Shown: in pieces, positions 1 through 64,000 of the stretch
Layout: the number at the start of each line of letters is the position of its first letter
Position numbering within the stretch: position 1 is the first letter of the stretch
Assembly: GCA_903890485.1 (NCBI GenBank)
Contig: CAITBM010000026.1
Coordinates: 1-64,000, forward strand
DNA from: an uncultured Opitutaceae bacterium
Lineage (GTDB): Bacteria > Verrucomicrobiota > Verrucomicrobiia > Opitutales > Opitutaceae
Length of the DNA stretch: 64,000 nucleotides
Direction of reading: 5' to 3'
Notes under the pieces: generated by a model
What the model was told of the DNA's origin: nothing
Databases searched by the model: none
Seen by the model: the letters and a program-made list of their open reading frames with translations, nothing else
Position numbers and translations under genes: made by a program

Positions 1-7
1 AACTATA

Positions 8-65
8 TCCATCCCTGGCTCCGGTCAGGCCCGCCGAGCCGGGCCTTCCCTCCGCCAGGGATGGA
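8..65. repeat. Long imperfect inverted repeat (hairpin)
   Basis: A perfect 12-base inverted repeat pairs positions 8-19 (TCCATCCCTGGC) with 54-65 (GCCAGGGATGGA). A second perfect 7-base pair lies inside it, 27-33 (AGGCCCG) with 40-46 (CGGGCCT). Together they form a two-tier hairpin of about 58 bases without a T tract. It lies immediately upstream of the truncated receiver gene, so it may be a terminator, an intergenic repeat unit or a rearrangement scar. The function is not known. Confidence 0.6.
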
Positions 66-128
66 CAACCAGCGTCAGTTGTATCAACATCAACATATCC
101 AGACCGACTCAAAGGGTGACTCGAAAAG

Positions 129-794
129 GTGGATCCGCTCAATCGGATGGACGGGCTTCAGCTGGCGGCGGAAGTCCGCTCGATCGATCGACGGATGCAG
201 CTTCCGCTGATTCTCCTCAATTCCATGGCCGATGGCGCGGCGCGACCCGAATTCGCCGGACAGATCAACAAGCCGCTCAAGCCCGACAGGCTGTTTTCGC
301 TGATTGACCGGGTGCTAAACTCGGTTGGCGGCTCGGGTAGTGCCCAAGAGGTCTCGACCCCGAGTGAGCCTGCTGTCTCGCTTTCGAGCCTGCGCGTACT
401 CCTGGTCGAGGACAACCTCGTCAATCAGCGCGTCGCGATGATGCTCCTGGCCAAGATCGGGGTACACCCGCGCCTCGTGAGTAACGGCGCAGAGGCGCTG
501 GATGCCATCAACGAGCAGCCGTACGATTTCATCCTCATGGACATGGAAATGCCCGTGATGGACGGCTGCGAAGCCACCCGTAAGATCCGCGAGCGGGGCG
601 ATAGCAAGAGGCCGTGGATCGTGGCGCTCACGGCAAATGCGATGAACAGCGACCGCCGCCGGGCCTTTGATGCGGGCATGAATGATTTTGTCTCGAAGCC
701 GATCAAGCTGTCTGACCTTCAGTCGGCGTTTGAGCGGGCGGCGGAGAGCATGGAGGCCGACGCGACGTCCGCCGCGTCCGCAAGCGCTGCGTAA
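129..794 (+). pseudogene. C-terminal remnant of hybrid histidine kinase (two receiver domains)
   Basis: The product carries about one and a half response-regulator receiver domains. Residues 1-65 look like the second half of a receiver: an MDG turn at residues 7-9, then a helix and a 'NKPLK' lysine loop, with the first three strands missing. A complete receiver follows at about 88-205, with the acidic pair 'VEDN', the phosphoacceptor in 'LMDMEMPVMDG', and the conserved lysine in 'SKPI'. This arrangement is the C-terminus of a hybrid sensor kinase. An in-frame stop at 117-119 precedes the GTG used here, and no kinase, HAMP or sensor sequence appears upstream in any frame, so it is called a 5'-truncated remnant. 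It could still be expressed from the GTG at 129 as a tandem-receiver protein. The tail is alanine-rich. Confidence 0.65.
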
Positions 795-877
795 GCCGGT
801 CGCCGTTCCGCCGCATTGGTTTGCGTCGCGCTTGATCGGTGGCACGATCGGGCCTGAACCCCCAACCCATCCCTTCC

Positions 878-1966
878 ATGAGAAGCCTGTTCTCTTGTGC
901 TCTGATTTCCATGCTGGCTGTCGCAAGTCTTGCGATGGCCGACCCAGTTGCCGCGCCCAAGCCGGCCAAGAAATCCGTTTGGGAGGGAAACGGTCCCCCT
1001 CATTTCGGGGTCAACCCAAAGGCTTCCCTCCTGCAGAGGATATCGGTGCGCGGGAACCGGTTTGTGGACCCGGCCGGCAAGCCGGTGCTTTTTCGCGGGC
1101 TCTCGATTGCCGACCCCGACAAGATCGACGAGGAAGGTCGCTGGAACCCCGGGCTCTTTGCGGCGATCAAGGACTTCGGTGCGAACCTAGTGAGGATCCC
1201 CGTTCATCCCGCTGCGTGGCGGGCCCGCGGTAAGGAGGACTACCTGAAGCTCCTCGACCAGGCTGTCGACTGGAGCACCGACCAGGGCATGCACGTGATC
1301 ATTGACTGGCATTCCATAGGCAACCTGGGCAGCGGCATGTTCCAGGACCCTTCGTACAACACGGACAAGAAGGAGACCCTGGACTTCTGGAGAACGATCG
1401 CCGCGCACTTCCACGGGAACCACACGGTGGCCTTCTACGAGCTCTTCAACGAGCCGACCCTCTTCAACGGTAAGCTCGGGGTCATGAGCTGGACGCAGTG
1501 GAAAGAGCTGAATGAGGAGATGATCACGGTTGTCCGCGCTTGGGACGGCGAGGCTGTGCCCCTGGTGGCCGGGTTTGACTGGGCCTATGACCTGACGCCC
1601 CTGAGAAACGAGCCGGTGCGGGCCGAGGGAATCGGTTATGTGGTCCATCCCTATCCCTTTAAGAGGCAACAGCCGTGGGAGCCGAGGTGGGAGGAGGACT
1701 TCGCCTTTGCCGCCGGCAACTATCCGCTGATCGCCACGGAAATCGGCTTCGATGCAAAACCGGGGGAGGCGGACGATCCCGATCGCTATGGGGCCCGCAT
1801 CACAACCTTTCTCGAGGAACGAGGGATCAGCTGGATGGCCTGGGTCTTCGACCCGAAATGGGGGCCTGCGATGCTGAAGAGCTTTGACGGCTACGAGCGC
1901 TCGGCAAGCGGCGAGCTTTTTAGCCGGGCGATGCATCGCCCCGCGGCGCCCCTCATTTCGAAGTGA
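878..1966 (+). CDS. Secreted GH5-family glycoside hydrolase (endoglucanase-like)
   Basis: A 362-residue secreted glycosidase. The ATG at 878 is chosen because it starts a clean signal peptide (MRSLFSCALISMLAVASLAMA); a GTG at 839 would add 13 residues with no signal character. Residues 55-345 show the GH5 TIM-barrel pattern: 'VLFRGLSI' in strand 1, 'NLVRIPVH' around 103, 'VIIDWHS' around 140, the acid/base glutamate in 'FNEP' (E192), a histidine in 'VVHPYPF' (H257), and the nucleophile glutamate in 'ATEIGF' (E288). Retaining hydrolysis of a beta-linked polysaccharide is expected; the exact substrate (cellulose, mannan or other) cannot be told from sequence. The gene stands alone, converging on a permease gene with a 19-base gap. 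No cellulose-binding module is attached. Confidence 0.85.
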   Translation: MRSLFSCALISMLAVASLAMADPVAAPKPAKKSVWEGNGPPHFGVNPKASLLQRISVRGNRFVDPAGKPVLFRGLSIADPDKIDEEGRWNPGLFAAIKDFGANLVRIPVHPAAWRARGKEDYLKLLDQAVDWSTDQGMHVIIDWHSIGNLGSGMFQDPSYNTDKKETLDFWRTIAAHFHGNHTVAFYELFNEPTLFNGKLGVMSWTQWKELNEEMITVVRAWDGEAVPLVAGFDWAYDLTPLRNEPVRAEGIGYVVHPYPFKRQQPWEPRWEEDFAFAAGNYPLIATEIGFDAKPGEADDPDRYGARITTFLEERGISWMAWVFDPKWGPAMLKSFDGYERSASGELFSRAMHRPAAPLISK

Positions 1967-1985
1967 CGGGTGCCCCGCCGGAGGG

Positions 1986-3584
1986 CTAGGTCCGGGACTG
2001 CCCGCCAGCGTCGTCGCGCTGCAGTGAAAGCAGCGCCACGACAACGGCAAGAACCGCATAGGCCGCGGTGAACTGGAACGCGAGCGTGCGCGGGACCCCG
2101 GAAAGGCTCCACGGCAGATAGAGCCCGCCTCCCTGCTCAACCGAGTGGATGACCCCGAAGAACGTCATCACCGAACCCGCAAGGAGGGTCGCTATCGCAG
2201 CCCCTGTCCGCTTGTCCACCATCGCCGCCAGGAATCCCGCCCAGATCATCGACGTGATGATAAACCCGTTTCCGAGGGCCACGATGACCCCCAACTCCGG
2301 CATACCCTGCGCGGTCGATATGAGAAGCTCGTTGAAATGGTCCGGAGAAACATAGGCGGGGTTGCCAAGCTCGATTGCCAGCAGCCGGGCAATCGCGGGA
2401 AAGAAACTGAAAACGACGGCGGCGGCATGCCTCCCCGGCGAGGCCTCGAACGCCTGGGCGGTGATGTCGATCGATACGAAGACCAGGATCGGCGCAAGCA
2501 CGGCCAGGGGCACGAGCTCGACCAGGTTGGACAGGTACCCGAAGATGCCGCCAAGGCCGACAAAGACGCCGGTAAGGAGCGTGTACCCGCACCGCGCCCC
2601 CATCTTCTTGTAGGCGGGCTGCCCGATATAGGGAGTGGTCTGGGCGACGCCCCCGCACAGGCCGGCCACGAGGGTGGCGAAGGCCTCGGTGAGGAGGACG
2701 TCTCGCGTGCTGTAGTCGTCGCCTGCCACGCGGGCACTCTCGGTCACATTGATCCCGCCGATCACCATCAGGAGCCCGAAGGGAAGGATGAGCGGGAGGT
2801 ACGGGACGGTTGAGGCCAGGCCGTCGACAAAGCCGAGGGAGGGAAGGGGAAGGGCGAAGCGGAGGGTCACCGCACCCGGGGGCCTGTAGCCCGGACCGGC
2901 CAGCCCCATCGGCCCCAGCGTGTAGTAGAGAGCAAGCCCGAGTAGGACCGCAGCGAGAACCCCGGGCACCTTCCCGGGAAGCGCTCCCTTCGCCACGACC
3001 GAGTACAGGACGATTCCCAGGGAAACAAAGCCGACGATGGGGACCTGCATCACCTCGACGATGGGCAGAAAGCCGATGAGCATCAGCGCGATCGCGGCTA
3101 TGGAGCCCAGGAGCCCTGCCCTCGGAACCACGCGGCCAACCCACGACCCGGCAAAGGAGAGCACGAACTTCAGAAGCCCCATCACCATCATTGAGGCCAT
3201 TCCGAGGTGCCAGGTGGCAATTGCTGCCGCGTGCTCGTCGAGCCCACCCTGTTTGAACCGGGTGAACGCGGGGCCGAGAACGAGGAGGGCGAGCCCTATT
3301 GTCGTGGGAGTGTCGATGCCCAGCGGCATCGCCGTGACGTCGCTTCGGCCTGTCCTCTTGGAAAGGCGGACGGCCATGGCGGTGTAGATTAGGTCTCCGA
3401 CCAATACCCCGAGCGCCGTCCCGGGAAACATGCGCGTAAAGACGATGTCCGCCGGGAACTTGAACAGCCCCACCATCACCGTGGCGAGAAACGCCATCAC
3501 GGCCAGGTTGTCCACCACCAGGCCGAAAAACCCATTGAGATCGCCCGCTAGGGACCAACGCCGCTGGACTTGGGAGCTTTGCAC
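1986..3584 (-). CDS. Xanthine/uracil-type (NCS2, AzgA-like) membrane permease
   Basis: A polytopic inner-membrane permease of about 532 residues with roughly 12-14 hydrophobic segments and almost no extramembrane sequence. The stretch 'GGVAQTTPYIGQPAYKKM' sits where AzgA-type purine permeases carry their TST..ES substrate loop, and the 'GGINVTESARVAGDDY' segment resembles the NCS2 central loop. Import of a purine or related base is therefore the best guess, but identity to characterised carriers was not testable. The GTG at 3584 is chosen; a TTG at 3620 would add 12 unlikely residues. It is transcribed divergently from an orphan binding-protein gene, with about 105 bases between the starts. 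A PuuD-like purine-catabolism protein is encoded elsewhere in this window (43885). Confidence 0.7.
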   Translation of the reverse strand: MQSSQVQRRWSLAGDLNGFFGLVVDNLAVMAFLATVMVGLFKFPADIVFTRMFPGTALGVLVGDLIYTAMAVRLSKRTGRSDVTAMPLGIDTPTTIGLALLVLGPAFTRFKQGGLDEHAAAIATWHLGMASMMVMGLLKFVLSFAGSWVGRVVPRAGLLGSIAAIALMLIGFLPIVEVMQVPIVGFVSLGIVLYSVVAKGALPGKVPGVLAAVLLGLALYYTLGPMGLAGPGYRPPGAVTLRFALPLPSLGFVDGLASTVPYLPLILPFGLLMVIGGINVTESARVAGDDYSTRDVLLTEAFATLVAGLCGGVAQTTPYIGQPAYKKMGARCGYTLLTGVFVGLGGIFGYLSNLVELVPLAVLAPILVFVSIDITAQAFEASPGRHAAAVVFSFFPAIARLLAIELGNPAYVSPDHFNELLISTAQGMPELGVIVALGNGFIITSMIWAGFLAAMVDKRTGAAIATLLAGSVMTFFGVIHSVEQGGGLYLPWSLSGVPRTLAFQFTAAYAVLAVVVALLSLQRDDAGGQSRT

Positions 3585-3689
3585 GGGGCCTGAGAAAAGA
3601 GGAAAACGGGCCCGATGCAAAGGCGGAGTAGCCTGCCGCGAGGATTCCGACTTTGTTTTGGGCCGCTTCGGGCATAGCGTGTGTACCCG

Positions 3690-4919
3690 ATGACCCGCGG
3701 ACGTACCAAGATTTCGAGATGTACCTTTTTCCTTTTGGGGCTCCGCCTGCTGGGCTCTGTGCCGGCTGTTTGGGCGGCCGATCCGATCAGGATAGGCTTC
3801 TTCATGTCGATGACGGGCCGCGATGCCTCCTTCGGCGAGGCTTCGCTGGACGGGGCCCGGATCGCGGTCGACGAGGTCAATGGCTCGGGCGGAGTACTCG
3901 GCCGACGGATCGAGCTGGTGGTCGAGGATGACCGGTCGCTGGCCGGAGAATCCGCAACGGCGGCAAAGAAACTCATCTCGAGGGACCAGGTAGTGGCCCT
4001 TGTTGGGGAGTGTTCGTCGGCCAGGACTCTGGAGGCCGCGGTGGTGGCCCAGGCAAGCGGGGTGCCGCTCGTTTCTCCGGCCTCCACGAACCCGCGGGTG
4101 ACCCAGGTCGGTGACGCGGTGTTTCGGGTGTGCTTCATCGATTCCTTCCAGGGCGAGGTGATGGCGACGTTTGCGCGCCGGGAACTGGGCCTAAGGCGGG
4201 CGGCTCTTCTGGTCGATGCCACGGCGCCCTACTCGGTGGGCCTGGCCGAGTATTTTGCAAAGACCTTCACGGAACTCGGGGGGGAGGTGGTCGCCAGCCA
4301 GAAATACACGGGGACCGACACCGATTTCAGGGCGCAGCTTACAGCGATTCGGGCGGCGCATCCCGATGCGATCTTCCTCCCGGGGTACTATGTGGCGGCT
4401 GGCCTTGTGGCCCGGCAGGCGAGGGACCTGGGCATTGCCGCGACGCTCCTGGGCGGCGACGGGTTCGAGGCCCCCCAACTCCTGCAGATCGGGGGCGAGG
4501 CGCTCAATGGCGCCTACTACTCCACCCACTTCTCCTCGGAGAACACCGGGGCCCTTTCGCGCTCCTTCGTCGCCGCCTTCCAGAAGCGGTTTGGGAGCGT
4601 CCCGAATGGACTTGCCGCGCTCACCTATGACGCCGTGAGGCTAGTCGCCGACGCGATACGACGAGCCGGCACGACGGAGAGGGGCGCACTCAGGGCGGCC
4701 CTAGCGGGCACGCGGGGGTTTCCCGGTGCGACCGGAACGACCTCGATCAATTCCCACCGCGATGCCGACAAGGATGCCGCGATCATCACCGTTCGCGACG
4801 GGGCCCTCAGGTACGTCGAGTCGATCCGGCCGGGGGCTGCCCGGCCGTCTCCCTCGCCGCTTGGCCGTGCCGCGGCACTGCCAACCATCCACTGGGCCTC
4901 GGTCTTCACGTCCCAGTAG
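3690..4919 (+). CDS. Branched-chain amino-acid-type ABC transporter substrate-binding protein (LivJ-like, orphan)
   Basis: About 409 residues. An N-terminal basic/hydrophobic signal ending near 'VWA' is followed by a type I periplasmic binding fold: 'IRIGFFMSMTGRDASFGEA' around 30-50, 'LVGECSSARTLEAA' around 105, 'VPLVSPASTNPRVT', and 'LGGDGF' in the second lobe. It would bind a small polar ligand (amino acid, urea or amide) in the periplasm. No permease or ATPase genes accompany it, so it is an orphan component. ATG 3690 is preferred to GTG 3681. The family-like sequence ends near residue 380 ('ALRYVESI'); the last 30 or so residues are read from DNA antisense to the conserved end of the GH127 gene, which suggests that the original stop codon is gone. 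Confidence 0.8.
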   Translation: MTRGRTKISRCTFFLLGLRLLGSVPAVWAADPIRIGFFMSMTGRDASFGEASLDGARIAVDEVNGSGGVLGRRIELVVEDDRSLAGESATAAKKLISRDQVVALVGECSSARTLEAAVVAQASGVPLVSPASTNPRVTQVGDAVFRVCFIDSFQGEVMATFARRELGLRRAALLVDATAPYSVGLAEYFAKTFTELGGEVVASQKYTGTDTDFRAQLTAIRAAHPDAIFLPGYYVAAGLVARQARDLGIAATLLGGDGFEAPQLLQIGGEALNGAYYSTHFSSENTGALSRSFVAAFQKRFGSVPNGLAALTYDAVRLVADAIRRAGTTERGALRAALAGTRGFPGATGTTSINSHRDADKDAAIITVRDGALRYVESIRPGAARPSPSPLGRAAALPTIHWASVFTSQ

Positions 4920-6799
4920 ACATTGTAGCGGTCGTAGCTGATCTGCCAAAAGGGGATGAGCGACACCTCGCTCGGCCGGCCCAGGCCCACGGAGTGAAAT
5001 CCCAGAGGCACATCCGTTGACCTGACCAGGTAGGACTCCACCGGGGCGTTGCCCCTCACCAGGGCCGGGACGCCGACGGGGGCCTCCTTGAAATTGTCAT
5101 GCTGGTCCACGGCGTAGGGGGACGTTGGGGTCCGGGGCGCGCCCCCGAGGTCCGCGGCGAGGACGAGCGGCCCGTAGAGGAAGGCGACCTTCGAGAGGTC
5201 ATCCGGCATCGACTCGGTGCGAAGTTTCATCGGCAGGGTGATGACCAGCCGGTCCCCCTTGGCCCATGTCCGCCGCAGTGTCGCGTACGACCCGGGCGTT
5301 CCGTCGGCCTCCAGGGCGGCTCCGTTCACGGCAAAGGTGACCGGGCCGGCGGCCCATCCCGGACAGCGGACCCGCAGGGTCAGTGGCGCCGCGGGCGCCG
5401 TCACAAAGGTCAGCGAAGTCGTGTCGGACTCGGGGTAGCCGGTCCTCTGTTCAATGACGACCCCCTTCTCCTTCCACGTGACCACCGAGGGGATGAAGAG
5501 GTTCACAAAGAGCTCGTCCGCCCCGCGGGAGTAGATCACTTCCCCGTACTTTGTGTGGTTCTCTATTCCGGTCCCGACGCAGCACCAGAACGAGTCCTCC
5601 GGGGTGCTGTACGTTTTGAAGAACCCGGGCTGCAGGGACATGAAATAGGTCACCATGCCGTGGGCGGGCTCCTGGGATGCAAGGATGTGGTTGTAGAGTC
5701 CCCGCTCGTAAAAATCGATGTACTCGGCCCTCGGGTCCCATCCGAAGACGTGCTCGGTGAGCTTGAGGATGTTGTAGGTGTTGCAGGTCTCGGCAGTGTC
5801 GGGACCGAGGTGCCGGGAGGTCGTCCCTTCCGGGAAGAAGTGCTCGTCCTCGCTGTTGCCCCCGATCACGTACGAGTGGTGGTGCGCAACCAGGCCCCAG
5901 AAATACTGGGCCATTTCCCGGGCGTCCTTGTCGCCTGTCGCCTCATAGGTCCTTGCCAGACCGATGATCTTGGGGATCTGCGTGTTGGCGTGCAGGCCCG
6001 GAAGTTGGTCGCGATGGGCGAGCAGGGGATCGAAGACCGCCCTGTGATAAAAGCGCCTGGATCCCTCCAGGTACTTGGGGTCGCCCGTGAGCACGTAGAG
6101 CTCGGCCAGCACATCCATCATCCCGCCGTGCTCAATCCCGAGCATGGCCTCCAGCTTGTCCGGGGGCAGCGCCGCCGTCATTCGGTCGGCCCAGTCCGCG
6201 AGCTTCAGGGCCACGTCGCGGGCCTGGGTGTTGCCGGTAAGGATCCACGCATCCTTGAGGCCGTTCAGCACCTTGTGCACAGTGTACCAAGGGGCCCAGG
6301 CGCCGCTCTTGAAGTTTCCCGGTGATTGGAACTCGACGAGCCCTTTTCCCATGTCGTGGAGCGTGGTGAACTCGTTGGGCGGAAGCCCGCCCACGTAGCC
6401 GTCCCCGTATGCCGCCTGACACGCAGCAAGCTCCGATACGATGTAGTCGATTCGCGCGTGGAGACGTGCGTCGCCGGTCGCGGAATACTGCTGGGAAGCC
6501 GCGGTAAGGTAGTGGCCGAGGGTGTGGCCGCTCACGCCTAGGCGCTCCCACCCACCGTAGCCCGGCGCCTTGGGGGGGAGGCCCGAGTAGAAGCGGAAGT
6601 TGTGGAGCAGCCTGTCGGGTTCCAGCGAGAGGAGGTAGGAGGCGTTGCGCTCCATGGCGCTCTTGAATGGGCTGTCCAGCAGGCGAACGTCCCCAAGCGA
6701 GAAGGGCCGGGCCGCCAGGGCTGGCGAGCCGCCAGGCTCGGCCTTTGACCCAACGGTGAGGACAACGAACATGGCAGTGAAGGCGATGCGCATTCTCAT
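4625..6799 (-). CDS. Secreted GH127-family beta-L-arabinofuranosidase (DUF1680), 3' end altered
   Basis: A 724-residue glycosidase with a short signal peptide (MRMRIAFTAMFVVLTVGSKA). The GH127 hallmarks are visible: 'SGHTLGHYL' in the first alpha/alpha-barrel helices, 'AETCNTYNILKL' (zinc-binding Glu and Cys) and 'FWCCVGTGIENH' (zinc Cys plus the nucleophile Cys), then a beta-sandwich ending in 'YDRYNVYWDV'. Members of the family release beta-L-arabinofuranose from plant glycans or glycoproteins, which fits the araBAD genes downstream. The domain normally stops soon after 'VYWDV'. Here about 75 extra residues of low-complexity sequence follow, encoded antisense to the binding-protein gene, so the native stop has probably been lost. 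Catalytic residues are intact. Confidence 0.82.
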   Translation of the reverse strand: MRMRIAFTAMFVVLTVGSKAEPGGSPALAARPFSLGDVRLLDSPFKSAMERNASYLLSLEPDRLLHNFRFYSGLPPKAPGYGGWERLGVSGHTLGHYLTAASQQYSATGDARLHARIDYIVSELAACQAAYGDGYVGGLPPNEFTTLHDMGKGLVEFQSPGNFKSGAWAPWYTVHKVLNGLKDAWILTGNTQARDVALKLADWADRMTAALPPDKLEAMLGIEHGGMMDVLAELYVLTGDPKYLEGSRRFYHRAVFDPLLAHRDQLPGLHANTQIPKIIGLARTYEATGDKDAREMAQYFWGLVAHHHSYVIGGNSEDEHFFPEGTTSRHLGPDTAETCNTYNILKLTEHVFGWDPRAEYIDFYERGLYNHILASQEPAHGMVTYFMSLQPGFFKTYSTPEDSFWCCVGTGIENHTKYGEVIYSRGADELFVNLFIPSVVTWKEKGVVIEQRTGYPESDTTSLTFVTAPAAPLTLRVRCPGWAAGPVTFAVNGAALEADGTPGSYATLRRTWAKGDRLVITLPMKLRTESMPDDLSKVAFLYGPLVLAADLGGAPRTPTSPYAVDQHDNFKEAPVGVPALVRGNAPVESYLVRSTDVPLGFHSVGLGRPSEVSLIPFWQISYDRYNVYWDVKTEAQWMVGSAAARPSGEGDGRAAPGRIDSTYLRAPSRTVMIAASLSASRWELIEVVPVAPGNPRVPARAALSAPLSVVPARRIASATSLTAS

Positions 6800-6846
6800 G
6801 GGGTCAAGTGATTGGTGCAGAAGCCCGCACGGGACTCGAGCCTTTC

Positions 6847-8568
6847 CTAGGCCGGTCCCTCCACCGCGAAAACCTCCACGGGTTCGTCCCGTCCCCTCAC
6901 CGGCGCAGCCCCCAGGTCGCGAACCCGGTAACTTCCCCTTGCGGCCTTGAGGGTCGAGGCGCTCACGAGGATATCGGCCTTGAACTGGGACATGCGGGTC
7001 AAGTCCTGCAGCCGGGCCGCAACGTTCACGCCGTCACCGACCACGGAGTAGTTGAGCCGCCGCGACGACCCGATGTTTCCCGCGATGATGCGGGAAGTGT
7101 TTATCCCGATGCCGAAGGAGAGCTTTGCACGCCCCTCGGTCGCGAGCTCCGCATTGAGGCGGGCGAGGGCCGATTGCATCTCTAGCGCCGCCAATATCGC
7201 GTTGTCCGCATGCCCGGGTTGGGTGACAGGGGCGCCGAATATGGCCATGATCGCGTCGCCGATGTACTTGTCCACTATCCCATGGTAGATCTCCACGATA
7301 CCGCTCATGCGGTCAAAATAGCGGTTCAGGAGGATGAGCACCTCCCTTGGGGGAAGCGACTCGCTCAGGCGTGTGAAGCTCCGGAGGTCGACAAAGAGCA
7401 CGGTCACCTCACGCTCCTCTCCGCCGAGGGCTCCGCCGTCCTTCATGAGCTGCGCGGCGACCTCCGGCGACACGTTCTTGTCGAGCAGGTCCCTCACCCG
7501 GTCTCTCTCGGCAAGTCCATCGCTCATGCGGTTGAATGCCGCAGCCAACTGGCCGATTTCATCGGCGCGGTTCAGGTCAAGGCGGGTGGCGTAGTCGCCG
7601 CTTGCAATCACCCGGGTGTGCTCGGCCAGTGACCTCAGTGGTCGGCTCAGGTTTCTGGCGAGGACGGCAGCCACAAGCGCCGCGGCAATCAGGGACGCGA
7701 TCAGCAGGATGAGAAGGAAACGTTCCAGCGGAAGCGAGGGCGCCAGTTCGGCGCGCAGGGAGCGCTGAAGGGCGATGGCTGCCCGTCCCGGGGTTACAAG
7801 AGGCAGCAGCGGGCGGTAGGCCGTCACATACGGCTCACCCGCCACCAGGACCGTGACGACGGCCGAGTCTCCCAAGGGCGTCTCGGTCTGTGGGGTCGCG
7901 CCCAGACCCAGCGTGGACTCGACCGGAAGCATGCTCTCCGACGCGCCGTAGTAGAACGTGACCTCGACTTGCGCATCGGATTTTAGCTCAAGCGCAAATC
8001 TTTGATCGATCGGCATGGCGAGACCGATCCATGCGACGATCTCGGGCTTGGGCGCGTAGATGGGTACGACCAGGAGAGCGTAGAGCTTTCCGTCGGGCGA
8101 GGCCTGCGGGAGGCGGGCGAATCCCGTGGCCTTGGGGTCCTCTGCCGCGGCTGCCACCTGCACCAGGTCCTGGAAGGGCTTGAGCGCCGCCTCCGGGAGA
8201 GGGCCGCCCGTGTCGCCGATGCGCACCCCCTCCGGCGAAATCAGGGTCATGAAAGGAACCCCCATGCGGACACTGTAGGAGCGCAGGGCCGAGCGGACCG
8301 TCGCCGGGTCGGGCTGGTCCTTAAGGAATAGCTGCCGGATCGAATAGTCGTCTGACATGAGGGCGGCACGGCCTGACAACTCCTGAAGCCTGGCGTCCAC
8401 CCGCCGGGCGAAGAGGCCCGCGCCTTTGACCAGGTTCTCGTGAATGCGGTCAACGGCGTTCCTGCGGTTTGCCCGCGTGACCAGCAGGTAGTCCGCGAAC
8501 TGGGCCGCGGCCACGACCCCAGCGAAGAGCAGCAAGAGCCGGGTGCCGTATCTCCTGAATTGGGGCAT
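6847..8568 (-). CDS. Membrane-bound class III adenylate cyclase with extracytoplasmic sensor and HAMP domain
   Basis: 573 residues: a transmembrane segment at about 9-30, a periplasmic sensor region of some 240 residues (Cache-like in size), a second transmembrane segment near 280-300, a HAMP domain ('NLSRPLRSLAEHTRVIASG'), then a class III cyclase domain from about 380. The catalytic set is complete: metal aspartates in 'LFVDLRSFT' and 'KYIGDAIMAIFG', the purine-specifying lysine of 'DKYIGD', the aspartate of 'VVGDGVN', and the Asn/Arg of 'VNVAARL'. It should make cAMP in response to a periplasmic signal. It is the last gene of a three-gene operon, 30 bases after the cupredoxin gene, so the cupredoxin or outer-membrane protein is a natural candidate for signal input. 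The Lys/Asp pair favours ATP over GTP. Confidence 0.88.
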   Translation of the reverse strand: MPQFRRYGTRLLLLFAGVVAAAQFADYLLVTRANRRNAVDRIHENLVKGAGLFARRVDARLQELSGRAALMSDDYSIRQLFLKDQPDPATVRSALRSYSVRMGVPFMTLISPEGVRIGDTGGPLPEAALKPFQDLVQVAAAAEDPKATGFARLPQASPDGKLYALLVVPIYAPKPEIVAWIGLAMPIDQRFALELKSDAQVEVTFYYGASESMLPVESTLGLGATPQTETPLGDSAVVTVLVAGEPYVTAYRPLLPLVTPGRAAIALQRSLRAELAPSLPLERFLLILLIASLIAAALVAAVLARNLSRPLRSLAEHTRVIASGDYATRLDLNRADEIGQLAAAFNRMSDGLAERDRVRDLLDKNVSPEVAAQLMKDGGALGGEEREVTVLFVDLRSFTRLSESLPPREVLILLNRYFDRMSGIVEIYHGIVDKYIGDAIMAIFGAPVTQPGHADNAILAALEMQSALARLNAELATEGRAKLSFGIGINTSRIIAGNIGSSRRLNYSVVGDGVNVAARLQDLTRMSQFKADILVSASTLKAARGSYRVRDLGAAPVRGRDEPVEVFAVEGPA

Positions 8569-8598
8569 TTTGGAGGTGGGTGCTCCCCGGGGACCGGC

Positions 8599-9243
8599 CT
8601 ATTTGTATCCCAAGCCTTCCGAGTCCGGGGCGCGCCGAATTCGACGGTCGGGCCGCAGGGTCACCGAAACCACCTGGGTGGAGTCCGCGGTCCCCTCTAT
8701 TGTGATCTCCCGGCCGACCTTCGCCGCCAGGCGAGGGTGCCAGAGCTCGAGCCGATACCGCCCCGGGGGTAGTCCGGTGATATCGGCGGCTCCATCCGTT
8801 CCGGTCTTTGCGAAGTAGGGCGTCGCGAGGACGTAGATGTAGGCGACCATCCAGTCGTGGATGTTGCAGCCCAGGGTCACCGGACCGGGGTGGTCGAAGA
8901 GGATCGTTGCCGATGACTCCCCTATGTAGAGCGGGATCTCGAATTTTTTCGCGGGCGAAACAGAATAAACGTGGTGCTGTACCGTGTCCTTGTTGGGGAA
9001 GGAGACCCGCGTGCCGACAACCACAGCTGTCACATACGGCAGAAACTCCTGGTCCTTTTGGATGATTGCGACAGGGTCGGCCGGCGGGCGAACTGGCGCG
9101 GGAGCATCGATCGCCAGGACGTACGCGACCGCATCGGCGACGGGGGTTCCTGACGGATCCTTCGCAACGACGCGGACAGTCCCGGATGCCCTTGCCGATG
9201 CCGTCAGCGAGACCACGAGGAAGAAGAGGAGGAAGTGGCGCAT
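8599..9243 (-). CDS. Exported cupredoxin-like protein with C-terminal CarboxypepD_reg-type domain
   Basis: 214 residues with a signal peptide cleaved near 'ASARASG'. The core carries a type 1 copper-site pattern: His90/His91 in 'DTVQHHVYS', then Cys126, His129 and Met132 in 'LGCNIHDWM', a Cys-x2-His-x2-Met spacing seen in small cupredoxins. The remainder (about 140-200) has a 'DGAADITGLPPGRYRLELWHP' turn like carboxypeptidase regulatory or transthyretin-type beta-sandwiches. Proteins of this kind are sometimes named methylamine utilization protein, but no methylamine dehydrogenase genes are here. It should bind copper or carry electrons in the periplasm. It sits 10 bases after the outer-membrane barrel gene and 30 bases before the adenylate cyclase gene, within one transcription unit. 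Confidence 0.75.
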   Translation of the reverse strand: MRHFLLFFLVVSLTASARASGTVRVVAKDPSGTPVADAVAYVLAIDAPAPVRPPADPVAIIQKDQEFLPYVTAVVVGTRVSFPNKDTVQHHVYSVSPAKKFEIPLYIGESSATILFDHPGPVTLGCNIHDWMVAYIYVLATPYFAKTGTDGAADITGLPPGRYRLELWHPRLAAKVGREITIEGTADSTQVVSVTLRPDRRIRRAPDSEGLGYK

Positions 9244-9253
9244 GGGCGGGGTT

Positions 9254-10129
9254 CTAGTACCTGTGGGCGACGCTGAGGCTCACGACCGTGTCCAGGTAGG
9301 GGGCCGCGCCCACGGTTTCCACGCGTTTCACCTCGAGCGTCAGGGAGGTGTGCCGCCCGATAGCAGGCGAAACGCTTATGCCGTAGCTCCATGTCCTGGC
9401 GCTTACCCTGTATGCCACGAACGGTGCATCGAACGTGCGGACATAATGCCAGGCTCCAGGCAGGTTCAAAGCATCGGATTCGATCGGAATCCAGCCATAG
9501 GGCGACATGACAGCCGTATAGTTAGACACTGTGTCTCCGGCTCGCCATCCCCCGGTCACCCGAATGCGCCACGTTTCGTCCAGGTCCCAGTTGAGTGCCC
9601 CCGCCAGGCTCGCGTAGTTGCCAGTGAAGACGATGTCCTGGGCATCATAGCTTCCGAGGCGCCCGTCGAGCTGGACCTGGAAGGCTTCGCTTAGGCGTTG
9701 GCTGTATCCAAAAATGAAAGCGCCCTCGATCTTGCTCTGCTCTGGGTCTTGAAAGCCGGTCGCCTTGCCGTCGATCCCGGCGTAGAGGGAGGGGGCAAAG
9801 GCTCCCAGGCCCAGCTTATGGCGTACCTCGAGGCGGGGCCCGACTTCGATATTGGAAAGCCCCCGGTATGAGGTGCACACCGTGAAATCCGCCGAAAGGT
9901 CCGAGAGAATAAGGGTAGAGAAACCCCCCGAGTGGAGCCAAGAAAGGGTGGTTCCGGCGCCGAAGCTGAAAGCGCCCAACACCCCGTTTCCGGCGGAGGC
10001 GTTGGTCACGTTGTCCTCCCAGGACACACGGGCCGTGTCCGATACATAGGGTCCGTCAGCCCATGCTCCCGGAAGCAACGACAACGCAAGGGCGACGGCA
10101 CCGAATCTACCTTTGGTTGGGCGAAGCAT
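9254..10129 (-). CDS. Outer-membrane beta-barrel protein of unknown function
   Basis: 291 residues. The ATG at 10129 gives a signal peptide (MLRPTKGRFGAVALALSLLPGAWA); an upstream in-frame start would only add an unlikely basic leader. The mature part alternates polar and hydrophobic residues in repeated strands and closes with an aromatic terminal residue ('SVAHRY'), the usual outer-membrane barrel signature. There is no TonB box or plug. It is the first gene of an operon with a cupredoxin and a membrane adenylate cyclase. It may be a pore or a surface sensor for the ligand that the cyclase senses; this is inference from context only. Confidence 0.6.
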   Translation of the reverse strand: MLRPTKGRFGAVALALSLLPGAWADGPYVSDTARVSWEDNVTNASAGNGVLGAFSFGAGTTLSWLHSGGFSTLILSDLSADFTVCTSYRGLSNIEVGPRLEVRHKLGLGAFAPSLYAGIDGKATGFQDPEQSKIEGAFIFGYSQRLSEAFQVQLDGRLGSYDAQDIVFTGNYASLAGALNWDLDETWRIRVTGGWRAGDTVSNYTAVMSPYGWIPIESDALNLPGAWHYVRTFDAPFVAYRVSARTWSYGISVSPAIGRHTSLTLEVKRVETVGAAPYLDTVVSLSVAHRY

Positions 10130-10217
10130 GCGGTGGTGGATGACGATCCCCGATGGAGCAAAGCGGTGATAGAGACAAGCCCGCAGGCTTGCAGTTTCCG
10201 GAAAGGGTCTTCCCGAG

Positions 10218-12155
10218 CTACCGTTTGACGGCAACGACCAAGGGCTGGCTTTCGCCCCCAGCGCTGATCGAGGTCACGGCCACCGTGCTCCCGGGCATCG
10301 GACTCCATCCGCGCAAAAATCGCACCATGGCGTGCGCCACGTCGCTGTGGACTACGTCGAGGCCCTCTAGAAGAATGCGCCCGCTTGGAACGCTTGGGGA
10401 GAGGGCAAAGGCAATGACAGGGCTTCCCCCGTCCGATGCTGAAGGCGTGATCTCCACGGCCGTGCCCTCCTTCTCGACCTTCAGGGAGACCAGGGCTGGC
10501 GCCGCAGGGGCCTTCAGCTTCCTCTTGTGCGTGGGCGACACGTTGGTCGTGGGCGGCGACGGTCGGCTTGATCCGATCCGGTTTGCGGCCGAAACGGCAA
10601 AGGTGATGCCGTGCCCATTTTCAAGGTCCTCAAAGGAGACGTAGCCCTTGGCTAGGAATTCCTCGGCGGGCACGACCTTCACGGCGCCCGTCGAAGCCGA
10701 GACCGTGAAGTAGAGGACGGGCGCCCCGCCGTCCTGGCAGGACGGTATCCACGTGACGTAGGCAAACCCGTCCTCGGCCTCGGCCGCCACCCGCGTGGGG
10801 GGCCGCGGGATCGTGAGCGAGCTGAAGCGCCGGTCGGCCATCGCCGCGTAGGCCGGGGGCAGTCCGTCCCCGTCGGGGTGGGTGGCCACCTCGGGGGGCA
10901 GGCTTCCATGGTAGCCGACCATTGGACGAAGGATGAGATTGGAGGCCACGTGCAATCCCCCGGCTGCGTTTCCCCTGTCGACCAAGGCGAGGTCGGGGTA
11001 GTGGTCGATCTGGTTGTTCTCCACCGTGACGTCGCCCGATCGCTCAACGGTTATGGCCCCGGCGCCGTGGTGCTCGGTGGCCACATAGGTGAATCGGTTC
11101 TCGGTGACACGGATCCCGGCGGCCTGGTCAATCCGGAGCGCCGACCAGGAAATCTGCGCGAAGGCGCAGCCGTCGACGACGCAGCCGGTGGATCCCGGCC
11201 CGATGCACAGGGCCGGGGTGCTCATGTGGAGGAACTCGTCCTCGAGAAACTGGATCCCGCTGGCCTGCGAAAACGAGACCGCTGGCGGCGGCGGTGGCCT
11301 TGCGGCCGAGCCATCCGGGGAGGCATCAAGGGGGCTTGGGACCGTAGTGTACTCAAAGCGGATCCCCTTGATGATGATCCCGGTAAGGGGGTGCTCCCGC
11401 GAACCCTCCCCGACCCAGAGAACTCCCGCGCTCGGGGCCACCACGTCGGCCGTGGAGATCTCCTCTCCGACTCGGGGGGTGTAGTAGAGGCGGTGGGCGG
11501 GCCGGTCGAGATACCACTCGCCGGGCATCCCAAGGAGTTCGTAGGCATTCTCGACATACGGGGGCGCGCCCGGTGACTTCTCCGACCAAATGGACCCCGC
11601 ACCCGGTCGCTGGAATACGACGTCCGCAGGATTCTTCCACTGGGCGGTTGGATCGGGCGCCGCCGCGTCGTCGGTTGCGTTCTTGGTGAAGAACTGCAGG
11701 AGCCTGCCCCGGGTGCGGCTGGCCAGGGTGCCGTTCACGTAGAGGACGAAGGTCGTCGAGAGGCCCGCGGGCGCCGGGGCCGACCACAGGTTGCGCCCCT
11801 TGTCGGCCAGGCTCCAGCCCGGCACATGGTAGCCGCCGCTGATCACCGGGTGCTCGCCCGGGGCAGCCGTGTAGACGACGTTGAACCCGTTGGAGCCTGA
11901 GTCCTCTGCCCCCAGCACAATGGGTGACTCGAGGCGGTGCTCCCCGGAGATGAAAACGGTGATGTCGTCCGACATGTCGCGGTTAAGCGTGCGCACGAGG
12001 TCTCGTGCGCGCGTGATGGTGCGGAGCGGCGCCTCCTCGGAACCCGGATTCGAGTCGTCTCCCTCGGGCGAGACCCAGAGGGCAGCGTGAGCCGGAAACG
12101 CGGCGGCCAGGCCCAAGGCCAGGAAGAGTACGGCAGACGGGAACCGAGGTTTCAC
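10218..12155 (-). CDS. Secreted right-handed beta-helix protein with C-terminal fibronectin type III region
   Basis: 645 residues from a GTG at 12155, chosen because it opens a clean signal peptide (VKPRFPSAVLFLALGLAAAF ending PAHA); an upstream TTG at 12227 would precede it with 24 charged residues. The mature start 'WVSPEGDDSNPGS...PLRTITRARDLVR' is the usual N-terminal cap of secreted parallel beta-helix carbohydrate-active proteins (GH120/GH141-like). Coils run to about residue 430, with 'SGIQFLEDEFLHMS', 'CVVDGCAF', 'IRVTENRFTYV' and 'VTVENNQIDHY' as clear rungs. Two FN3-like beta-sandwiches follow ('PRPPTRVAAEAEDGFAYVTW' and 'APALVSLKVEKEGTAVEI'). It probably acts on or binds polysaccharide outside the cell; the catalytic residues and the family cannot be fixed by eye. 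Confidence 0.65.
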   Translation of the reverse strand: MKPRFPSAVLFLALGLAAAFPAHAALWVSPEGDDSNPGSEEAPLRTITRARDLVRTLNRDMSDDITVFISGEHRLESPIVLGAEDSGSNGFNVVYTAAPGEHPVISGGYHVPGWSLADKGRNLWSAPAPAGLSTTFVLYVNGTLASRTRGRLLQFFTKNATDDAAAPDPTAQWKNPADVVFQRPGAGSIWSEKSPGAPPYVENAYELLGMPGEWYLDRPAHRLYYTPRVGEEISTADVVAPSAGVLWVGEGSREHPLTGIIIKGIRFEYTTVPSPLDASPDGSAARPPPPPAVSFSQASGIQFLEDEFLHMSTPALCIGPGSTGCVVDGCAFAQISWSALRIDQAAGIRVTENRFTYVATEHHGAGAITVERSGDVTVENNQIDHYPDLALVDRGNAAGGLHVASNLILRPMVGYHGSLPPEVATHPDGDGLPPAYAAMADRRFSSLTIPRPPTRVAAEAEDGFAYVTWIPSCQDGGAPVLYFTVSASTGAVKVVPAEEFLAKGYVSFEDLENGHGITFAVSAANRIGSSRPSPPTTNVSPTHKRKLKAPAAPALVSLKVEKEGTAVEITPSASDGGSPVIAFALSPSVPSGRILLEGLDVVHSDVAHAMVRFLRGWSPMPGSTVAVTSISAGGESQPLVVAVKR

Positions 12156-12219
12156 CCCGGTAAGGATGGCCCTGGGACCCCGATTCGCAACACCGCGCGG
12201 TGGCGTGCGGGTCGGGTTG

Positions 12220-12669
12220 CTAGGCAACCTTCTTTGGAAGGTGCTTTCTCCTTAGCGCCGCTAGAGCCTCCAGGACGACGCCGGGGTCCACGCCCACGAA
12301 ACCGATCGCCTCATCCATGTCTCGAAAAACGCGAAACTGCTTCTCCCCGGCCACCTCCCTAAGGGTGCCGAACATCCGGCTGAGGCCGAACTGGAGCTGC
12401 GAGGCGACCACGAACGCCCGCCTCGATTCCTTTGAGAACACGGTATCCTCCGCGAGCTGCTGGACGTCCTTTGCCGTGGCCTTGATTTCGGAGATGTCCC
12501 GAAAGTCGATCACCTGGCTCATTTCGGGCGAAAAATGGCGGTCGGCCATCATCCGCGCCCTGAACTGGCGTGTGTTCGAGAGATTGAAGACGCCGGTCCC
12601 GTGGCAGACGACGATCCTGTGCTCCGCGTTAATGATGAAATCGAGCGGCATGATCCCTTGCGGAAACAT
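12220..12669 (-). CDS. SpoIIAA/STAS-like small cytoplasmic protein, function unknown
   Basis: 149 residues from ATG 12669 (a second ATG lies at 12651). The open frame continues upstream across the start of the divergent helicase gene, so the long version is rejected. The sequence runs strand-helix-strand: 'IINAEHRIVVCHGTGVFNL', a helix with 'FRARMMADRHF', 'QVIDFRDISEIKATAKDV', then 'RRAFVVASQLQFGLSRMF' and 'VFRDMDEAIGFVG'. This order resembles the SpoIIAA-like (STAS/SEC14-type) fold, in which 'DFRD' would occupy the usual strand-turn. No enzymatic motif is visible. It is transcribed divergently from the DEAD-box helicase with about 145 bases between the starts. Confidence 0.55.
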   Translation of the reverse strand: MFPQGIMPLDFIINAEHRIVVCHGTGVFNLSNTRQFRARMMADRHFSPEMSQVIDFRDISEIKATAKDVQQLAEDTVFSKESRRAFVVASQLQFGLSRMFGTLREVAGEKQFRVFRDMDEAIGFVGVDPGVVLEALAALRRKHLPKKVA

Positions 12670-12814
12670 CTCTAGCGTTGTGCCGGGGGCGTTCAACTCA
12701 ATCCGTACTCCCTGCGGGTGTTGCACGATTTCCCTGCGTGTGACGGGCAGGGACGCCGGCCCGTGGAAGGGTGAATAACCTCGCGTTGGACAGGTATCCG
12801 AGCGGTGGTGTGTG

Positions 12815-14074
12815 ATGCCTTTTACAAAACTCAACCTTGGGCCCAATTTTCTGCGCGGCGTGCAAGCGATGGGGTACACGGAGCCGACGCCGATCCAGCT
12901 CCGAGCGATCCCCGCGGTCCTCTCAGGCAAGGACCTGATCGCGTCCGCGCAGACTGGCACCGGGAAGACGGCGGCGTTTGCCCTGCCGATCCTCACGATG
13001 CTCGGCATCCACAAGAAGGAGGGACCGCGCGTCCTTGTTCTCGAGCCCACGCGCGAGCTCGCCGCGCAGGTTGAGACGGCTTTCCGCGACTTCGGCAGGT
13101 TCTCCGATATCAGGGCGACAGTCCTGCACGGCGGCGTCGGCTATGGGCGCCAGCGGAGCGAATTGCGGGCAGGAACGGACATCGTGGTGGCGACCCCGGG
13201 GCGCCTCATGGACTTCCTCCAGGAGGGCGAGCTCCGGCTCAACTCCCTCCAGACCCTGGTGCTCGACGAGGTGGATCGCATGCTCGACATGGGCTTCATC
13301 CACGACGTCAAGCGGATCATCGGCAAGTGCCCTACCAAGCGCCAAACCCTGTTCTTCTCGGCGACGGTGCCGCCGGAGATCGCGGCGGTCGCCTCCTTCG
13401 CCCTCAAGGACCCGGTGAGGGTCGAGATCGGCGCCTCCAGGACGATCACCACCTCGGTCACCCACGCGATCTACCAGGTCCACCAGGAGCAGAAGTTTGA
13501 ACTGCTGCTGGCGCTCCTTGCCGCCATCGACTTCAACAGCGTGCTGATCTTCTCGCGCACCAAGCACGGGGCCGACCGGATCGCCCGCAGGCTGAGGGAG
13601 GCCAACCACAGCGTCGCCGTCCTGCACGCCAACCGCTCCCAGAACCAGCGCATCGAGGCGCTCGAGGGCTTCCGCAGCGGCCGCTACGAGGTCATGGTCG
13701 CCACCGACATCGCCGCGCGGGGAATCGACGTCGCAGGGGTCAGCCATGTCATCAACTACGACGTCCCTGAGAATCCAGAGGACTACGTCCACCGCATCGG
13801 TCGCACGGGCAGGGCCCAGGCGGTCGGCGATGCCTTCACACTGTCGACGCCGGAGAACAACTCCGACGTTCGCGCGATTGAAAGGTTCATCGGGCAGGAG
13901 ATCCCCAGGCTAAAGCTCGAGGGATTCGGCTACAAGTCGGCCTCGGACTATCCCGCGCGCCCGGCCCAGCAGCAGCGCAGGGGCGGCGGGGGTGGGGGAG
14001 GCGGGGGCCGCCCGAGCCGGCCCTCCGTGCCCCATCCGCGCGGCAAACCCGGCGCCCATTGGGGCCGCCGCTAG
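12815..14074 (+). CDS. DEAD-box family ATP-dependent RNA helicase (RhlE-like) with DEVD motif II
   Basis: 419 residues from ATG 12815 (a GTG directly precedes it). The RecA-like domain 1 carries the Q motif 'EPTPIQ' (about 23-28), motif I 'AQTGTGKT' (45-52), Ia 'PTREL' (78-82), 'TPGR' (127-130), motif II 'DEVD' (151-154) and III 'SAT' (182-184). Domain 2 has 'FSRTKHGAD', 'VATDIAARGIDV' and motif VI 'HRIGRTGRA'. The tail is arginine/glycine-rich with a run of nine glycines, typical of RNA-annealing extensions. It should unwind short RNA duplexes in ribosome assembly or RNA decay, in line with the RNase G and RNase Y genes of the window. The Ala-to-Val change in motif II is conservative and probably tolerated. 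Confidence 0.93.
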   Translation: MPFTKLNLGPNFLRGVQAMGYTEPTPIQLRAIPAVLSGKDLIASAQTGTGKTAAFALPILTMLGIHKKEGPRVLVLEPTRELAAQVETAFRDFGRFSDIRATVLHGGVGYGRQRSELRAGTDIVVATPGRLMDFLQEGELRLNSLQTLVLDEVDRMLDMGFIHDVKRIIGKCPTKRQTLFFSATVPPEIAAVASFALKDPVRVEIGASRTITTSVTHAIYQVHQEQKFELLLALLAAIDFNSVLIFSRTKHGADRIARRLREANHSVAVLHANRSQNQRIEALEGFRSGRYEVMVATDIAARGIDVAGVSHVINYDVPENPEDYVHRIGRTGRAQAVGDAFTLSTPENNSDVRAIERFIGQEIPRLKLEGFGYKSASDYPARPAQQQRRGGGGGGGGGRPSRPSVPHPRGKPGAHWGRR

Positions 14075-14080
14075 GGCCGC

Positions 14081-14773
14081 CTATTTCAGCTGGCCGTAGT
14101 AGGCATCGCTGCCGTGCTTGCGGTTGAAGTGCCGGCCCAGAAGGACGGCGGGGAACTTGCCGCCCGAAAGGCCGAGCGAGGTGGAGGTGACGGCGAGTCG
14201 CGCGCAGAGTTCCAGGGCGACTGCGTTCTCGACGGCCTTGGCGGCCGTCGGGCCCCAGGAAAACGGCCCGTGCCTAAAGACCAGCACCCCTGGCAGTTCG
14301 CCGGGGTCAAGACTCGAGAAACGCTCCACGATCACATTCCCGGTCTCGACCTCGTATGCCCCCTTCACCTCGGCAGGCCTGAGCTCGCGGGTGACGGGCA
14401 CCGGCCCGTTGAAATAGTCGGCGTGGGTCGTGCCGAGGACGGGGATCGGCCGCCCCGCCTGGGCGAAGGAGGTCGCATAGACCGAGTGCGTGTGAACGAC
14501 GCCCCCGATCCCCTTGAACGCCCTGTAGAGCACGACGTGCGTCGGCGTGTCCGAGGAGGGGCGCAGGCGGCCCTCGACCCTCTTGCCTTCCAGGTCCACG
14601 AGAACCATGTCGGACGCCCTGAGGACGTCGTAGGCGACCCCGCTCGGCTTGATTGCGAGGATTCCCCTCGCGCGGTCCAAGGCGCTGGCGTTCCCGAAGT
14701 TTAGGTGCACGAGCCCATGGGCGGGCAGCTGCAGGTTTGCCTCGTAGGCCTCGCGTTTGAGTTCGGTCAGCAT
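14081..14773 (-). CDS. araD: L-ribulose-5-phosphate 4-epimerase
   Basis: 230 residues, the usual length for AraD of the class II aldolase/epimerase family. Visible motifs: 'LVHLNFGNASALDR' (phosphate site), 'IKPSGVAY', 'SSDTPTHVVLYRAF' and the zinc histidines in 'VVHTHSVYAT'; a third histidine sits in 'RHGPFSWG'. It converts L-ribulose 5-phosphate to D-xylulose 5-phosphate, the last step of L-arabinose catabolism, in the cytoplasm. It is the third gene of the araB-araA-araD operon, 28 bases after araA, and converges on the helicase gene with a 6-base gap. Confidence 0.95.
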   Translation of the reverse strand: MLTELKREAYEANLQLPAHGLVHLNFGNASALDRARGILAIKPSGVAYDVLRASDMVLVDLEGKRVEGRLRPSSDTPTHVVLYRAFKGIGGVVHTHSVYATSFAQAGRPIPVLGTTHADYFNGPVPVTRELRPAEVKGAYEVETGNVIVERFSSLDPGELPGVLVFRHGPFSWGPTAAKAVENAVALELCARLAVTSTSLGLSGGKFPAVLLGRHFNRKHGSDAYYGQLK

Positions 14774-14801
14774 GGGCGGGGGTGCCAGCGGCTATTCAGA
14801 G

Positions 14802-16313
14802 TCAGGGGCGGCCGATGGGCGCAAGGTGATAGTAGGCCTCATTCCAGCGGATCTCCTTTTCCAGCCCGCTTAGCCTCGTCTCCTGATCGATCAGGACGAG
14901 CTCGATGCCGGCGATCTCGGCGAAATCGCGGAGATGCTCGGCAGTGACAGAATAGCTGAATGCCGTGTGGTGGGCACCTCCGGCCCGGATCCACGCCCCG
15001 CACGCGGTCTTGAAGTCGGGCCGGCATTTCCAGATGGCGCGGGCTACGGGCAGCTTCGGCAGGGGAGCCGGCGGCTCCACCACGTCGACCTCGTTCACGA
15101 TCAGCCTGAAGCGATTTCCCAGATCGATCATCGAGGCGTTGAGGGCGGGCCCAGCAGGGGCGCTGAACACCAGTCGGGCCGGGTCCTCCTTTCCCCCGAT
15201 CCCGAGCGGATGCACCTCCAGGGAGGGCCTCCCCGAGGCAATCGACTCGCAGATCTCGAGCATATGGGCGCCAAGGACGAGGCTTCCCGACGGGTCGAGA
15301 TGGTACGTGTAGTCCTCCATGAATGAGGTGCCCCCGCCCAGTCCCTCGCCGATCACCTTCATCATCCGCAGGAGTGCGCAGGTTTTCCAGTCCCCCTCGG
15401 CGCCAAATCCGTAGCCCTCGGCCATCAGGCGCTGCACTGCCAGGCCCGGAAGCTGGCGGAGCCCGTGCAGGTCCTCGAACGTCGTGGTGAACCCCTTGAA
15501 GTTCCCCTTCTGGAGGAAGGCGCGCAGCCCGAGCTCGATCCGCGCGGCCTCCCGCACGCTGGAATGGCGCTTGGCACCCCGGCGCAGCGCCGGGGCCATC
15601 GTGTAGCGGTCGGCGTAGTCGGCGCAGAGGCGGTTCACCTCGGCGTCCGAAACGGCGTTCACCTCCTTCACCAGGTCGCCCACAGAGTAGCCGTCGACCT
15701 GGTAGCCGAACAGGGTCTCGGCCGACACCTTGTTTCCTTCGGTCACCGCTACCCGGCGCATGTTGTCCCCAAAGCGCGCGAATCTGGCGCCCTGCATGTC
15801 CTGCCAGCCCCGTACAACCCTCATCCATGCGCCCAGCCGCTCGATCACCTCGGGGTCCTGCCAGTGGCCGACCACGATCTTCCTGGGCAGGCGCATCCGC
15901 GCATGGAGGAAGCCCGCCTCGCGGTCCCCGTGGGCGGCCTGGTTCAGGTTCATGAAATCCATGTCGATTTCCGACCACGGCAGGTCGCGGTTGAACTGCG
16001 TGTGAAGATGGGCAAAGGGCTTGCGAAGCAGCGAGAGGCCTCCGATCCACATCCTCGAGGGCGAGAAGGTGTGCATCCAGAGCACCAGGCCCGCGCATTC
16101 CGGGCTTTGGTTGGCCTCCAGGCAAAGTGCGCGAACACCCTCGGACGTCGTCAGGAGCGACTTGAAAACGACCTTCATCGGGATCCCCTTTTCCGCGCTG
16201 AGCGACCTGGCGATCACCCGAGAATTCTCGGCAACCTGCTTGAGGGGGCCGGGGCCGTAGAGCTCTTGGGAGCCGGTGACCAGCCAGATGACTTGCTTGG
16301 GGGATGACTTCAT
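14802..16313 (-). CDS. araA: L-arabinose isomerase
   Basis: 503 residues, the standard length for AraA. The N-terminus '[14 protein letters not shown]' is diagnostic, and '[16 protein letters not shown]', '[20 protein letters not shown]' and the metal-site region around '[11 protein letters not shown]' and '[12 protein letters not shown]' are all present. It isomerises L-arabinose to L-ribulose with manganese. The gene lies 13 bases downstream of araB and 28 bases upstream of araD on the same strand, which gives a compact operon without araC. The sugar is likely supplied by the divergently encoded SSS symporter and the secreted GH127 enzyme. Confidence 0.96.
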
Positions 16314-16326
16314 AGGGATTGGGCCT

Positions 16327-17994
16327 TCAGTCGCCGCGGACGCGGGAGCGAATCTCGAGGAGGGACTTCATCACCTGCGAGAAGTCGGCGGACTTGCGGA
16401 CACCGCCAAAGCCGTCGTGGAGCGTGCGGTACTGCTGGTAGATCTGGTCGTAGGTTCTCCGGCGCCTTGCGTCGGGCCGGTAGGAGACCTTCCTGAGGCG
16501 CGTCATGGCGCGCTGGGCGGCGCCGAAGTCCCTGTGCTCCCCGGCAAGGACGGCGGCGCTCATGGCCGAGCCAAGGGCGCAGGCCTGGTTTGAGCCCGCG
16601 ACATGCAGCGTGCACCCGGTCACGTCCGCGTAGATCTGCATGAGGAGGGGGTTCTTCTCTGCGATTCCTCCGGCGCACACAATCCTGCGCAGGGGTACCC
16701 CGAACTTGCGGATCCGCTCGACGATCATGCGGGCGCCGAACGCGGTTGCCTCGATCAGGGCGCGATAGATCTCGGCCTGGGTGGTGTGGAGCGTGCAGCC
16801 GACCAAGAGGCCCGTCAGCCGGGGGTCCACGAGGACGGTCCTGTTGCCATTGTGCCAGTCGAGCGCAAGGAGCCCCGACTCACCGGGCTCGAGCCGGGCC
16901 GCCTCGGCGGTCAGTTTCGCGTGGAGGCCCTTGTCGCCGCCGCACACCGTCTCGGTCCACCAGCTGAAGATATCGCCCACCGCCGACTGGCCGGCCTCGA
17001 TCCCGTAGTAGCCGGGTAGGATAGCGCCGGGCACGATGCCGCATATCCCGGGGATGTCGGCGACCTTCTTCCTCATGGAAACGACGGCGCAGTCGCAGGT
17101 CGAGGTGCCGATCACCTTGACCAGGGTGCCCTCCCTCACGCCGCAGGCGATCGCGCCGTAGTGGACGTCGAACTCACCTATCGCTATCGGAATGCCAAGG
17201 GGAAGCCCGAGCAGCCTCGACCAGGTCTCGCCCAGCGCTCCGGCGGGAACCGTCGCATCATGGGCGCGCGCGTAAAGCCGGTCCCTGAGGGCCGCCAATT
17301 TCGGATCCAGAGCCGAAAGGAACTTCTTGTCGGGCAGGCCTCCCCAGTCGTCGCTGTAGAGGGCCTTGTGCCCCGCCGCGCAGATCCCCCTCTTTACGAG
17401 CGCCGGGTCGGAGACGCCCGCCAGGGTGGCGGGGATCCAGTCGGCGAGCTCGACCCACGAGTGGGCCGCCTCGAACACCTCGGGGGCCACGGACAGGCAG
17501 TGCCAGATCTTTGACCAGAACCATTCGGAGGAGTAGCGGTTCCCGCACTTGGCGATGTATTCCGGGCGCATCCGCGCCGCGACCTCGGTGATCCGCGCCG
17601 CCTCGCGCCAGCTCGTGTGGTCCTTCCAGAGCCAGCACTGGGCCGCCAGGTTGCGGCGCCATTTGGGGCTCATCGCTAGGGGCCGGTTGTGGCGGTCGAC
17701 CGGTATCGGGCTCGACCCGGTCGTGTCGACGCCGATGCCGACAACCAGGGACGGCCTGAACCCGCGGCTCCGTCGCGCCTGGGCAAGCGCGCCCGAGACG
17801 CACTCCTTCATGGCTGCCAGGTAGTCCCCAGGGTGCTGGCGCGCCAGGTGCGCGTCCTTGGGGTCGAGGAGGACGCCCTGCCGGCCGCTCTTGTAGTTCG
17901 CAACAAAGCTTCCCAGTTCGGCGCCGTCCTTGCAGCGCACAATGAGCGCTCGCGCCGAGTTTGTGCCGAAGTCAATGCCAAGGGTGTACGCCAT
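16327..17994 (-). CDS. araB: L-ribulokinase
   Basis: 555 residues of the FGGY carbohydrate kinase family. ATG 17994 is used because the protein then starts with the ATPase phosphate-1 motif '[19 protein letters not shown]'; sixteen upstream in-frame residues are dispensable. Other family features are '[15 protein letters not shown]', '[19 protein letters not shown]' and the adenosine motif '[22 protein letters not shown]'. It phosphorylates L-ribulose at O5. It is first in the araBAD operon and divergent from the SSS symporter gene, with 167 bases between them, so a shared control region is likely. No AraC or LacI regulator is next to it. Confidence 0.95.
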
Positions 17995-18161
17995 AGGGTT
18001 TTGGGGGGCGGCCGTGAACCTACATCGCGGGGATGCGGACACGATCCTGTGTTGACTGGACGGTAAAGTGAACCGAAGGTCGCAACACCAGCCGGGCGTT
18101 TTCTAGCTTCGCCCCGCAGTCTGCCCCAGGTAACCCCCAAAGCACGCTACCCCCCCTCGCT
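17995..18161. promoter_or_regulatory. Divergent araB / sugar symporter control region
   Basis: This 167-base gap separates two divergently transcribed arabinose-related genes and must hold both promoters. The hexamer TTGACT at 18052-18057 on the plus strand resembles a -35 box, but no TATAAT-like element follows at 16-18 bases. Apart from short C-rich tracts near 18150 I see no clear operator palindrome. The regulatory role is inferred from position. Confidence 0.35.
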
Positions 18162-19964
18162 ATGTCTTCGTCTCAGTCCACGCTCACCCCTCTCGACTGG
18201 CTCGCGATCGCCATGTACTTCGGTCTCCTCCTGGGTGTCGCAACCTGGGTCGTGCGAAAAAACAAGGACACGGCCGCCGACTACTTCCTGGCCGGACGCA
18301 ACCTCGGGTGGTGGGTGATCGGCGCTTCGATCTTCGCCTCCAACATCGGCAGCGAGCACATCGTCGGCCTCGCCGGCTCGGGTGCATCGGACGGCGTGGC
18401 GCTCGCCCACTATGAGCTCCATGCCTGGTGCCTTCTTGTCCTGGCCTGGGTGTTCGTCCCCTTCTACTCGAGAGCGCTCGTGTTCACGATGCCCGAGTTC
18501 CTCGAGCGGCGGTTCAGCTCCGGTTCGCGCTACGTGCTCTCGATCGTCTCGATCATCACCTTCATCGTCTCCAAGATCGCGGTCGGCATCTTTGCCGGCG
18601 GCGTCGTCTTTGCGACCCTCCTGCCCGAGGTTCACCTCACGATCGGGGGATCGACGATCAACAGCTTCTGGATCGGCAGCGTTTCCGTGATCCTGCTAAC
18701 CGGCCTCTACACGCTGCTAGGCGGCATGCGGGCGGTCGTCTACAACGACGCCGTGCAGGTCGTCGTCCTGATCGGCGGCTCGGCGTGCCTCACCTTCTAT
18801 GGGCTTCACCGGCTCGGGGGCTGGGGAGAGCTCAGGCACTACTGCGGGTCGGAGATGTTCAACCTCTGGAAGCCGATCACGCCCGCCGGTGTCCAGTCGA
18901 CCTGGGCACCCATCCTCGAGACCAATGCCGCGGGCGGGATCGTGAAGCAGGCCTGGTACTTCAACGACCGTTTCCCCTGGCCCGGCATGCTGATCTGCGC
19001 GCCCATCATTGGCCTGTGGTACTGGTGCACCGACCAATACATCGTCCAGCGGGCCCTCGGCGCGCCGAACGAGACCATCGCCCGCCGCGGAAGCATCTTC
19101 GCGGCGTTCCTTAAGCTCTTTCCCGTCTACCTCTTCATCATCCCGGGGCTCATCTGCTTCGCCCTCGCCAAGAGCGGGAAGATCCCGGAATTGACCTCAA
19201 TGGTGGGTGCCGACGGGAAGCCGGTCCCGAGCGAGGCCCAGGCGGCCTTCCCCCTCATGGTCAAGTACCTGCTGCCCCCCGGGCTAAGGGGCGTCGTGGT
19301 GGCCGGGCTCCTCTCCGCGCTCATGGGTTCGCTCGCCGGCGTCTTTAACGCCTGCTCGACCCTGTTCACTGTAGACATCTACCAGAAGCTGCGTCCCCTG
19401 GCCTCGCAGCACGAACTGGTGAGGATGGGGCGCATTGCCACGGGCGTCATGATCGTGGTCGCCTTGGTCTGGATCCCGGTGATCCAGGGGGCCCACGGGC
19501 TCTACGACTACCTGCAGTCCGTGCAGGGCTACCTGGCGCCCCCGATCTTTGTCGTCTTCTTCTTCGGGGTCTTCTGGAAGCGCCTCAACGCCCAGGGCTG
19601 CCTCTGGGCCATGGTGGTCGGATTCGCGATCGGCGGGTTCCGCATGGTCGTCGATACGCTCAAGACCATGAAGGTTCCCGGCCTGGAGAACGGGTACGAC
19701 CACGGCTCGTTCTTCTGGATAGTTAACAGCATCAATTTCCAGTACTTCAGCGTGCTGATCACGGTGGTCTCCGCGGTCGTCATGGTGGTAGTGAGCTACA
19801 TGACCGCGACGCCCGACTACGTGCGAATGAAGAGCCTCACCTTTGCCACCGCTTCGGCGGAGGACAAGGCGCGGACACGCTCCAGCTGGGAGAAGAAGGA
19901 CGTGGTGTTCTCGGCCTTCATCATGGCCTGCATCATCGCCGCTTACGTCTACTTCTCGGGCTGA
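18162..19964 (+). CDS. Sodium/solute symporter (SSS family), probable arabinose or galactose importer
   Basis: 600 residues with about 14 membrane helices. SSS hallmarks are the first helix 'LDWLAIAMYFGLLLGVATW', 'DYFLAGRNLGWWVIGASIFASNIGSEHIVGLAG' (sodium site and unwound helix), and 'GLWYWCTDQYIVQRALGA', very like vibrio SGLT-type sugar transporters. It would import a sugar driven by sodium. It is divergent from araBAD and followed after 43 bases by galM and then a GH2 beta-galactosidase, so arabinose or galactose is the likely substrate. Start ATG 18162 leaves a short hydrophilic leader before the first helix. Confidence 0.9.
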   Translation: MSSSQSTLTPLDWLAIAMYFGLLLGVATWVVRKNKDTAADYFLAGRNLGWWVIGASIFASNIGSEHIVGLAGSGASDGVALAHYELHAWCLLVLAWVFVPFYSRALVFTMPEFLERRFSSGSRYVLSIVSIITFIVSKIAVGIFAGGVVFATLLPEVHLTIGGSTINSFWIGSVSVILLTGLYTLLGGMRAVVYNDAVQVVVLIGGSACLTFYGLHRLGGWGELRHYCGSEMFNLWKPITPAGVQSTWAPILETNAAGGIVKQAWYFNDRFPWPGMLICAPIIGLWYWCTDQYIVQRALGAPNETIARRGSIFAAFLKLFPVYLFIIPGLICFALAKSGKIPELTSMVGADGKPVPSEAQAAFPLMVKYLLPPGLRGVVVAGLLSALMGSLAGVFNACSTLFTVDIYQKLRPLASQHELVRMGRIATGVMIVVALVWIPVIQGAHGLYDYLQSVQGYLAPPIFVVFFFGVFWKRLNAQGCLWAMVVGFAIGGFRMVVDTLKTMKVPGLENGYDHGSFFWIVNSINFQYFSVLITVVSAVVMVVVSYMTATPDYVRMKSLTFATASAEDKARTRSSWEKKDVVFSAFIMACIIAAYVYFSG

Positions 19965-20007
19965 GCCCCACGCCCCTTCACGCCATAGCCCCTAGGACCC
20001 CAATTTC

Positions 20008-21123
20008 ATGAAACTCCACGATCTCGCGAGGTTTAGCCTTACCCTTTCCGCGCTCGCGCTCACCGCGGCGCTCGCCCAGGCAAAGGTCGAAAAGCTCCCA
20101 TTCGGAGTGGCGGCGGGCAAGCCCGTCGAGCTCTACGTCCTCTCCAACGGGTCGGGGATGACGGCGAAGATCATGACCTATGGGGCCACGATCACCGAGT
20201 TGGACACCGCCGACCGGAACGGGAAACTGGGCGACGTGGTGCTGGGTTTTGACAGCCTGGAGGGGTATCTCTCAAAAGAGCCCTTCTTCGGCGCCACCGT
20301 CGGTCGCGTCGGCAACCGGATCGCGAAGGGCCTTTTTACGCTGAACGGTCACACGTACAGGCTCGCCACCAACGATGGCCCCAACCACCTGCATGGCGGG
20401 ACCAAGGGCTTTGACAAGAGGGTATGGAGCGCCGAAGTGGTCCCCGGCAGCGTGGCCTCCGTCAAGTTCAGCTACGTGAGCCCCGACGGCGAGGAGGGTT
20501 ATCCGGGAACCTGCGCGGTCACCGTCACCTTCTCGGTCACCGACGCAAACGAACTTCGGGTCGAGTACACCGTGTCACCGGACAAGGACACCCCCGCAAA
20601 CGTCACCAACCACAGCTATTTCAACCTGGGTGGGGCGGACCAGGGCGGCATCCTTGACCAGGAGGTGATGCTCAACGCCGATAGTTTTACGCCCGTGGAC
20701 TCGACCCTGATCCCGACCGGCGAGCTTAAGTCCGTCGCGGGCACCCCGATGGATTTCCGCAAGCCGACGCCGGTTGGGGCGCGGATCCAGCAGGTGGGCG
20801 GCAACCCGGTGGGCTACGACCACAATTTTGTTCTCAACCGGTCGGGCGACGGCCTCTCCCTGGTGGCCACCGTCCGCGACCCGAAGACCGGGCGCCAGAT
20901 GACGGTCTCGAGCACCGAGCCGGGCGTCCAATTCTACAGCGGCAACTTCCTGGACGGCACCCTGACTGGCAAGAAGGGCGTCGCCTACAAGCAGTATTGG
21001 GGGCTCTGCCTTGAGACCCAGCATTTTCCCGACTCGGTTAACCATCCGAATTTCCCGTCCTACGTGGTCAAGGCCGGCGAGACCTACCGCTCCACCACGG
21101 TCTTTGGCTTCACGGCCAACTAG
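20008..21123 (+). CDS. galM: Exported aldose 1-epimerase (mutarotase)
   Basis: 371 residues with a signal peptide (MKLHDLARFSLTLSALALTAALAQA), so it acts outside the cytoplasm. GalM features: 'MTYGATITELDTADRNG', 'GATVGRVGNRIAKG', 'NGPNHLHGG' replaced here by 'DGPNHLHGG', catalytic histidine in 'TNHSYFNLGG', 'VGYDHNFVL', and the glutamate base in 'LCLETQHFPDS'. It interconverts alpha and beta anomers of aldoses such as galactose or arabinose, helping sugars freed by the neighbouring GH2 enzyme to fit the upstream symporter. It lies 43 bases after the symporter gene and about 110 before the beta-galactosidase. Confidence 0.94.
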   Translation: MKLHDLARFSLTLSALALTAALAQAKVEKLPFGVAAGKPVELYVLSNGSGMTAKIMTYGATITELDTADRNGKLGDVVLGFDSLEGYLSKEPFFGATVGRVGNRIAKGLFTLNGHTYRLATNDGPNHLHGGTKGFDKRVWSAEVVPGSVASVKFSYVSPDGEEGYPGTCAVTVTFSVTDANELRVEYTVSPDKDTPANVTNHSYFNLGGADQGGILDQEVMLNADSFTPVDSTLIPTGELKSVAGTPMDFRKPTPVGARIQQVGGNPVGYDHNFVLNRSGDGLSLVATVRDPKTGRQMTVSSTEPGVQFYSGNFLDGTLTGKKGVAYKQYWGLCLETQHFPDSVNHPNFPSYVVKAGETYRSTTVFGFTAN

Positions 21124-21231
21124 AGCCGGTCCTGATCGCGTCATCAGGGGTGCTTGAATCGGCCGGGGACCCCGTCGGCCTGCTTGCCGTGGGGCGCTTG
21201 TTTCGCCACGCTTGGTTTCCCCATCACCCCT

Positions 21232-24108
21232 ATGAATAAAGGCCCCCGACGTTTCCTCGGGCTCCTCATGGCCTCCGCCATGGCAGCCTTCACACTCACC
21301 GCTCACGCCCAGGCCGCGGGGCGGGAGCGCCTGCTGATGGATTTCGGCTGGAAGTTCCACCTGGGAAACGAGTGGGGACCGGGTTACGGCCTCAACAAGG
21401 CCGGCGGGGGCTATGGCCCGGCGAGCGTCTCCTTTAGCGATGCCAGCTGGCGGACACTGAACCTGCCGCACGACTGGGCCATTGAGCTGCCCTTCGACAA
21501 GACGGCCGACGGGTCCCACGGGTTCCGGGCGATCGGGGAGGGCTTCCCCTCCAACAGCTTGGGCTGGTACCGCAGGACCTTCGACCTTCCCTCCTCCGAT
21601 GCCGGCAAGCGCCTCTGGCTTGAATTTGACGGGGTCTACAGGGACTGCACGGTCATCGTTAACGGCTGGTTCGTCGGCCACCATGAGGGAGGCTACAACG
21701 GCTTCCGGTACGACATCACCGATGTCGCCAACTGCGGCGGCAAGAACGTGGTCTCCGTGCGCGTGGATGCCTCGCAGTTTGAGGGATGGTTCTACGAGGG
21801 CGCGGGGATCTACAGACACGTGTGGCTCGTGAAGACCGCGCCCGTGTCGATCGCCCCGGACGGCGTGTTCGTCTACAGCCAGTTCAAGGGCGGCGTGCCG
21901 AAGGGCCCCGCTGAGGTGCACCTCCAGACGCAGCTTGCGAACTCGCTCGCAACGCCGGCGCAGGCGACGGTTTCATGGGAGATCCTCTCCCCTACAGGGG
22001 AATCGGTGGCGAAAATCACGCAGCCGCAGTTTGTCGGCGCGAAGTCGAGCGCAGAGGCCGCCATGACGGTGGTGGTGCCGCCGCCGCACCTGTGGTCTCC
22101 CGAGACCCCGACCCTCTACAAGCTCGTTACCGAGGTCGCAGTCGACGGCAAGGTCGTGGACCGGATGGAGACCGAATTCGGCTTCCGCACATTCGCCTTT
22201 GATGCGGACCGGGGCTTCCTGCTGAACGGAGAGCCCTACACGCTTAAGGGCACGTCCAACCACCAGGACCATGCGGGTGTCGGCGCCGCCGTTCCGGATG
22301 CGATCCAGTACTTCCGGATCGCGCGGCTGAAGGAAATGGGCTGCAACGCCTACCGCACGACGCACAACCCCCCGACCCCCGAGCTCCTGGATGCGTGCGA
22401 CCGCCTGGGGATGATCGTGATGGACGAGAACCGGTTGCTCGCCAGCGATGTTAGCCACCTGGCGATGCTTGCCGACCACGTGCGCCGCGATCGCAATCGG
22501 GCGTCCGTGGGAATCTGGTCCATCGGAAACGAGGAATTTGACGTCCAGGACACGCAGGCCGGAAAGCGCACGACGGCGACGATGCAGGACCTCGTCAAGC
22601 GGCTGGACCCGACCCGGCCCGTCACGTGCAACGCGGCTGTCGGAAACGACTATCCCGGGATCAACGAGGCCATCGAGGTCCGCGGTTGGAGCTACCATGT
22701 GGGCAAGGATATGGACGATTACCACAGGGAGCACCCGCAGCAGCCGAACGTCGGGAGCGAGCAGGGGAGCACCGTCACGACACGCGGCATCTATGCCGTC
22801 GACAAGGAAAAGGGCTACATGAGCGCCTACGACGACTTTGCGCCCGAGTGGGCCCAGACCGCGGAAGCGTGGCTAACCTACTTTGCCGCGAGGCCCTGGA
22901 TGTCGGGCGGCTTCGTGTGGACCGGATTCGACTACCGCGGCGAGCCGACCCCCTATGGGTGGCCCTGCATCAACTCCCACTTTGGAATCCTCGACACCTG
23001 CGGGTTCCCCAAGGACAACTTCTGGTTCTATCAGGCGGCCTGGACCAACGCGCCGATGGTCCACGTGCTCCCGCACTGGAACTGGCCGGGGAGGGAAGGG
23101 CAATTGATCGACGTCCGGGCCCAGAGCAACGCCGAGGAGGTCGAGCTCTACCTGAACGGGCGCAGCCTCGGGCGTCAGGCCATGAAGCGCAATTCCGAGG
23201 CCCGGTGGAAGGTGGCCTACGCGCCGGGATCCCTCTCTGCCCTCGCCTACAGGGCCGGCAAGGTGGTGGCGGAGACGAAGGTCGAGACCGTGGGCGATCC
23301 CTATGCGATCAAACTCACCGCCGACAGGTCGGCAATCTGGGGGGACCGCCAGGATGCCGCGGTGTACACCGTCGCGGTGACGGACTCGCAGGGACGGGTT
23401 TCGCCCGTCGCCTCGAACGGGATCGCCTTCTCGGTCGAGGGTCCGGGCCGGATCATCGGTGTCGGAAATGGTGACCCGAGCTGCCACGAGCCGGATACCT
23501 TCGTTGCGACAGCCGCCTCGCGCTCGGTGCCGATCGGCGGCTGGCGCAGCAAGAAAGTGGAAGCCATTGCCGGCGACACGGACCCCGAGCTCCAGCCGGC
23601 GTTCGACGACTCGGCGTGGGCCCCGGTCGACGTCAGCTCGGAGACCGGCCCGGTCGCCTCGGGGGAGAAGGCCTTCTACCGCTGCCGCTTCACCGTCGAT
23701 GCCTCGCAGCTGGCCTCGGCCGCCGTCGAAATCGTCTTTTCAAAGATCCAGGGTGGCCAGGCTGTCTTCGTAAACGGGAAGAAGGTTCTGGGTGGCACCA
23801 GTTCGCGAACCTCGACCGTCATCGATGCGAAGAGCCTCCTTCATGCGGGCGAGAACGTCATCGCGGTCGCGGTTCACAACTATGATGCCGACAGCGGTGG
23901 GCTTCGCCGGGGGGTGGCGCTCCATCTCCAGGATGAACCCGGCCCGGTCTCCTGGTCGCGCAGTGTTTTCAATGGCCTGGCCCAGGTGATCGTCCAGTCG
24001 ACGGGCGGGTCCGGGGCCATCACCCTGAGGGCAACTTCCGTGGGCCTCCGGCCGGCGGCGGCCCAGGTCCGGGCCCTTGATGCTGTGGTGCAGCCCAGGG
24101 TTCCCTAG
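21232..24108 (+). CDS. Secreted GH2-family beta-galactosidase with inserted C-terminal binding domain
   Basis: 958 residues from ATG 21232, giving a signal peptide ending 'TLTAHAQA'. Domains in order: sugar-binding jelly roll ('LNLPHDWAIELPF', about 50-220), Ig-like sandwich, TIM barrel from about 330 with 'NHQDHAGVG', acid/base Glu in 'SIGNEEFD' and nucleophile Glu in 'VGSEQGS', then a DUF4982-like Ig domain. A C-terminal Ig domain starting 'YAIKLTADRSAIW' is interrupted at about 765-905 by a galactose-binding-like module ('FDDSAWAPVDVSSETG ... FYRCRFTVD ... VFVNGKKVLGG'), after which the Ig strands resume ('NGLAQVIVQSTGGSGAITLRA'). It removes beta-galactosyl residues from oligosaccharides or galactans. 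It belongs to the symporter-galM operon region. Confidence 0.88.
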   Translation: MNKGPRRFLGLLMASAMAAFTLTAHAQAAGRERLLMDFGWKFHLGNEWGPGYGLNKAGGGYGPASVSFSDASWRTLNLPHDWAIELPFDKTADGSHGFRAIGEGFPSNSLGWYRRTFDLPSSDAGKRLWLEFDGVYRDCTVIVNGWFVGHHEGGYNGFRYDITDVANCGGKNVVSVRVDASQFEGWFYEGAGIYRHVWLVKTAPVSIAPDGVFVYSQFKGGVPKGPAEVHLQTQLANSLATPAQATVSWEILSPTGESVAKITQPQFVGAKSSAEAAMTVVVPPPHLWSPETPTLYKLVTEVAVDGKVVDRMETEFGFRTFAFDADRGFLLNGEPYTLKGTSNHQDHAGVGAAVPDAIQYFRIARLKEMGCNAYRTTHNPPTPELLDACDRLGMIVMDENRLLASDVSHLAMLADHVRRDRNRASVGIWSIGNEEFDVQDTQAGKRTTATMQDLVKRLDPTRPVTCNAAVGNDYPGINEAIEVRGWSYHVGKDMDDYHREHPQQPNVGSEQGSTVTTRGIYAVDKEKGYMSAYDDFAPEWAQTAEAWLTYFAARPWMSGGFVWTGFDYRGEPTPYGWPCINSHFGILDTCGFPKDNFWFYQAAWTNAPMVHVLPHWNWPGREGQLIDVRAQSNAEEVELYLNGRSLGRQAMKRNSEARWKVAYAPGSLSALAYRAGKVVAETKVETVGDPYAIKLTADRSAIWGDRQDAAVYTVAVTDSQGRVSPVASNGIAFSVEGPGRIIGVGNGDPSCHEPDTFVATAASRSVPIGGWRSKKVEAIAGDTDPELQPAFDDSAWAPVDVSSETGPVASGEKAFYRCRFTVDASQLASAAVEIVFSKIQGGQAVFVNGKKVLGGTSSRTSTVIDAKSLLHAGENVIAVAVHNYDADSGGLRRGVALHLQDEPGPVSWSRSVFNGLAQVIVQSTGGSGAITLRATSVGLRPAAAQVRALDAVVQPRVP

Positions 24109-24130
24109 GCTGGGGGCAGGACCCTCCACC

Positions 24131-24793
24131 ATGCATCAACTGAGCGCGGTCGAGGCCAGGGTTCTCGGATCCCTGGCCGAGAAGTCCCTGACGACCCCCG
24201 ATTACTACCCGTTGTCGATCAACGCGCTCACGAACGCCTGCAACCAGACCTCGAGCCGCGACCCTGTGGTCACGTACTCCGAGCAGACGGTTACCCAGGC
24301 GCTCGAGTCGCTCAGGGAAAAGAAATTGGCGTTCCTTTTCCAGGGCGCCGACAGCCGCGTGGCGCGCTACGGGCACCGCCTGGTCGAGGCGTTCGGGTTG
24401 AGTCGTCCCGAGACCGCCGCCTTGCTGGTCCTCATTCTCCGGGGGCCGCAGACCGTGGGCGAGGTGCGCACCCGCACCGGGCGGATGTGCGAGTTTGCCA
24501 GCCTCGAAGAGGCCGAGGCGTGCCTGTCGGGGCTGGCCGCCCGGACCGAGGACCCGCTGGTCCTGAAGCTGCCGCGAAGGTCGGGAATGAAGGAGCAGCG
24601 GTACGCGCACCTCCTCTCGGGTCCGGTCGGTGCCGACACCGTTGGCGACCCTTCGGCGCCGCTTGGCGCCGCCCCGCCCGCGGACACCTTGGAGGAGCGC
24701 ATCCGGTGCCTCGAGGACGAGGCCTCGGCCCTGAGGACGGAGGTTGCCACGCTTTCCCGCGAGCTTGGCGAGCTCCGCAAGTTGCTGGAGTAG
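24131..24793 (+). CDS. yceH: YceH-family (DUF480) winged-helix protein
   Basis: 220 residues from ATG 24131 ('MHQLSAVEARVLGSLAEKS'). DUF480 proteins hold two winged-helix domains; the first shows 'TPDYYPLSINALTNACNQTSSRDPVV' and the second 'ETAALLVLILRGPQTVGEVRTRTGRM', both diagnostic. A C-terminal coiled coil ('EERIRCLEDEASALRTEVATLSRELGEL', quoted here in outline) follows. The cellular role of YceH is not established. It lies 22 bases downstream of the beta-galactosidase and 63 upstream of an esterase, so it may be co-transcribed with carbohydrate genes, but a specific regulatory role is unproven. Confidence 0.9.
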   Translation: MHQLSAVEARVLGSLAEKSLTTPDYYPLSINALTNACNQTSSRDPVVTYSEQTVTQALESLREKKLAFLFQGADSRVARYGHRLVEAFGLSRPETAALLVLILRGPQTVGEVRTRTGRMCEFASLEEAEACLSGLAARTEDPLVLKLPRRSGMKEQRYAHLLSGPVGADTVGDPSAPLGAAPPADTLEERIRCLEDEASALRTEVATLSRELGELRKLLE

Positions 24794-24856
24794 GGTTGCG
24801 GAGCCGCACCGCGTCCGCCCCCCAACCCGATCCTCGTGACGAACCCAAGTTTTCCC

Positions 24857-25975
24857 ATGCCTATACCCCGTGTGATCCTTGCCCTCCCTGTGGTTCTCTC
24901 GCTCTTGACGGTTGCGCGGGCCGTGGGACCGGCGCTTGCCCAACCCTCGACCCTGGTCTCCGCCAGTGACAGCCGGATCGGCTACATGGGCCGCTACGAG
25001 GTCACCCAGGAAGGGGCAAAGATGGGCTTTCCCGGGGTCACGTTTCGATTCGCCTACAGGGGCGTGGCACCCAGTTTGCGGCTGACGGGCGACTCCCCCG
25101 ATTGCTACTTTAACCTGTCCTGCAACGGATGGGACCCGGTCCTTATCCACCTTAAGAAAGGACCCAACCAGATTGCTCTCCCCACCGGCGTTGCCCCGGC
25201 AGGGGGATGGGTGATTGAGCTGGTGCGCCGGACTGAGTCCTGGATGGGGACTGCTTCCTTCAACGGCATTGTCGTTCCCCCGGGGTGCGAGATCCTGGAG
25301 GCCCCTCCTTTTCCCCAAAGGAAGCTCCTTTTCATCGGGGACTCGCTCACTTGCGGTGAATACGACGAGCGGTTTCCCCCGGAGAACGACTCCACTCCGC
25401 GGACGACCAACGCCGTCCGCTCCTACGCCATGGTTCTCGCCCGCTGGCTCAATGCGCAGGTCCACCTGGTGAGCTACGGCGGCAGAGGGATCACCCGGGA
25501 CTGGGCCGGCAAGACGGACGTGAACACGGTCCCGGTGTTTTTCCAGCGGGCCCTTCCCGACTCAAAGGATTCAACCTGGGATCACGCGCGCTATCAGCCG
25601 GATGTCGTGGTTGTAAACGACGGGACCGACTTTGACGGGGGCCCTCTTGACCTCGGGCACCTGACACAGGCATACGCCTCGTTCGTGGAGGACGTGCGCA
25701 AAGCCTATCCAAAGGCATACATCCTTTTGACTGAGAGCGGATTTCAATCCGATGGATCCGACGGAAGCTCCCGAGCCCAAAGGGACGCCCTCCTTGGCGT
25801 GATCCGGTCGGTTGCCGACGGTCGCCATGCGGCGGGCGATCCCCGAGTGGACATTGTGCGCACCGGGTTTTTCCCGGGAACGCCCACCAACACCCACTTG
25901 GTCGCCTTCCAGCAGGAGCAGATCGCGCTCGACCTCCTTGAGCCGATACGTGCCGCTGCCGGATGGAATCCCTAG
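24857..25975 (+). CDS. Secreted SGNH-type carbohydrate esterase (CE2-like)
   Basis: 372 residues. Signal peptide 'MPIPRVILALPVVLSLLTVA'; a GTG at 24836 would add seven residues. An N-terminal beta-sandwich (about 35-145: 'GRYEVTQEGAKMGFPG', 'YFNLSCNGWDPV') precedes an SGNH hydrolase domain with the nucleophile Ser in 'FIGDSLTCGEYD', 'SYGGRGI' (oxyanion Gly) and a terminal His in 'PTNTHLVAFQQEQIA'. This architecture is that of CE2 acetyl-xylan/mannan esterases, which often work with a Ser-His dyad. The block III motif is 'VVNDGTDF' rather than the usual 'GTND', so the oxyanion Asn is displaced. Deacetylation of plant polysaccharide fits the neighbouring glycosidases. Confidence 0.8.
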   Translation: MPIPRVILALPVVLSLLTVARAVGPALAQPSTLVSASDSRIGYMGRYEVTQEGAKMGFPGVTFRFAYRGVAPSLRLTGDSPDCYFNLSCNGWDPVLIHLKKGPNQIALPTGVAPAGGWVIELVRRTESWMGTASFNGIVVPPGCEILEAPPFPQRKLLFIGDSLTCGEYDERFPPENDSTPRTTNAVRSYAMVLARWLNAQVHLVSYGGRGITRDWAGKTDVNTVPVFFQRALPDSKDSTWDHARYQPDVVVVNDGTDFDGGPLDLGHLTQAYASFVEDVRKAYPKAYILLTESGFQSDGSDGSSRAQRDALLGVIRSVADGRHAAGDPRVDIVRTGFFPGTPTNTHLVAFQQEQIALDLLEPIRAAAGWNP

Positions 25976-25986
25976 CCCAGGCAGGC

Positions 25987-27129
25987 TCAGCCGAGCGCCT
26001 GCTCGATATCGGCGACAAGGTCCCGGGTGTCCTCGAGGCCGACCGACATGCGAAGGAGGTCCGGCGGAGTCGCGCTCTGGGCTCCCTCGACGCTCGCACG
26101 GTGCTCGACTAGGCTCTCGACGCCCCCGAGCGAGGTCGCGCGCTTCCAAATCCTGAGCTTGCCGATGAAGCGGAGAGCCCCCGGTGCGCCGCCCTTCGCG
26201 CGAAGAGACAGCATGCCGCCGTAGCCTCCCTGCATCTGCCGGGACGCGACCGCGTGGCCGGGGAATGACGCAAGCCCGGGGTAGAGGACAGCCTCGAGTG
26301 CGCTGTGGCCGCTGAAGTGCTCGGCGATCGAAAGGGCGCTTCTACTCTGGGCGGGCACCCGAACAAAGAGAGTGCGCATCCCCCGCAGGAGGAGCCAGGC
26401 CTCGAAGGGCCCCAGGACGGTGCCGGATTGTGACCGCACCAGCTTGATCGCAGCCCAGAGCTCGTTGACGCTGCGCGTGGTCAGGGATCCGGCGATCACG
26501 TCGGAGTGCCCGTTAAGGTACTTTGTGGCGGAGTGCATCACCAGGTCGGCCCCAAGCGAGAGCGGCCGCGTGTGGACGGGGGTGGCGAACGTCGAGTCGA
26601 CCGCCAGGATCGCCCCGGCGCCGTGGGCTAGGGAGGCGAGTGCTGCGATGTCACACACATCCAGGGTGGGGTTTGCCGGCGTTTCCGCCCAGACCAGGCG
26701 GGTTACCCCGGGGCGGATCGCGGCGGCAACCTTGGCCGTGTCCGCCATGTCCACGAACTCCACCTGGAGGCCCCAGGTGGTGGCCCACCCGCGAAGCCAT
26801 CCGCGGAGCGCCCAATAGATCACGTGGGGCACGAGCACGTGGTCGCCCGGCCTTAGCGCCGAGAAAACCGCCGTCGCTGCGCTCATCCCCGAGCTGAAAA
26901 CGGCGCTTGCGGCCCCGCCCTCCAGGTAGGAGATCAGCGCCTCGGGCTGGTCGTAGTTAGGGTTGTCCGCCCGCGAGTAGAGCCGCCCGGAGACCAGGCG
27001 GTTGTCGGGGTCGCGCTCATAGGTTGTCGCGGGCTGGATGGGCGGGACAAAGGCGCCCGTGGACGGGTCTGTGAACCCGAGGGCCTGGGCTGCGGCGGTG
27101 GAGGGATGGACCCGGTCGGGAAGGCTCAT
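25987..27129 (-). CDS. Cystathionine gamma-synthase-family PLP enzyme, third gene of the RuBisCO-like-protein operon
   Basis: 380 residues from ATG 27129. It belongs to the Cys/Met-metabolism PLP family: 'FVPPIQPATTYERD', the PLP-stacking 'YSRADNPNYDQPEALISYLEGG', 'SSGMSAATAVFSAL', 'ETPANPTLDVCDI', and the Schiff-base lysine in 'MHSATKYLNGHSDVI'. Members include cystathionine gamma-synthase, gamma/beta-lyases and O-acyl-homoserine sulfhydrylases, and sequence alone does not separate them. It follows the cupin gene by 19 bases, which ends an RLP-cupin-PLP operon. In that context reuse of methanethiol (as an acyl-homoserine thiol-lyase) is an attractive role. It is distinct from the longer MetY encoded divergently at 28817. 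Confidence 0.85.
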   Translation of the reverse strand: MSLPDRVHPSTAAAQALGFTDPSTGAFVPPIQPATTYERDPDNRLVSGRLYSRADNPNYDQPEALISYLEGGAASAVFSSGMSAATAVFSALRPGDHVLVPHVIYWALRGWLRGWATTWGLQVEFVDMADTAKVAAAIRPGVTRLVWAETPANPTLDVCDIAALASLAHGAGAILAVDSTFATPVHTRPLSLGADLVMHSATKYLNGHSDVIAGSLTTRSVNELWAAIKLVRSQSGTVLGPFEAWLLLRGMRTLFVRVPAQSRSALSIAEHFSGHSALEAVLYPGLASFPGHAVASRQMQGGYGGMLSLRAKGGAPGALRFIGKLRIWKRATSLGGVESLVEHRASVEGAQSATPPDLLRMSVGLEDTRDLVADIEQALG

Positions 27130-27148
27130 GGTTTGGTTTCCGGGCCTG

Positions 27149-27601
27149 CTAGACCCTGATGAACGAGGCGACCGCCGGATCGGACCGGAGCGAAGCAAGG
27201 TCCTTTTCCGTAGGCAACGCGGGCTTGTCCCGCTCGCGCCTCACGATGCAGAGGAATCCAAGGGGCTCGGCTCCGGTCGCCTGGAACTGGTGCCAGGTCT
27301 GCGGCGGAACGCGGACCAGGTCGTGGAGGGCGAGGTCGATCACCTCACGCTCCACCAGGGCCCGCCCGGATCCGCGGATCACCATCACCGAGTGTGCGTG
27401 GTCATGGCGCTCGAGCGTGGAGTGCCCCCCTGGTGCGATTTCAAAATAGCGCAGCTGCGTATCGAAATGGTCCGCGTCGTCAAAAAGCACCTGGCGGGTG
27501 ATCGACTTGAAGTGGGTCCCCTTCTCCTCCTTGTAGGCGAGGACCGGCACGTCCTCCCACCGGAAGGGATCAGTCTGCGCGATGTGGGTCTTCGGTCTCA
27601 T
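27149..27601 (-). CDS. Cupin protein, candidate 1-methylthioxylulose-5-phosphate methylsulfurylase
   Basis: 150 residues, a single cupin barrel. Metal ligands are suggested by 'LERHDHAHSVMVIRG' (His66, His68, His70) and the later histidine in 'VPPQTWHQFQ' (His104). A lone late cysteine, Cys118 in 'PLGFLCIV', sits in the strand after the second motif. In Rhodospirillum rubrum a cupin encoded near the RuBisCO-like protein converts 1-methylthio-D-xylulose 5-phosphate to 1-deoxy-D-xylulose 5-phosphate, releasing methanethiol; as I recall, a cysteine at nearly the same position takes part there. The ATG overlaps the RLP stop by four bases (ATGA, 27598-27601), a strong sign of functional coupling. 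The assignment rests on fold plus context. Confidence 0.7.
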   Translation of the reverse strand: MRPKTHIAQTDPFRWEDVPVLAYKEEKGTHFKSITRQVLFDDADHFDTQLRYFEIAPGGHSTLERHDHAHSVMVIRGSGRALVEREVIDLALHDLVRVPPQTWHQFQATGAEPLGFLCIVRRERDKPALPTEKDLASLRSDPAVASFIRV

Positions 27602-28710
27602 GTTCGGTAGGGGAATGCGGCGGCGGCCTCCACGAATTGCCGGCCGCGCTCGGCCAAGGTGGCCGGGTCCGGCGCGTCAAGCAAGCTGCCGCCGACCAGA
27701 AGGATCGTATCCTTACCGTAGAAGCCGAGCACCTCGCGCAGGGTCTCCACCTTCATCCCGCCCGCCGGCACAGGAAAGGCCGGCCGGATCGCCCCAGGAG
27801 GCGACCGGAGCGCGGCGGCGATGGCACCGCATTCCTCTCGGCTGTAGCTGAAGCGTCCGCCGTAATTGGGATAGATTACCGCATCCGCCCCGAACAGGGG
27901 AAACAGGCGCCCGAGGAGGGCGGCCGGGGAGATGCGCTGGGCGCCGCCGAACGCGGGATGGGCCAGGATCGGCATGCCCAGGTCCGAGGCGATGTCCACG
28001 AGGAACGGCAATCCGATCAGCATCGGGGAGACCATCACGGCCTTCACGCCTGCTTCGCGGGCGACGCGCACCTGCTCCAGGACGGTCGCCGGGGAACCGG
28101 TCAGATTGGGGACATAGAGCGTGGGCCTGCCGGTCTCCTGGGCCGCCTCGTCCGTTGCCCGCAGGCATAGCCTCACGCGCTCGCCAAAAGGCCCGAAGGA
28201 ATGGTCTGCGTGCCCGTGGTCGTCCTTTACAATGTCGATGCCGCAACGTGCGAGGGCTCCGCAAAGGGAGGCCGTCTCCTGGTTGGTGAGCCCGATCGGC
28301 TTGAGGACCGACGCGGTGAGCGCCCTGCCTTGGACTCCGACCAGCTCGCGGATGCCCAAAATGCCGAATCGCGGCCCTCCAAGCATGCTTTCCAGGGCCG
28401 GCGTCAGGCGTACGTCCTCAAGGAGGACATCGGGCTGAAGCGAACAGTTGCCGAACAGGACGTTCAGGAGCTGGGCGGGGTCGTCCCCTGTCGCAAGTTC
28501 GGGCTGCGCAAGGGTTACCCGAAAATCATCGGGGCCGAGCTTCTCCATCGCGAGCACCTTGCCGACCAGGCGTTCCTTCACAAATGCAGTCCGGAGCGCC
28601 GAGCGCGGCAGTTCCACCGTCTGCTCAAGCAGCAGGGCCTCGATCCGCCCATGGAGGGCGTCCTCGCGGGAGCGCACGCGATATACCGCCTCGATGTGTC
28701 CGTCGGTCAT
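27598..28710 (-). CDS. RuBisCO-like protein (form IV), probable 5-methylthioribulose-1-phosphate isomerase
   Basis: 370 residues from ATG 28710 ('MTDGHIEAVYRVRS'); a long upstream in-frame extension would cross the divergent promoter and is rejected. RuBisCO-fold landmarks: 'LTASVLKPIGLTNQE' (Lys137 at the K175 position), 'GIDIVKDDHGHADH' (Lys162 and Asp164 at the K201/D203 positions, but His165 replaces E204), 'PILAHPAFGG', 'YPNYGGRFSYSREE', 'PAGGMKVETL' and 'LLVGGSLL' for the phosphate sites. There is no loop-6 lysine motif, so it is not a carboxylase. Length and the KDDH variant fit the R. rubrum-type RLP of the methylthioadenosine-isoprenoid shunt better than the MtnW enolase, and no mtnB/mtnX/mtnD genes are nearby. 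First gene of an operon with the cupin. Confidence 0.85.
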   Translation of the reverse strand: MTDGHIEAVYRVRSREDALHGRIEALLLEQTVELPRSALRTAFVKERLVGKVLAMEKLGPDDFRVTLAQPELATGDDPAQLLNVLFGNCSLQPDVLLEDVRLTPALESMLGGPRFGILGIRELVGVQGRALTASVLKPIGLTNQETASLCGALARCGIDIVKDDHGHADHSFGPFGERVRLCLRATDEAAQETGRPTLYVPNLTGSPATVLEQVRVAREAGVKAVMVSPMLIGLPFLVDIASDLGMPILAHPAFGGAQRISPAALLGRLFPLFGADAVIYPNYGGRFSYSREECGAIAAALRSPPGAIRPAFPVPAGGMKVETLREVLGFYGKDTILLVGGSLLDAPDPATLAERGRQFVEAAAAFPYRT

Positions 28711-28816
28711 GTCGGTCCACGCTACACTGAGCTGCTTCTGCCGGAAGCAGAAATGAGGGTTATGACCCAATCTTACTTTGCATTGTTTTTGGGCGCCCCC
28801 TATTCCCTGCAAGGTT
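28711..28816. promoter_or_regulatory. Divergent RLP operon / metY intergenic region with hairpin
   Basis: This 106-base gap must contain the promoters of both the RLP operon (minus) and the metY operon (plus). It holds a perfect inverted repeat, CTGCTTC at 28732-28738 and GAAGCAG at 28744-28750, with a five-base loop. This could be a repressor operator or a leader hairpin shared by two sulfur-metabolism operons. The gap is too short for a typical SAM-I riboswitch and no such motif was seen. Confidence 0.4.
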
Positions 28817-30118
28817 GTGAGCAACGCCGCAGATCCCCGCAGATTCGGGTTTGAGACACGCATGGTCCACGCCGGTCACATCCCGGATGCCGAGACCGGG
28901 GCGAGGGCGGTGCCCATATACCAGACGACATCGTTCGTCTTTGACGACGCCGAGCAGGCCGCCCAGCTCTTCGAGCTCAAGCAGTACGGGAACATCTATT
29001 CGAGGATCAGCAATCCGACCACCGCTGTGTTCGAGGAGCGGATGGCGTCCCTGGAGGGTGCCACGGGCGCGCTGGCCACGGCCAGCGGGATGGCCGCCCA
29101 GCTGGTCACCTTCCTCACGCTCCTGGTCCCGGGCGACGAGATCGTGGCCTCCTCGCAGCTTTACGGGGGATCGATCACCCAGCTCGTTCACACGCTTAAG
29201 AAGTTCTCGATTGGCGTCCGTTTTGTGGACCCCACCAGGATCGAGGACTGGGAGGCGGCTATCACGCCCAAGACCAAGGCCCTCTACGGGGAGACCATCG
29301 GCAATCCCCGGGGTGCGGTCCTCGACATAGCCCGCTTAGCCGCCCTTGCGGCCTCCAAGGCGATCCCGCTCATCGTCGACAACACGATGGCGACGCCGGC
29401 GCTCTCCAGGCCCATCGAGCACGGGGCGACCCTCGTGGTCCACTCGGCCACCAAATTCATAGGAGGGCACGGGACGACGCTTGGAGGGGTGCTCCTTGAC
29501 TCGGGCAAGTTCGACTTCAGCCAGTACCCCAGCATCGCGGCCCCCTCGCCGGCCTACCACGACCTCCGGTTCTTCGACACCTTCGGCCACTATGGATTCC
29601 TGATGAAGGCCCGGGCGGAGACCCTCCGGGACACGGGAGCATGCCTTTCCCCTTTCAGCGCGTTCCTCTTGATCCAGGGGCTTGAGACGCTCTCCCTTCG
29701 CATGGAGCGCCAATCTGCATCGGCCCTCCGGGTCGCAAAATTCCTGGAGGGGCACAAGTCGGTCGCATGGGTCGCGTATGCCGGGTTGCCGAGCCATCCC
29801 GACCATGCACTCGCCCAGAAATACCTTCCCCAGGGGGCGGGCGCCGTCTTCTCGTTCGGGCTGAAGGCGGGTTCCCCGGGGGAAAGCCGGGCGGCGGGCC
29901 GCAAATTCATCGAGGCCCTTCAGCTCTTCTCCCACCTCGCCAATATCGGCGACGTCAGGAGCCTGGTGATCCATCCGGCCTCGACCACCCACCAGCAGCT
30001 CTCCGACGAGGAGCTCGCGAAGGGCGGGGTGACGCCCGAATTGATCCGCCTGTCAATCGGCCTCGAGAACGTGGAGGACCTCATATGGGACCTGGACCAG
30101 GCATTGCTTGCGCCGTGA
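28817..30118 (+). CDS. metY: O-acetylhomoserine sulfhydrylase (acyl-homoserine thiol-lyase)
   Basis: 433 residues from GTG 28817 ('VSNAADPRRFGFETRMVHAG'); an upstream TTG at 28778 gives an implausible leader. MetY features: 'FETRMVHAGHIPDAETGARA', 'VPIYQTTSFVFDD', 'YSRISNPTTAVFEERMASLEG', 'GGSITQLVHTLKKF' and the PLP lysine in 'VHSATKFIGGHGTTLGGVL'. Length over 420 and the 'HGTTLGG' segment mark MetY rather than cystathionine gamma-synthase. It makes homocysteine from sulfide, or methionine from methanethiol, plus O-acetylhomoserine. Its place opposite the RLP/cupin operon suggests that it recaptures methanethiol. Its stop overlaps the next gene's GTG start. Confidence 0.93.
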   Translation: MSNAADPRRFGFETRMVHAGHIPDAETGARAVPIYQTTSFVFDDAEQAAQLFELKQYGNIYSRISNPTTAVFEERMASLEGATGALATASGMAAQLVTFLTLLVPGDEIVASSQLYGGSITQLVHTLKKFSIGVRFVDPTRIEDWEAAITPKTKALYGETIGNPRGAVLDIARLAALAASKAIPLIVDNTMATPALSRPIEHGATLVVHSATKFIGGHGTTLGGVLLDSGKFDFSQYPSIAAPSPAYHDLRFFDTFGHYGFLMKARAETLRDTGACLSPFSAFLLIQGLETLSLRMERQSASALRVAKFLEGHKSVAWVAYAGLPSHPDHALAQKYLPQGAGAVFSFGLKAGSPGESRAAGRKFIEALQLFSHLANIGDVRSLVIHPASTTHQQLSDEELAKGGVTPELIRLSIGLENVEDLIWDLDQALLAP

Positions 30119-30621
30119 CCCTTAACTCGGCGCTGACGCCCGAGCAGCAGAAGAGGTTCCAGGATCCCCTGGTGATCCAGCGCCTGCTGCGCGACACCCG
30201 AACGATCGCGGTCGTGGGCCTGTCGACGGACCCGCAGCGCGCAAGCTGGTTTGTCGCCAGCTATCTGAAGAAGGCCGGCTACCGGGTGATCCCGGTGAAC
30301 CCCAAGGCCGACCGGATACTGGGAGAGACCTGTTATCCGGACCTGGCAAGCATTCCCGGGACTGTCGACATGGTGGATGTTTTTCGTCCTGCCGCCGAGT
30401 GCCTGGCTGTGGCCCGGCAGGCCGCGGCCATCGGTGCCAGGTCCCTTTGGCTCCAGCTCAAGCTCGTGAACATCGAGGCAGCGGAGCTGGCCGCGTCGAG
30501 CGGAATGGCGGTGGTGATCGACCGCTGCGTCAAGATGGAGCATGGGCGCTATCACGGCGGCCTGCACTTCGCGGGCATGAACACCGAGATCATCTCGGCC
30601 CGCCGGCAGCGAAGGGACTAG
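30115..30621 (+). CDS. CoA-binding domain protein (YccU-like)
   Basis: 168 residues. The GTG at 30115 overlaps the metY stop in the tetranucleotide GTGA, indicating translational coupling. A Rossmann-type CoA-binding domain is visible: 'TRTIAVVGLSTDPQRASWFVA' (glycine-rich loop), 'YRVIPVNPKADRILGETCYPDL', 'VDMVDVFRPAAECLAVARQA', 'SLWLQLKLVN', and the closing 'VIDRCVKMEHGRY'. Homologues resemble the CoA-ligase alpha domain without the ligase part. Their physiological role is poorly known. The link to metY suggests a part in sulfur or acyl-homoserine metabolism, though no direct evidence is visible. Confidence 0.88.
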   Translation: MTLNSALTPEQQKRFQDPLVIQRLLRDTRTIAVVGLSTDPQRASWFVASYLKKAGYRVIPVNPKADRILGETCYPDLASIPGTVDMVDVFRPAAECLAVARQAAAIGARSLWLQLKLVNIEAAELAASSGMAVVIDRCVKMEHGRYHGGLHFAGMNTEIISARRQRRD

Positions 30622-30726
30622 CGTTTTCTAGAGCCCAGAGCCCATTACCACCTCGCCCTCGTATTCGCGCTAACCGGCGCCGCCGCCTCGTTTGGCGAAC
30701 CTGTCACCCAGACCACAGTCACCGTC

Positions 30727-30996
30727 GTGACCACGGAAAACTCGGCTCCTGTCCTCGTTGTGAGGGACGGATTCTCCGAAAGCCATTATCAGGTTATGAT
30801 CACGCGGAATGGCACGACCAAGGTGATGGCGAGCGCCATGAAGCTCCATAACGGCATCGTGGTAAAGACGGACGGAGTCATCATCGTTCCGGGCAAGATG
30901 AACAAATCGTTGCGCTCGGGCGATTGGCTTGCCTTCGACGGCACGCTCACCAGGGGCGACACCGGTAAGGTGGAGAGCCTTCAGCCCGAGGATTGA
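30727..30996 (+). CDS. Small hypothetical protein, probably exported, 5' end uncertain
   Basis: 89 residues from a GTG at 30727. The core 'MASAMKLHNGIVVKTDGVIIVPG' contains repeated short beta strands with 'GDWLAFDGTL', similar to small DUF6799-like secreted proteins, but I do not recognise a defined family with certainty. Upstream in the same frame, from 30643 to 30726, lies a typical signal-peptide stretch (HYHLALVFALTGAAASFG), preceded by a stop at 30619 and lacking ATG, GTG or TTG. So the signal region is in frame, but its start codon seems missing or non-canonical. The gene may be mutated at its start or use an unusual initiator. Confidence 0.5.
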   Translation: MTTENSAPVLVVRDGFSESHYQVMITRNGTTKVMASAMKLHNGIVVKTDGVIIVPGKMNKSLRSGDWLAFDGTLTRGDTGKVESLQPED

Positions 30997-31037
30997 GCGG
31001 ATGGGCGGGTGATCCTGCCGCTTTGCGAATGCCAGCG

Positions 31038-31062
31038 CCCCGGGCGAGGCTAGGGCCCGGGG
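31038..31062. terminator. GC-rich hairpin, possible terminator
   Basis: A perfect 8-base stem pairs CCCCGGGC (31038-31045) with GCCCGGGG (31055-31062) around a nine-base loop. It follows the small hypothetical gene by about 40 bases; only two T residues follow the stem on the plus strand, so efficiency as an intrinsic terminator is uncertain. Confidence 0.45.
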
Positions 31063-31266
31063 TTGGTCAGGTCTGTTGCGGGCAATCCTTTCGCCGCCAT
31101 TGGATCGTTCGGTTTCGAAAAGCCTATTCCAACCCCGTATCTTGTGTTGGCACGGAGGGACGGGTTTCGTTTGGGTTTGCTCCTCGAATGCAGGAAATAA
31201 GGGGTGACATGCCCGGCCAATTGGATTTTCGTTTGCGGGTCTCAGGTTTACCCACCCCCACCCGGA

Positions 31267-33861
31267 ATGATGTCCCCTGGAGCCGACGCCGTTGCCCTAC
31301 GCCGATACCTTGGCGTCAGCGCGGCGCTTGCCGCTTCGGCGCTCTCCGCGCAACCGCTGCCGCCGAAGGCACTCAACTTCATTGATAACCGTTGCGCGGA
31401 ATGCCACGACGACGTGGATACGAAGGGAGGCCTTGACTTAACTGCCCTCAAATTCGAACCGGCCGACCCCAAGAATTTCGCTTCTTGGGTGAAGGTATTC
31501 GACCGGGTGAGCGCAAGCGAGATGCCGCCGAAGAAAAAGCCGCGGCCAGGGGCCGAAGAGCTTGGGGAATTCACCACCGGCCTCTCAGCGGCCCTTACCG
31601 CAGCCGAAAGGAAGCGGACGGCGATTGAGGGCCGCTCCACGCTGAGGCGGCTCAATCGGTATGAGTACGAAAACACCGTCCGCGACCTGCTGTGCGCGCC
31701 CTGGCTCCAGCTAAAGGACGGTCTTCCCGAGGATGGGGAGTCGTACCGGTTCAACAAGGTTGCGGAGACGCTCGACATGTCCCACGTGCAGTTGGCGAGG
31801 TACCTTTCGACCGCCGACCGGGCCCTTAGGCAGGTGATGGCGGGGCAGCCGGACCGGCCGAAGGCGGCAGTAACCCGCTACTACGCGCGGGATCAGGGAA
31901 GCTTCACCGAGAAGATGAAGTTTGATGAATTCAACATGCTGCCCGAGCGGGCGACCTTCGCCGTCCTGGGCACTGAGGCGCAGCCGGCCGTCCGGGCGGG
32001 CAAGGCCGCCATGACCGTGGGTGCGGACCATCCGGCGGAGCGCGAAAGGGAGGCGGTGGGCGTCGTCGCCAGCAACTACGAGCCGGTGGAGGTGTATTTT
32101 GAGAAGTTCACGACGCCGGTCAGCGGAAGGTACCGGCTTCGATTCAAGGCGTATCCCGTCTGGGTCGGTCCGGAGAAGGGCGAGAAGTGGTATATCCCGG
32201 ATCTGGATCAGGTAAGCGCCGGCAGAAGGTCCGAGCCCATCACCGTCTACTCGGAGACGCCCCCCCGGCAGCTCAGGCGACTTGGAACGTTCGACGTTGT
32301 GCCCGATGCAACCGTTAGAGAACTCGACACCTACCTGCTGGCCGGCGAGATCATCCGGCCGGACGCGGCGAGGCTGTTTCGGTCGCGACCTGGCGCCGAT
32401 CGGTGGCGGAATCCGCTGGCGGAGAAGGATGGGCAGCCAGGCGTCGCGTTTGCCTGGATGGAGGTGGAAGGGCCCATTTACGACCAGTGGCCGAGTGCCT
32501 CCCATCGGGTCCTTTTCGGGGACCTGGCCCTGCGGAAGCCAGCCAAGGCCGATGCCGCGGTCGAGGTGGTGTCCAATAACCCTCGCAGGGACGCACGCCG
32601 GCTGCTGCGCTCCTTCGTGGAGCGCGCCTATCGCAGGCCGGTCCAAGACGAAGAGGCACTTCGGTTCATGCCTATTGTCGAGAGCTCCCTGAAATCAGGA
32701 AGCAGCTTTGCCGATGCGATGATCGCCGGCTATTCGGCGGTCCTTTGCTCGCCCGGTTTCCTGTACCTTGAGGAGCGCCCGGGCAGGCTCGATGACTTCG
32801 CTTTAGCGTCACGGCTGTCCTATTTCCTCTGGAACTCGGCGCCCGACGCCGAGCTTAGGGCTCTGGCGGCGCGCGGTCGTCTCCACCGGCCCGATGTCCT
32901 GCGCGCCCAGACCAACCGGATGATCGACGACCCCAGGTCCGGGCGCTTCGTCAGCGCATTCCTGGCCTACTGGCTTCAGCTGCGGAGGATAGGCGTGAAC
33001 TCGCCGGATCCCGACATGTACCCGGACTACTACCTGGACGACCTGCTCACGGAGTCGGCCCAGGACGAGACCCAGTCGTTCTTTGCCGAGTTGCTCCGAC
33101 TGGACTTGCCCGCCCGCAACATCGTGGACTCGGATTTCGCCATGCTCAATGAGCGCCTCGCCAGCCATTACGGCATCCCCGGCGTCGAGGGAGTCGGTAT
33201 CCGCCGGGTGCCGCTTCCGGAAACGTGTGTCAGGGGTGGGCTGATGACCCAGGCAAGCGTCCTGAAGGTGACGGCAAACGGCACCACCACGTCGCCCGTC
33301 CTAAGGGGCGCGTGGATTATGGAGCGGATCCTTGGGCGCCCGCCGCCACCGCCTCCCCCCAACGTGCCGTCGATCGAGCCCGACACCCGGGGTGCCACCA
33401 CCATCCGCGAAATCCTTGCCAAGCACAGGAGCCAGGAGAGCTGCGCGACCTGCCACGCGAAGATCGACCCTGCCGGGTTCGCCCTCGAGAACTTCGACGT
33501 GATGGGGGGCTGGCGCGAACGCTACCGCGCGCTCGGGGGCCAGGTCGTGCAGGACGGGATAGGGCACAACGGCCAGAAGTTCGCTTTTCATGCGGCGCTC
33601 ACGGTCGACAGCAGCGGCCAGTTGCCGGATGGCCGCACCTTCAGCGACGTGCGCAGCTTCAAGCGCCTCCTGCTTGCCGACGAGGTTCAGATCGCCCGCA
33701 ACCTGACCCGCCAGCTTCTCATCTATGCAACCGGATCGCCCGTCCGCTTCGGCGACCGGGCCGAGGTCGAGCGACTGCTTGAACGCGCCGCGGGTCGGCA
33801 GTATGGTGTGCGGGAGCTCGTGCACCAGGTGACCGAAAGCAGCCTCTTCCTGAACAAGTAG
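31267..33861 (+). CDS. Planctomycete-type cytochrome protein (DUF1587/DUF1592/DUF1588/DUF1585 multidomain)
   Basis: 864 residues from ATG 31267, which opens a signal-like segment ('[20 protein letters not shown]'). The N-terminal c-type haem motif 'CAECH' lies at about residue 45. '[16 protein letters not shown]' is the DUF1587 start, the middle holds a carbohydrate-binding-like region ('[20 protein letters not shown]'), then DUF1592/1595 ('[18 protein letters not shown]'), DUF1588 with '[16 protein letters not shown]', a second haem motif 'CATCH' and DUF1585 at the end ('[10 protein letters not shown]'). These secreted proteins are abundant in Planctomycetes and Verrucomicrobia; their enzymatic role is unresolved but is linked to surface or periplasmic polysaccharide or redox chemistry. 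The partner DUF1552 gene follows after 14 bases. Confidence 0.88.
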
Positions 33862-33875
33862 GATCCCCATCCCCA

Positions 33876-35222
33876 ATGAAGATTCCCTCCGCCGCTCGTT
33901 CCTATGCGGGAAGCCATGTAGCGACTGCTTCTGCCCTATCCCGCAGGCAGTTCCTGAAGGGGGTGGGGGTCGTTCTCGCATTGCCGCTCTTGGATGCGAT
34001 GACCCCCGCGTTTGCCTTCGGCGGGCCGTCCGCGGAGGGTGAGGACAAGCCCCGCCGGATGCTCGCGGTCTGCAACAACCTGGGGCTATTGCCGGGCCAG
34101 TTCTTCCCCACCCAGGCCGGCCGCGGCTACGAGCTTTCGCCGTACCTCCAGAACCTGCGGGAGCACCGCGACGACTTCACGGTCGTGAGTGGCGTCTCGC
34201 ATCCCGATGTCGACGGGGGGCATCCCGCCGACATCTGCTTCCTGACCGCTGCGCCGCATCCGGGGAGCGGCGGCTTCCGCAACACGATCTCGCTCGACCA
34301 GTACATCGCCGAGCGCATCGGCTACAGGACCCGGTTCCCTTCGCTCACGCTCGGCGTGAACATTGAGCAGGGTGTCCGCAGCCTTTCGTGGACGGCGTCC
34401 GGCGTCCTCATCCCCTGCGAGGAAAAGGCCTCCGATGTCTTTAAACGGCTCTTTGTCCAGGGTACGGCTGCCGAGGTCGACGCGCAGGTGCGCCAGCTCG
34501 ACCGAGGGCAGAGCATCCTGGACACGGTGGCGGGCCAGGCGAAGGATCTGCAGAGGAGGGTTGGAACCCGCGACCGGGCCCGGTTGGACCAATACTTCAC
34601 GAGTGTCCGCGACCTGGAGCAGCGTATGCAGCAGGCGCGCGAATGGGAGCACAGGCCCAAGCCTGTAGTGAACATGCCGGTCCCCCTGGATCCCGCCAGC
34701 CCCCGGGAGTACATGGACAAGGTGAAGCTCATGTACGACATGGCGCGGCTCGCGTTCGAGACCGATTCCACACGGTCGATCTCGCTCCTGCTCGACAGCG
34801 TGAACTCCCCGGCGATCGAATTTGGGGGCGTGAAGACGACCGACGGCTACCACAGCCTCTCCCACCACGCCCATGCGGAGGCGAAGATCGCGCAGCTGAA
34901 GGCGATCGACGAGTGGCATATGCGCCTCCTTGCCAACCTCTTCTCCGACCTGAAGGCAGTCCACGAGAACGGGGAGAGCCTCCTTGACCGAACGATGGTT
35001 CTCTACGGATCGAATCTCGGGAACGCGGACACCCATGTGACGACCAACCTGCCGACCCTTATCGCGGGCGGGGGTTTCCGGCACGGCCAGCACCTTGCGT
35101 TTGATACGGGCCGCAACTACCCGCTCCCGAACTTGTTTGTCTCGATGCTCCAGCGCATGGGAATTGACGAGGGCAACTTTGCTTCGGCTACGGGGCCAAT
35201 GCGAGGCCTCGAACTAGCCTGA
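33876..35222 (+). CDS. Tat-exported DUF1552 protein
   Basis: 448 residues. A twin-arginine signal is visible near residue 23 ('[21 protein letters not shown]'), so it is exported folded. The DUF1552 signature follows: '[15 protein letters not shown]', '[18 protein letters not shown]' and '[21 protein letters not shown]', with a sulfatase/DUF1501-like alpha/beta fold expected. It is directly downstream of the DUF1592 cytochrome gene (14 bases) and this pairing is conserved in the phylum, so the two probably form one secreted complex. The catalytic chemistry is not known. Confidence 0.9.
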
Positions 35223-35440
35223 GTGCGGCGCGCGTGCCCAATGGGCTGGAGGATCCAGGGCCGCTCGCCGAACCTCTTTTTCAGCGGGTTTCGGTGGCCG
35301 GCTATTGAACTGCTCAAGGCGGGCATCGATTCGGTGGTGCAGGGGCAAGGCCCGCACCTGCATTGCTTATTTGCTTCCGCATCGGATCCCAGCCGCGCCA
35401 AAGCTCGACACCCTGGGTCCGAATCACCAAGAGAAAGTTC

Positions 35441-36253
35441 ATGTTCGTCCACCTGTTGCACGTGCCACGGGCGCCCGTTTCCCATTTTGTGGAAAACATG
35501 TGGCTTGTCCGGGGCCAGGTGACGAATCCGGTCAGGCAGATGCTGCTGCCCGACGGTGCGCTGGTCGTGATTTTCAATCTCGGTGAGCCGCAGAAGCTTT
35601 GCGAGCGGTCCGACTTACGGCGGCACGCGATATTTCGGGCGAGTTGGGTCTCGGGTCTGCAGCCGCAGGCCATTGTGATCGAGCAGGCGGGGAGTTACCA
35701 CTTGGCCGGCATCCGTTTCCGACCAGGCGGAGCTTCCCCGCTGTTTCGTTTTTCAATTGCTGAGCTGACCGGCCGGGTGGTGGAATTGGAGGACATCTGG
35801 GGCCGCGAGGCTTCAACAGTGCGCCAACAACTGGGTTCCGCAGTCGACGAGCGGGCGCGGTTGGTCTGTCTCGAAGAATGGCTGGCTCGGCGGGTGAAGG
35901 CAGGGGCCGCACCGGACCCGCGAATTGGCTTTGCAGCCCGGATGTTGCAAAGCGGTGGAATGGGAGTTGGCCGGCTCGCCAAGGAGACGAACCTCAGCCA
36001 CAAGCACTTTGTTCACGAGTTTCAACGCCAGGTCGGATTTACCCCCAAATATTTCGGCCGGGTCCAGCGGCTACAGCGCACGATTGCCCTGGTCGGCCAA
36101 CGGAGCCGGGTCGACTGGCCGCAGGTAGCTCTCACAGGCGGATTCTACGACCAGGCCCACCTGATCAACGAACTTCGCCGCCTGATAGGCATTTCGCCCA
36201 CCGAATACCTCGCGCGCCGGTCCCCCTATCCCGGCTACCTGAACGTGGCGTGA
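35441..36253 (+). CDS. AraC-family transcriptional regulator
   Basis: 270 residues from ATG 35441, preceded by a GAGAAAG ribosome-binding-like stretch. The N-terminal part is a cupin-like sensing domain of the DUF6597 type ('ENMWLVRG', 'LLPDGALVVIFNLGEPQ', 'LAGIRFRPGGASPLF'). The C-terminal part holds two helix-turn-helices: 'GVGRLAKETNLSHKHFVHEF' and 'VALTGGFYDQAHLINELRRL', with 'GISPTEYLARR' closing. The arrangement matches AraC regulators that often sit next to the gene of a small enzyme or secreted protein they control; here a secreted protein follows at 36533. The target is not identified. It is not adjacent to araBAD, so it is probably not the arabinose regulator. Confidence 0.88.
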   Translation: MFVHLLHVPRAPVSHFVENMWLVRGQVTNPVRQMLLPDGALVVIFNLGEPQKLCERSDLRRHAIFRASWVSGLQPQAIVIEQAGSYHLAGIRFRPGGASPLFRFSIAELTGRVVELEDIWGREASTVRQQLGSAVDERARLVCLEEWLARRVKAGAAPDPRIGFAARMLQSGGMGVGRLAKETNLSHKHFVHEFQRQVGFTPKYFGRVQRLQRTIALVGQRSRVDWPQVALTGGFYDQAHLINELRRLIGISPTEYLARRSPYPGYLNVA

Positions 36254-36302
36254 CCGTGCTTCGAGGTAAGATTTTTCCAATACGGTTTTGCGCCCTTGGT
36301 GT

Positions 36303-36536
36303 ATGCTTGGGATCACTCTGTTAACCATGCTCACACAGCTTTACCCTCTTGTGCCCGGCGTCGCGAGGTTGGAGCTGGTCAGATTGTGGAATCCCCGGAT
36401 CCCGGACGAGGTCCTGGCCTTTCGGGTGTCCGCGAACGCTCGCCCGCCCGCTGAGGTCCGTTGGGGCGCCGTCGTACTGGCCCACGTGCTGAAGGTGGAA
36501 CAACGTCCGCTCTCTAGCCCAGAAACCTCTATATGA
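36303..36536 (+). CDS. Possible small hypothetical protein
   Basis: A 77-residue frame from ATG 36303 ending in TGA at 36534-36536, where it overlaps the ATG of the next gene (ATGA). Codon usage is high-GC in its second half ('EVLAFRVSANARPPAEVRW'), but there is no recognised domain, and the first half shows a hydrophobic stretch ('LGITLLTMLTQL'). It might be a real small gene coupled to the secreted protein or chance open frame in a 279-base gap after the AraC gene. Confidence 0.25.
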   Translation: MLGITLLTMLTQLYPLVPGVARLELVRLWNPRIPDEVLAFRVSANARPPAEVRWGAVVLAHVLKVEQRPLSSPETSI

Positions 36537-37054
36537 AAAAACTGCTCCTCTTCACCGTCCCTTTCCTCGTTGTCACCTTGCATGCCGCTGAAGGGAAACC
36601 TCCAGCGACCGAATCTCCGTTGGCCCCGCTTTCTTTTCTGGTGGACGGTGTTTGGGTGGGCGACGTGCCAGTGCCGAAAGACCAGCCGCCCCTGAAACTT
36701 GAGGCTCGGTTCGCTTGGACCGAGAACAAGCAGGGCGTGCGATTCGAATCAGCGTTTGTCCGCGGGGAAAAACGCGCGCCTTACACGAACGGCCTGTATG
36801 CGTGGGACGGAGCCAAGGCGAAGCTGGTGATCTTCTACGTGAACAATGACGGTGACCTAACGGAAGGAGCGATCACCCAGGAAAAAGGGGCGCTCTTGAA
36901 CAACCTCACGGTGACCGAGTCGAGCGGCAAGTCCTACCCCGTGCTCGTACGCCTGACGAGAGCCGGTGACGATGTGTTCACAAACGAGATCTTCCTGCAG
37001 AAGGACGGGACTTGGGCGCCGTTTGTAACGGTGCGCTACGAGCGGCGAAAGTGA
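36533..37054 (+). CDS. Secreted hypothetical protein (DUF1579-like or heme-binding-type beta-barrel, unassigned)
   Basis: 173 residues with a clear signal peptide (MKKLLLFTVPFLVVTLHA, then AEG). The mature protein has regularly spaced beta strands with 'LSFLVDGVWVGDVPVP', 'LEARFAWTENKQGVRFESAF', 'TNGLYAWDGAKAKLVIFYVN' and 'FTNEIFLQKDGTWAPFVTVRYE'. This layout resembles small lipocalin-like barrels that often accompany AraC-type regulators. I do not recognise a defined family. It lies 279 bases after the AraC regulator and converges on the RNase G gene. Confidence 0.65.
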   Translation: MKKLLLFTVPFLVVTLHAAEGKPPATESPLAPLSFLVDGVWVGDVPVPKDQPPLKLEARFAWTENKQGVRFESAFVRGEKRAPYTNGLYAWDGAKAKLVIFYVNNDGDLTEGAITQEKGALLNNLTVTESSGKSYPVLVRLTRAGDDVFTNEIFLQKDGTWAPFVTVRYERRK

Positions 37055-37082
37055 AGGGCGATAGGCTGGCCTCGTCATCAAG

Positions 37083-37113
37083 CTGTTGGGGTCAGTGGAA
37101 ACTGCCCCAACAG
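37083..37113. terminator. Strong hairpin between convergent genes
   Basis: A perfect 9-base stem pairs CTGTTGGGG (37083-37091) with CCCCAACAG (37105-37113). A second 4-base stem inside it (CAGT/ACTG around GGAA) extends the hairpin. It lies between the secreted-protein gene and the convergent RNase G gene and would fold on either strand, so it may act as a bidirectional transcription end. There is no T tract on the plus side. Confidence 0.5.
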
Positions 37114-37149
37114 GCACCAGGTTCGCCCTTCTGTCGGGATATAACCGCT

Positions 37150-37176
37150 CTTCCCCTTAACCGGCTAATGGGGAAG
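37150..37176. terminator. Second hairpin between convergent genes
   Basis: CTTCCCC at 37150-37156 pairs with GGGGAAG at 37170-37176 around a 13-base loop whose ends (TTA/TAA) can also pair. It is about 40 bases from the end of the RNase G gene on the minus strand, a plausible position for its transcript end. No strong U tract is present. Confidence 0.35.
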
Positions 37177-37217
37177 GCTTCGAGCGGATTTATCGAGACG
37201 ATTTCGGCCTCGCAGAA

Positions 37218-38963
37218 CTAACGGTATTCCTCGCCGTTCTGGGCGTTGATGATCTTGAAGTTCTCGATGTGGTAGTTCGGGTCCGCGCGGAACGCGAGCT
37301 GCACGCCGTAGGTCTTTTCCATCCGGACCAACAGGCCGGCGTCCTCGCTCCGGAGGCGCTCGAGCACCGAGGGGTGCACGAGCACGCGCAGCGAGTAGCT
37401 CTTTCCGTCCTTGCGGGCCTGGAGCCTGCGGGCCACCGACGAGAGGCGCCTCTGGAGCTCCACAGACATCGTCGTGTCGCTTTTCACGATGCCGCGGCCC
37501 CGGCAGTACGGGCAGTCGGTGTAGAGGTTGGAGGAGAGGCTCTCCTGCTGGCGCTGGCGGGTCATCTGCATGATCCCGAGCTGGGAGATCGGCAGGATGT
37601 GGTTCTTCGCCTTGTCGCCCGCCATGAGCTCCACCATCTTCTCGTAGACGGCGTTCCGGTGGCGCCTTTCCTTCATGTCGATGAAGTCGAGGATGATCAG
37701 GCCGCCCAGGTTTCGCAGCTTGATCTGGCGCGCTGCCTCCTGTGCGGCCTCCAGGTTGACCGCATAGAGCGTGTTCTTCTCCTCGCCGGAGCGGTTCTTG
37801 TGCGAGCCCGTGTTCACGTCGATCGCGATCAGGGCCTCGGTCTCGTCGATCACGATCTCGCCGCCGGAGGGCAGCGGCACCTTGCGCTGGCCGGTCTGCT
37901 CGATCTGCCGCTCGATGTTGAAGCGCTCGAAGATCGGGATGCTGTCGGTGTAGAAGGCGATCTTCGAGCGCGAGCGCTTCGAGATCAGCCCCACAAGGTC
38001 ATGGGTCCGGTCGTAGTCGGCCTTGTTGTCGATCAGGACCCTGTCCACGTCCTCCGTCAGGAAGTCGCGCACGGTGCGCTCCACCAGATCTGGCTCCATG
38101 TAGAGGTTACAGGGGGAGCGGTCGGACTGCATCTTGCGCGTGATCTCCTCCCACTTCTTCAGGAGGAGGTGCAGGTCGCGGACAAAGTACCTGGGCTTCT
38201 TGCCCTCGCCGGCCGTGCGCACGATGACCCCCATGCCCTCGGGGATCGTGAGCTCGTTGATCAGCTGCTTCAGGCGCTTGCGCTCCTGGATGTCCTCGAT
38301 CTTGCGCGAAATTCCGCAGCCGTCGCTGTAGGGCGTGAGGATCAGGTAGCGCCCGGGGATCGAGAGGTTCGTCGTCGTGCGGGGTCCCTTGGTGCCGATC
38401 GGCCCCTTGGTGACCTGGATCACGATGTCGGAGCCCGGGGGGTAGAGGCCCGGGATGTCCTTCACGGTAACCTCGCCCTTCGGGGCGCTGTCCCGTTTCT
38501 TGTTCACGCGTACGACCTCGACCGAGGAGTCGGCGGCGGCGGGAAGCATGTCCCAGTAGTGCAGGAAGGCGTTCTTCGCGTAGCCGATGTCCACAAACGC
38601 GGCCTTCAGGCCCGGGTCCAGGTTCTTGATGCGGCCCTTGTAGATGCCTCCGACCATGCGGTCGTCGGACTCGCGCTCGATCTCGTACTTCTCGAGGCGG
38701 CCGTCCACCAGGAGGGCGACGCGCTTCTCCAGGGGCTCCGAATTGATGATGAGTTCGCGGTACGAACCCTTCTCCTTCTTGAATGCTGCCAGGATCTTCT
38801 GCAGGAGCGGCCTCTGCTGGGCGCGCTCCGCGGCTCCGGCCTTTAGCTCGTTGGGGCTAACCGAGGCGACTTCGCGCTGGATCGGGGGGCTCGAAAGCTC
38901 GGAATCATACTTCTGGGCGACGTCCGGGTTGGCGTCGGCGTTGGGCTGGGATGTTTCGCTCAT
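37218..38963 (-). CDS. rng: Ribonuclease G/E family endoribonuclease
   Basis: 581 residues. An extra N-terminal stretch of about 60 residues of low complexity precedes the Rne/Rng catalytic core: '[21 protein letters not shown]', the S1 domain ('[32 protein letters not shown]') with an insertion, the DNase I-like site with aspartates in '[14 protein letters not shown]' and '[15 protein letters not shown]', and the zinc-link 'CPYCRGRG'. It lacks the long C-terminal degradosome scaffold of RNase E, so it is RNase G-like. It cleaves single-stranded AU-rich RNA in rRNA maturation and mRNA decay. It follows rodA by 99 bases, as rng does in many mre/rod operons. Confidence 0.93.
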
Positions 38964-39062
38964 TGGGGCCTCTGTCTTGGTTGGTATCGGGGCCTCCTCG
39001 GGCGCGGGTTGCGGCGCAGGAAATTCCGGCAGAACGGTCGTTATCGCGGGTCGGACGCATGG

Positions 39063-40292
39063 TTATGCGAAATCCTTCCGGAAGCGATAGACGCTCTGGA
39101 CCAGTCCTTGCAACAAGCAGCAACTGAGCACGAAGGTGCCACCGTAGCTTATAAAGGGAAGCGGTATGCCCGTTATGGGCACGAGCCCGATGGTCATGGC
39201 GATGTTAACGAACACATGCACCATGAACAGCACGGTCACGCCTAAGGCGAGGAGCGTGCCGAACCGGTCCCGTGAGAGACCGGCGATGCGGATGCCGTTG
39301 AACAGCAACAGACCAAACAGGCTGAGAACCGTAATGCTTCCCAGAAATCCTTTTTCCTCGGCGATGACCGAGAAGATAAAATCATTGTGCGCCACCGACC
39401 TCGGCAGGTAGCCGAGCCGGGCCTGCGTTCCTTCGGTCCAGCCCTTGCCGGAGAGGCCGCCGCTGCCGACCGAGATGAGCGACTGGCGCTGGTTCCAGCC
39501 GATCCCCATGGGGTCGATCTTGTCCGGATCGATGAACGAAAGGATGCGGTTGCGCTGGTAGTCGTGGAGCGGCACCCAGCTGTGCTTCTCATAGAGCCCG
39601 CGGTCGGCCTGGAGCGAGTACCCATGGGACTCCATGAAGTCCATGTAACGCCATGTGTCCCAAGCAACTAGGCCTGTCAGGAGGAGGAACGCCGCCAGAG
39701 CTCCGGCGAAGAAACGCCCGGAGAGCCGCGAAACGTAGAGCATGGAAAACACCATCGGCGGAAGAACAATCGCGGACTTCAAGTCCGGTTGTTTCAGAAT
39801 CAAGAGCATGGGGGTACCCACGGCAAGGGCCAATTTCCCGAGGACCCCAAGGGACTGCTTCACTGTTCCTATCTCGCTGCGTACCAGCAAGCTGGCTGTT
39901 ATTAGGAGGACCGCCACGATCGCCAGATCCGACGGCTGGAATGACACCGGCCCCAGCTTTATCCACCGCTTGGAGCCGTACACCTCGCTGCCGATCCCAG
40001 GCACGAGGACAAGGACAAGGGGAATGAGGCAAAACGCGTAGATCCAATGGGCTACGCCAAGCCAGAACTGGTAGTCGATCAGGGAAACGGTGACATAGAC
40101 CGCGGCCCCAAGGAGAAGCCAGACCATCTGGACCCACCAGCCGTGGCCCTGGACCGGGAGCTGGGCGGAGTAGATGAAGGCGATCCCGAAGGTCCCCAAG
40201 CCCGCCATTGCAATCGGCGACCAGTGATCCCACCGTTCGCGGGTGGATGTATTAAAAAGACTGAAGGAATCGACAGGTAAGCGTAAGTTCAC
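39063..40292 (-). CDS. rodA: Rod-shape-determining peptidoglycan polymerase RodA
   Basis: 409 residues with about 10 transmembrane helices, a SEDS-family glycosyltransferase. Signatures: 'GSEVYGSKRWIKLGPVSFQPSDLA' (the family 'R-W-I-x-L-G...Q-P-S' motif), 'ILKQPDLKSAIVLPP', the catalytic aspartate region 'HNDFIFSVIAEEKGFLG', and 'GLVPITGIPLPFISYGGTF' near the end. It polymerises glycan strands during lateral wall growth with a class B PBP, which is not in this window. The start is GTG 40292. The gene is followed by rng on the same strand. Confidence 0.95.
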   Translation of the reverse strand: MNLRLPVDSFSLFNTSTRERWDHWSPIAMAGLGTFGIAFIYSAQLPVQGHGWWVQMVWLLLGAAVYVTVSLIDYQFWLGVAHWIYAFCLIPLVLVLVPGIGSEVYGSKRWIKLGPVSFQPSDLAIVAVLLITASLLVRSEIGTVKQSLGVLGKLALAVGTPMLLILKQPDLKSAIVLPPMVFSMLYVSRLSGRFFAGALAAFLLLTGLVAWDTWRYMDFMESHGYSLQADRGLYEKHSWVPLHDYQRNRILSFIDPDKIDPMGIGWNQRQSLISVGSGGLSGKGWTEGTQARLGYLPRSVAHNDFIFSVIAEEKGFLGSITVLSLFGLLLFNGIRIAGLSRDRFGTLLALGVTVLFMVHVFVNIAMTIGLVPITGIPLPFISYGGTFVLSCCLLQGLVQSVYRFRKDFA

Positions 40293-40390
40293 CGGGCAAC
40301 CGATTCAGAACCCAACGAAGCACCGTTTGCAACTGGCCATTCGCCCGACGCAGTCGAACTACAACGCTTTTCGGGTAAAGCCGGGTCGCT

Positions 40391-40406
40391 AGGCCCCTAG
40401 GGGCCT
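40391..40406. repeat. Perfect 16-base palindrome over the O-antigen ligase stop
   Basis: AGGCCCCTAGGGGCCT is a perfect palindrome and contains the stop codon of the truncated ligase gene (CTA at 40397-40399, read as TAG on the minus strand). It could act as a small transcription end or protein-binding site upstream of rodA. A chance origin cannot be excluded. Confidence 0.4.
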
Positions 40407-40948
40407 TCCTGGGCGCTGGAGCTGGCAAGGCCGGCCGCGGACCAGAAGACGAGGGCGGCCATGGGGGACTCAAGGACCACGCCCACGCAGGCGCTGATCC
40501 AGTACACGCAGACGATGCACGCGAGCCCGATTCCGTCGGGTTCCCCCTTCCTGAAGAGGCGCCATACCATGCGCGCGAGCCCCGCCGAGACCGTCAACCA
40601 GGCAAAGAGGCCGACAAAGCCCGTCCTGCCGAACAGGGTAACGATAAGGCTGTGCGGGCTTCGGGCGGCAAACGACTCGTCCGTCAACAGGTCGTAGTCG
40701 GCTAGAAAGCGGGAGGCCAGGTCGCTGCCGAAGCCCAATCCAAAGACGGGGTTCTTCTCCAGGGTCTCCCCGATCACGTCCCGCCACCAGATGGTTCGGA
40801 ATCGGTTGTTGTCCCCGGGGTCGCCGCTGTCGCCGTTGATGTAGGATCCCTTTCCGGCAGGGTCGAATATGGACACGGCATGCTCGAAGGCGGAGTAGGG
40901 GGCGGAGGTCTTCAGGTCCTTGCCGGTGATGGCATACCTGCAACGGTG
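40397..40948 (-). pseudogene. O-antigen ligase (Wzy/WaaL family), C-terminal fragment
   Basis: The minus-strand frame reads about 183 residues starting around 'YAITGKDLKTSAPYSAFEHA'. It contains the C-terminal ligase pattern: 'NRFRTIWWRDVIGETLEKNP', the conserved 'VFGLGFGSD', the 'RSPHSLIVTLFGRTGFVGL' segment with the key histidine, and two transmembrane helices. Full proteins run over 400 residues with about ten helices; here an in-frame stop at 40949-40951 replaces the preceding helices, and no other frame upstream continues the family. It is therefore a 5'-truncated remnant. A GTG at 40876 could start a shorter product, but it could not function as a ligase. Confidence 0.75.
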
Positions 40949-40951
40949 CTA

Positions 40952-41342
40952 AGAATAGATAGGGAAATAATGACGCAAAAGGGAGGTCTTCGCGTCCCTT
41001 GTTTGGTGGCATATTATTTTGTATCGAGCGATTCCGTGGTGGCAACGAATTGGGAGCGCATGGTCCACGACGGATGGAATAGGGTATTCCATGGACAAGC
41101 CGACCGTTGGGCCTATGTGCTTCTGCAAACTGGAGCTCAGGATGGCGATAATTCAGCTATCAATCGTATCCAAGGAGTGTTGGATGCAACGGTTCCGGTT
41201 TTCCAAAAACCGGCCCCAAATTTCGCAGCTACCCTGAAGCATGAAGATCGTACCTCCCAGGATGATTTCATTCACTGATCCCCATCTCGGACCCCACAGG
41301 AATCGCAATGGAAATGACCAGTTAGGGAGGGATTGTTGAGCC
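40952..41342. other. Intergenic stretch without recognisable gene
   Basis: About 390 bases of visibly lower GC content than the surroundings, between two gene remnants. Short open frames occur on both strands (for example plus 40880-41278 and minus 41153-41434) but none shows a signal peptide, a domain or the codon usage of this genome. It is best read as decayed or foreign DNA from a former surface-polysaccharide cluster. Confidence 0.5.
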
Positions 41343-42141
41343 GTGAACATCAGCTCGCGAAACACCGTCTTGATCCTGGGCGGCCTCGGCTTGTGGGCCA
41401 TCGCCGCGTGGATAAACCTATATTGGTTCAGCATTCCGTGGATGGATACGTGGTGCTACCTGTACCGGCCATGTCATCTGGACCGTGGGTCTAGTCGCCT
41501 CGGCATTTTATTTGTCGCAGGTTGTGCGCCGCACGCAACGGGCGGATCGCGTGACTTTCTATGGAGCCTCTATCGTCTGCATCTGTTTCGTGGTGCAGCA
41601 GAAGTTCCACAACGTTCTTTATATTAGCGTCTATTTCCCTGCTGTTTGTGTACTGGTTTCGTTATTCCTGTTCCAGACGATTGATAAGGCTAGCCCATCG
41701 CATTTGGCCGGACGTTTGAGGGTTTTAGTGGTCGTGTTCATCGGACTGCACGGTCTTTTCTGGGGAACCCGTACCTACAGTTGGATAAAATGCGGAATGC
41801 CCAATGTTCGGAAAGAGATTCTTGAGATAACCAATACCCTGCCCAGCGCGCGCCGTATTCTAGTTCCCGTAGTTTTTTGGGAGTCTGCGATTGGACGCCC
41901 CACCGCTTTTGCCATGAACACTCTTCCGAATACTGCTTCAAACCAGAGACGTACGGCATACGAGGCCTCGGTTTATGCTGATTTGATTAAAGGGGATTTG
42001 GTCGTGTTCGACCGGTTTCAGCCCTATCAGCCCCTATATCCACTGCCCCATGATTCGTGGATTTTGCTGAAGTCCTATAAACATATCCTGCCGGGTCGGC
42101 ATCAATGGGGTTATGACCTAACAGTCTGGCAGAAAATATGA
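41343..42141 (+). pseudogene. Polytopic membrane protein (glycosyltransferase 39-like), internally deleted and frameshifted
   Basis: Frame 1 part: ATG 41343 opens an N-terminus 'MNISSRNTVLILGGLGLWAI' with a first membrane helix, running to 'WMDTWCYL' near 41455. The C-terminal part continues in another frame from about 41464 ('GHVIWTVGLVASAFYLSQVV'), with three or four hydrophobic helices ('VTFYGASIVCICFVVQQKF', 'RLRVLVVVFIGLHGLFWG') and a soluble tail ending at 42141 ('WGYDLTVWQKI'). The two halves look like the start and end of one long membrane glycosyltransferase or mannosyltransferase, joined by a deletion of the middle and a frame change near 41455-41465. The C-terminal half has its own ATG/GTG options (GTG 41485), but would lack the catalytic loop. 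Confidence 0.6.
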
Positions 42142-42158
42142 TGCGGTCGGTCTTTCAT

Positions 42159-42176
42159 TTGACTGCTTGCAGTCAA
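42159..42176. repeat. Short perfect inverted repeat upstream of rny
   Basis: TTGACTG (42159-42165) and CAGTCAA (42170-42176) are perfectly complementary around CTTG, and the pairing can extend by a few bases past a bulge. It lies about 120 bases before the RNase Y start, in the lower-GC patch. It could be an operator or a transcription end of the remnant gene. Confidence 0.35.
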
Positions 42177-42294
42177 TGGCGTCAGTCAAAGCTCAAAAAT
42201 GAAACCCATTTGCGTATTGAATCTATCGATTATCTTGGTCCGCAAAGAGTCTTGAGGTTCGTCCGTCGGGCCCCATCCTCTGAAAACCCAACAT

Positions 42295-43872
42295 TTGGCC
42301 TTAGAAACCGTAGCCGAAACCACATCAAGCCTGTCAGGCGGATTCAATGACGCGGCCTTCCCAGTCTCCCTTCTTTTGGGTGCGCTGGCGGGATTCCTCG
42401 TTGTTTGGTTCGTAACCCGTTACACGCGAAGGGCTGCGCACGAGCAGGCCAGCGAGCTGATCGAGGTGGCCCGGCGCGAGGCGGCGGTGGCTGCGGGCGA
42501 GGTGCACCAGAAGGCCGAGTCCGAGATCCAGGAGAAGCGCGCCGAGTTGAACCGCGAGTTCGACCGCCGCGAGATCGAGTCGGATGTCCGGCTCCGGGAA
42601 ATCAAGGCCCACGAGGAGTCGCTCGCCCTCCTCGACTTCCAGCTTGAGCAGCGCCAGGAGCGCCTGAACCGGGAGAATTCGGCCATCCGCTCGGCCCGGG
42701 ACGCGATCCGTGACCTTTCCAAGAACGTGCGCAAGCGCCTGGAGGGCGTGTCGCAGATGGACGGCGAGGAGGTGAGGAAGCAGCTTCGCGAGGAGGTGCT
42801 CCTGGAGTGTCAGGACGAGCTCCGGGCCCTGCGCCGCGACATGCTGGAGAAGAGCGAGCAGGAGCTCCAGACTCAGTCGCGCCGCATCCTGATCGCCTCG
42901 ATGCAGCGCCTCGCGAGCAAGCCGAACACCGACCTCACGGCCTCGCTGGTCCACCTGCCGAGCGAGGACATGAAGGGAAGGCTGATCGGGCGCGAGGGCC
43001 GCAACATCAAGTCCTTCGAGGCGGCGACCGGCGTCACGCTCCTGATCGACGAGTCCCCGCAGCTGGTCCTCCTCTCCTCCTTTGACCCGGTGCGCCGCGA
43101 GATCGCCCGCAACGCGCTGGAGGCCCTGGTGAAGGACGGGCGCATCCACCCGGCGAGCATCGAGGAGTACGTGAAGCGCGCGCAGGACGAGATCGACCTG
43201 GCGACCACCCAGGCCGGCGAGGACGCGGTCAACAAGCTGAACGTGAACGGGCTCCACCCGGAGATCATCAAGCTCCTCGGCAAGCTCCGGTACCGCTTCT
43301 CGTACAACCAGAACGTCCTCGACCATTCGGTGGAGACGGCCTTCCTCGCCTCCCTGATCGCAAGCGAGATCGGGCTGGACCCGAACCTGGCCAAGCGGGC
43401 CGGCCTCCTGCACGACATCGGCAAGGCCGTTTCCGGCGAGATGGAGGGCAGCCACGCCGGGATCGGGGCCGAGTTCATCAAGCGCCACGGGGAGACGCCG
43501 ATCGTCGTGAACGCGGTGGCGGCGCACCACGAGGAGGTGAAGCCGGAGACCATTTACGCCGGGCTCGTCATCCTTGCGGACACCATCTCGGCAACCCGGC
43601 CGGGCGCACGCGCAGAGTCGATGGAAAGCTACATCCAGCGGCTCAAGCGGCTCGAGGAGCTCGCGATGTCGATCGAGGGCGTCCAGCAGGCCTTTGCGAT
43701 CCAGGCCGGCCGCGAGATCCGGGCCGTCGTTTCGCCGCAGGGGGTGAGCGATGACCGCGCCCGCGACATCGCCAAGGAGCTGCGCACCAGGATCGAGGCC
43801 GAGCTCCAGTACCCGAGCACGATCAAGATAACGGTGATCCGGGAGTCTCGGTACACCGAGACGGCCACCTAG
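42295..43872 (+). CDS. rny: Ribonuclease Y
   Basis: 525 residues. After a short leader a single membrane anchor ('FPVSLLLGALAGFLVVWFV', about 21-40) is followed by a long coiled coil (about 45-200), a KH domain with 'GRLIGREGRNIKSFEAATG', and an HD domain with 'VLDHSVETAFLA' and 'LLHDIGKAV', then 'VAAHHEEV'. This is the full RNase Y order and length (about 520). It initiates mRNA decay at the membrane. The start is a TTG at 42295: no ATG or GTG occurs in frame before the anchor, and the upstream gene remnants leave no better choice. With RNase G and RNase P RNA also present, the window is rich in RNA processing genes. Confidence 0.94.
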   Translation: MALETVAETTSSLSGGFNDAAFPVSLLLGALAGFLVVWFVTRYTRRAAHEQASELIEVARREAAVAAGEVHQKAESEIQEKRAELNREFDRREIESDVRLREIKAHEESLALLDFQLEQRQERLNRENSAIRSARDAIRDLSKNVRKRLEGVSQMDGEEVRKQLREEVLLECQDELRALRRDMLEKSEQELQTQSRRILIASMQRLASKPNTDLTASLVHLPSEDMKGRLIGREGRNIKSFEAATGVTLLIDESPQLVLLSSFDPVRREIARNALEALVKDGRIHPASIEEYVKRAQDEIDLATTQAGEDAVNKLNVNGLHPEIIKLLGKLRYRFSYNQNVLDHSVETAFLASLIASEIGLDPNLAKRAGLLHDIGKAVSGEMEGSHAGIGAEFIKRHGETPIVVNAVAAHHEEVKPETIYAGLVILADTISATRPGARAESMESYIQRLKRLEELAMSIEGVQQAFAIQAGREIRAVVSPQGVSDDRARDIAKELRTRIEAELQYPSTIKITVIRESRYTETAT

Positions 43873-43884
43873 AGGTTTCGAACC

Positions 43885-45084
43885 ATGGAAGCACACCTGA
43901 TCGAAGTCCTCGCAATGCTGGTCAGGTGGCTCCACGTGATCGCCGGCATCTGCTGGATCGGCTCGTCCTTCTACTTCGTCTGGCTCGACCACAGCCTGGA
44001 CGCGCCTCCACCCGAGTCCGACGAGGCCAAGAAGGGCGTCTCGGGCGAGCTCTGGGCTGTCCACGGGGGCGGATTCTACAACCCGCAGAAGTACGCGGTG
44101 GCCCCGGCCAAGCTCCCCGAGAAGCTCCACTGGTTCATGTGGGAGGCCTACACGACCTGGCTCTCCGGGACCGCGCTCCTGGTCCTGGTCTACTGGTTGA
44201 ACGCCCAGTCGATGATGGTGGACCCCTCGTTGCTGGCGCTCACCACCCACCAGGCGATCGCGATCGGCCTGGGGAGCATGGTGGTGTCCTGGTTCGTCTA
44301 CGACCTCCTCTGCCGCTCGCCGCTGGGACGCCATGACGGCGTCGTCGCGGTCGTGGTTGCCGCGCTCCTGACCCTCTTAGCTTGGGAACTCACCCGGCTC
44401 CTCGGCGGCAGGGCGGCGTTCATCCACGTCGGCGCCTCGATCGGCACGATCATGGCCGCGAACGTCTTCTTCCTGATCATCCCCGGACAGAGGCGGATGG
44501 TGGCCGCGATGCGCGCCGGCAAGAAGCCGAACCCGCAGGACGGGATCCGCGGCAAGCAGCGGAGTGTCCACAACAACTATTTCACGCTGCCGGTCGTGTT
44601 CATCATGATCAGCAACCACTACGCGGCGACCTACAGCCACCCGCAGGCCTGGGCCGTCCTGGCGCTGATCTGCGCGGCCGGTGTCCTGATCCGCCACTAC
44701 TTCAACCGCGAGCACAAGGGAGCCCATCCCTGGGGCTACTTGGTGGCGGGCGGGGCGCTGATCGCGGTCGTGGCCGTGTGGACCGCTCCCCACGTCCAGG
44801 CGCTTCCCCCGGTCAGTGGCCCCGTCACCTTCAACCGGGTGCGGACGATCGTCGGCCAGAGATGCGTGGCCTGCCACTCGCAGACACCGACCTTCACGGG
44901 CATAACCCAGCCCCCGGCCGGCGTCATCCTCACGAGCCCGGCGGGCATCGTCCAGAACGCCCAGCGGATCTACCAGCAGGTGGTCGTGACGCGCATCATG
45001 CCGCTCGGCAACGCGACCCAGATCACCGACGAGGAACGCGCCGTGATCGCCGCCTGGGTGACCGCTGGGGCTCCCGCCAACTAG
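43885..45084 (+). CDS. puuD: PuuD-like urate hydroxylase membrane protein with C-terminal cytochrome c domain
   Basis: 399 residues. The N-terminal two thirds (Urate_ox_N / DUF989 type) have about eight membrane helices: 'LVRWLHVIAGICWIGSSFYF', 'KLHWFMWEAYTTWLSGTALL', 'FIHVGASIGTIMAANVFFLI', 'RSVHNNYFTLPVVFIMIS'. The C-terminal domain has a c-type haem site 'CVACHSQTP' and a distal 'RIMPLGNATQ' methionine. PuuD of Agrobacterium is a cytochrome-fused urate hydroxylase in purine breakdown; other members lack proof of this activity. No other urate pathway genes are adjacent, but a purine-type permease is at 1986. It lies 12 bases after rny and converges on the inositol-phosphatase gene, sharing the CTAG stop. 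Confidence 0.82.
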   Translation: MEAHLIEVLAMLVRWLHVIAGICWIGSSFYFVWLDHSLDAPPPESDEAKKGVSGELWAVHGGGFYNPQKYAVAPAKLPEKLHWFMWEAYTTWLSGTALLVLVYWLNAQSMMVDPSLLALTTHQAIAIGLGSMVVSWFVYDLLCRSPLGRHDGVVAVVVAALLTLLAWELTRLLGGRAAFIHVGASIGTIMAANVFFLIIPGQRRMVAAMRAGKKPNPQDGIRGKQRSVHNNYFTLPVVFIMISNHYAATYSHPQAWAVLALICAAGVLIRHYFNREHKGAHPWGYLVAGGALIAVVAVWTAPHVQALPPVSGPVTFNRVRTIVGQRCVACHSQTPTFTGITQPPAGVILTSPAGIVQNAQRIYQQVVVTRIMPLGNATQITDEERAVIAAWVTAGAPAN

Positions 45085-45848
45085 GCCGCCAGAGCCTTCA
45101 GCACCTCTGCGTGCAGCCCGGCGTTCGCGCTGGCGAGGATTGAGTCGGCAGGGTAGGCGGGACCGCCCTTCGCGTCGGTGATGACGCCGCCTGCCCCGCG
45201 GACGACCGGGACCAGGGCGGCAATGTCCCAGAGGTGCATCAGGGGGTCGTACATGACGTCGGCCTTTCCCGTGGCGAGCAGCAGGTAGCCGTAGCAGTCG
45301 CCCCAGGACCGGGCGACACGGGCCCGCTCCATGACCCCCGTGAAGCCCCGGCAGGCCGGCATCCTGGAAACGACGGCCGGATCGCTCGTCAGCACCGTGG
45401 CGGCCTCGATCCCGGCCACCGAGCGGGTCCTCACGGGCTTACGATTGAGGGTGGTCGTGTGGTTGTCCCCGATCAGGAGCTGGCCGAGAATCGGCTGGTG
45501 GATGCACCCCAAGACCGGCTGTCCCTCGTGCAGGAGCCCGATCAGGGTCCCAAACAGGGGCACCCCGGCGACGAAGGACTTGGTCCCGTCGATCGGGTCC
45601 AGGACCCACACGAATTCTGCGTCGGGACGCTCGGAGCCAAACTCCTCGCCCACGATGCCATGCCCGGGGAAGCGCTTGTGGATCAGCCCGCGCATGATCT
45701 CCTCGGCGCCGCGGTCGGCTGCGGTCACGGGGGACTGGTCCGCCTTGATCTCCACGGCGACGTCCGGCCTTCCGAAGAACGGCTGGATGAAATGGCCGCT
45801 GAGCGTGGCCAGCTCGACCATGAATTCGCGTAGGGGATCGAGGTTCAC
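45081..45848 (-). CDS. Inositol-phosphatase family enzyme, probably histidinol-phosphatase (HisN-type)
   Basis: 255 residues from GTG 45848; a longer upstream frame crosses into the divergent exonuclease gene and is rejected. IMPase-family metal sites are complete: 'GEEFGSE' (Glu), 'VLDPIDGTKSFVAGVP' (Asp-x2-Asp) and 'MHLWDIAALVPVVRGAGG' (Asp). The 'DQSPVTAADRGAEEIMRG' lead and the overall length fit the HisN branch, which hydrolyses L-histidinol phosphate, but inositol-1-phosphate or 3'-phosphoadenosine activity cannot be excluded. It converges on puuD, sharing the tetranucleotide CTAG, and is divergent from the exonuclease gene. Confidence 0.82.
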   Translation of the reverse strand: MNLDPLREFMVELATLSGHFIQPFFGRPDVAVEIKADQSPVTAADRGAEEIMRGLIHKRFPGHGIVGEEFGSERPDAEFVWVLDPIDGTKSFVAGVPLFGTLIGLLHEGQPVLGCIHQPILGQLLIGDNHTTTLNRKPVRTRSVAGIEAATVLTSDPAVVSRMPACRGFTGVMERARVARSWGDCYGYLLLATGKADVMYDPLMHLWDIAALVPVVRGAGGVITDAKGGPAYPADSILASANAGLHAEVLKALAA

Positions 45849-45929
45849 GGGTACCGTTGAATCCGCGAATGGAGCTAAAGACACGAAAAATTGAGCTCGG
45901 AGCCGGCTGAAAATCCGGGAACATGGTGC

Positions 45930-46595
45930 ATGCCCTGGACCGAACAGCAGGTGTTTTTCATCGATTTTGAGGGGAGCACGGCCTCGGGCGTCCTGGAGTA
46001 CGGGGTCGTGACCTTGCTCGGCGGGAAGGTCGTGGCGGCGGCGACCCGGCTTTGCGGCCCGACGGGGCGCATCCGCCCGGAGGACTCGGCGATCCATGGA
46101 CTGGACTCGGAGCTGCTCGCCCAGAGGGAGCCGTTCTCGGCCGACTGGGAGCTCTTCGCCCGTTACCGCGAGAACGGGCCCCTGGCCGCGCACTATGCGG
46201 GTGCCGAGGGATCGCTCCTAAGGGCAACCTGGCCCTATCCCCGCAACTCGCCCGATTTCGCCCGTCCCGGCGGGCGCGTGATCGAATGGGGCCCCTGGAT
46301 CGACACGGCCCGGATCTACGCCCAGCTCTACCCGCGGCTCGAGTCGGCGCGCCTGGAGGCCCTGGTCGTTGGGAGCGGGCTCCAGCGCCAGCTCGACAAG
46401 CTGGCGGCGGCGCATTGCCCGGCCGGGCGCCGGTCCTACCACTGCGCGCTCTATGACGCCCTTGCCGGGTCGCTCCTGCTTACCTCGCTCGCGAACGACC
46501 CGAAGCTTGCCTCGCTCTCCGTCATGCAGCTCCTGGCGCTCAGCACCCTCGACCCGAAGAAGCGGGAGTCGATCGTGCAGCGGGAGCTCTTCTAG
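45930..46595 (+). CDS. DnaQ-like 3'-5' exonuclease (DEDDh family)
   Basis: 221 residues from ATG 45930. Exo I shows as 'VFFIDFEGSTASGVLEYGVV' (Asp and Glu), Exo II as 'LAAHYAGAEGSLLRATW' (less typical, with the Asp not obvious), and Exo III as 'SYHCALYDALAGSLLL' (His-x4-Asp). The 'IHGLDSELLAQREPF' segment is also DnaQ-like. It probably trims DNA or RNA 3' ends in the cytoplasm; there is no polymerase domain, so it may be a stand-alone proofreading or RNase T-like enzyme. It converges on the WecG/TagA gene, sharing the CTAG stop. Confidence 0.75.
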   Translation: MPWTEQQVFFIDFEGSTASGVLEYGVVTLLGGKVVAAATRLCGPTGRIRPEDSAIHGLDSELLAQREPFSADWELFARYRENGPLAAHYAGAEGSLLRATWPYPRNSPDFARPGGRVIEWGPWIDTARIYAQLYPRLESARLEALVVGSGLQRQLDKLAAAHCPAGRRSYHCALYDALAGSLLLTSLANDPKLASLSVMQLLALSTLDPKKRESIVQRELF

Positions 46596-47356
46596 GCCGG
46601 GGGGTACTTCAACAGGCCCATTTTCTGGGCGGCCACCTTCGCCACGAACCTCGCGTTGCCGATGACATAGCGGCCCGAGAGGCGCCTCGGCTCGGTGCAG
46701 AGCCTGAAGAACCATTCCAGTCCGGACCGCTGCATCCAGCGGGGTGCCTGGGGCAGCCTTCCGGAATGGAAGTCGAAGGCGGCGCCGATCCCGATCAAAA
46801 GTCCTGTGTCGAGGGTCGAGCCGGCTCCCGCCATGAACCGCTCCTGCTTGGGGGTGCCCAGGCCCACCCAGATGATGTCGGGCCGGGCCTCCCTGACCTC
46901 CTCCTGGAGGGAGACGAGCTCCAAGTGATCGAGCTCCCCGAATCCGGGGGTGTGGCAGCCCGCGACGACAAGCCCGGGAAAGCGGGACGATAGCCTGGCG
47001 GCCAATTCCTGGGCGACCCCGGGCTTTCCGCCGTAGAAGAAGTGGCGCAGGCCCATCGGCCGGCCCCGGTCGCAGACGGTGAGCAGGAGGTCGGGGCCGT
47101 AGACCCTCTCGACCCCCTTGGGCCCGAGCCACACGACCGGCATGCCGTCCGGGGTCGAAAGCCAGGACCCGTTGAAGGCCGTGCGCAGGCCCGGGTCGCG
47201 GCTGGCCAGTTCGAGGCCATGGGCCGTGCACAGGCAGAGGTAACCGGCCTTTAGCTGGCCCCTGGCGCCAAGGATCAGGTCGACGGCCTGGTCGAAGGCC
47301 AGAGCCGACACCCCCACGCCGAGCACGTTGTAGCGCGGCACGGGGGGAGGGGTCAT
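46592..47356 (-). CDS. WecG/TagA/CpsF-family glycosyltransferase (GT26)
   Basis: 254 residues from ATG 47356. Family motifs: 'LCTAHGLELASRDPGLRTAF', 'LSTPDGMPVVWLGPKGVERVYGPDLL', 'YGGKPGVAQELAARL' and the nucleotide-sugar motif 'IIWVGLGTPKQERFMA', with 'GIGAAFDFHSGRLPQAP' near the end. It transfers a sugar (usually N-acetylmannosamine or its uronic acid) to a lipid-linked intermediate in surface polysaccharide assembly. Its start overlaps the stop of the HAD phosphatase gene (ATGA, 47353-47356), so the two are co-translated. It shares a CTAG stop with the exonuclease gene. Confidence 0.9.
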   Translation of the reverse strand: MTPPPVPRYNVLGVGVSALAFDQAVDLILGARGQLKAGYLCLCTAHGLELASRDPGLRTAFNGSWLSTPDGMPVVWLGPKGVERVYGPDLLLTVCDRGRPMGLRHFFYGGKPGVAQELAARLSSRFPGLVVAGCHTPGFGELDHLELVSLQEEVREARPDIIWVGLGTPKQERFMAGAGSTLDTGLLIGIGAAFDFHSGRLPQAPRWMQRSGLEWFFRLCTEPRRLSGRYVIGNARFVAKVAAQKMGLLKYPPA

Positions 47357-48000
47357 GCCGCGAACCTTGCCTGAAGAGCCGCCAGCCGGCAATCCGCGAG
47401 CGAGCCGACCTTCAGGTCCACGTGGGCGAAGTCGTGGTGGCTTGTGGAGGCGTTGGGCACGGCCACCACCCACATCCCCGCGCGCTTGGCGGCCAGGGTC
47501 CCGGTGTGGGAGTCCTCGAAGGCCACGGCCTCGTGGGGCCTTAGGCCAAACTCGTTCAAGACCAGCCGGTAGAGGTCCGGCTCCGGCTTGGGGCTCGCCA
47601 CGTCCTCCCGGCAGGCGATCAAGTCAAAGAGGTCCAGGAGGCCCAGGCGCCCGAGGTGGCCCTCCACATGGGGGTGGCGGGAGTTGGAGGCGAGCCCCAG
47701 CCTCAGGCCCGCGTCCTCGGCCTCGCCCACCAGGTCAAGGAAACCGGGGAGCACCTTCTGGGACTGGTCCCGGGCCCGGTTGAACGCCCGCCGCTCCTCG
47801 TCAAGGCGGGCGCGGTCGGCCCCCGGCCCAAACCCCCTCCACGGGTCGAAGGCGTAGTCGGCGTGCCCGACCGAGCGGATGAAGGCCGGCCGGTCAAAGG
47901 CGATGCCGTGGGCGCCGTGGACGTCCTGGTAGGCGTCGATGGCCGCGGTCTCGGTGTCGAGGATCAGACCGTCAAAGTCGAAGATGAGGGCGCGCAGCAT
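47353..48000 (-). CDS. HAD-family phosphatase (beta-phosphoglucomutase-like)
   Basis: 215 residues from ATG 48000 ('MLRALIFDFDGLILDTETAA'); the longer upstream frame overlaps a divergent gene. HAD motifs: I 'DFDGLILD', II 'LGLASNSRHPHVEGHL', III 'KPEPDLY' and IV 'AFEDSHTGTLAAKRAG', with a helical cap of subfamily I type. It dephosphorylates or isomerises a small phosphorylated sugar. It is translationally coupled to the WecG/TagA gene, so a role in sugar-phosphate metabolism for surface polysaccharide is plausible but not proven. Confidence 0.88.
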   Translation of the reverse strand: MLRALIFDFDGLILDTETAAIDAYQDVHGAHGIAFDRPAFIRSVGHADYAFDPWRGFGPGADRARLDEERRAFNRARDQSQKVLPGFLDLVGEAEDAGLRLGLASNSRHPHVEGHLGRLGLLDLFDLIACREDVASPKPEPDLYRLVLNEFGLRPHEAVAFEDSHTGTLAAKRAGMWVVAVPNASTSHHDFAHVDLKVGSLADCRLAALQARFAA

Positions 48001-48070
48001 GGGCAGTGTCGCCCGTGACTTTTTCGTTGCGCCAGGGGCCTTGCAAGCGTTGACCGTCTCCCACACGACG

Positions 48071-48643
48071 ATGCCCAAACGACTCCTCCTAGCCCTCCTC
48101 CTCGCCGTCGCCGTCAAGGCCCGGGCCGAGGAATCCTTCACGAAGGGCCTCTCGCCCGATGACTTCCAGGCCGCGGGCCTCTCGAAGCTCACGCCCGACG
48201 AACTCGCAAGGCTCGACCTCCTGGTCAGGGGCAAGCAGGCCGGGGCGGTCGCCAAGGCCACCGAGGAGACCAAGAAGGCGGTCACCCTGACGGTGCGCGA
48301 GGAGGAGCGGGCGGCCGCCAAGAAGGAGGCCGCCAAGGCGAGCTTCATCGACAAGTTCAAGGTCGTCCTGAAGCCCGGCACCGAGGTGGACTACACAACC
48401 CTCGATGCGACGCTGCCGGCCGGCTACAGCGGGTGGGAGAAGGGCACGGTCCTCACGCTCACCAACGGGCAGCAATGGACCTGCGTCCAGGACGGCGGCG
48501 ACTACGAAACGCCGACCGGCAAGCCCGTGAACGTCCGGATCGTTCCCGGCTCAATGGGCAGCTTCTTCATGGAGATCGAGCACGGGGGCCGCGTGCGCGT
48601 CAAATTCCGGGGGAACGTGAACCTCCCCCCGGACGCGCACTAG
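48071..48643 (+). CDS. Secreted hypothetical protein with alanine/lysine-rich helix
   Basis: 190 residues from ATG 48071, which opens a signal peptide (MPKRLLLALLLAVAVKARA). The mature part begins with 'LSPDDFQAAGLSKLTPDELARLDLLVRG', a short helical region common in secreted Verrucomicrobial proteins, continues with a charged helix ('EERAAAKKEAAKASF'), and ends in a beta domain ('LTNGQQWTCVQDGG', 'SMGSFFMEIEHGGRVRVKF'). The C-terminal part may resemble a small SH3-like barrel. I do not recognise a family with an assigned function. It shares its stop (CTAG, 48640-48643) with the convergent gyrA gene. Confidence 0.7.
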   Translation: MPKRLLLALLLAVAVKARAEESFTKGLSPDDFQAAGLSKLTPDELARLDLLVRGKQAGAVAKATEETKKAVTLTVREEERAAAKKEAAKASFIDKFKVVLKPGTEVDYTTLDATLPAGYSGWEKGTVLTLTNGQQWTCVQDGGDYETPTGKPVNVRIVPGSMGSFFMEIEHGGRVRVKFRGNVNLPPDAH

Positions 48644-51114
48644 GCCTGAGGCTCCGGCTGGTCGGCCGGAAGGGCGTTCTCCTCCTCGGTTTCCACGATG
48701 CGGGCGATCGTGAGCAATTTGTCGCCCTCGGCGAGCGTGAGGAGCTTAACGCCCTTCGCCCCGCGGCCCGTCTCGCGGATCTCGTCGACGCGGGTGCGGA
48801 TGCTCTGGCCCTTGGCCGTGAGCAGCATCACCTCGCTGCCGTCCCGGACGCTCAGGGCGCCCGCCACGTTGACCGAGCCGTCCTCGGGCAGGTCGATCGC
48901 GATCACGCCGGTCCCGCCGCGGCTGATCAGGCGGTAGTCCTCGAAGGGCGTCCGCTTGCCGATGCCGTCCTCGCGCGCGATCAGGAGACGGTTCACCGGG
49001 TCGCAAACCTCGATCACCTTGACGTAGTCCCCGTCGATCTTGAAGCGCATGCCGGTGACCCCCACGGTGTCCCGGCCCTGGTCGCGCAGGTCGTCCTCGT
49101 TGAAGCGAACGGCCTGGCCCTTGTAGGAGACCAGCACGATCTCGTTCTGGCCCGACGTGAGGACGCAGCCCACCAGGGTGTCGCCCTCCTCGAGCTTGAT
49201 CCCGCGAAGGCCGCCCTCGCGGCTCGCGTTCGTGTAGTCGGAGAGGTTTGTCTTCTTCGTGACCCCCGCCTTGGTCGCCATCACGACGTGCAGCGTGCCC
49301 TCGAAGTCCTTCACGCAGAGCATGGCGGCGATCTTCTCGCCCTCGGCGAGCCGGAGGAAGCTCGAGACCGACTTGCCCTTTGAGGCCCGGGTGCCCTCCG
49401 GCACGTCGTAGACCTTCTTCGCGTGGCACTGGCCCGTGTTCGTGAAGAACAGGATGAAGTCATGCGTGCTCGCCGTGAAGAGGTGCTCGACGAAATCCTC
49501 GTCGTAGGTCTCGGTCCCGATGATGCCCTTGCCGCCGCGCTTCTGCGAGCGGTAGTCGGCGACGCGCGTGCGCTTGATGAAGCCCAGGTGCGAGACGGTG
49601 ATCACGCAGCCCTCGTTCGGGATCACGTCCTCCATCCGGAACTCCCCGGCGGCGGCGATGATCTCGGTGCGCCTCGGGGAGAGGTACTTGGCCCTCATCT
49701 CGAGGAGCTCGCTCTTGATGAGCGCCAGGAGCTTGGCCTCGCTCTCCAGGATCCCGCGGAGCTCCTCAATGAGCTTCATGAGCCCCAGGTACTCGGCCTC
49801 GATCTTGCCGCGCTCCAGGCCCGTCAACTGGTAAAGCCTGAGCTCCAGGATGGCGTCGGTCTGCCTCTCGGAAAGCGGGTACTTCGCCATCAGCTTCACC
49901 TTCGCCTCGTCCCGGTTCTGGGAGGCCCTGATGATCTTCACGAAGTCGTCCAGGTTATCCAGGGCGATGATGTAGCCCTCCAGGATGTGGGCGCGGTCCT
50001 CGGCCTCCTTCAGGCGGAAGCGGGTGCGGCGGGTGACGACATCCCTGCGGTGCTCGATGTAGCACTCGATCAACTCCTTGATGTTCATCTGCTTCGGCCT
50101 CTTGCGGTCGAGCGCAAGGAGGGTGACGCCGAAGGACGACTCGAGTGCCGTCTTCTGGAAAAGCTGGTTGATGACCACCTTGGCCTGCTCGCCGCGCTTC
50201 AACTCGACCACGATGCGCGTGTTCTCGTCGGACTCGTCGCGCAGGTCGCGGATCCCGTCGAGCTCCTTCTCGGAGACCAACTCCGCGATCCGGGTGACCA
50301 GGTTCGCGCGGTTCACGTTGTAGGGGATCTCCGTGATCACGATCTGCTCCATGCCGCCCTTCATCTCCTCGGTGTGGGCCTTGCCCCGGATGCGCACGAT
50401 GCCCTTGCCGGTCTTCAGGTAGCTGAGGATCGCCTCGCGCCCGGAGATGACGCCGCCGGTCGGGAAGTCGGGCCCCTGGATGATGTTGCAGAGGTCGTCC
50501 ACGCTGATGGACGGCTTGTCGAGTATCGCGCACGCCGCGTCGATGATCTCGCTCAGGTTGTGGGGCGGGATGTTCGTCGCCATGCCGACGGCGATTCCCG
50601 TCGAGCCGTTCATCAGGAGGTTCGGGAGCGCCGCCGGCAGCACCGTGGGCTCGGTCGTCGACTCCTTGTAGTTGGGGACGAAGTCGACCGTCTCCTCCTC
50701 GATGTCCTTGAGCAGCTCCTCGGCGGCCTCGTTCAGGCGGCACTCGGTGTAGCGGTAGGCGGCCGGGGGGTCCCCGTCAACGGAGCCGAAGTTTCCCTGC
50801 GGGTCGATCAGGGGGTAGCGCATCACCCAGGTCTGGGCCAGGCGGACCAGCGTGTCGTAGACCGACGCGTCGCCGTGGGGGTGGTAGTTCTTGAGCACCT
50901 CGCCGACCACGCCCGCGCACTTGTCGTAGGGCCGGTTGTGGACCAGGCCCTCGCGGAGCATCGCGTAGAGGATCCTCCGCTGCACGGGCTTCAACCCGTC
51001 GCGCGCGTCCGGCAGGGCGCGCGAGATGATGACCGACATCGAATAGTCGATGTAGGCCGTCTGCATGATGTCGGTGATGTTCGCCGAGAGGAGTTTTTCG
51101 GAACCGGTGTACAA
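48640..51114 (-). CDS. gyrA: DNA gyrase subunit A
   Basis: 824 residues. 'NITDIMQTAYIDYSMSVIIS' and 'PDARDGLKPVQRRILYAM' open the protein, the catalytic tyrosine is Tyr122 in 'AAYRYTECRL', and the quinolone-resistance region reads 'HPHGDASVYDTLVR', with Ala at position 83 and Asp at 87 in E. coli-like numbering. The C-terminal beta-pinwheel carries the gyrase box variant 'SQKRGGKGI'. With GyrB it introduces negative supercoils. The start is a TTG at 51114; an ATG at 51066 would remove conserved residues. It follows gyrB by 46 bases. Confidence 0.96.
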   Translation of the reverse strand: MYTGSEKLLSANITDIMQTAYIDYSMSVIISRALPDARDGLKPVQRRILYAMLREGLVHNRPYDKCAGVVGEVLKNYHPHGDASVYDTLVRLAQTWVMRYPLIDPQGNFGSVDGDPPAAYRYTECRLNEAAEELLKDIEEETVDFVPNYKESTTEPTVLPAALPNLLMNGSTGIAVGMATNIPPHNLSEIIDAACAILDKPSISVDDLCNIIQGPDFPTGGVISGREAILSYLKTGKGIVRIRGKAHTEEMKGGMEQIVITEIPYNVNRANLVTRIAELVSEKELDGIRDLRDESDENTRIVVELKRGEQAKVVINQLFQKTALESSFGVTLLALDRKRPKQMNIKELIECYIEHRRDVVTRRTRFRLKEAEDRAHILEGYIIALDNLDDFVKIIRASQNRDEAKVKLMAKYPLSERQTDAILELRLYQLTGLERGKIEAEYLGLMKLIEELRGILESEAKLLALIKSELLEMRAKYLSPRRTEIIAAAGEFRMEDVIPNEGCVITVSHLGFIKRTRVADYRSQKRGGKGIIGTETYDEDFVEHLFTASTHDFILFFTNTGQCHAKKVYDVPEGTRASKGKSVSSFLRLAEGEKIAAMLCVKDFEGTLHVVMATKAGVTKKTNLSDYTNASREGGLRGIKLEEGDTLVGCVLTSGQNEIVLVSYKGQAVRFNEDDLRDQGRDTVGVTGMRFKIDGDYVKVIEVCDPVNRLLIAREDGIGKRTPFEDYRLISRGGTGVIAIDLPEDGSVNVAGALSVRDGSEVMLLTAKGQSIRTRVDEIRETGRGAKGVKLLTLAEGDKLLTIARIVETEEENALPADQPEPQA

Positions 51115-51160
51115 GGGAGTGAAGGAAGGGGGTTAAAGGGAGCGGCCTGGGACCGGGGCT

Positions 51161-53933
<2,773 letters not shown>

Positions 53934-54647
53934 ATGCGTAGTCCGACGATCGACCTGCTCCTTATCCTCCAAGATCGCGACACCAGGAGGCTCGGGATCG
54001 AGGCCCAGCTCAAGGGCGCCCCCCGGGAGGTCGCCGCCGTCGAGCAGCGGATCGCCGCCGAGAAGGCGGCCATAGAGGCGGCGAAGGCCGAGCTGCGCGA
54101 GTTCGAATCCAAGAAGAAGATCCTGGAGACGGAGATAGGGTCCGCAGAGACCCAGCGCGGCAAGTACCAGCTCCAGCAGCTTTCGGTCAAAAAGAACGAC
54201 GAGTACCAGGCTCTGGGCCACCAGATCCTCGAGGTTCAGAAGCAGATCGGCGAGCTCGAGGGCAAGGAGCTCGAGGCGATGTATGCGATCGATGAGGCGA
54301 AGAAGCGCTTCCTGGCGGCCGAGTCCACGCTCAAGCAGAACATCGCGGGCCACGAGTCCCGGATCCGCACCCTTAAAGAGAGGGAGCTGAGCCTGGCCGA
54401 GGAGCTCAAGGAGGCCGTCAAGGCAGTCGAGGAGGCGAGCAAGCCCCTCTCGGCCTCGGCGATCGAGGCCTACCAGCTGGCCGCCAGGCGGCGCATGCCC
54501 GCCGTTGTCCCGATCCGGGGCGGCAAGTGCGGGGGCTGCCACCTGAAGGTGTCCAGCGAGGTCGAGAGCGCGGCCCGGGGAAAGCTCCCCGACACCGAGT
54601 TCGCCCACTGCGACCAGTGCGGCCAGATGGTCTACTGGGAGTCCTAA
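53934..54647 (+). CDS. C4-type zinc-ribbon coiled-coil protein (CT398/DUF164-like)
   Basis: 237 residues from ATG 53934, preceded by a GGGGG ribosome-binding-like stretch. A long antiparallel coiled coil (about 15-170, e.g. 'PREVAAVEQRIAAEKAAIEA') is followed by a zinc ribbon with Cys pairs in 'GGKCGGCHLKVSSEV' and 'FAHCDQCGQMVYWE'. Homologues in Chlamydia and Helicobacter (CT398, HP0958) act in RpoN/secretion chaperoning and RNA binding, but the general role is not fixed. It stands directly upstream of the RNase P RNA gene, on the same strand. Confidence 0.88.
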   Translation: MRSPTIDLLLILQDRDTRRLGIEAQLKGAPREVAAVEQRIAAEKAAIEAAKAELREFESKKKILETEIGSAETQRGKYQLQQLSVKKNDEYQALGHQILEVQKQIGELEGKELEAMYAIDEAKKRFLAAESTLKQNIAGHESRIRTLKERELSLAEELKEAVKAVEEASKPLSASAIEAYQLAARRRMPAVVPIRGGKCGGCHLKVSSEVESAARGKLPDTEFAHCDQCGQMVYWES

Positions 54648-54690
54648 GAAGCTTGCCCCGGCGGGCCCCCCTGGGGCATCCTTGTCCCCT

Positions 54691-55168
54691 TAGCTTTGGG
54701 GCCAGGTCGTCGCTCCAAGTTCTTTGATCCCAAGGCGCGGGTAACGCCGCGTCCGTTAGAAACTTGGAGAGGAAAGTCCGGACACCACAGGGCAGGATGC
54801 TGCTCGAGCCCACAAGGCAAGAGCAGGCACCGCGGTTCAAGCCGCGGTGACGGACAGTGTCACAGAGAACAGACCGCCGCGCGGGAGCCTTCGGGCGGCC
54901 GTGCGGTAAGGGTGAAAAGGTGGGGTAAGAGCCCACCGCGCATCGCCGCGAGGCGTGCGGCACGAAAAACCCCTTCCGGTGCAAGACAAAATAGGAGACT
55001 GGACGGCCCGTCCTAGAGTCTCGGGTATGTCGCACCTCTCCGCTCCCCGCGTGGCTCCGCCGTGCGGGGGGACGGTCGGGCGGGCCCCCTAAAAAAGGGC
55101 GCGAGAGAAATGACGGCCGATGCGCCGCAAGGCGCGGGACAGAATCCGGCTTAAAGGCCCCAAAGCTA
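54691..55168 (+). ncRNA. rnpB: RNase P RNA (bacterial type A)
   Basis: The catalytic RNA of RNase P, which trims the 5' ends of tRNA precursors. The two universal halves of helix P4 are present: GAGGAAAGTCCGGAC at 54769-54783 and ACAGAATCCGGCTTA at 55139-55153. A 13-base closing helix P1 pairs TAGCTTTGGGGCC (54691-54703) with GGCCCCAAAGCTA (55156-55168), which sets both ends. Another strong local stem pairs CTCCAAGTT (54713-54721) with AACTTGGAG (54761-54769). Length is about 478 bases, longer than the roughly 380-420 of typical type A RNAs, through extra GC-rich sequence in the 3' half. Any reading frame here is chance. Confidence 0.95.
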
Positions 55169-55172
55169 AATT

Positions 55173-55195
55173 TTCGGCAATGTAACCGTGCCGAA
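55173..55195 (+). terminator. Hairpin after rnpB, possible terminator
   Basis: TTCGGCA (55173-55179) pairs perfectly with TGCCGAA (55189-55195) around a nine-base loop, five bases after the P1 helix of RNase P RNA. No T run follows, so termination strength is uncertain; the TonB-receptor gene starts 37 bases later. Confidence 0.4.
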
Positions 55196-55231
55196 GCCAA
55201 AACGTTTCGCTGGGTTGGTTTACTGGGGTCC

Positions 55232-57517
55232 GTGAGCCATACCAACCTAACTACCCACACGCACCGTATTCGCCTGCTCGCCCTGGCCCTGGCCGGGAGC
55301 GCCGCACTGCTGATCGCGAACGCTCGGGCGGCCGAACAGGCCGCAGAGCCCGAATCCATGGGCGGGACCTCCCGCCTTGAGGAGGTCGAGGTGACCGCGC
55401 CCCGCACCTCCGCCGAGACGATGGCGCCGACCTCGGGAAACCTGGAGGAGACGCAGCCCCAGTCCTCCATCAACCTGCAGACCATCCAGAATTCGATCGC
55501 CCCGACGGCCGACTACGCGATGATCGCGAACCTGGCGCCGAGCGTGTCGAACAGCTCGACCAACGGCCCGGGGCTTAACGAGAGCAAGGTGAAGCTCCGC
55601 GGCCTGGCCGACGGCAACTACAACGTCACCTTTGACGGGATCCCCTTCGGTGACGGTAACGACTTCACGCACCATACGACCAGCTATTTCCCGGCGAAGA
55701 TCATCGGCAAGGAGACGATCGACCGCGGTCCCGGCACGGCCTCCACGATCGGCATGGCGACCTTTGGCGGCACGATCGCGATGTTCTCCAAGGACCCCCG
55801 CGAGACGGAGTCCTTCGTCCCGACACTCAGCTACGGGAGCTACCACACCCAGCTCGAGAACTTCGAGTTCAATACGGGCCTGCTTCCCAAGGACAACGGC
55901 GCGTCCTTCATCGGGAGCTACCAGTACATGGCCTCCAACGGCTACCGGACCTTCGGCACACTCAAGCGCAACACCTACTTCTTCAAGTTCCTGCAGCCGA
56001 TCGGCAAGAACACGACCCTCACCTTCCTCGGCACGTACAACAACATCTTCTTCAACAACCCGAACGCGTCCACGCTCACGTACACCCAGATCATGACCCT
56101 TGGGCGCAACTTCGGCCAGGTGAGCGACCCGACGGACACGAACGGCAACTACTACGGGCACAACTACCAGGAGAAGCACGCCGACATGGAGTACATCGGC
56201 CTGGACACGGTGATCGGCGACGGGTGGAAGGTCTCCGACAAGCTCTACACCTTCGACTACAACAACAGCAGCCATGAGTCGCCGAACACCAACTCGGGCC
56301 CGACCAAGAAGGACCTGGGCGGCCAGTTCAAGGTGAACGTGGTGCGCGCCTACGGAGATTACCTGGCGATCACCCACGACGATCCCTTCGGGACCCTGAA
56401 GACGGGCATCTGGTTCGACTACCAGCACGGCCCCCGCTACAACTACTTCCTGGACTATGCCGCCGGCTCGACCGCCGGCCCGGCGATGCCGGGCGGAATC
56501 CTGGACGTGAAGCACGCCGGCTCGAACGGCGGCTACGCCTGGGACATGCACTTCTGGACGAACACGTTCGACCCATACATCGAGTACGAGTGGCACCCGA
56601 TCCCGAACCTGACGATCAACCCGGGCCTCAAGGACATGACGGTCGTGCGCCGCGTCTGGGGCCCGGTGAACCAGGACAAGGAGGTCCAGCCCTTCACCTA
56701 CGACGAGACGTTCTCGCAGCTCCTGCCGCTCCTTTCGGTCAACTACAAGCTGAAGCCCGACTGGTCGGTCTACGCCCAGTACGCCGACGGCTTCCTGACG
56801 CCGCCCCTGGCCTTCAGCTCCGAGCTCAACAGCGGACTAAACAGGATCAAGCCGCAGCAGACGGTGAACTACCAGGTCGGCACCGTTTACAAGACGGGCC
56901 GCCTGAATGCTGACGTCGACGCCTACTACATCGACTACAGCAACCTGCCCGTGCAGTACATCAACCCGGCCGAGGTCGCCGGCTCGAAGACCTACGACCC
57001 GAATGACCTGATCTACTACGACGCCCAGGGCGCCCACTACTACGGCGTCGAGGGAGAGGCCACGTTCTACGTGGGCCAGGGACTGAGCCTTTATGCGGAC
57101 GGCTCGCGCAACTACGCCGTCTACAAGGGGTCGAAGCGACGCGTGGAGAACGTCCCGCAGACCACCGGCGGGTTCGGGCTGGTGTATGACCACGCCGGGT
57201 TCTTCACCTCGATCATGGAAAAGTACATCGGCCAGTACACGACCTACGGCGCCTCGCCGAGCCCCGACGTCCCGCTCCCTCCCGGAACCCTCACGGTCGT
57301 CCAGGGCGGCTACTCGCTGACGGACCTGTCGATCGGCTACGGCTGGAAGATGCCCCCGGGCAGCTTTGTGAAGAGCGTGAAGGCCCGGCTCCTCATTAAC
57401 GACATCTTCAACCGCAAGGTCCAGCTGCTGGCCAAGCCGAACGCCAACCCGCTCAACAGCACCTACAGCGTGCTGACGCCCCGCGATATGTTCCTGACGG
57501 TCTCGGCGGAGTTCTGA
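55232..57517 (+). CDS. TonB-dependent outer-membrane receptor
   Basis: 761 residues from GTG 55232. Signal peptide 'RIRLLALALAGSAALLIANA' ends near 'ARA'. A plug domain follows ('RLEEVEVTAPR', 'LAPSVSNSSTNGPGLNESKV', 'LRGLADGNYNVTFDGIPFGD', 'GMATFGGTIAMFSKDP'), then a 22-strand-type barrel with alternating aromatic residues and the C-terminal 'PRDMFLTVSAEF' ending in phenylalanine. It imports a bound ligand across the outer membrane using TonB energy. The downstream phosphodiesterase gene begins 5 bases after the stop, so both are likely co-transcribed and the cargo may be a phosphorylated compound. There is no CarboxypepD_reg or STN domain. Confidence 0.92.
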   Translation: MSHTNLTTHTHRIRLLALALAGSAALLIANARAAEQAAEPESMGGTSRLEEVEVTAPRTSAETMAPTSGNLEETQPQSSINLQTIQNSIAPTADYAMIANLAPSVSNSSTNGPGLNESKVKLRGLADGNYNVTFDGIPFGDGNDFTHHTTSYFPAKIIGKETIDRGPGTASTIGMATFGGTIAMFSKDPRETESFVPTLSYGSYHTQLENFEFNTGLLPKDNGASFIGSYQYMASNGYRTFGTLKRNTYFFKFLQPIGKNTTLTFLGTYNNIFFNNPNASTLTYTQIMTLGRNFGQVSDPTDTNGNYYGHNYQEKHADMEYIGLDTVIGDGWKVSDKLYTFDYNNSSHESPNTNSGPTKKDLGGQFKVNVVRAYGDYLAITHDDPFGTLKTGIWFDYQHGPRYNYFLDYAAGSTAGPAMPGGILDVKHAGSNGGYAWDMHFWTNTFDPYIEYEWHPIPNLTINPGLKDMTVVRRVWGPVNQDKEVQPFTYDETFSQLLPLLSVNYKLKPDWSVYAQYADGFLTPPLAFSSELNSGLNRIKPQQTVNYQVGTVYKTGRLNADVDAYYIDYSNLPVQYINPAEVAGSKTYDPNDLIYYDAQGAHYYGVEGEATFYVGQGLSLYADGSRNYAVYKGSKRRVENVPQTTGGFGLVYDHAGFFTSIMEKYIGQYTTYGASPSPDVPLPPGTLTVVQGGYSLTDLSIGYGWKMPPGSFVKSVKARLLINDIFNRKVQLLAKPNANPLNSTYSVLTPRDMFLTVSAEF

Positions 57518-57522
57518 TCCCC

Positions 57523-59118
57523 TTGCGCCCCCCAACCGATTCGCTCGCTCGGAGCGCCGCCCGCCTGGCAGGGGCGGCGCTCGGGGCTCTCGCGCTCGGG
57601 GCCCTCGCGGCCCCCGAGCCGGCCCCGGCCCACCGGGTCGTGGTCGTCGTCTTCGACGGCATGAGGCCCGACTTCGTCTCGGCCGAGACGACGCCCAACC
57701 TCTGGAAGCTCGCAACCCGCGGGGTAGTCTTCGCGCACCACCACCCGGTCTTCCTCTGCTCGACAGAGGTGAACGGAACGGCGATCGCCACCGGCGCCTT
57801 TCCCTCGCACAGCACCGTGATCGCCAACGTCGACTTCCGCCCGCGGATCGATCCCCAGATGACGGTTGCCATCGAGGCTCCCGGGACGATCCGGCGCGGC
57901 GACGAGGTGAGCGGCGGCCACTACATCGCGGCCCTGACGGTGGCCGAGATCCTGCACGCCCACGGGCTTAAGACGGTGATCGCGGGCTCAAAGCAGGTTG
58001 CCCTCCTCCACGACCGGGCGCGCCGGCCGAACGCCCCGGGCGTCTCGCCGGTACTCTACGAGGGGACAACGCTTCCCCCCGCGGCCGAGCTCCCGTTGCC
58101 GGCTCTCCTCGGCGACTTCCCCCCGGTGCCCGACGACCAGTTCAAGGGAGCGCGGGATGCCTGGACCACCTCCGCCCTGATCGGGACCTTCTGGAAGGAC
58201 GGGCTGCCGCCGTACACGCTCCTGTGGCTTTCCGAGCCCGATTTCTCGCAGCACGCGACCGCCCCGGGCTCCGAGCAGTCGCTTAAGGCCGTCAAGTCGA
58301 GCGACGACAACCTCGGGCGGGTGCTCGCGGAGATCGACCGGCGGGGGCTCACCGCCACGACCGACGTGTTCGTGGTCTCCGACCACGGGTTCTCCACGAT
58401 CGGCTGGAAGGTCGATATCGCCGTCGAACTCTCCCAGGCGGGCTTCCAGACGGGCAGGGCGGCCCTTGGCGGCCTCAAGCCCGGCGCGGTGGTGGCCGTC
58501 AGCAACGGCGGCAGCACGCTCCTCTACGTGGGCGGGCACGATCCCGACGTCTGCCGTCGTCTGGCCGCCTACCTGCAGCTCCAGGACTGGGCCGGGGTCG
58601 TCTTTTCGAGCAAGCCGCTTCCGGGGACCTTCTCCCTGGCCGAGGCCCACATCGACACCCCCGAGGCCCCTGACCTGGTGGTTTCGCTCCACTGGACCCT
58701 CGCCAAGAGCAAGAACGGCACCCCTGGCCTCCAGACCTCAGACCTTGCCCCCACGGCAAAGAAGGAGGGCAACCATGCGAGCCTGTGCCCCACCGACATG
58801 CATAACATGCTGGTGGCCGCGGGTCCCGACCTGGGCCGCGGCGTCCTGGACACCCTTCCCAGCGGCAATACCGACATCGCCCCCACCGTCCTCTGGATCC
58901 TCGGCCTGAGGAAGGAAGCCTCCAAGATGGACGGCCGTGTCCTGGGGGAGGCCCTCGTGACCGAGGCCCCGCCACTGAAGTCCTACCAGGTGAAGAGGCT
59001 GGAGGCCTCCCGCAGCACGATGGGGGGCGCCTGGAGGCAGTACCTGCAGGTGAGCGAGGTGAACGGCGTCCGCTACCTCGATGAGGGCAACGGAAGCTTC
59101 CAGCCGCAGCCGCACTAA
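57523..59118 (+). CDS. Type I phosphodiesterase / nucleotide pyrophosphatase (alkaline phosphatase superfamily), exported
   Basis: 531 residues from a TTG at 57523, giving a signal-like start ('AGAALGALALGALAAPEPAPA'). Alkaline phosphatase-superfamily metal sites: 'VVVFDGMRPDF' (Asp), the nucleophile region 'CSTEVNGTAIATGAFPSHST', 'SEPDFSQHATAPG' (Asp/His), 'VVSDHGFSTIGW' (Asp-His) and 'GNHASLCPTDMHNM' (His). It hydrolyses phosphodiester or phosphomonoester bonds in the periplasm. It lies only 5 bases after the TonB receptor gene, suggesting joint scavenging of an extracellular phosphate ester. The true substrate is unknown. Confidence 0.85.
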   Translation: MRPPTDSLARSAARLAGAALGALALGALAAPEPAPAHRVVVVVFDGMRPDFVSAETTPNLWKLATRGVVFAHHHPVFLCSTEVNGTAIATGAFPSHSTVIANVDFRPRIDPQMTVAIEAPGTIRRGDEVSGGHYIAALTVAEILHAHGLKTVIAGSKQVALLHDRARRPNAPGVSPVLYEGTTLPPAAELPLPALLGDFPPVPDDQFKGARDAWTTSALIGTFWKDGLPPYTLLWLSEPDFSQHATAPGSEQSLKAVKSSDDNLGRVLAEIDRRGLTATTDVFVVSDHGFSTIGWKVDIAVELSQAGFQTGRAALGGLKPGAVVAVSNGGSTLLYVGGHDPDVCRRLAAYLQLQDWAGVVFSSKPLPGTFSLAEAHIDTPEAPDLVVSLHWTLAKSKNGTPGLQTSDLAPTAKKEGNHASLCPTDMHNMLVAAGPDLGRGVLDTLPSGNTDIAPTVLWILGLRKEASKMDGRVLGEALVTEAPPLKSYQVKRLEASRSTMGGAWRQYLQVSEVNGVRYLDEGNGSFQPQPH

Positions 59119-59127
59119 ACAGCCCGC

Positions 59128-59164
59128 CGGGGCTCCCTTTGCGCCGGTTTCCCGGCAGGCCCCG
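59128..59164. terminator. Nested hairpin after the phosphodiesterase gene
   Basis: CGGGGC (59128-59133) pairs with GCCCCG (59159-59164), enclosing an inner hairpin GCCGG-TTTC-CCGGC (59143-59156). It lies 10 bases after the phosphodiesterase stop and before the rpsT promoter. The pairing is good but no U tract follows. Confidence 0.35.
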
Positions 59165-59176
59165 CCCACAATTGCG

Positions 59177-59205
59177 TTGACTCGACCCCCCCGGTTTGAG
59201 TCTCT
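59177..59205 (+). promoter_or_regulatory. Possible rpsT promoter
   Basis: TTGACT at 59177-59182 is followed after 17 bases by GTCTCT (59200-59205). The -35 match is good but the -10 is poor. Its position, about 27 bases before the rpsT start, suits a short leader. This is tentative. Confidence 0.3.
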
Positions 59206-59231
59206 GGCCGGCTCCGAACTTCACAACGACC

Positions 59232-59492
59232 ATGGCCAACACGAAATCTGCCATCAAGGCTGCCCGCAAAACGACGCGCCTGACCCTCCGCAACAAGGCC
59301 CTCAAGACCCGTCTTAAGACCCTCCACAAGGGGTATGACGCTGCGGTTAAGTCTGGCGACGCCGCCGCCGCCAAGGCGGCCGGCACGGCCTACCTGTCCG
59401 CCATGGACAAGGCCGTGAAGTCGGGCGTCGTTCACAAGAACGCCGCCTCGCGCGCGAAATCGCGCGCTGCGAAGTACGTGCTCGCGAAGTGA
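59232..59492 (+). CDS. rpsT: 30S ribosomal protein S20
   Basis: 86 residues from ATG 59232 ('MANTKSAIKAARKTTRLTLR'), an almost entirely helical, lysine/arginine/alanine-rich protein that matches S20 in start, length and the end 'NAASRAKSRAAKYVLAK'. It binds 16S rRNA during 30S assembly. The helicase/nuclease genes addB and addA follow on the same strand after 13 bases. Confidence 0.95.
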   Translation: MANTKSAIKAARKTTRLTLRNKALKTRLKTLHKGYDAAVKSGDAAAAKAAGTAYLSAMDKAVKSGVVHKNAASRAKSRAAKYVLAK

Positions 59493-59502
59493 GCCCGTTT
59501 TT

Positions 59503-59523
59503 GGGATGGCTGCGTGCCATCCC
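59503..59523 (+). promoter_or_regulatory. Hairpin covering the addB start codon
   Basis: A perfect 8-base stem pairs GGGATGGC (59503-59510) with GCCATCCC (59516-59523) around TGCGT. The ATG of the following nuclease gene (59506-59508) lies inside the 5' arm, so this structure would hide the start codon in RNA. A T5 stretch precedes the stem, so it is not a plus-strand terminator. Confidence 0.6.
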
Positions 59524-62391
59524 AAGTTGAAGACACATCCCGGCGCAGAACTTTTCCTTTCGCGCTTCGCCGACGGCGACTGGCGGGGGATTGTTCGTCC
59601 GTGGCTCGAGTCTGGCCGGGGGACGCTCAGCCGCTCCATCGTGGTCGCGCCCACGCGCGGCCAGACCCAGGCCCTGAAGCAGCGCTGCGTCGAGGAGGGG
59701 GTCGCCCTCCTGGGGGTCGAGTTCCTGACCCCGGGCCTGGCCCGCAAGAAGCGGGGGGCCCAGAACGGCATCGGCAGGAGCCTGCAGGTGCTGGTCCTCA
59801 AGGCTCAGATTGAGGCGCGCATCGCGCCCCTTTCCCCGGAGGACCCCGCGCGCCTCGTCTGGAAGAGCCTGGCGAGCGACCTGGAGGCGGCGCTCTCCGA
59901 TTACGAGGACCTCCTGCGCGGAGAGCTCGGCGCGAAGAATTTTCCCTCCGCGGAGCTTCGCGAACTCTTCGGCGGCCTGGAGCGCTGGCTTGCGGAGCAC
60001 CGCTATGCGCTCGGCCCGGTCCTTGACCGGCAGGACGCCGTGAGCGGCGACGGTCCCGGCCAGGCCTCGCCGGCCGACCGGGCCCTGATCCTGGCGGGGG
60101 GGCCGGAGAACTGGCCTGACTTCTTCGGCCTGCTGGCCCTCGCCCAGAGGTGCCCCTCGGTTTGCGTCGTGGTGGCCGAGCCGGATTTCGGCGGGCGGAG
60201 CGCCCCAGGCGAGGCTTGGGTCGAGGTCTGGGAACGGGCGCTCGGGGTTGAGCAGAGGGTGTCCGACGCCCCGGACCCCGCCGACAACTGCTCGGAGGTC
60301 GCCGAGCTCTGGATGGGTGGGGAGGGCTCCGCGGGCCGGGCCGAGGCGATCGTGGCGCGATCCCGCACCGAGGAGATCGAGCTTGTTGCCGAGCGGATCG
60401 AAAGCCTGCTGGCCTCCGGGTCCGAGAACATCGCGGTCATTTTTCCCAAGGCCGCCGCGGGGCAGGCCCGGCTCGCCCGGATCCTCGAGGGACGCGGGGT
60501 GGCATTCGCGGACCTGATCGGAGGCAGCGGGACCCCGCCCGTCGACACGAGGATCCAGCGGGCTCTCGCGGACTTCTACGAGCGGGGCTGCAGGCTCGAG
60601 GAGCTTCTCCTCCTTTGGCCGCTCCTGGGCGCGACCAACGCCACCGACCTATCGCCCGGAGGGGCTAGGGCGGCCTGCCAGAGGTTCTTCGACGAATTCC
60701 AGTCCCACTCGATTGAGCAGCACGCCGAGCGGATGAGGGACTCGGAGGATCCGGGGGAGCGCGAGGTGGGCCGCATCGCGCTCCTGCTCCTTCCCTCCTG
60801 GCCCGAAAGCCTGACACCGAAGGACGCGCTCCTTCGCTTTGACGAGTCGAACCGCAGGATGGGGCTCGTCGAGCCCGAGGGCTGGTACGCCCTTCGCGAT
60901 TTCGCGGCGAGAGTGGTGGAGCCGATGCCCAGGGCCGCCCTCCTGGAGGCCATCCGCTCGTTCCTGCCGGAGCGCGGCCCCTTGTCCGGGGGCCAGAAGG
61001 GGGGAGGATTCGCCCGCGTCTCGCTCACGACCTGCCGCAGGGCGGTCGGCGTCTCCTGGTCGGACTCAATCTTCGTCGAGTCGAACGCGGGCATCTGGCC
61101 CGAGAGGCGGGAGCCCAGCTGCTGGCTCGGCGACGAGCCGCGAAGGGAACTCTGCCGCGCGCTGGGCCGACACCCCATGGCTCTGCCCACCTCCGACGAT
61201 AGGAGCGCGCTCGAGAAACGGCTCTATTGCTCGGTTGCGCGGGACACGCGCAAAAGGGTCATCTTCACCGCGGCCCTCTTCAGCGAGGAGGAGCCCGAGC
61301 TGAAGCTCGGGCCCAACGTGTGGCTCGAGCGGGTCATGTGGTCGAAGGGCCTGTTCTCCCCGGACCGGGGCGGCGCCGACGCCTTCGAGCGCCTCGCGCG
61401 CTCCCAGGCGGGTGGGGCGCCGCAAACGAGCTGTCCCAAAGGGTGGGGCCAGGTCTGGGACAAGAGGAGGGATCCGGCCGCCCCCTTCGATGCCCATTTC
61501 CTCGGAGACCCCTCGGGGGCGTCCCGTCCCGCCCGGCTCTCAGCCAGCCAGATCGAGCGCGCCGTCAAGGACCCGGCGACCCTATGGTTCGACGCCGTCC
61601 TCGGGGTCAGGCGGGTCGAATGGAGGCCGTTTGCCCGGGCCCGGGGGAAGGCGGTCGGGACGGCTGTCCACCGGGCGCTCGGCGTCGCGCTGCGCGGGAC
61701 CCCGGTCGAGGGAAGCTTCGGTGCGTTTCCCGAGCTCGGTCGCGCGGCCGAGCGCCTCGAGGCCGAGCTCCAGCGGATCCGACAGGCCTGGCCGCGCGAC
61801 CGGTACTGGGACTCCTTCCACGGCGACGTGACCCTTGCGGCGAGGGAACTCCTGCAGAGGGTCTATGAGCTGCCGCCTTCCCCGTTCTGCGCCGTTGAGG
61901 CCCGTCTGCCCGGGGATGCCACCGTCACGCTGCCTCTGGCCGGGCCGGTTCCCGTGACCGGCAGGATGGACCTGGTCCTCTCGGACAAGCCTGCGTGGGG
62001 CGGGGCCCAGGTGGAGATCGTGGACTACAAGACCGGTGGCGACGCCCGGCTCTCGGCCAGGCGCATGGGCTCGAGCGGGGCGTCCCTCCAGCTCGGGGTC
62101 TACCTCCAGGCGGCGGCCTCGGTGGGCGCCAGCGGCGGGGTGTGGATGCTCAAGCCCGACCAGCGGCCGTCCCGGATCGGGCAGGATGAGATCGGGCGCG
62201 CGACCGCGCAGCTCAGGGTCGTGGGCCAGCACCTGGTCACGGGAATCTGCGGTGCGCGCACGGCGGACCGCGACGAGTACACGCACATCTTCGAGTGGCC
62301 GCTCGCCTCAAGCCCGGTGCCCCAGGCGGTCCTTGAGGCCAAGTTCCGGGCGACCTTCGGGGAAATCCAGGTGGAGGGCACCGATGAGTAG
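59506..62391 (+). CDS. AddB/RecB-like PD-(D/E)XK nuclease with helicase-like N-terminus
   Basis: 961 residues. The N-terminal half resembles a helicase scaffold: 'SRSIVVAPTRGQTQALKQR', 'LARILEGRGVAFADL' and 'FVESNAGIWPERREPSCWLG' (an AddB/RecC-type region). No Walker A lysine is present. The C-terminal nuclease domain has 'AVGTAVHRALGVAL', 'VEARLPGDATVT', and the PD-(D/E)XK core 'VTGRMDLVLSD' with 'VEIVDYKTG' (Asp, Glu and Lys). It is thought to work with the adjacent UvrD-like protein as an AddAB-type complex that resects double-strand breaks for RecA. The stop overlaps the start of the next gene by eight bases (ATGAGTAG, 62384-62391). Its ATG lies in a strong hairpin 13 bases after rpsT. 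Confidence 0.8.
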   Translation: MAACHPKLKTHPGAELFLSRFADGDWRGIVRPWLESGRGTLSRSIVVAPTRGQTQALKQRCVEEGVALLGVEFLTPGLARKKRGAQNGIGRSLQVLVLKAQIEARIAPLSPEDPARLVWKSLASDLEAALSDYEDLLRGELGAKNFPSAELRELFGGLERWLAEHRYALGPVLDRQDAVSGDGPGQASPADRALILAGGPENWPDFFGLLALAQRCPSVCVVVAEPDFGGRSAPGEAWVEVWERALGVEQRVSDAPDPADNCSEVAELWMGGEGSAGRAEAIVARSRTEEIELVAERIESLLASGSENIAVIFPKAAAGQARLARILEGRGVAFADLIGGSGTPPVDTRIQRALADFYERGCRLEELLLLWPLLGATNATDLSPGGARAACQRFFDEFQSHSIEQHAERMRDSEDPGEREVGRIALLLLPSWPESLTPKDALLRFDESNRRMGLVEPEGWYALRDFAARVVEPMPRAALLEAIRSFLPERGPLSGGQKGGGFARVSLTTCRRAVGVSWSDSIFVESNAGIWPERREPSCWLGDEPRRELCRALGRHPMALPTSDDRSALEKRLYCSVARDTRKRVIFTAALFSEEEPELKLGPNVWLERVMWSKGLFSPDRGGADAFERLARSQAGGAPQTSCPKGWGQVWDKRRDPAAPFDAHFLGDPSGASRPARLSASQIERAVKDPATLWFDAVLGVRRVEWRPFARARGKAVGTAVHRALGVALRGTPVEGSFGAFPELGRAAERLEAELQRIRQAWPRDRYWDSFHGDVTLAARELLQRVYELPPSPFCAVEARLPGDATVTLPLAGPVPVTGRMDLVLSDKPAWGGAQVEIVDYKTGGDARLSARRMGSSGASLQLGVYLQAAASVGASGGVWMLKPDQRPSRIGQDEIGRATAQLRVVGQHLVTGICGARTADRDEYTHIFEWPLASSPVPQAVLEAKFRATFGEIQVEGTDE

Positions 62392-64000
62392 CGAGCCGTC
62401 CGACCAGGCAGCGCGCGACCGGTTCACCTCCGACTGGGGCGTGAACCTGGCCGTGGTCGCAAACGCGGGCTCGGGGAAGACCACGGCCATATCGGACCGG
62501 CTCGCGGCCATGGCGCTCTCGCCCACCGGCTCGGAGATGCTCGCCCGCACGGCAGTGGTGACCTACACGAAGAAGGCGGCCGCGCAGATCGGGCAGCGGG
62601 CGCGCACGGCGCTCCTGAGGCGGATGTCGGGGGCGGGGAGGGCCGACGTCGAGGCGCTCTCCCGCCTGGACCGGGTGTTCTTCGGGACGATCCACAGCTT
62701 CTGCCTCCTCCTGGCGCGCCGACACGGGAGCGCCATCGGTATCCATCTTAACCCTACGCTCGTGGATTCAGGCGAGGAATCCCACTGGCAGGAGTTCCTG
62801 GAGCAGGACCCCATGCTCTTCACCTCGCTCTCCGAGTCCCAGGTGGACGCCTTCCTCCGGCACGCCGCCCTGGACGACATCTTCGAGCTGGCCAGGGAGC
62901 TGGACCGGAAGACGGCGAGGCTCCTTTGCGCCGTCCCTCCGGCCCCGGCCCCCCCGGGGCCCGACGCCCGCGTCCTGGCCGAGATCCTGGCGGCCACGCC
63001 GGCCCGCAAGGGGCCCGGGGCGGCGGCCCTGGCCCGCAACCAGCTGGCGGCGAAGGCCTGGGCCGAGCGCTTTCAAAACGAAAAGGGTCCCCTTGCGATC
63101 CTTAGGCCCGAGGGCACCGCCTCGGGGATAAAGGACCTCTACCGCCGGCTTTTCTCGCCGCTCAAGAACTGGCTTGCCCATGCGGGCGGAGTCCTGGCCG
63201 CCGAGCTCTCGGTTCGGTACCGGGCGTGGCGCCTGGACCGCGGCATCCAGACCTATGCCGACCAGGTCGAGACTGCGCTCTCGATCCTGGAGGACCCCGT
63301 CATGCTTGAGCGCATCCGCTCTGAAGGGTGGCGGGTCATCCTTGACGAGGCGCAGGACACCGACCCCAAGCAGTTCGCGGTGCTTGTCGAAATCACGCGC
63401 CCCCCGGGCGAGCGCCGTGGATCCTGGCCCGGGGCGGGCGGGCAGGGGCCCCGGCCGGGGCATTTCTGCATGGTGGGGGACGCCCAGCAGGGCATCTACT
63501 CGGCCCGGGCCGACATCCGCAACTTCCAGGCCCACGTTTCGGCGTTCGAGTCCGGGGCGTCGTCGCAGAAGCTCGCCTTCGCGGTCACCTTCCGCTCGCC
63601 CAAGAGCGTGGTTCGACTGCTCAACGCGACGCTTCCGGCGGCATTCGGCCAGGGCCGGCCCCACAACCAGGGGCTGCCGCCCGAGGACGGGGCCCCGGCC
63701 CCGAACCTGCAGGTGGAGTATGAGGCCCTGGTTGCGGGGCCCGGCAACTCGGAGGGCGGAACCCTCCTTGTGCCGCTGCCGCCGTTTTCGGCGCCCGGCA
63801 GGAAAGGCGCCTCCGACCAGAAGCTCGAGCACGAGGCCCGCCACCTGGCCCGGTTGTTGGCCCGTAGGGGACCGGAAGCTTTGGGTGCCCGTTCCTGGGG
63901 GGAGGTGTGCATCCTGGCGCCCCGGACCGCGTGGCTCACGATCATCCGGGACCAGCTCGAGCGCGAGGGCCTTAAGACGGCCCTGCAGGTCCGGCGCAAC
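62384..64000 (+). CDS. AddA/UvrD-like ATP-dependent helicase (partial, cut by window end)
   Basis: 539 residues are visible from ATG 62384; the frame is open to the window end. UvrD-family motifs in order: Walker A 'VVANAGSGKTTAISDRLA', motif Ia 'VVTYTKKAAAQIGQRAR', 'VFFGTIHSFCLLLARRHGS', a long insertion with proline-rich stretches, Walker B 'VILDEAQDTDPKQF', motif III 'HFCMVGDAQQGIYSARADI', and motif IV 'FAVTFRSPKSVVRLLN'. A C-terminal nuclease domain, expected for AddA, would lie beyond the window. It unwinds DNA from breaks together with the upstream nuclease, overlapping it by 8 bases. It is probably housekeeping recombination rather than defence. Confidence 0.88.
   Translation, partial: MSSEPSDQAARDRFTSDWGVNLAVVANAGSGKTTAISDRLAAMALSPTGSEMLARTAVVTYTKKAAAQIGQRARTALLRRMSGAGRADVEALSRLDRVFFGTIHSFCLLLARRHGSAIGIHLNPTLVDSGEESHWQEFLEQDPMLFTSLSESQVDAFLRHAALDDIFELARELDRKTARLLCAVPPAPAPPGPDARVLAEILAATPARKGPGAAALARNQLAAKAWAERFQNEKGPLAILRPEGTASGIKDLYRRLFSPLKNWLAHAGGVLAAELSVRYRAWRLDRGIQTYADQVETALSILEDPVMLERIRSEGWRVILDEAQDTDPKQFAVLVEITRPPGERRGSWPGAGGQGPRPGHFCMVGDAQQGIYSARADIRNFQAHVSAFESGASSQKLAFAVTFRSPKSVVRLLNATLPAAFGQGRPHNQGLPPEDGAPAPNLQVEYEALVAGPGNSEGGTLLVPLPPFSAPGRKGASDQKLEHEARHLARLLARRGPEALGARSWGEVCILAPRTAWLTIIRDQLEREGLKTALQVRRN

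Follow-up and report, generated by a model that had tools for sequence, protein, structure and literature searches.

A 64,000-nucleotide stretch of DNA from an uncultured Opitutaceae bacterium (the window) carries a compact locus that very probably encodes an MTA-isoprenoid shunt of the Rhodospirillum rubrum/Rhodopseudomonas palustris type, together with a linked enzyme predicted to convert methanethiol to methionine; we put the probability of this reading at about 85%. It draws on the genes and their order, on phylogeny, conserved residues and co-occurrence, from which we infer every reaction in this organism. MTA is a toxic by-product of S-adenosylmethionine, and methanethiol is a gas that takes part in the global sulfur cycle. 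The shunt links disposal of the former to isoprenoid supply and to release of the latter, and from the linked metY we predict that methanethiol is recovered by these cells rather than lost. The shunt scenario has already been published for other bacteria (PMC4958253, PMC5893883, in the parts considered). In R. palustris, RLP1 was identified as the MTRu-1P isomerase and the cupin as the methylsulfurylase from deletions and metabolites (PMC5893883, in the part considered). The shunt itself is known and rarely described, and is placed here in a phylum that is not listed for it in the portions of the literature examined.

Gene content and layout of the locus

Five genes (RLP, cupin, CGS-like, metY and the CoA-binding gene) were confirmed from the open reading frames of the window and from profile matches. 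The RLP, the cupin and the CGS-like PLP gene follow one another in this order on the minus strand, and metY and the CoA-binding gene lie divergently on the plus strand.

27598..28710, minus strand: RuBisCO-like protein (RLP), DeepYkr type; predicted 5-methylthioribulose-1-phosphate 1,3-isomerase, from its clade and conserved columns
27149..27601, minus strand: cupin; predicted 1-methylthioxylulose-5-phosphate methylsulfurylase, from identity to Rru_A2000 and the ATGA overlap with the RLP
25987..27129, minus strand: cystathionine gamma-synthase-like (CGS-like) PLP enzyme, from a divergent subfamily; third in the predicted operon
28711..28816, no strand: divergent intergenic region between RLP and metY, from the junction sequence and genus alignment
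28743..28753, minus strand: conserved block TTTCTGCTTCC, upstream of the RLP, from the genus alignment
28719..28727, minus strand: conserved block GTGTAGCGT, immediately ahead of the RLP start, from the genus alignment
28817..30118, plus strand: metY, O-acetylhomoserine sulfhydrylase family (TIGR01326); predicted methanethiol-to-methionine step; inferred start codon
30115..30621, plus strand: CoA_binding_2 protein (PF13380), with GTGA overlap with the metY stop

Reading frames, together with the alignment across the genus, gave the putative start codons (RLP, ATG 28710; metY, GTG 28817; CoA-binding gene, GTG 30115). In the junction sequences, the RLP stop and the cupin start share ATGA, and the metY stop is overlapped by the GTG of the CoA-binding gene (GTGA); a gap of 19 bp separates the cupin stop from the start of the CGS-like gene. 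The first-pass annotation had described a form IV RLP overlapping a cupin by ATGA and followed by a CGS-family gene, with a divergent metY coupled to a CoA-binding gene, and all of this was borne out. Its guess that the source was a probable Verrucomicrobium was not: the organism belongs to the family Opitutaceae, not to the genus Verrucomicrobium.

Both blocks in the intergenic region are exact in 8 of 9 distinct aligned genomes and match once each in the window, with 1.03 matches expected for TTTCTGCTTCC when one mismatch is allowed and 0.21 for GTGTAGCGT. Riboswitch control found no support: at gathering scores the locus has no Rfam match, and the whole window has just one, RNase P at 54697-55169.

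Identification of the RuBisCO-like protein and the cupin

The RLP scored 64.9 bits against Pfam RuBisCO_large, and its best solved structure was 3qfw (E 2e-88). Phylogeny had been proposed beforehand as a check, and in our tree the RLP indeed groups with the R. palustris RLPs, in a clade that leaves the MtnW structures outside. Of the 69 columns that cupin-linked RLPs conserve, it keeps 66, and it follows these proteins at 18 of the 20 columns that distinguish them from MtnW. It is thus highly improbable that the RLP is an MtnW-type enolase working in ordinary methionine salvage: although it does score on the two MtnW models (180.2 and 137.9 bits), these values are far under the cut-offs of 409 and 513.6, and mtnC and mtnD were not found in the genome. 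On the basis of the clade and the separating columns, we rejected the MtnW-type assignment.

The best solved structure for the cupin was 3jzv, deposited as Rru_A2000 (E 4.8e-49). The two proteins are identical at 79 of 136 residues (58%), and the cupin keeps all 35 of 35 conserved positions. As expected for the shunt, an Rru_A2000-type cupin adjoins the RLP here.

Distribution of the RLP-cupin pair

The cupin was present in 12 of 252 genomes of the family, each time beside an RLP (12/12), and in 59 of the best 80 related loci from named genomes the cupin lies within 400 bp downstream of the RLP, on the same strand. Since the pairing is seen in 59/80 named loci and in every family locus, we conclude that this adjacency is not due to chance. 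No cupin was detected in the stretch examined for 21 of the best 80 close RLPs, showing that this type of RLP is not always accompanied by an adjoining cupin. Of the 12 family loci, one (L164, the same locus as L067) has its RLP match divided between two reading frames. One Opitutaceae genus has RLP-cupin pairs in 9 of 13 genomes, and a synteny search of the kind suggested earlier showed that the RLP-cupin-PLP layout recurs in Opitutaceae.

Across the phylum a close RLP was rare, at 2 of 387 sampled genomes. Among the best 80 named loci, the pair also occurs in Gemmatimonadales, Acidimicrobiaceae, Kapaibacterium, one acidobacterium and one Caldilineaceae genome. In the part of PMC5893883 considered, RLP-cupin homologues are named in proteobacteria, Firmicutes and Deinococcus; Verrucomicrobiota do not appear among the bearers of the shunt in the corresponding parts of the R. 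rubrum and R. palustris literature (PMC4958253, PMC5893883), and the passages considered from the metagenome literature on methionine salvage and RLPs do not tie RLPs to this phylum. Spread of the module on plasmids was not borne out, the cupin being found at E 1e-15 in just 2 of 72,556 plasmid records, once beside an RLP and once without an annotated one.

The two PLP enzymes and the probable methionine branch

MetY scored 593.3 bits against TIGR01326, over the cut-off of 495.1, and the CoA-binding protein scored 136.7 bits against PF13380 (CoA_binding_2). The genome also contains metX (over the cut-off of NF001209 and under that of TIGR01392), so that an acylhomoserine sulfhydrylase and an acylhomoserine supply are both present. 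The earlier proposal that the later steps of the shunt sit together in one compact locus is supported by the sequence checks that it called for: the RLP clade, the salvage genes found and not found elsewhere in the genome, and the recurrence of the layout. The two PLP enzymes that it described as thiol-handling are unequal: the family assignment of MetY is solid, and the CGS-like protein is divergent.

The CGS-like protein scored 349 bits against Cys_Met_Meta_PP and stayed under the cut-off of every NCBIfam model among the 25 listed of 47 matched, including the equivalog for cystathionine gamma-synthase (MetB; 361.9 bits, cut-off 513). YGG(T/S) and MTH segments are typical of cystathionine gamma-synthase and are present in 3qhx. 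The window protein has YWAL where YGGT is expected and a short C-terminal loop, and YWA(L/F) with the shortened loop is common to it and all six aligned Opitutaceae orthologues. On the sub-cut-off score, the YWA(L/F) segment and the shortened loop we rejected a true MetB; the protein belongs to a divergent subfamily. Relatives occur on alphaproteobacterial plasmids, where no annotated RLP was found within 5 kb in three surroundings (the PLSDB gene tables being incomplete), and a role as an RLP-specific enzyme is therefore not supported.

The CGS-like gene adjoins the RLP-cupin pair or lies within 1.5 kb of it in 10 of 12 family loci, and metY is likewise next to the RLP, or no more than 3 kb away, in 10 of the 12. 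It is quite possible, though we lean against it, that common descent alone keeps metY, the CoA-binding gene and the CGS-like gene together and that they act in ordinary sulfide assimilation rather than in methanethiol capture. Inheritance may account for much of the synteny, since 9 of the 12 family loci come from one genus, and the plasmid-borne relatives of the CGS-like gene point in the same direction. However, the three genes stay near the pair despite rearrangement: they are shifted in L052, and in another genus the RLP still adjoins metY in L168 and the CGS-like gene in L169. An Acidimicrobiaceae genome (L096) likewise has metY and the CoA-binding gene beside its RLP-cupin pair, and the putative divergent promoter region is conserved in blocks.

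MTA pathway genes elsewhere in the genome

Two further genes, whose presence had been named beforehand as support, were found outside the locus: mtnA, over its model cut-off, and an MTA-phosphorylase-like gene on another contig. The product of the latter scored 164.6 bits against an equivalog cut-off of 274.85, and its closest solved structures are MTA phosphorylases. A mtnBCD set had been named as contrary evidence; mtnC (enolase-phosphatase) and mtnD (ARD) gave no match in the genome at E 1, and three of the four class II aldolase proteins were scanned for mtnB, none of them reaching the cut-off. Taken by itself, mtnA is weak support for the shunt, as 136 of 387 sampled genomes of the phylum carry it. 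Within the genus, it occurs in 8 of 9 cupin genomes versus 1 of 4 others, a borderline difference among related genomes (Fisher p 0.052). The gene dxs is present, over its cut-off, which rules out a dxs-less genome with the shunt replacing DXS; the shunt would add to isoprenoid supply.

We counted against the shunt reading that mtnA and the MTA-phosphorylase-like gene lie outside the locus, that mtnA is far commoner in the phylum than the close RLP (136 against 2 of 387 genomes) and that mtnA is tied to another gene. This gene encodes an aldolase/short-chain-dehydrogenase (SDR) fusion (NF006196, 1013.8 bits, cut-off 831) and overlaps mtnA by GTGA, which indicates that a second branch, the DHAP shunt, probably competes for the same methylthioribulose-phosphate intermediate; this branch is not visible from the window alone. 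It is somewhat unlikely that the DHAP shunt is the main fate of MTA, with the RLP-cupin pair being secondary or acting on another 5-substituted ribulose-1-phosphate, e.g. 5-deoxyribulose-1-phosphate. Of the 9 genomes of the genus that carry mtnA, 7 retain the mtnA-fusion pair, and both shunts operate at once in R. palustris (PMC5893883, in the part considered). On the other hand, when 30 mtnA loci (from the best 30 of 136 phylum genomes) were examined to a distance of 1.5 kb, just 1 showed the pairing, and G541, a genome of the genus that carries the cupin, has no fusion beside its mtnA. Models related to NF006196 carry the name rhamnulose-1-phosphate, and we know of no MTRu-1P activity in this family. 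A deoxy substrate would offer no methylthio group for the conserved cupin to remove.

Proposed pathway and comparison with known systems

In the MTA-isoprenoid shunt that we favour, MTA would be phosphorolysed by the MTA-phosphorylase-like protein and isomerised by MtnA to 5-methylthioribulose-1-phosphate. The RLP would move protons to give 1-methylthioxylulose-5-phosphate, from which the cupin would take off the methylthio group, yielding methanethiol and 1-deoxyxylulose-5-phosphate that would enter the MEP pathway alongside the DXS product. MetY would combine methanethiol with O-acylhomoserine from MetX to form methionine, and the CGS-like enzyme probably belongs to the same sulfur branch. 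Part of the methylthioribulose-phosphate would probably go to DHAP and methylthioethanol via the aldolase/SDR fusion. In R. rubrum, methanethiol appears as a glutathione adduct. A closed MTA-to-methionine unit is conceivable but rather unlikely: here the CGS-like enzyme would directly use the methylthio product of the cupin (methanethiol or a thiol adduct), methylthioribulose-1-phosphate would be split between DXP and DHAP, and the fused SDR domain would be the missing alcohol dehydrogenase of the DHAP shunt.

The Opitutaceae locus shares with R. rubrum (RLP Rru_A1998, cupin Rru_A2000) the type of RLP and cupin and, in the genome, mtnA and an O-acetylhomoserine sulfhydrylase (PMC4958253, in the part considered); the Opitutaceae genome also has the MTA-phosphorylase-like gene. 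Unlike in R. rubrum, the Opitutaceae cupin overlaps the RLP, and the CGS-like gene and metY flank the pair; the locus tags of the R. rubrum sulfhydrylases (Rru_A0774, Rru_A0784) are far off (PMC4958253, same part). The RLP belongs to the same clade as R. palustris RLP1 (RPA2169), whose locus tag is consecutive with that of the cupin (RPA2170) and whose host has a second branch via a class II aldolase, as predicted here; the four R. palustris sulfhydrylase homologues have locus tags far from the RLP (PMC5893883, in the part considered). The B. subtilis (Bacillus subtilis) MtnW enolase pathway draws on the same RuBisCO superfamily, but MtnW falls outside the RLP clade, and mtnC and mtnD were not found in this genome. 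As in the DHAP-methanethiol and DHAP-ethylene shunts (MtnP, MtnA, Ald2), MtnA is associated with a class II aldolase domain. In contrast to the stand-alone Ald2 and to R. palustris, this domain is part of a PRK08324-type fusion with a short-chain dehydrogenase, which overlaps mtnA and has a putative activity on methylthioribulose-1-phosphate; the fusion may supply the dehydrogenase still missing from the DHAP shunt.

The five genes of the RLP-cupin-PLP/metY locus

All five genes were found at the positions claimed in the first-pass annotation:

25987-27129, minus strand, cystathionine gamma-synthase-like (CGS-like) PLP gene, starting 19 bp past the cupin
27149-27601, minus strand, cupin, sharing ATGA with the RLP gene
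27598-28710, minus strand, form IV RuBisCO-like protein (RLP), sharing ATGA with the cupin gene
ending at 30118, plus strand, metY
plus strand, CoA_binding_2 gene, overlapping the metY stop by GTGA

The window represents bases 1-64000 of contig 26 in a genome of 3.1 Mb and 144 contigs (97.0% complete, 2.1% contaminated); it also contains a bacterial class A RNase P RNA (54697-55169). The MTA-isoprenoid shunt is known from R. rubrum (PMC4958253) and R. palustris (PMC5893883). The available text of PMC5893883 lists at least 25 species, including 13 proteobacteria, 9 Firmicutes and 2 Deinococcus, and makes no mention of Verrucomicrobiota; that of PMC10663253 mentions the phylum for IspG only and reports that, among 181 candidates in which dxs alone is missing, 5 have both RLP and cupin. 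We conclude that the locus probably encodes this known pathway in another group, with a linked gene predicted to form methionine.

The RLP and the cupin

The best solved relative of the window RLP was 3qfw (E 2e-88), an R. palustris RLP; structures of MtnW, the enolase of classical methionine salvage, matched with E 1.4e-39 and weaker. A quick tree of 90 rows placed the window RLP in a 76-row clade (SH-aLRT 100) together with 3qfw, which grouped with Rhodopseudomonas RLPs (SH-aLRT 100), and the R. palustris RLP L114. Two MtnW rows and 4nas formed a separate group outside this clade. Since 25 of 87 forks were open and some branches were long, finer placement is unsure. From 47 cupin-linked RLPs, 3qfw among them and all from outside Opitutaceae, we defined 69 conserved columns, 66 of which are kept by the window RLP; where these columns differ from MtnW, it has the cupin-linked state in 18 of 20. 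The expected grouping away from MtnW was borne out by the tree.

The window's genome has a single RuBisCO_large match. Among 387 evenly sampled genomes of the phylum, some RuBisCO-family match was present in 21. The only close RLP besides that of the window's genome was in genome G008 (E 1.5e-73; 41% over 348 residues), and the next-best match had E 2e-25. The 18 kb examined with the G008 RLP contained no cupin. For three of four other RLPs scanned as partial proteins, OiaX was the best-scoring model.

The window cupin shares 79 of 136 residues with Rru_A2000 from R. rubrum. At the 35 positions where 54 other cupins, including Rru_A2000, show at least 95% conservation, it matches without exception; H66, H68, H104 and the WHQF segment are among these positions. 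In cupins in general, histidines of this kind hold the metal.

The CGS-like protein scored highest with cystathionine gamma-synthase and stayed below the cut-off of every NCBIfam model among the 25 matches listed. Compared with the MetB structure 3qhx, the window protein and six orthologues from Opitutaceae carry YWA(L/F) in place of YGGT and are five residues shorter in the MTH loop. The gene matched 739 plasmid records, of which the best 15 (52-63% identical; Azospirillum, Cereibacter, Ensifer and others) were annotated as PLP-dependent enzymes only or carried no annotation. In three surroundings of these relatives, no annotated RLP was present within 5 kb in the PLSDB gene tables, which are incomplete.

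Further steps in the genome and a possible second branch

The first-pass annotation had contrasted mtnA as support with mtnBCD as counter-evidence, and the genome search came out in favour of the shunt. MtnA, encoded on contig 112, exceeded the TIGR00512 cut-off; searches for mtnC (enolase-phosphatase) and mtnD (ARD) in the window's genome gave no match, and none of three proteins scanned, from four class II aldolase matches in the genome, reached the mtnB cut-off. An MTAP-family gene on contig 79 was below the equivalog cut-off, its nearest solved structures being MTA phosphorylases. MetX was over the NF001209 cut-off and under TIGR01392, and DXS was over its cut-off. The presence of mtnA alone proves little, because it is present in 136 of the 387 sampled genomes. 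Within the genus, mtnA occurred in 8 of 9 strong-cupin genomes (one copy being truncated by a contig end, and the genome without mtnA being 64% complete) versus 1 of 4 genomes without a strong cupin (Fisher p 0.052).

Next to mtnA, and overlapping it by GTGA, we found:

L028:2669-5730 (contig 112), aldolase/short-chain-dehydrogenase (SDR) fusion, NF006196 (1013.8 bits; cut-off 831)

Of the nine mtnA loci of the genus, seven retain this pairing, and the other two are G541 (cupin present) and G537 (cupin absent); within 1.5 kb it was seen in only one of the best 30 phylum mtnA loci, that of the window's genome itself. According to the available text of PMC5893883, R. palustris has the MTA-isoprenoid shunt alongside a DHAP-methanethiol shunt, in which a class II aldolase works with an alcohol dehydrogenase that the paper leaves unidentified. 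By analogy, the window organism may run both shunts, and the SDR domain would be a candidate for this alcohol dehydrogenase. We offer the DHAP-branch role as a hypothesis, since related aldolase-family models are named for rhamnulose-1-phosphate.

Neighbourhoods in other genomes

Scanning species genomes with the RLP alignment matched at least 595 stretches (at least 487 confirmed), and the best 80 were used as named loci. A cupin lay within 400 bp downstream of the RLP in 59 of these and was absent from the stretch examined in 21, four of which had a contig end within 1 kb. Eight of the 80 had a Cys/Met-metabolism PLP gene within the stretch examined, six being Opitutaceae.

In the window's family, Opitutaceae, the cupin query matched 73 of 252 genomes, only 12 of them strongly (E 1.1e-59 or better); nine of the 12 belong to the window's genus (13 genomes in the collection). 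Six of the 12 loci were taken as the same genomes as named loci (a 300-base piece in common). An RLP adjoins all 12 strong cupins, that of L164 being split over two frames. The proposed RLP-cupin-PLP synteny recurred in the family: 10 of the 12 loci have the CGS-like gene either adjoining or no more than 1.5 kb away. Nine have metY divergent and adjoining, and a tenth (L052) has it about 2.6 kb upstream; neither gene was seen in L167, and L169 had no metY within 1.5 kb. Beyond Opitutaceae, metY and a CoA-binding gene adjoin RLP-cupin in L096 (Acidimicrobiaceae), and in L060 (Alphaproteobacteria) a gene that exceeds the cut-off of PRK07811 (cystathionine gamma-synthase) follows the cupin after about 3.6 kb.

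Upstream of the RLP, an alignment of nine distinct genomes (13 rows including four duplicates, without L052, L167 and L169) revealed the blocks TTTCTGCTTCC and GTGTAGCGT, exact in eight of the nine; the exception, L168, is from another genus. With one mismatch allowed, TTTCTGCTTCC had a single window match against about 1.0 expected, and GTGTAGCGT a single match against about 0.2. Any suggestion of function thus comes from conservation across genomes and not from rarity. No Rfam riboswitch reached threshold in the locus.

Several other arrangements were observed. In L078, L081, L089 and L094, from relatives of Thauera and a gammaproteobacterial MAG, a CoA_binding_2-like gene 51-58% identical to that of the window is located some 0.9-2.2 kb upstream of RLP-cupin, and the stretch examined shows no metY match. 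On a Terrarubrum flagellatum plasmid, RLP-cupin is followed by cysE, likewise a gene of sulfur amino acid metabolism (L202:3831-6378). On a Thiodictyon plasmid, a cupin of the same type lies by 5-oxoprolinase genes with no annotated RLP nearby (L201:2489-5411); as 5-oxoproline is tied to glutathione turnover, a thiol link is possible for this cupin. RLP-cupin loci also occur in three MAGs titled Klebsiella pneumoniae (L069, L079, L084). In the RLP tree, from which L084 was omitted for its closeness to L083, L069 and L079 cluster with further proteobacterial MAGs; the Klebsiella labels are probably wrong.

RLPs without a cupin

No cupin was seen in the stretch examined for RLPs of the window's clade from Eremiobacterota/WPS-2 (L074, L080, L082, L085, L086, L088, L102, L103, L113) and Verrucomicrobia (L054, L056, L057, L059, L062); in L062, L082 and L088 contig ends lie within 1 kb of the RLP. 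In L098, L110, L117, L119, L121 and L122, from Clostridia, other Bacillota, Thermotogae and Pirellulaceae, a cupin-less close RLP is preceded by two genes (~310 and ~335 aa), which in L098 each match one half of transketolase; the order in L121 is mtnK-mtnA-tktN-tktC-RLP. These transketolase-like pairs suggest that the RLP product is used differently in such genomes, perhaps being cleaved in a phosphoketolase-like reaction with release of methanethiol.
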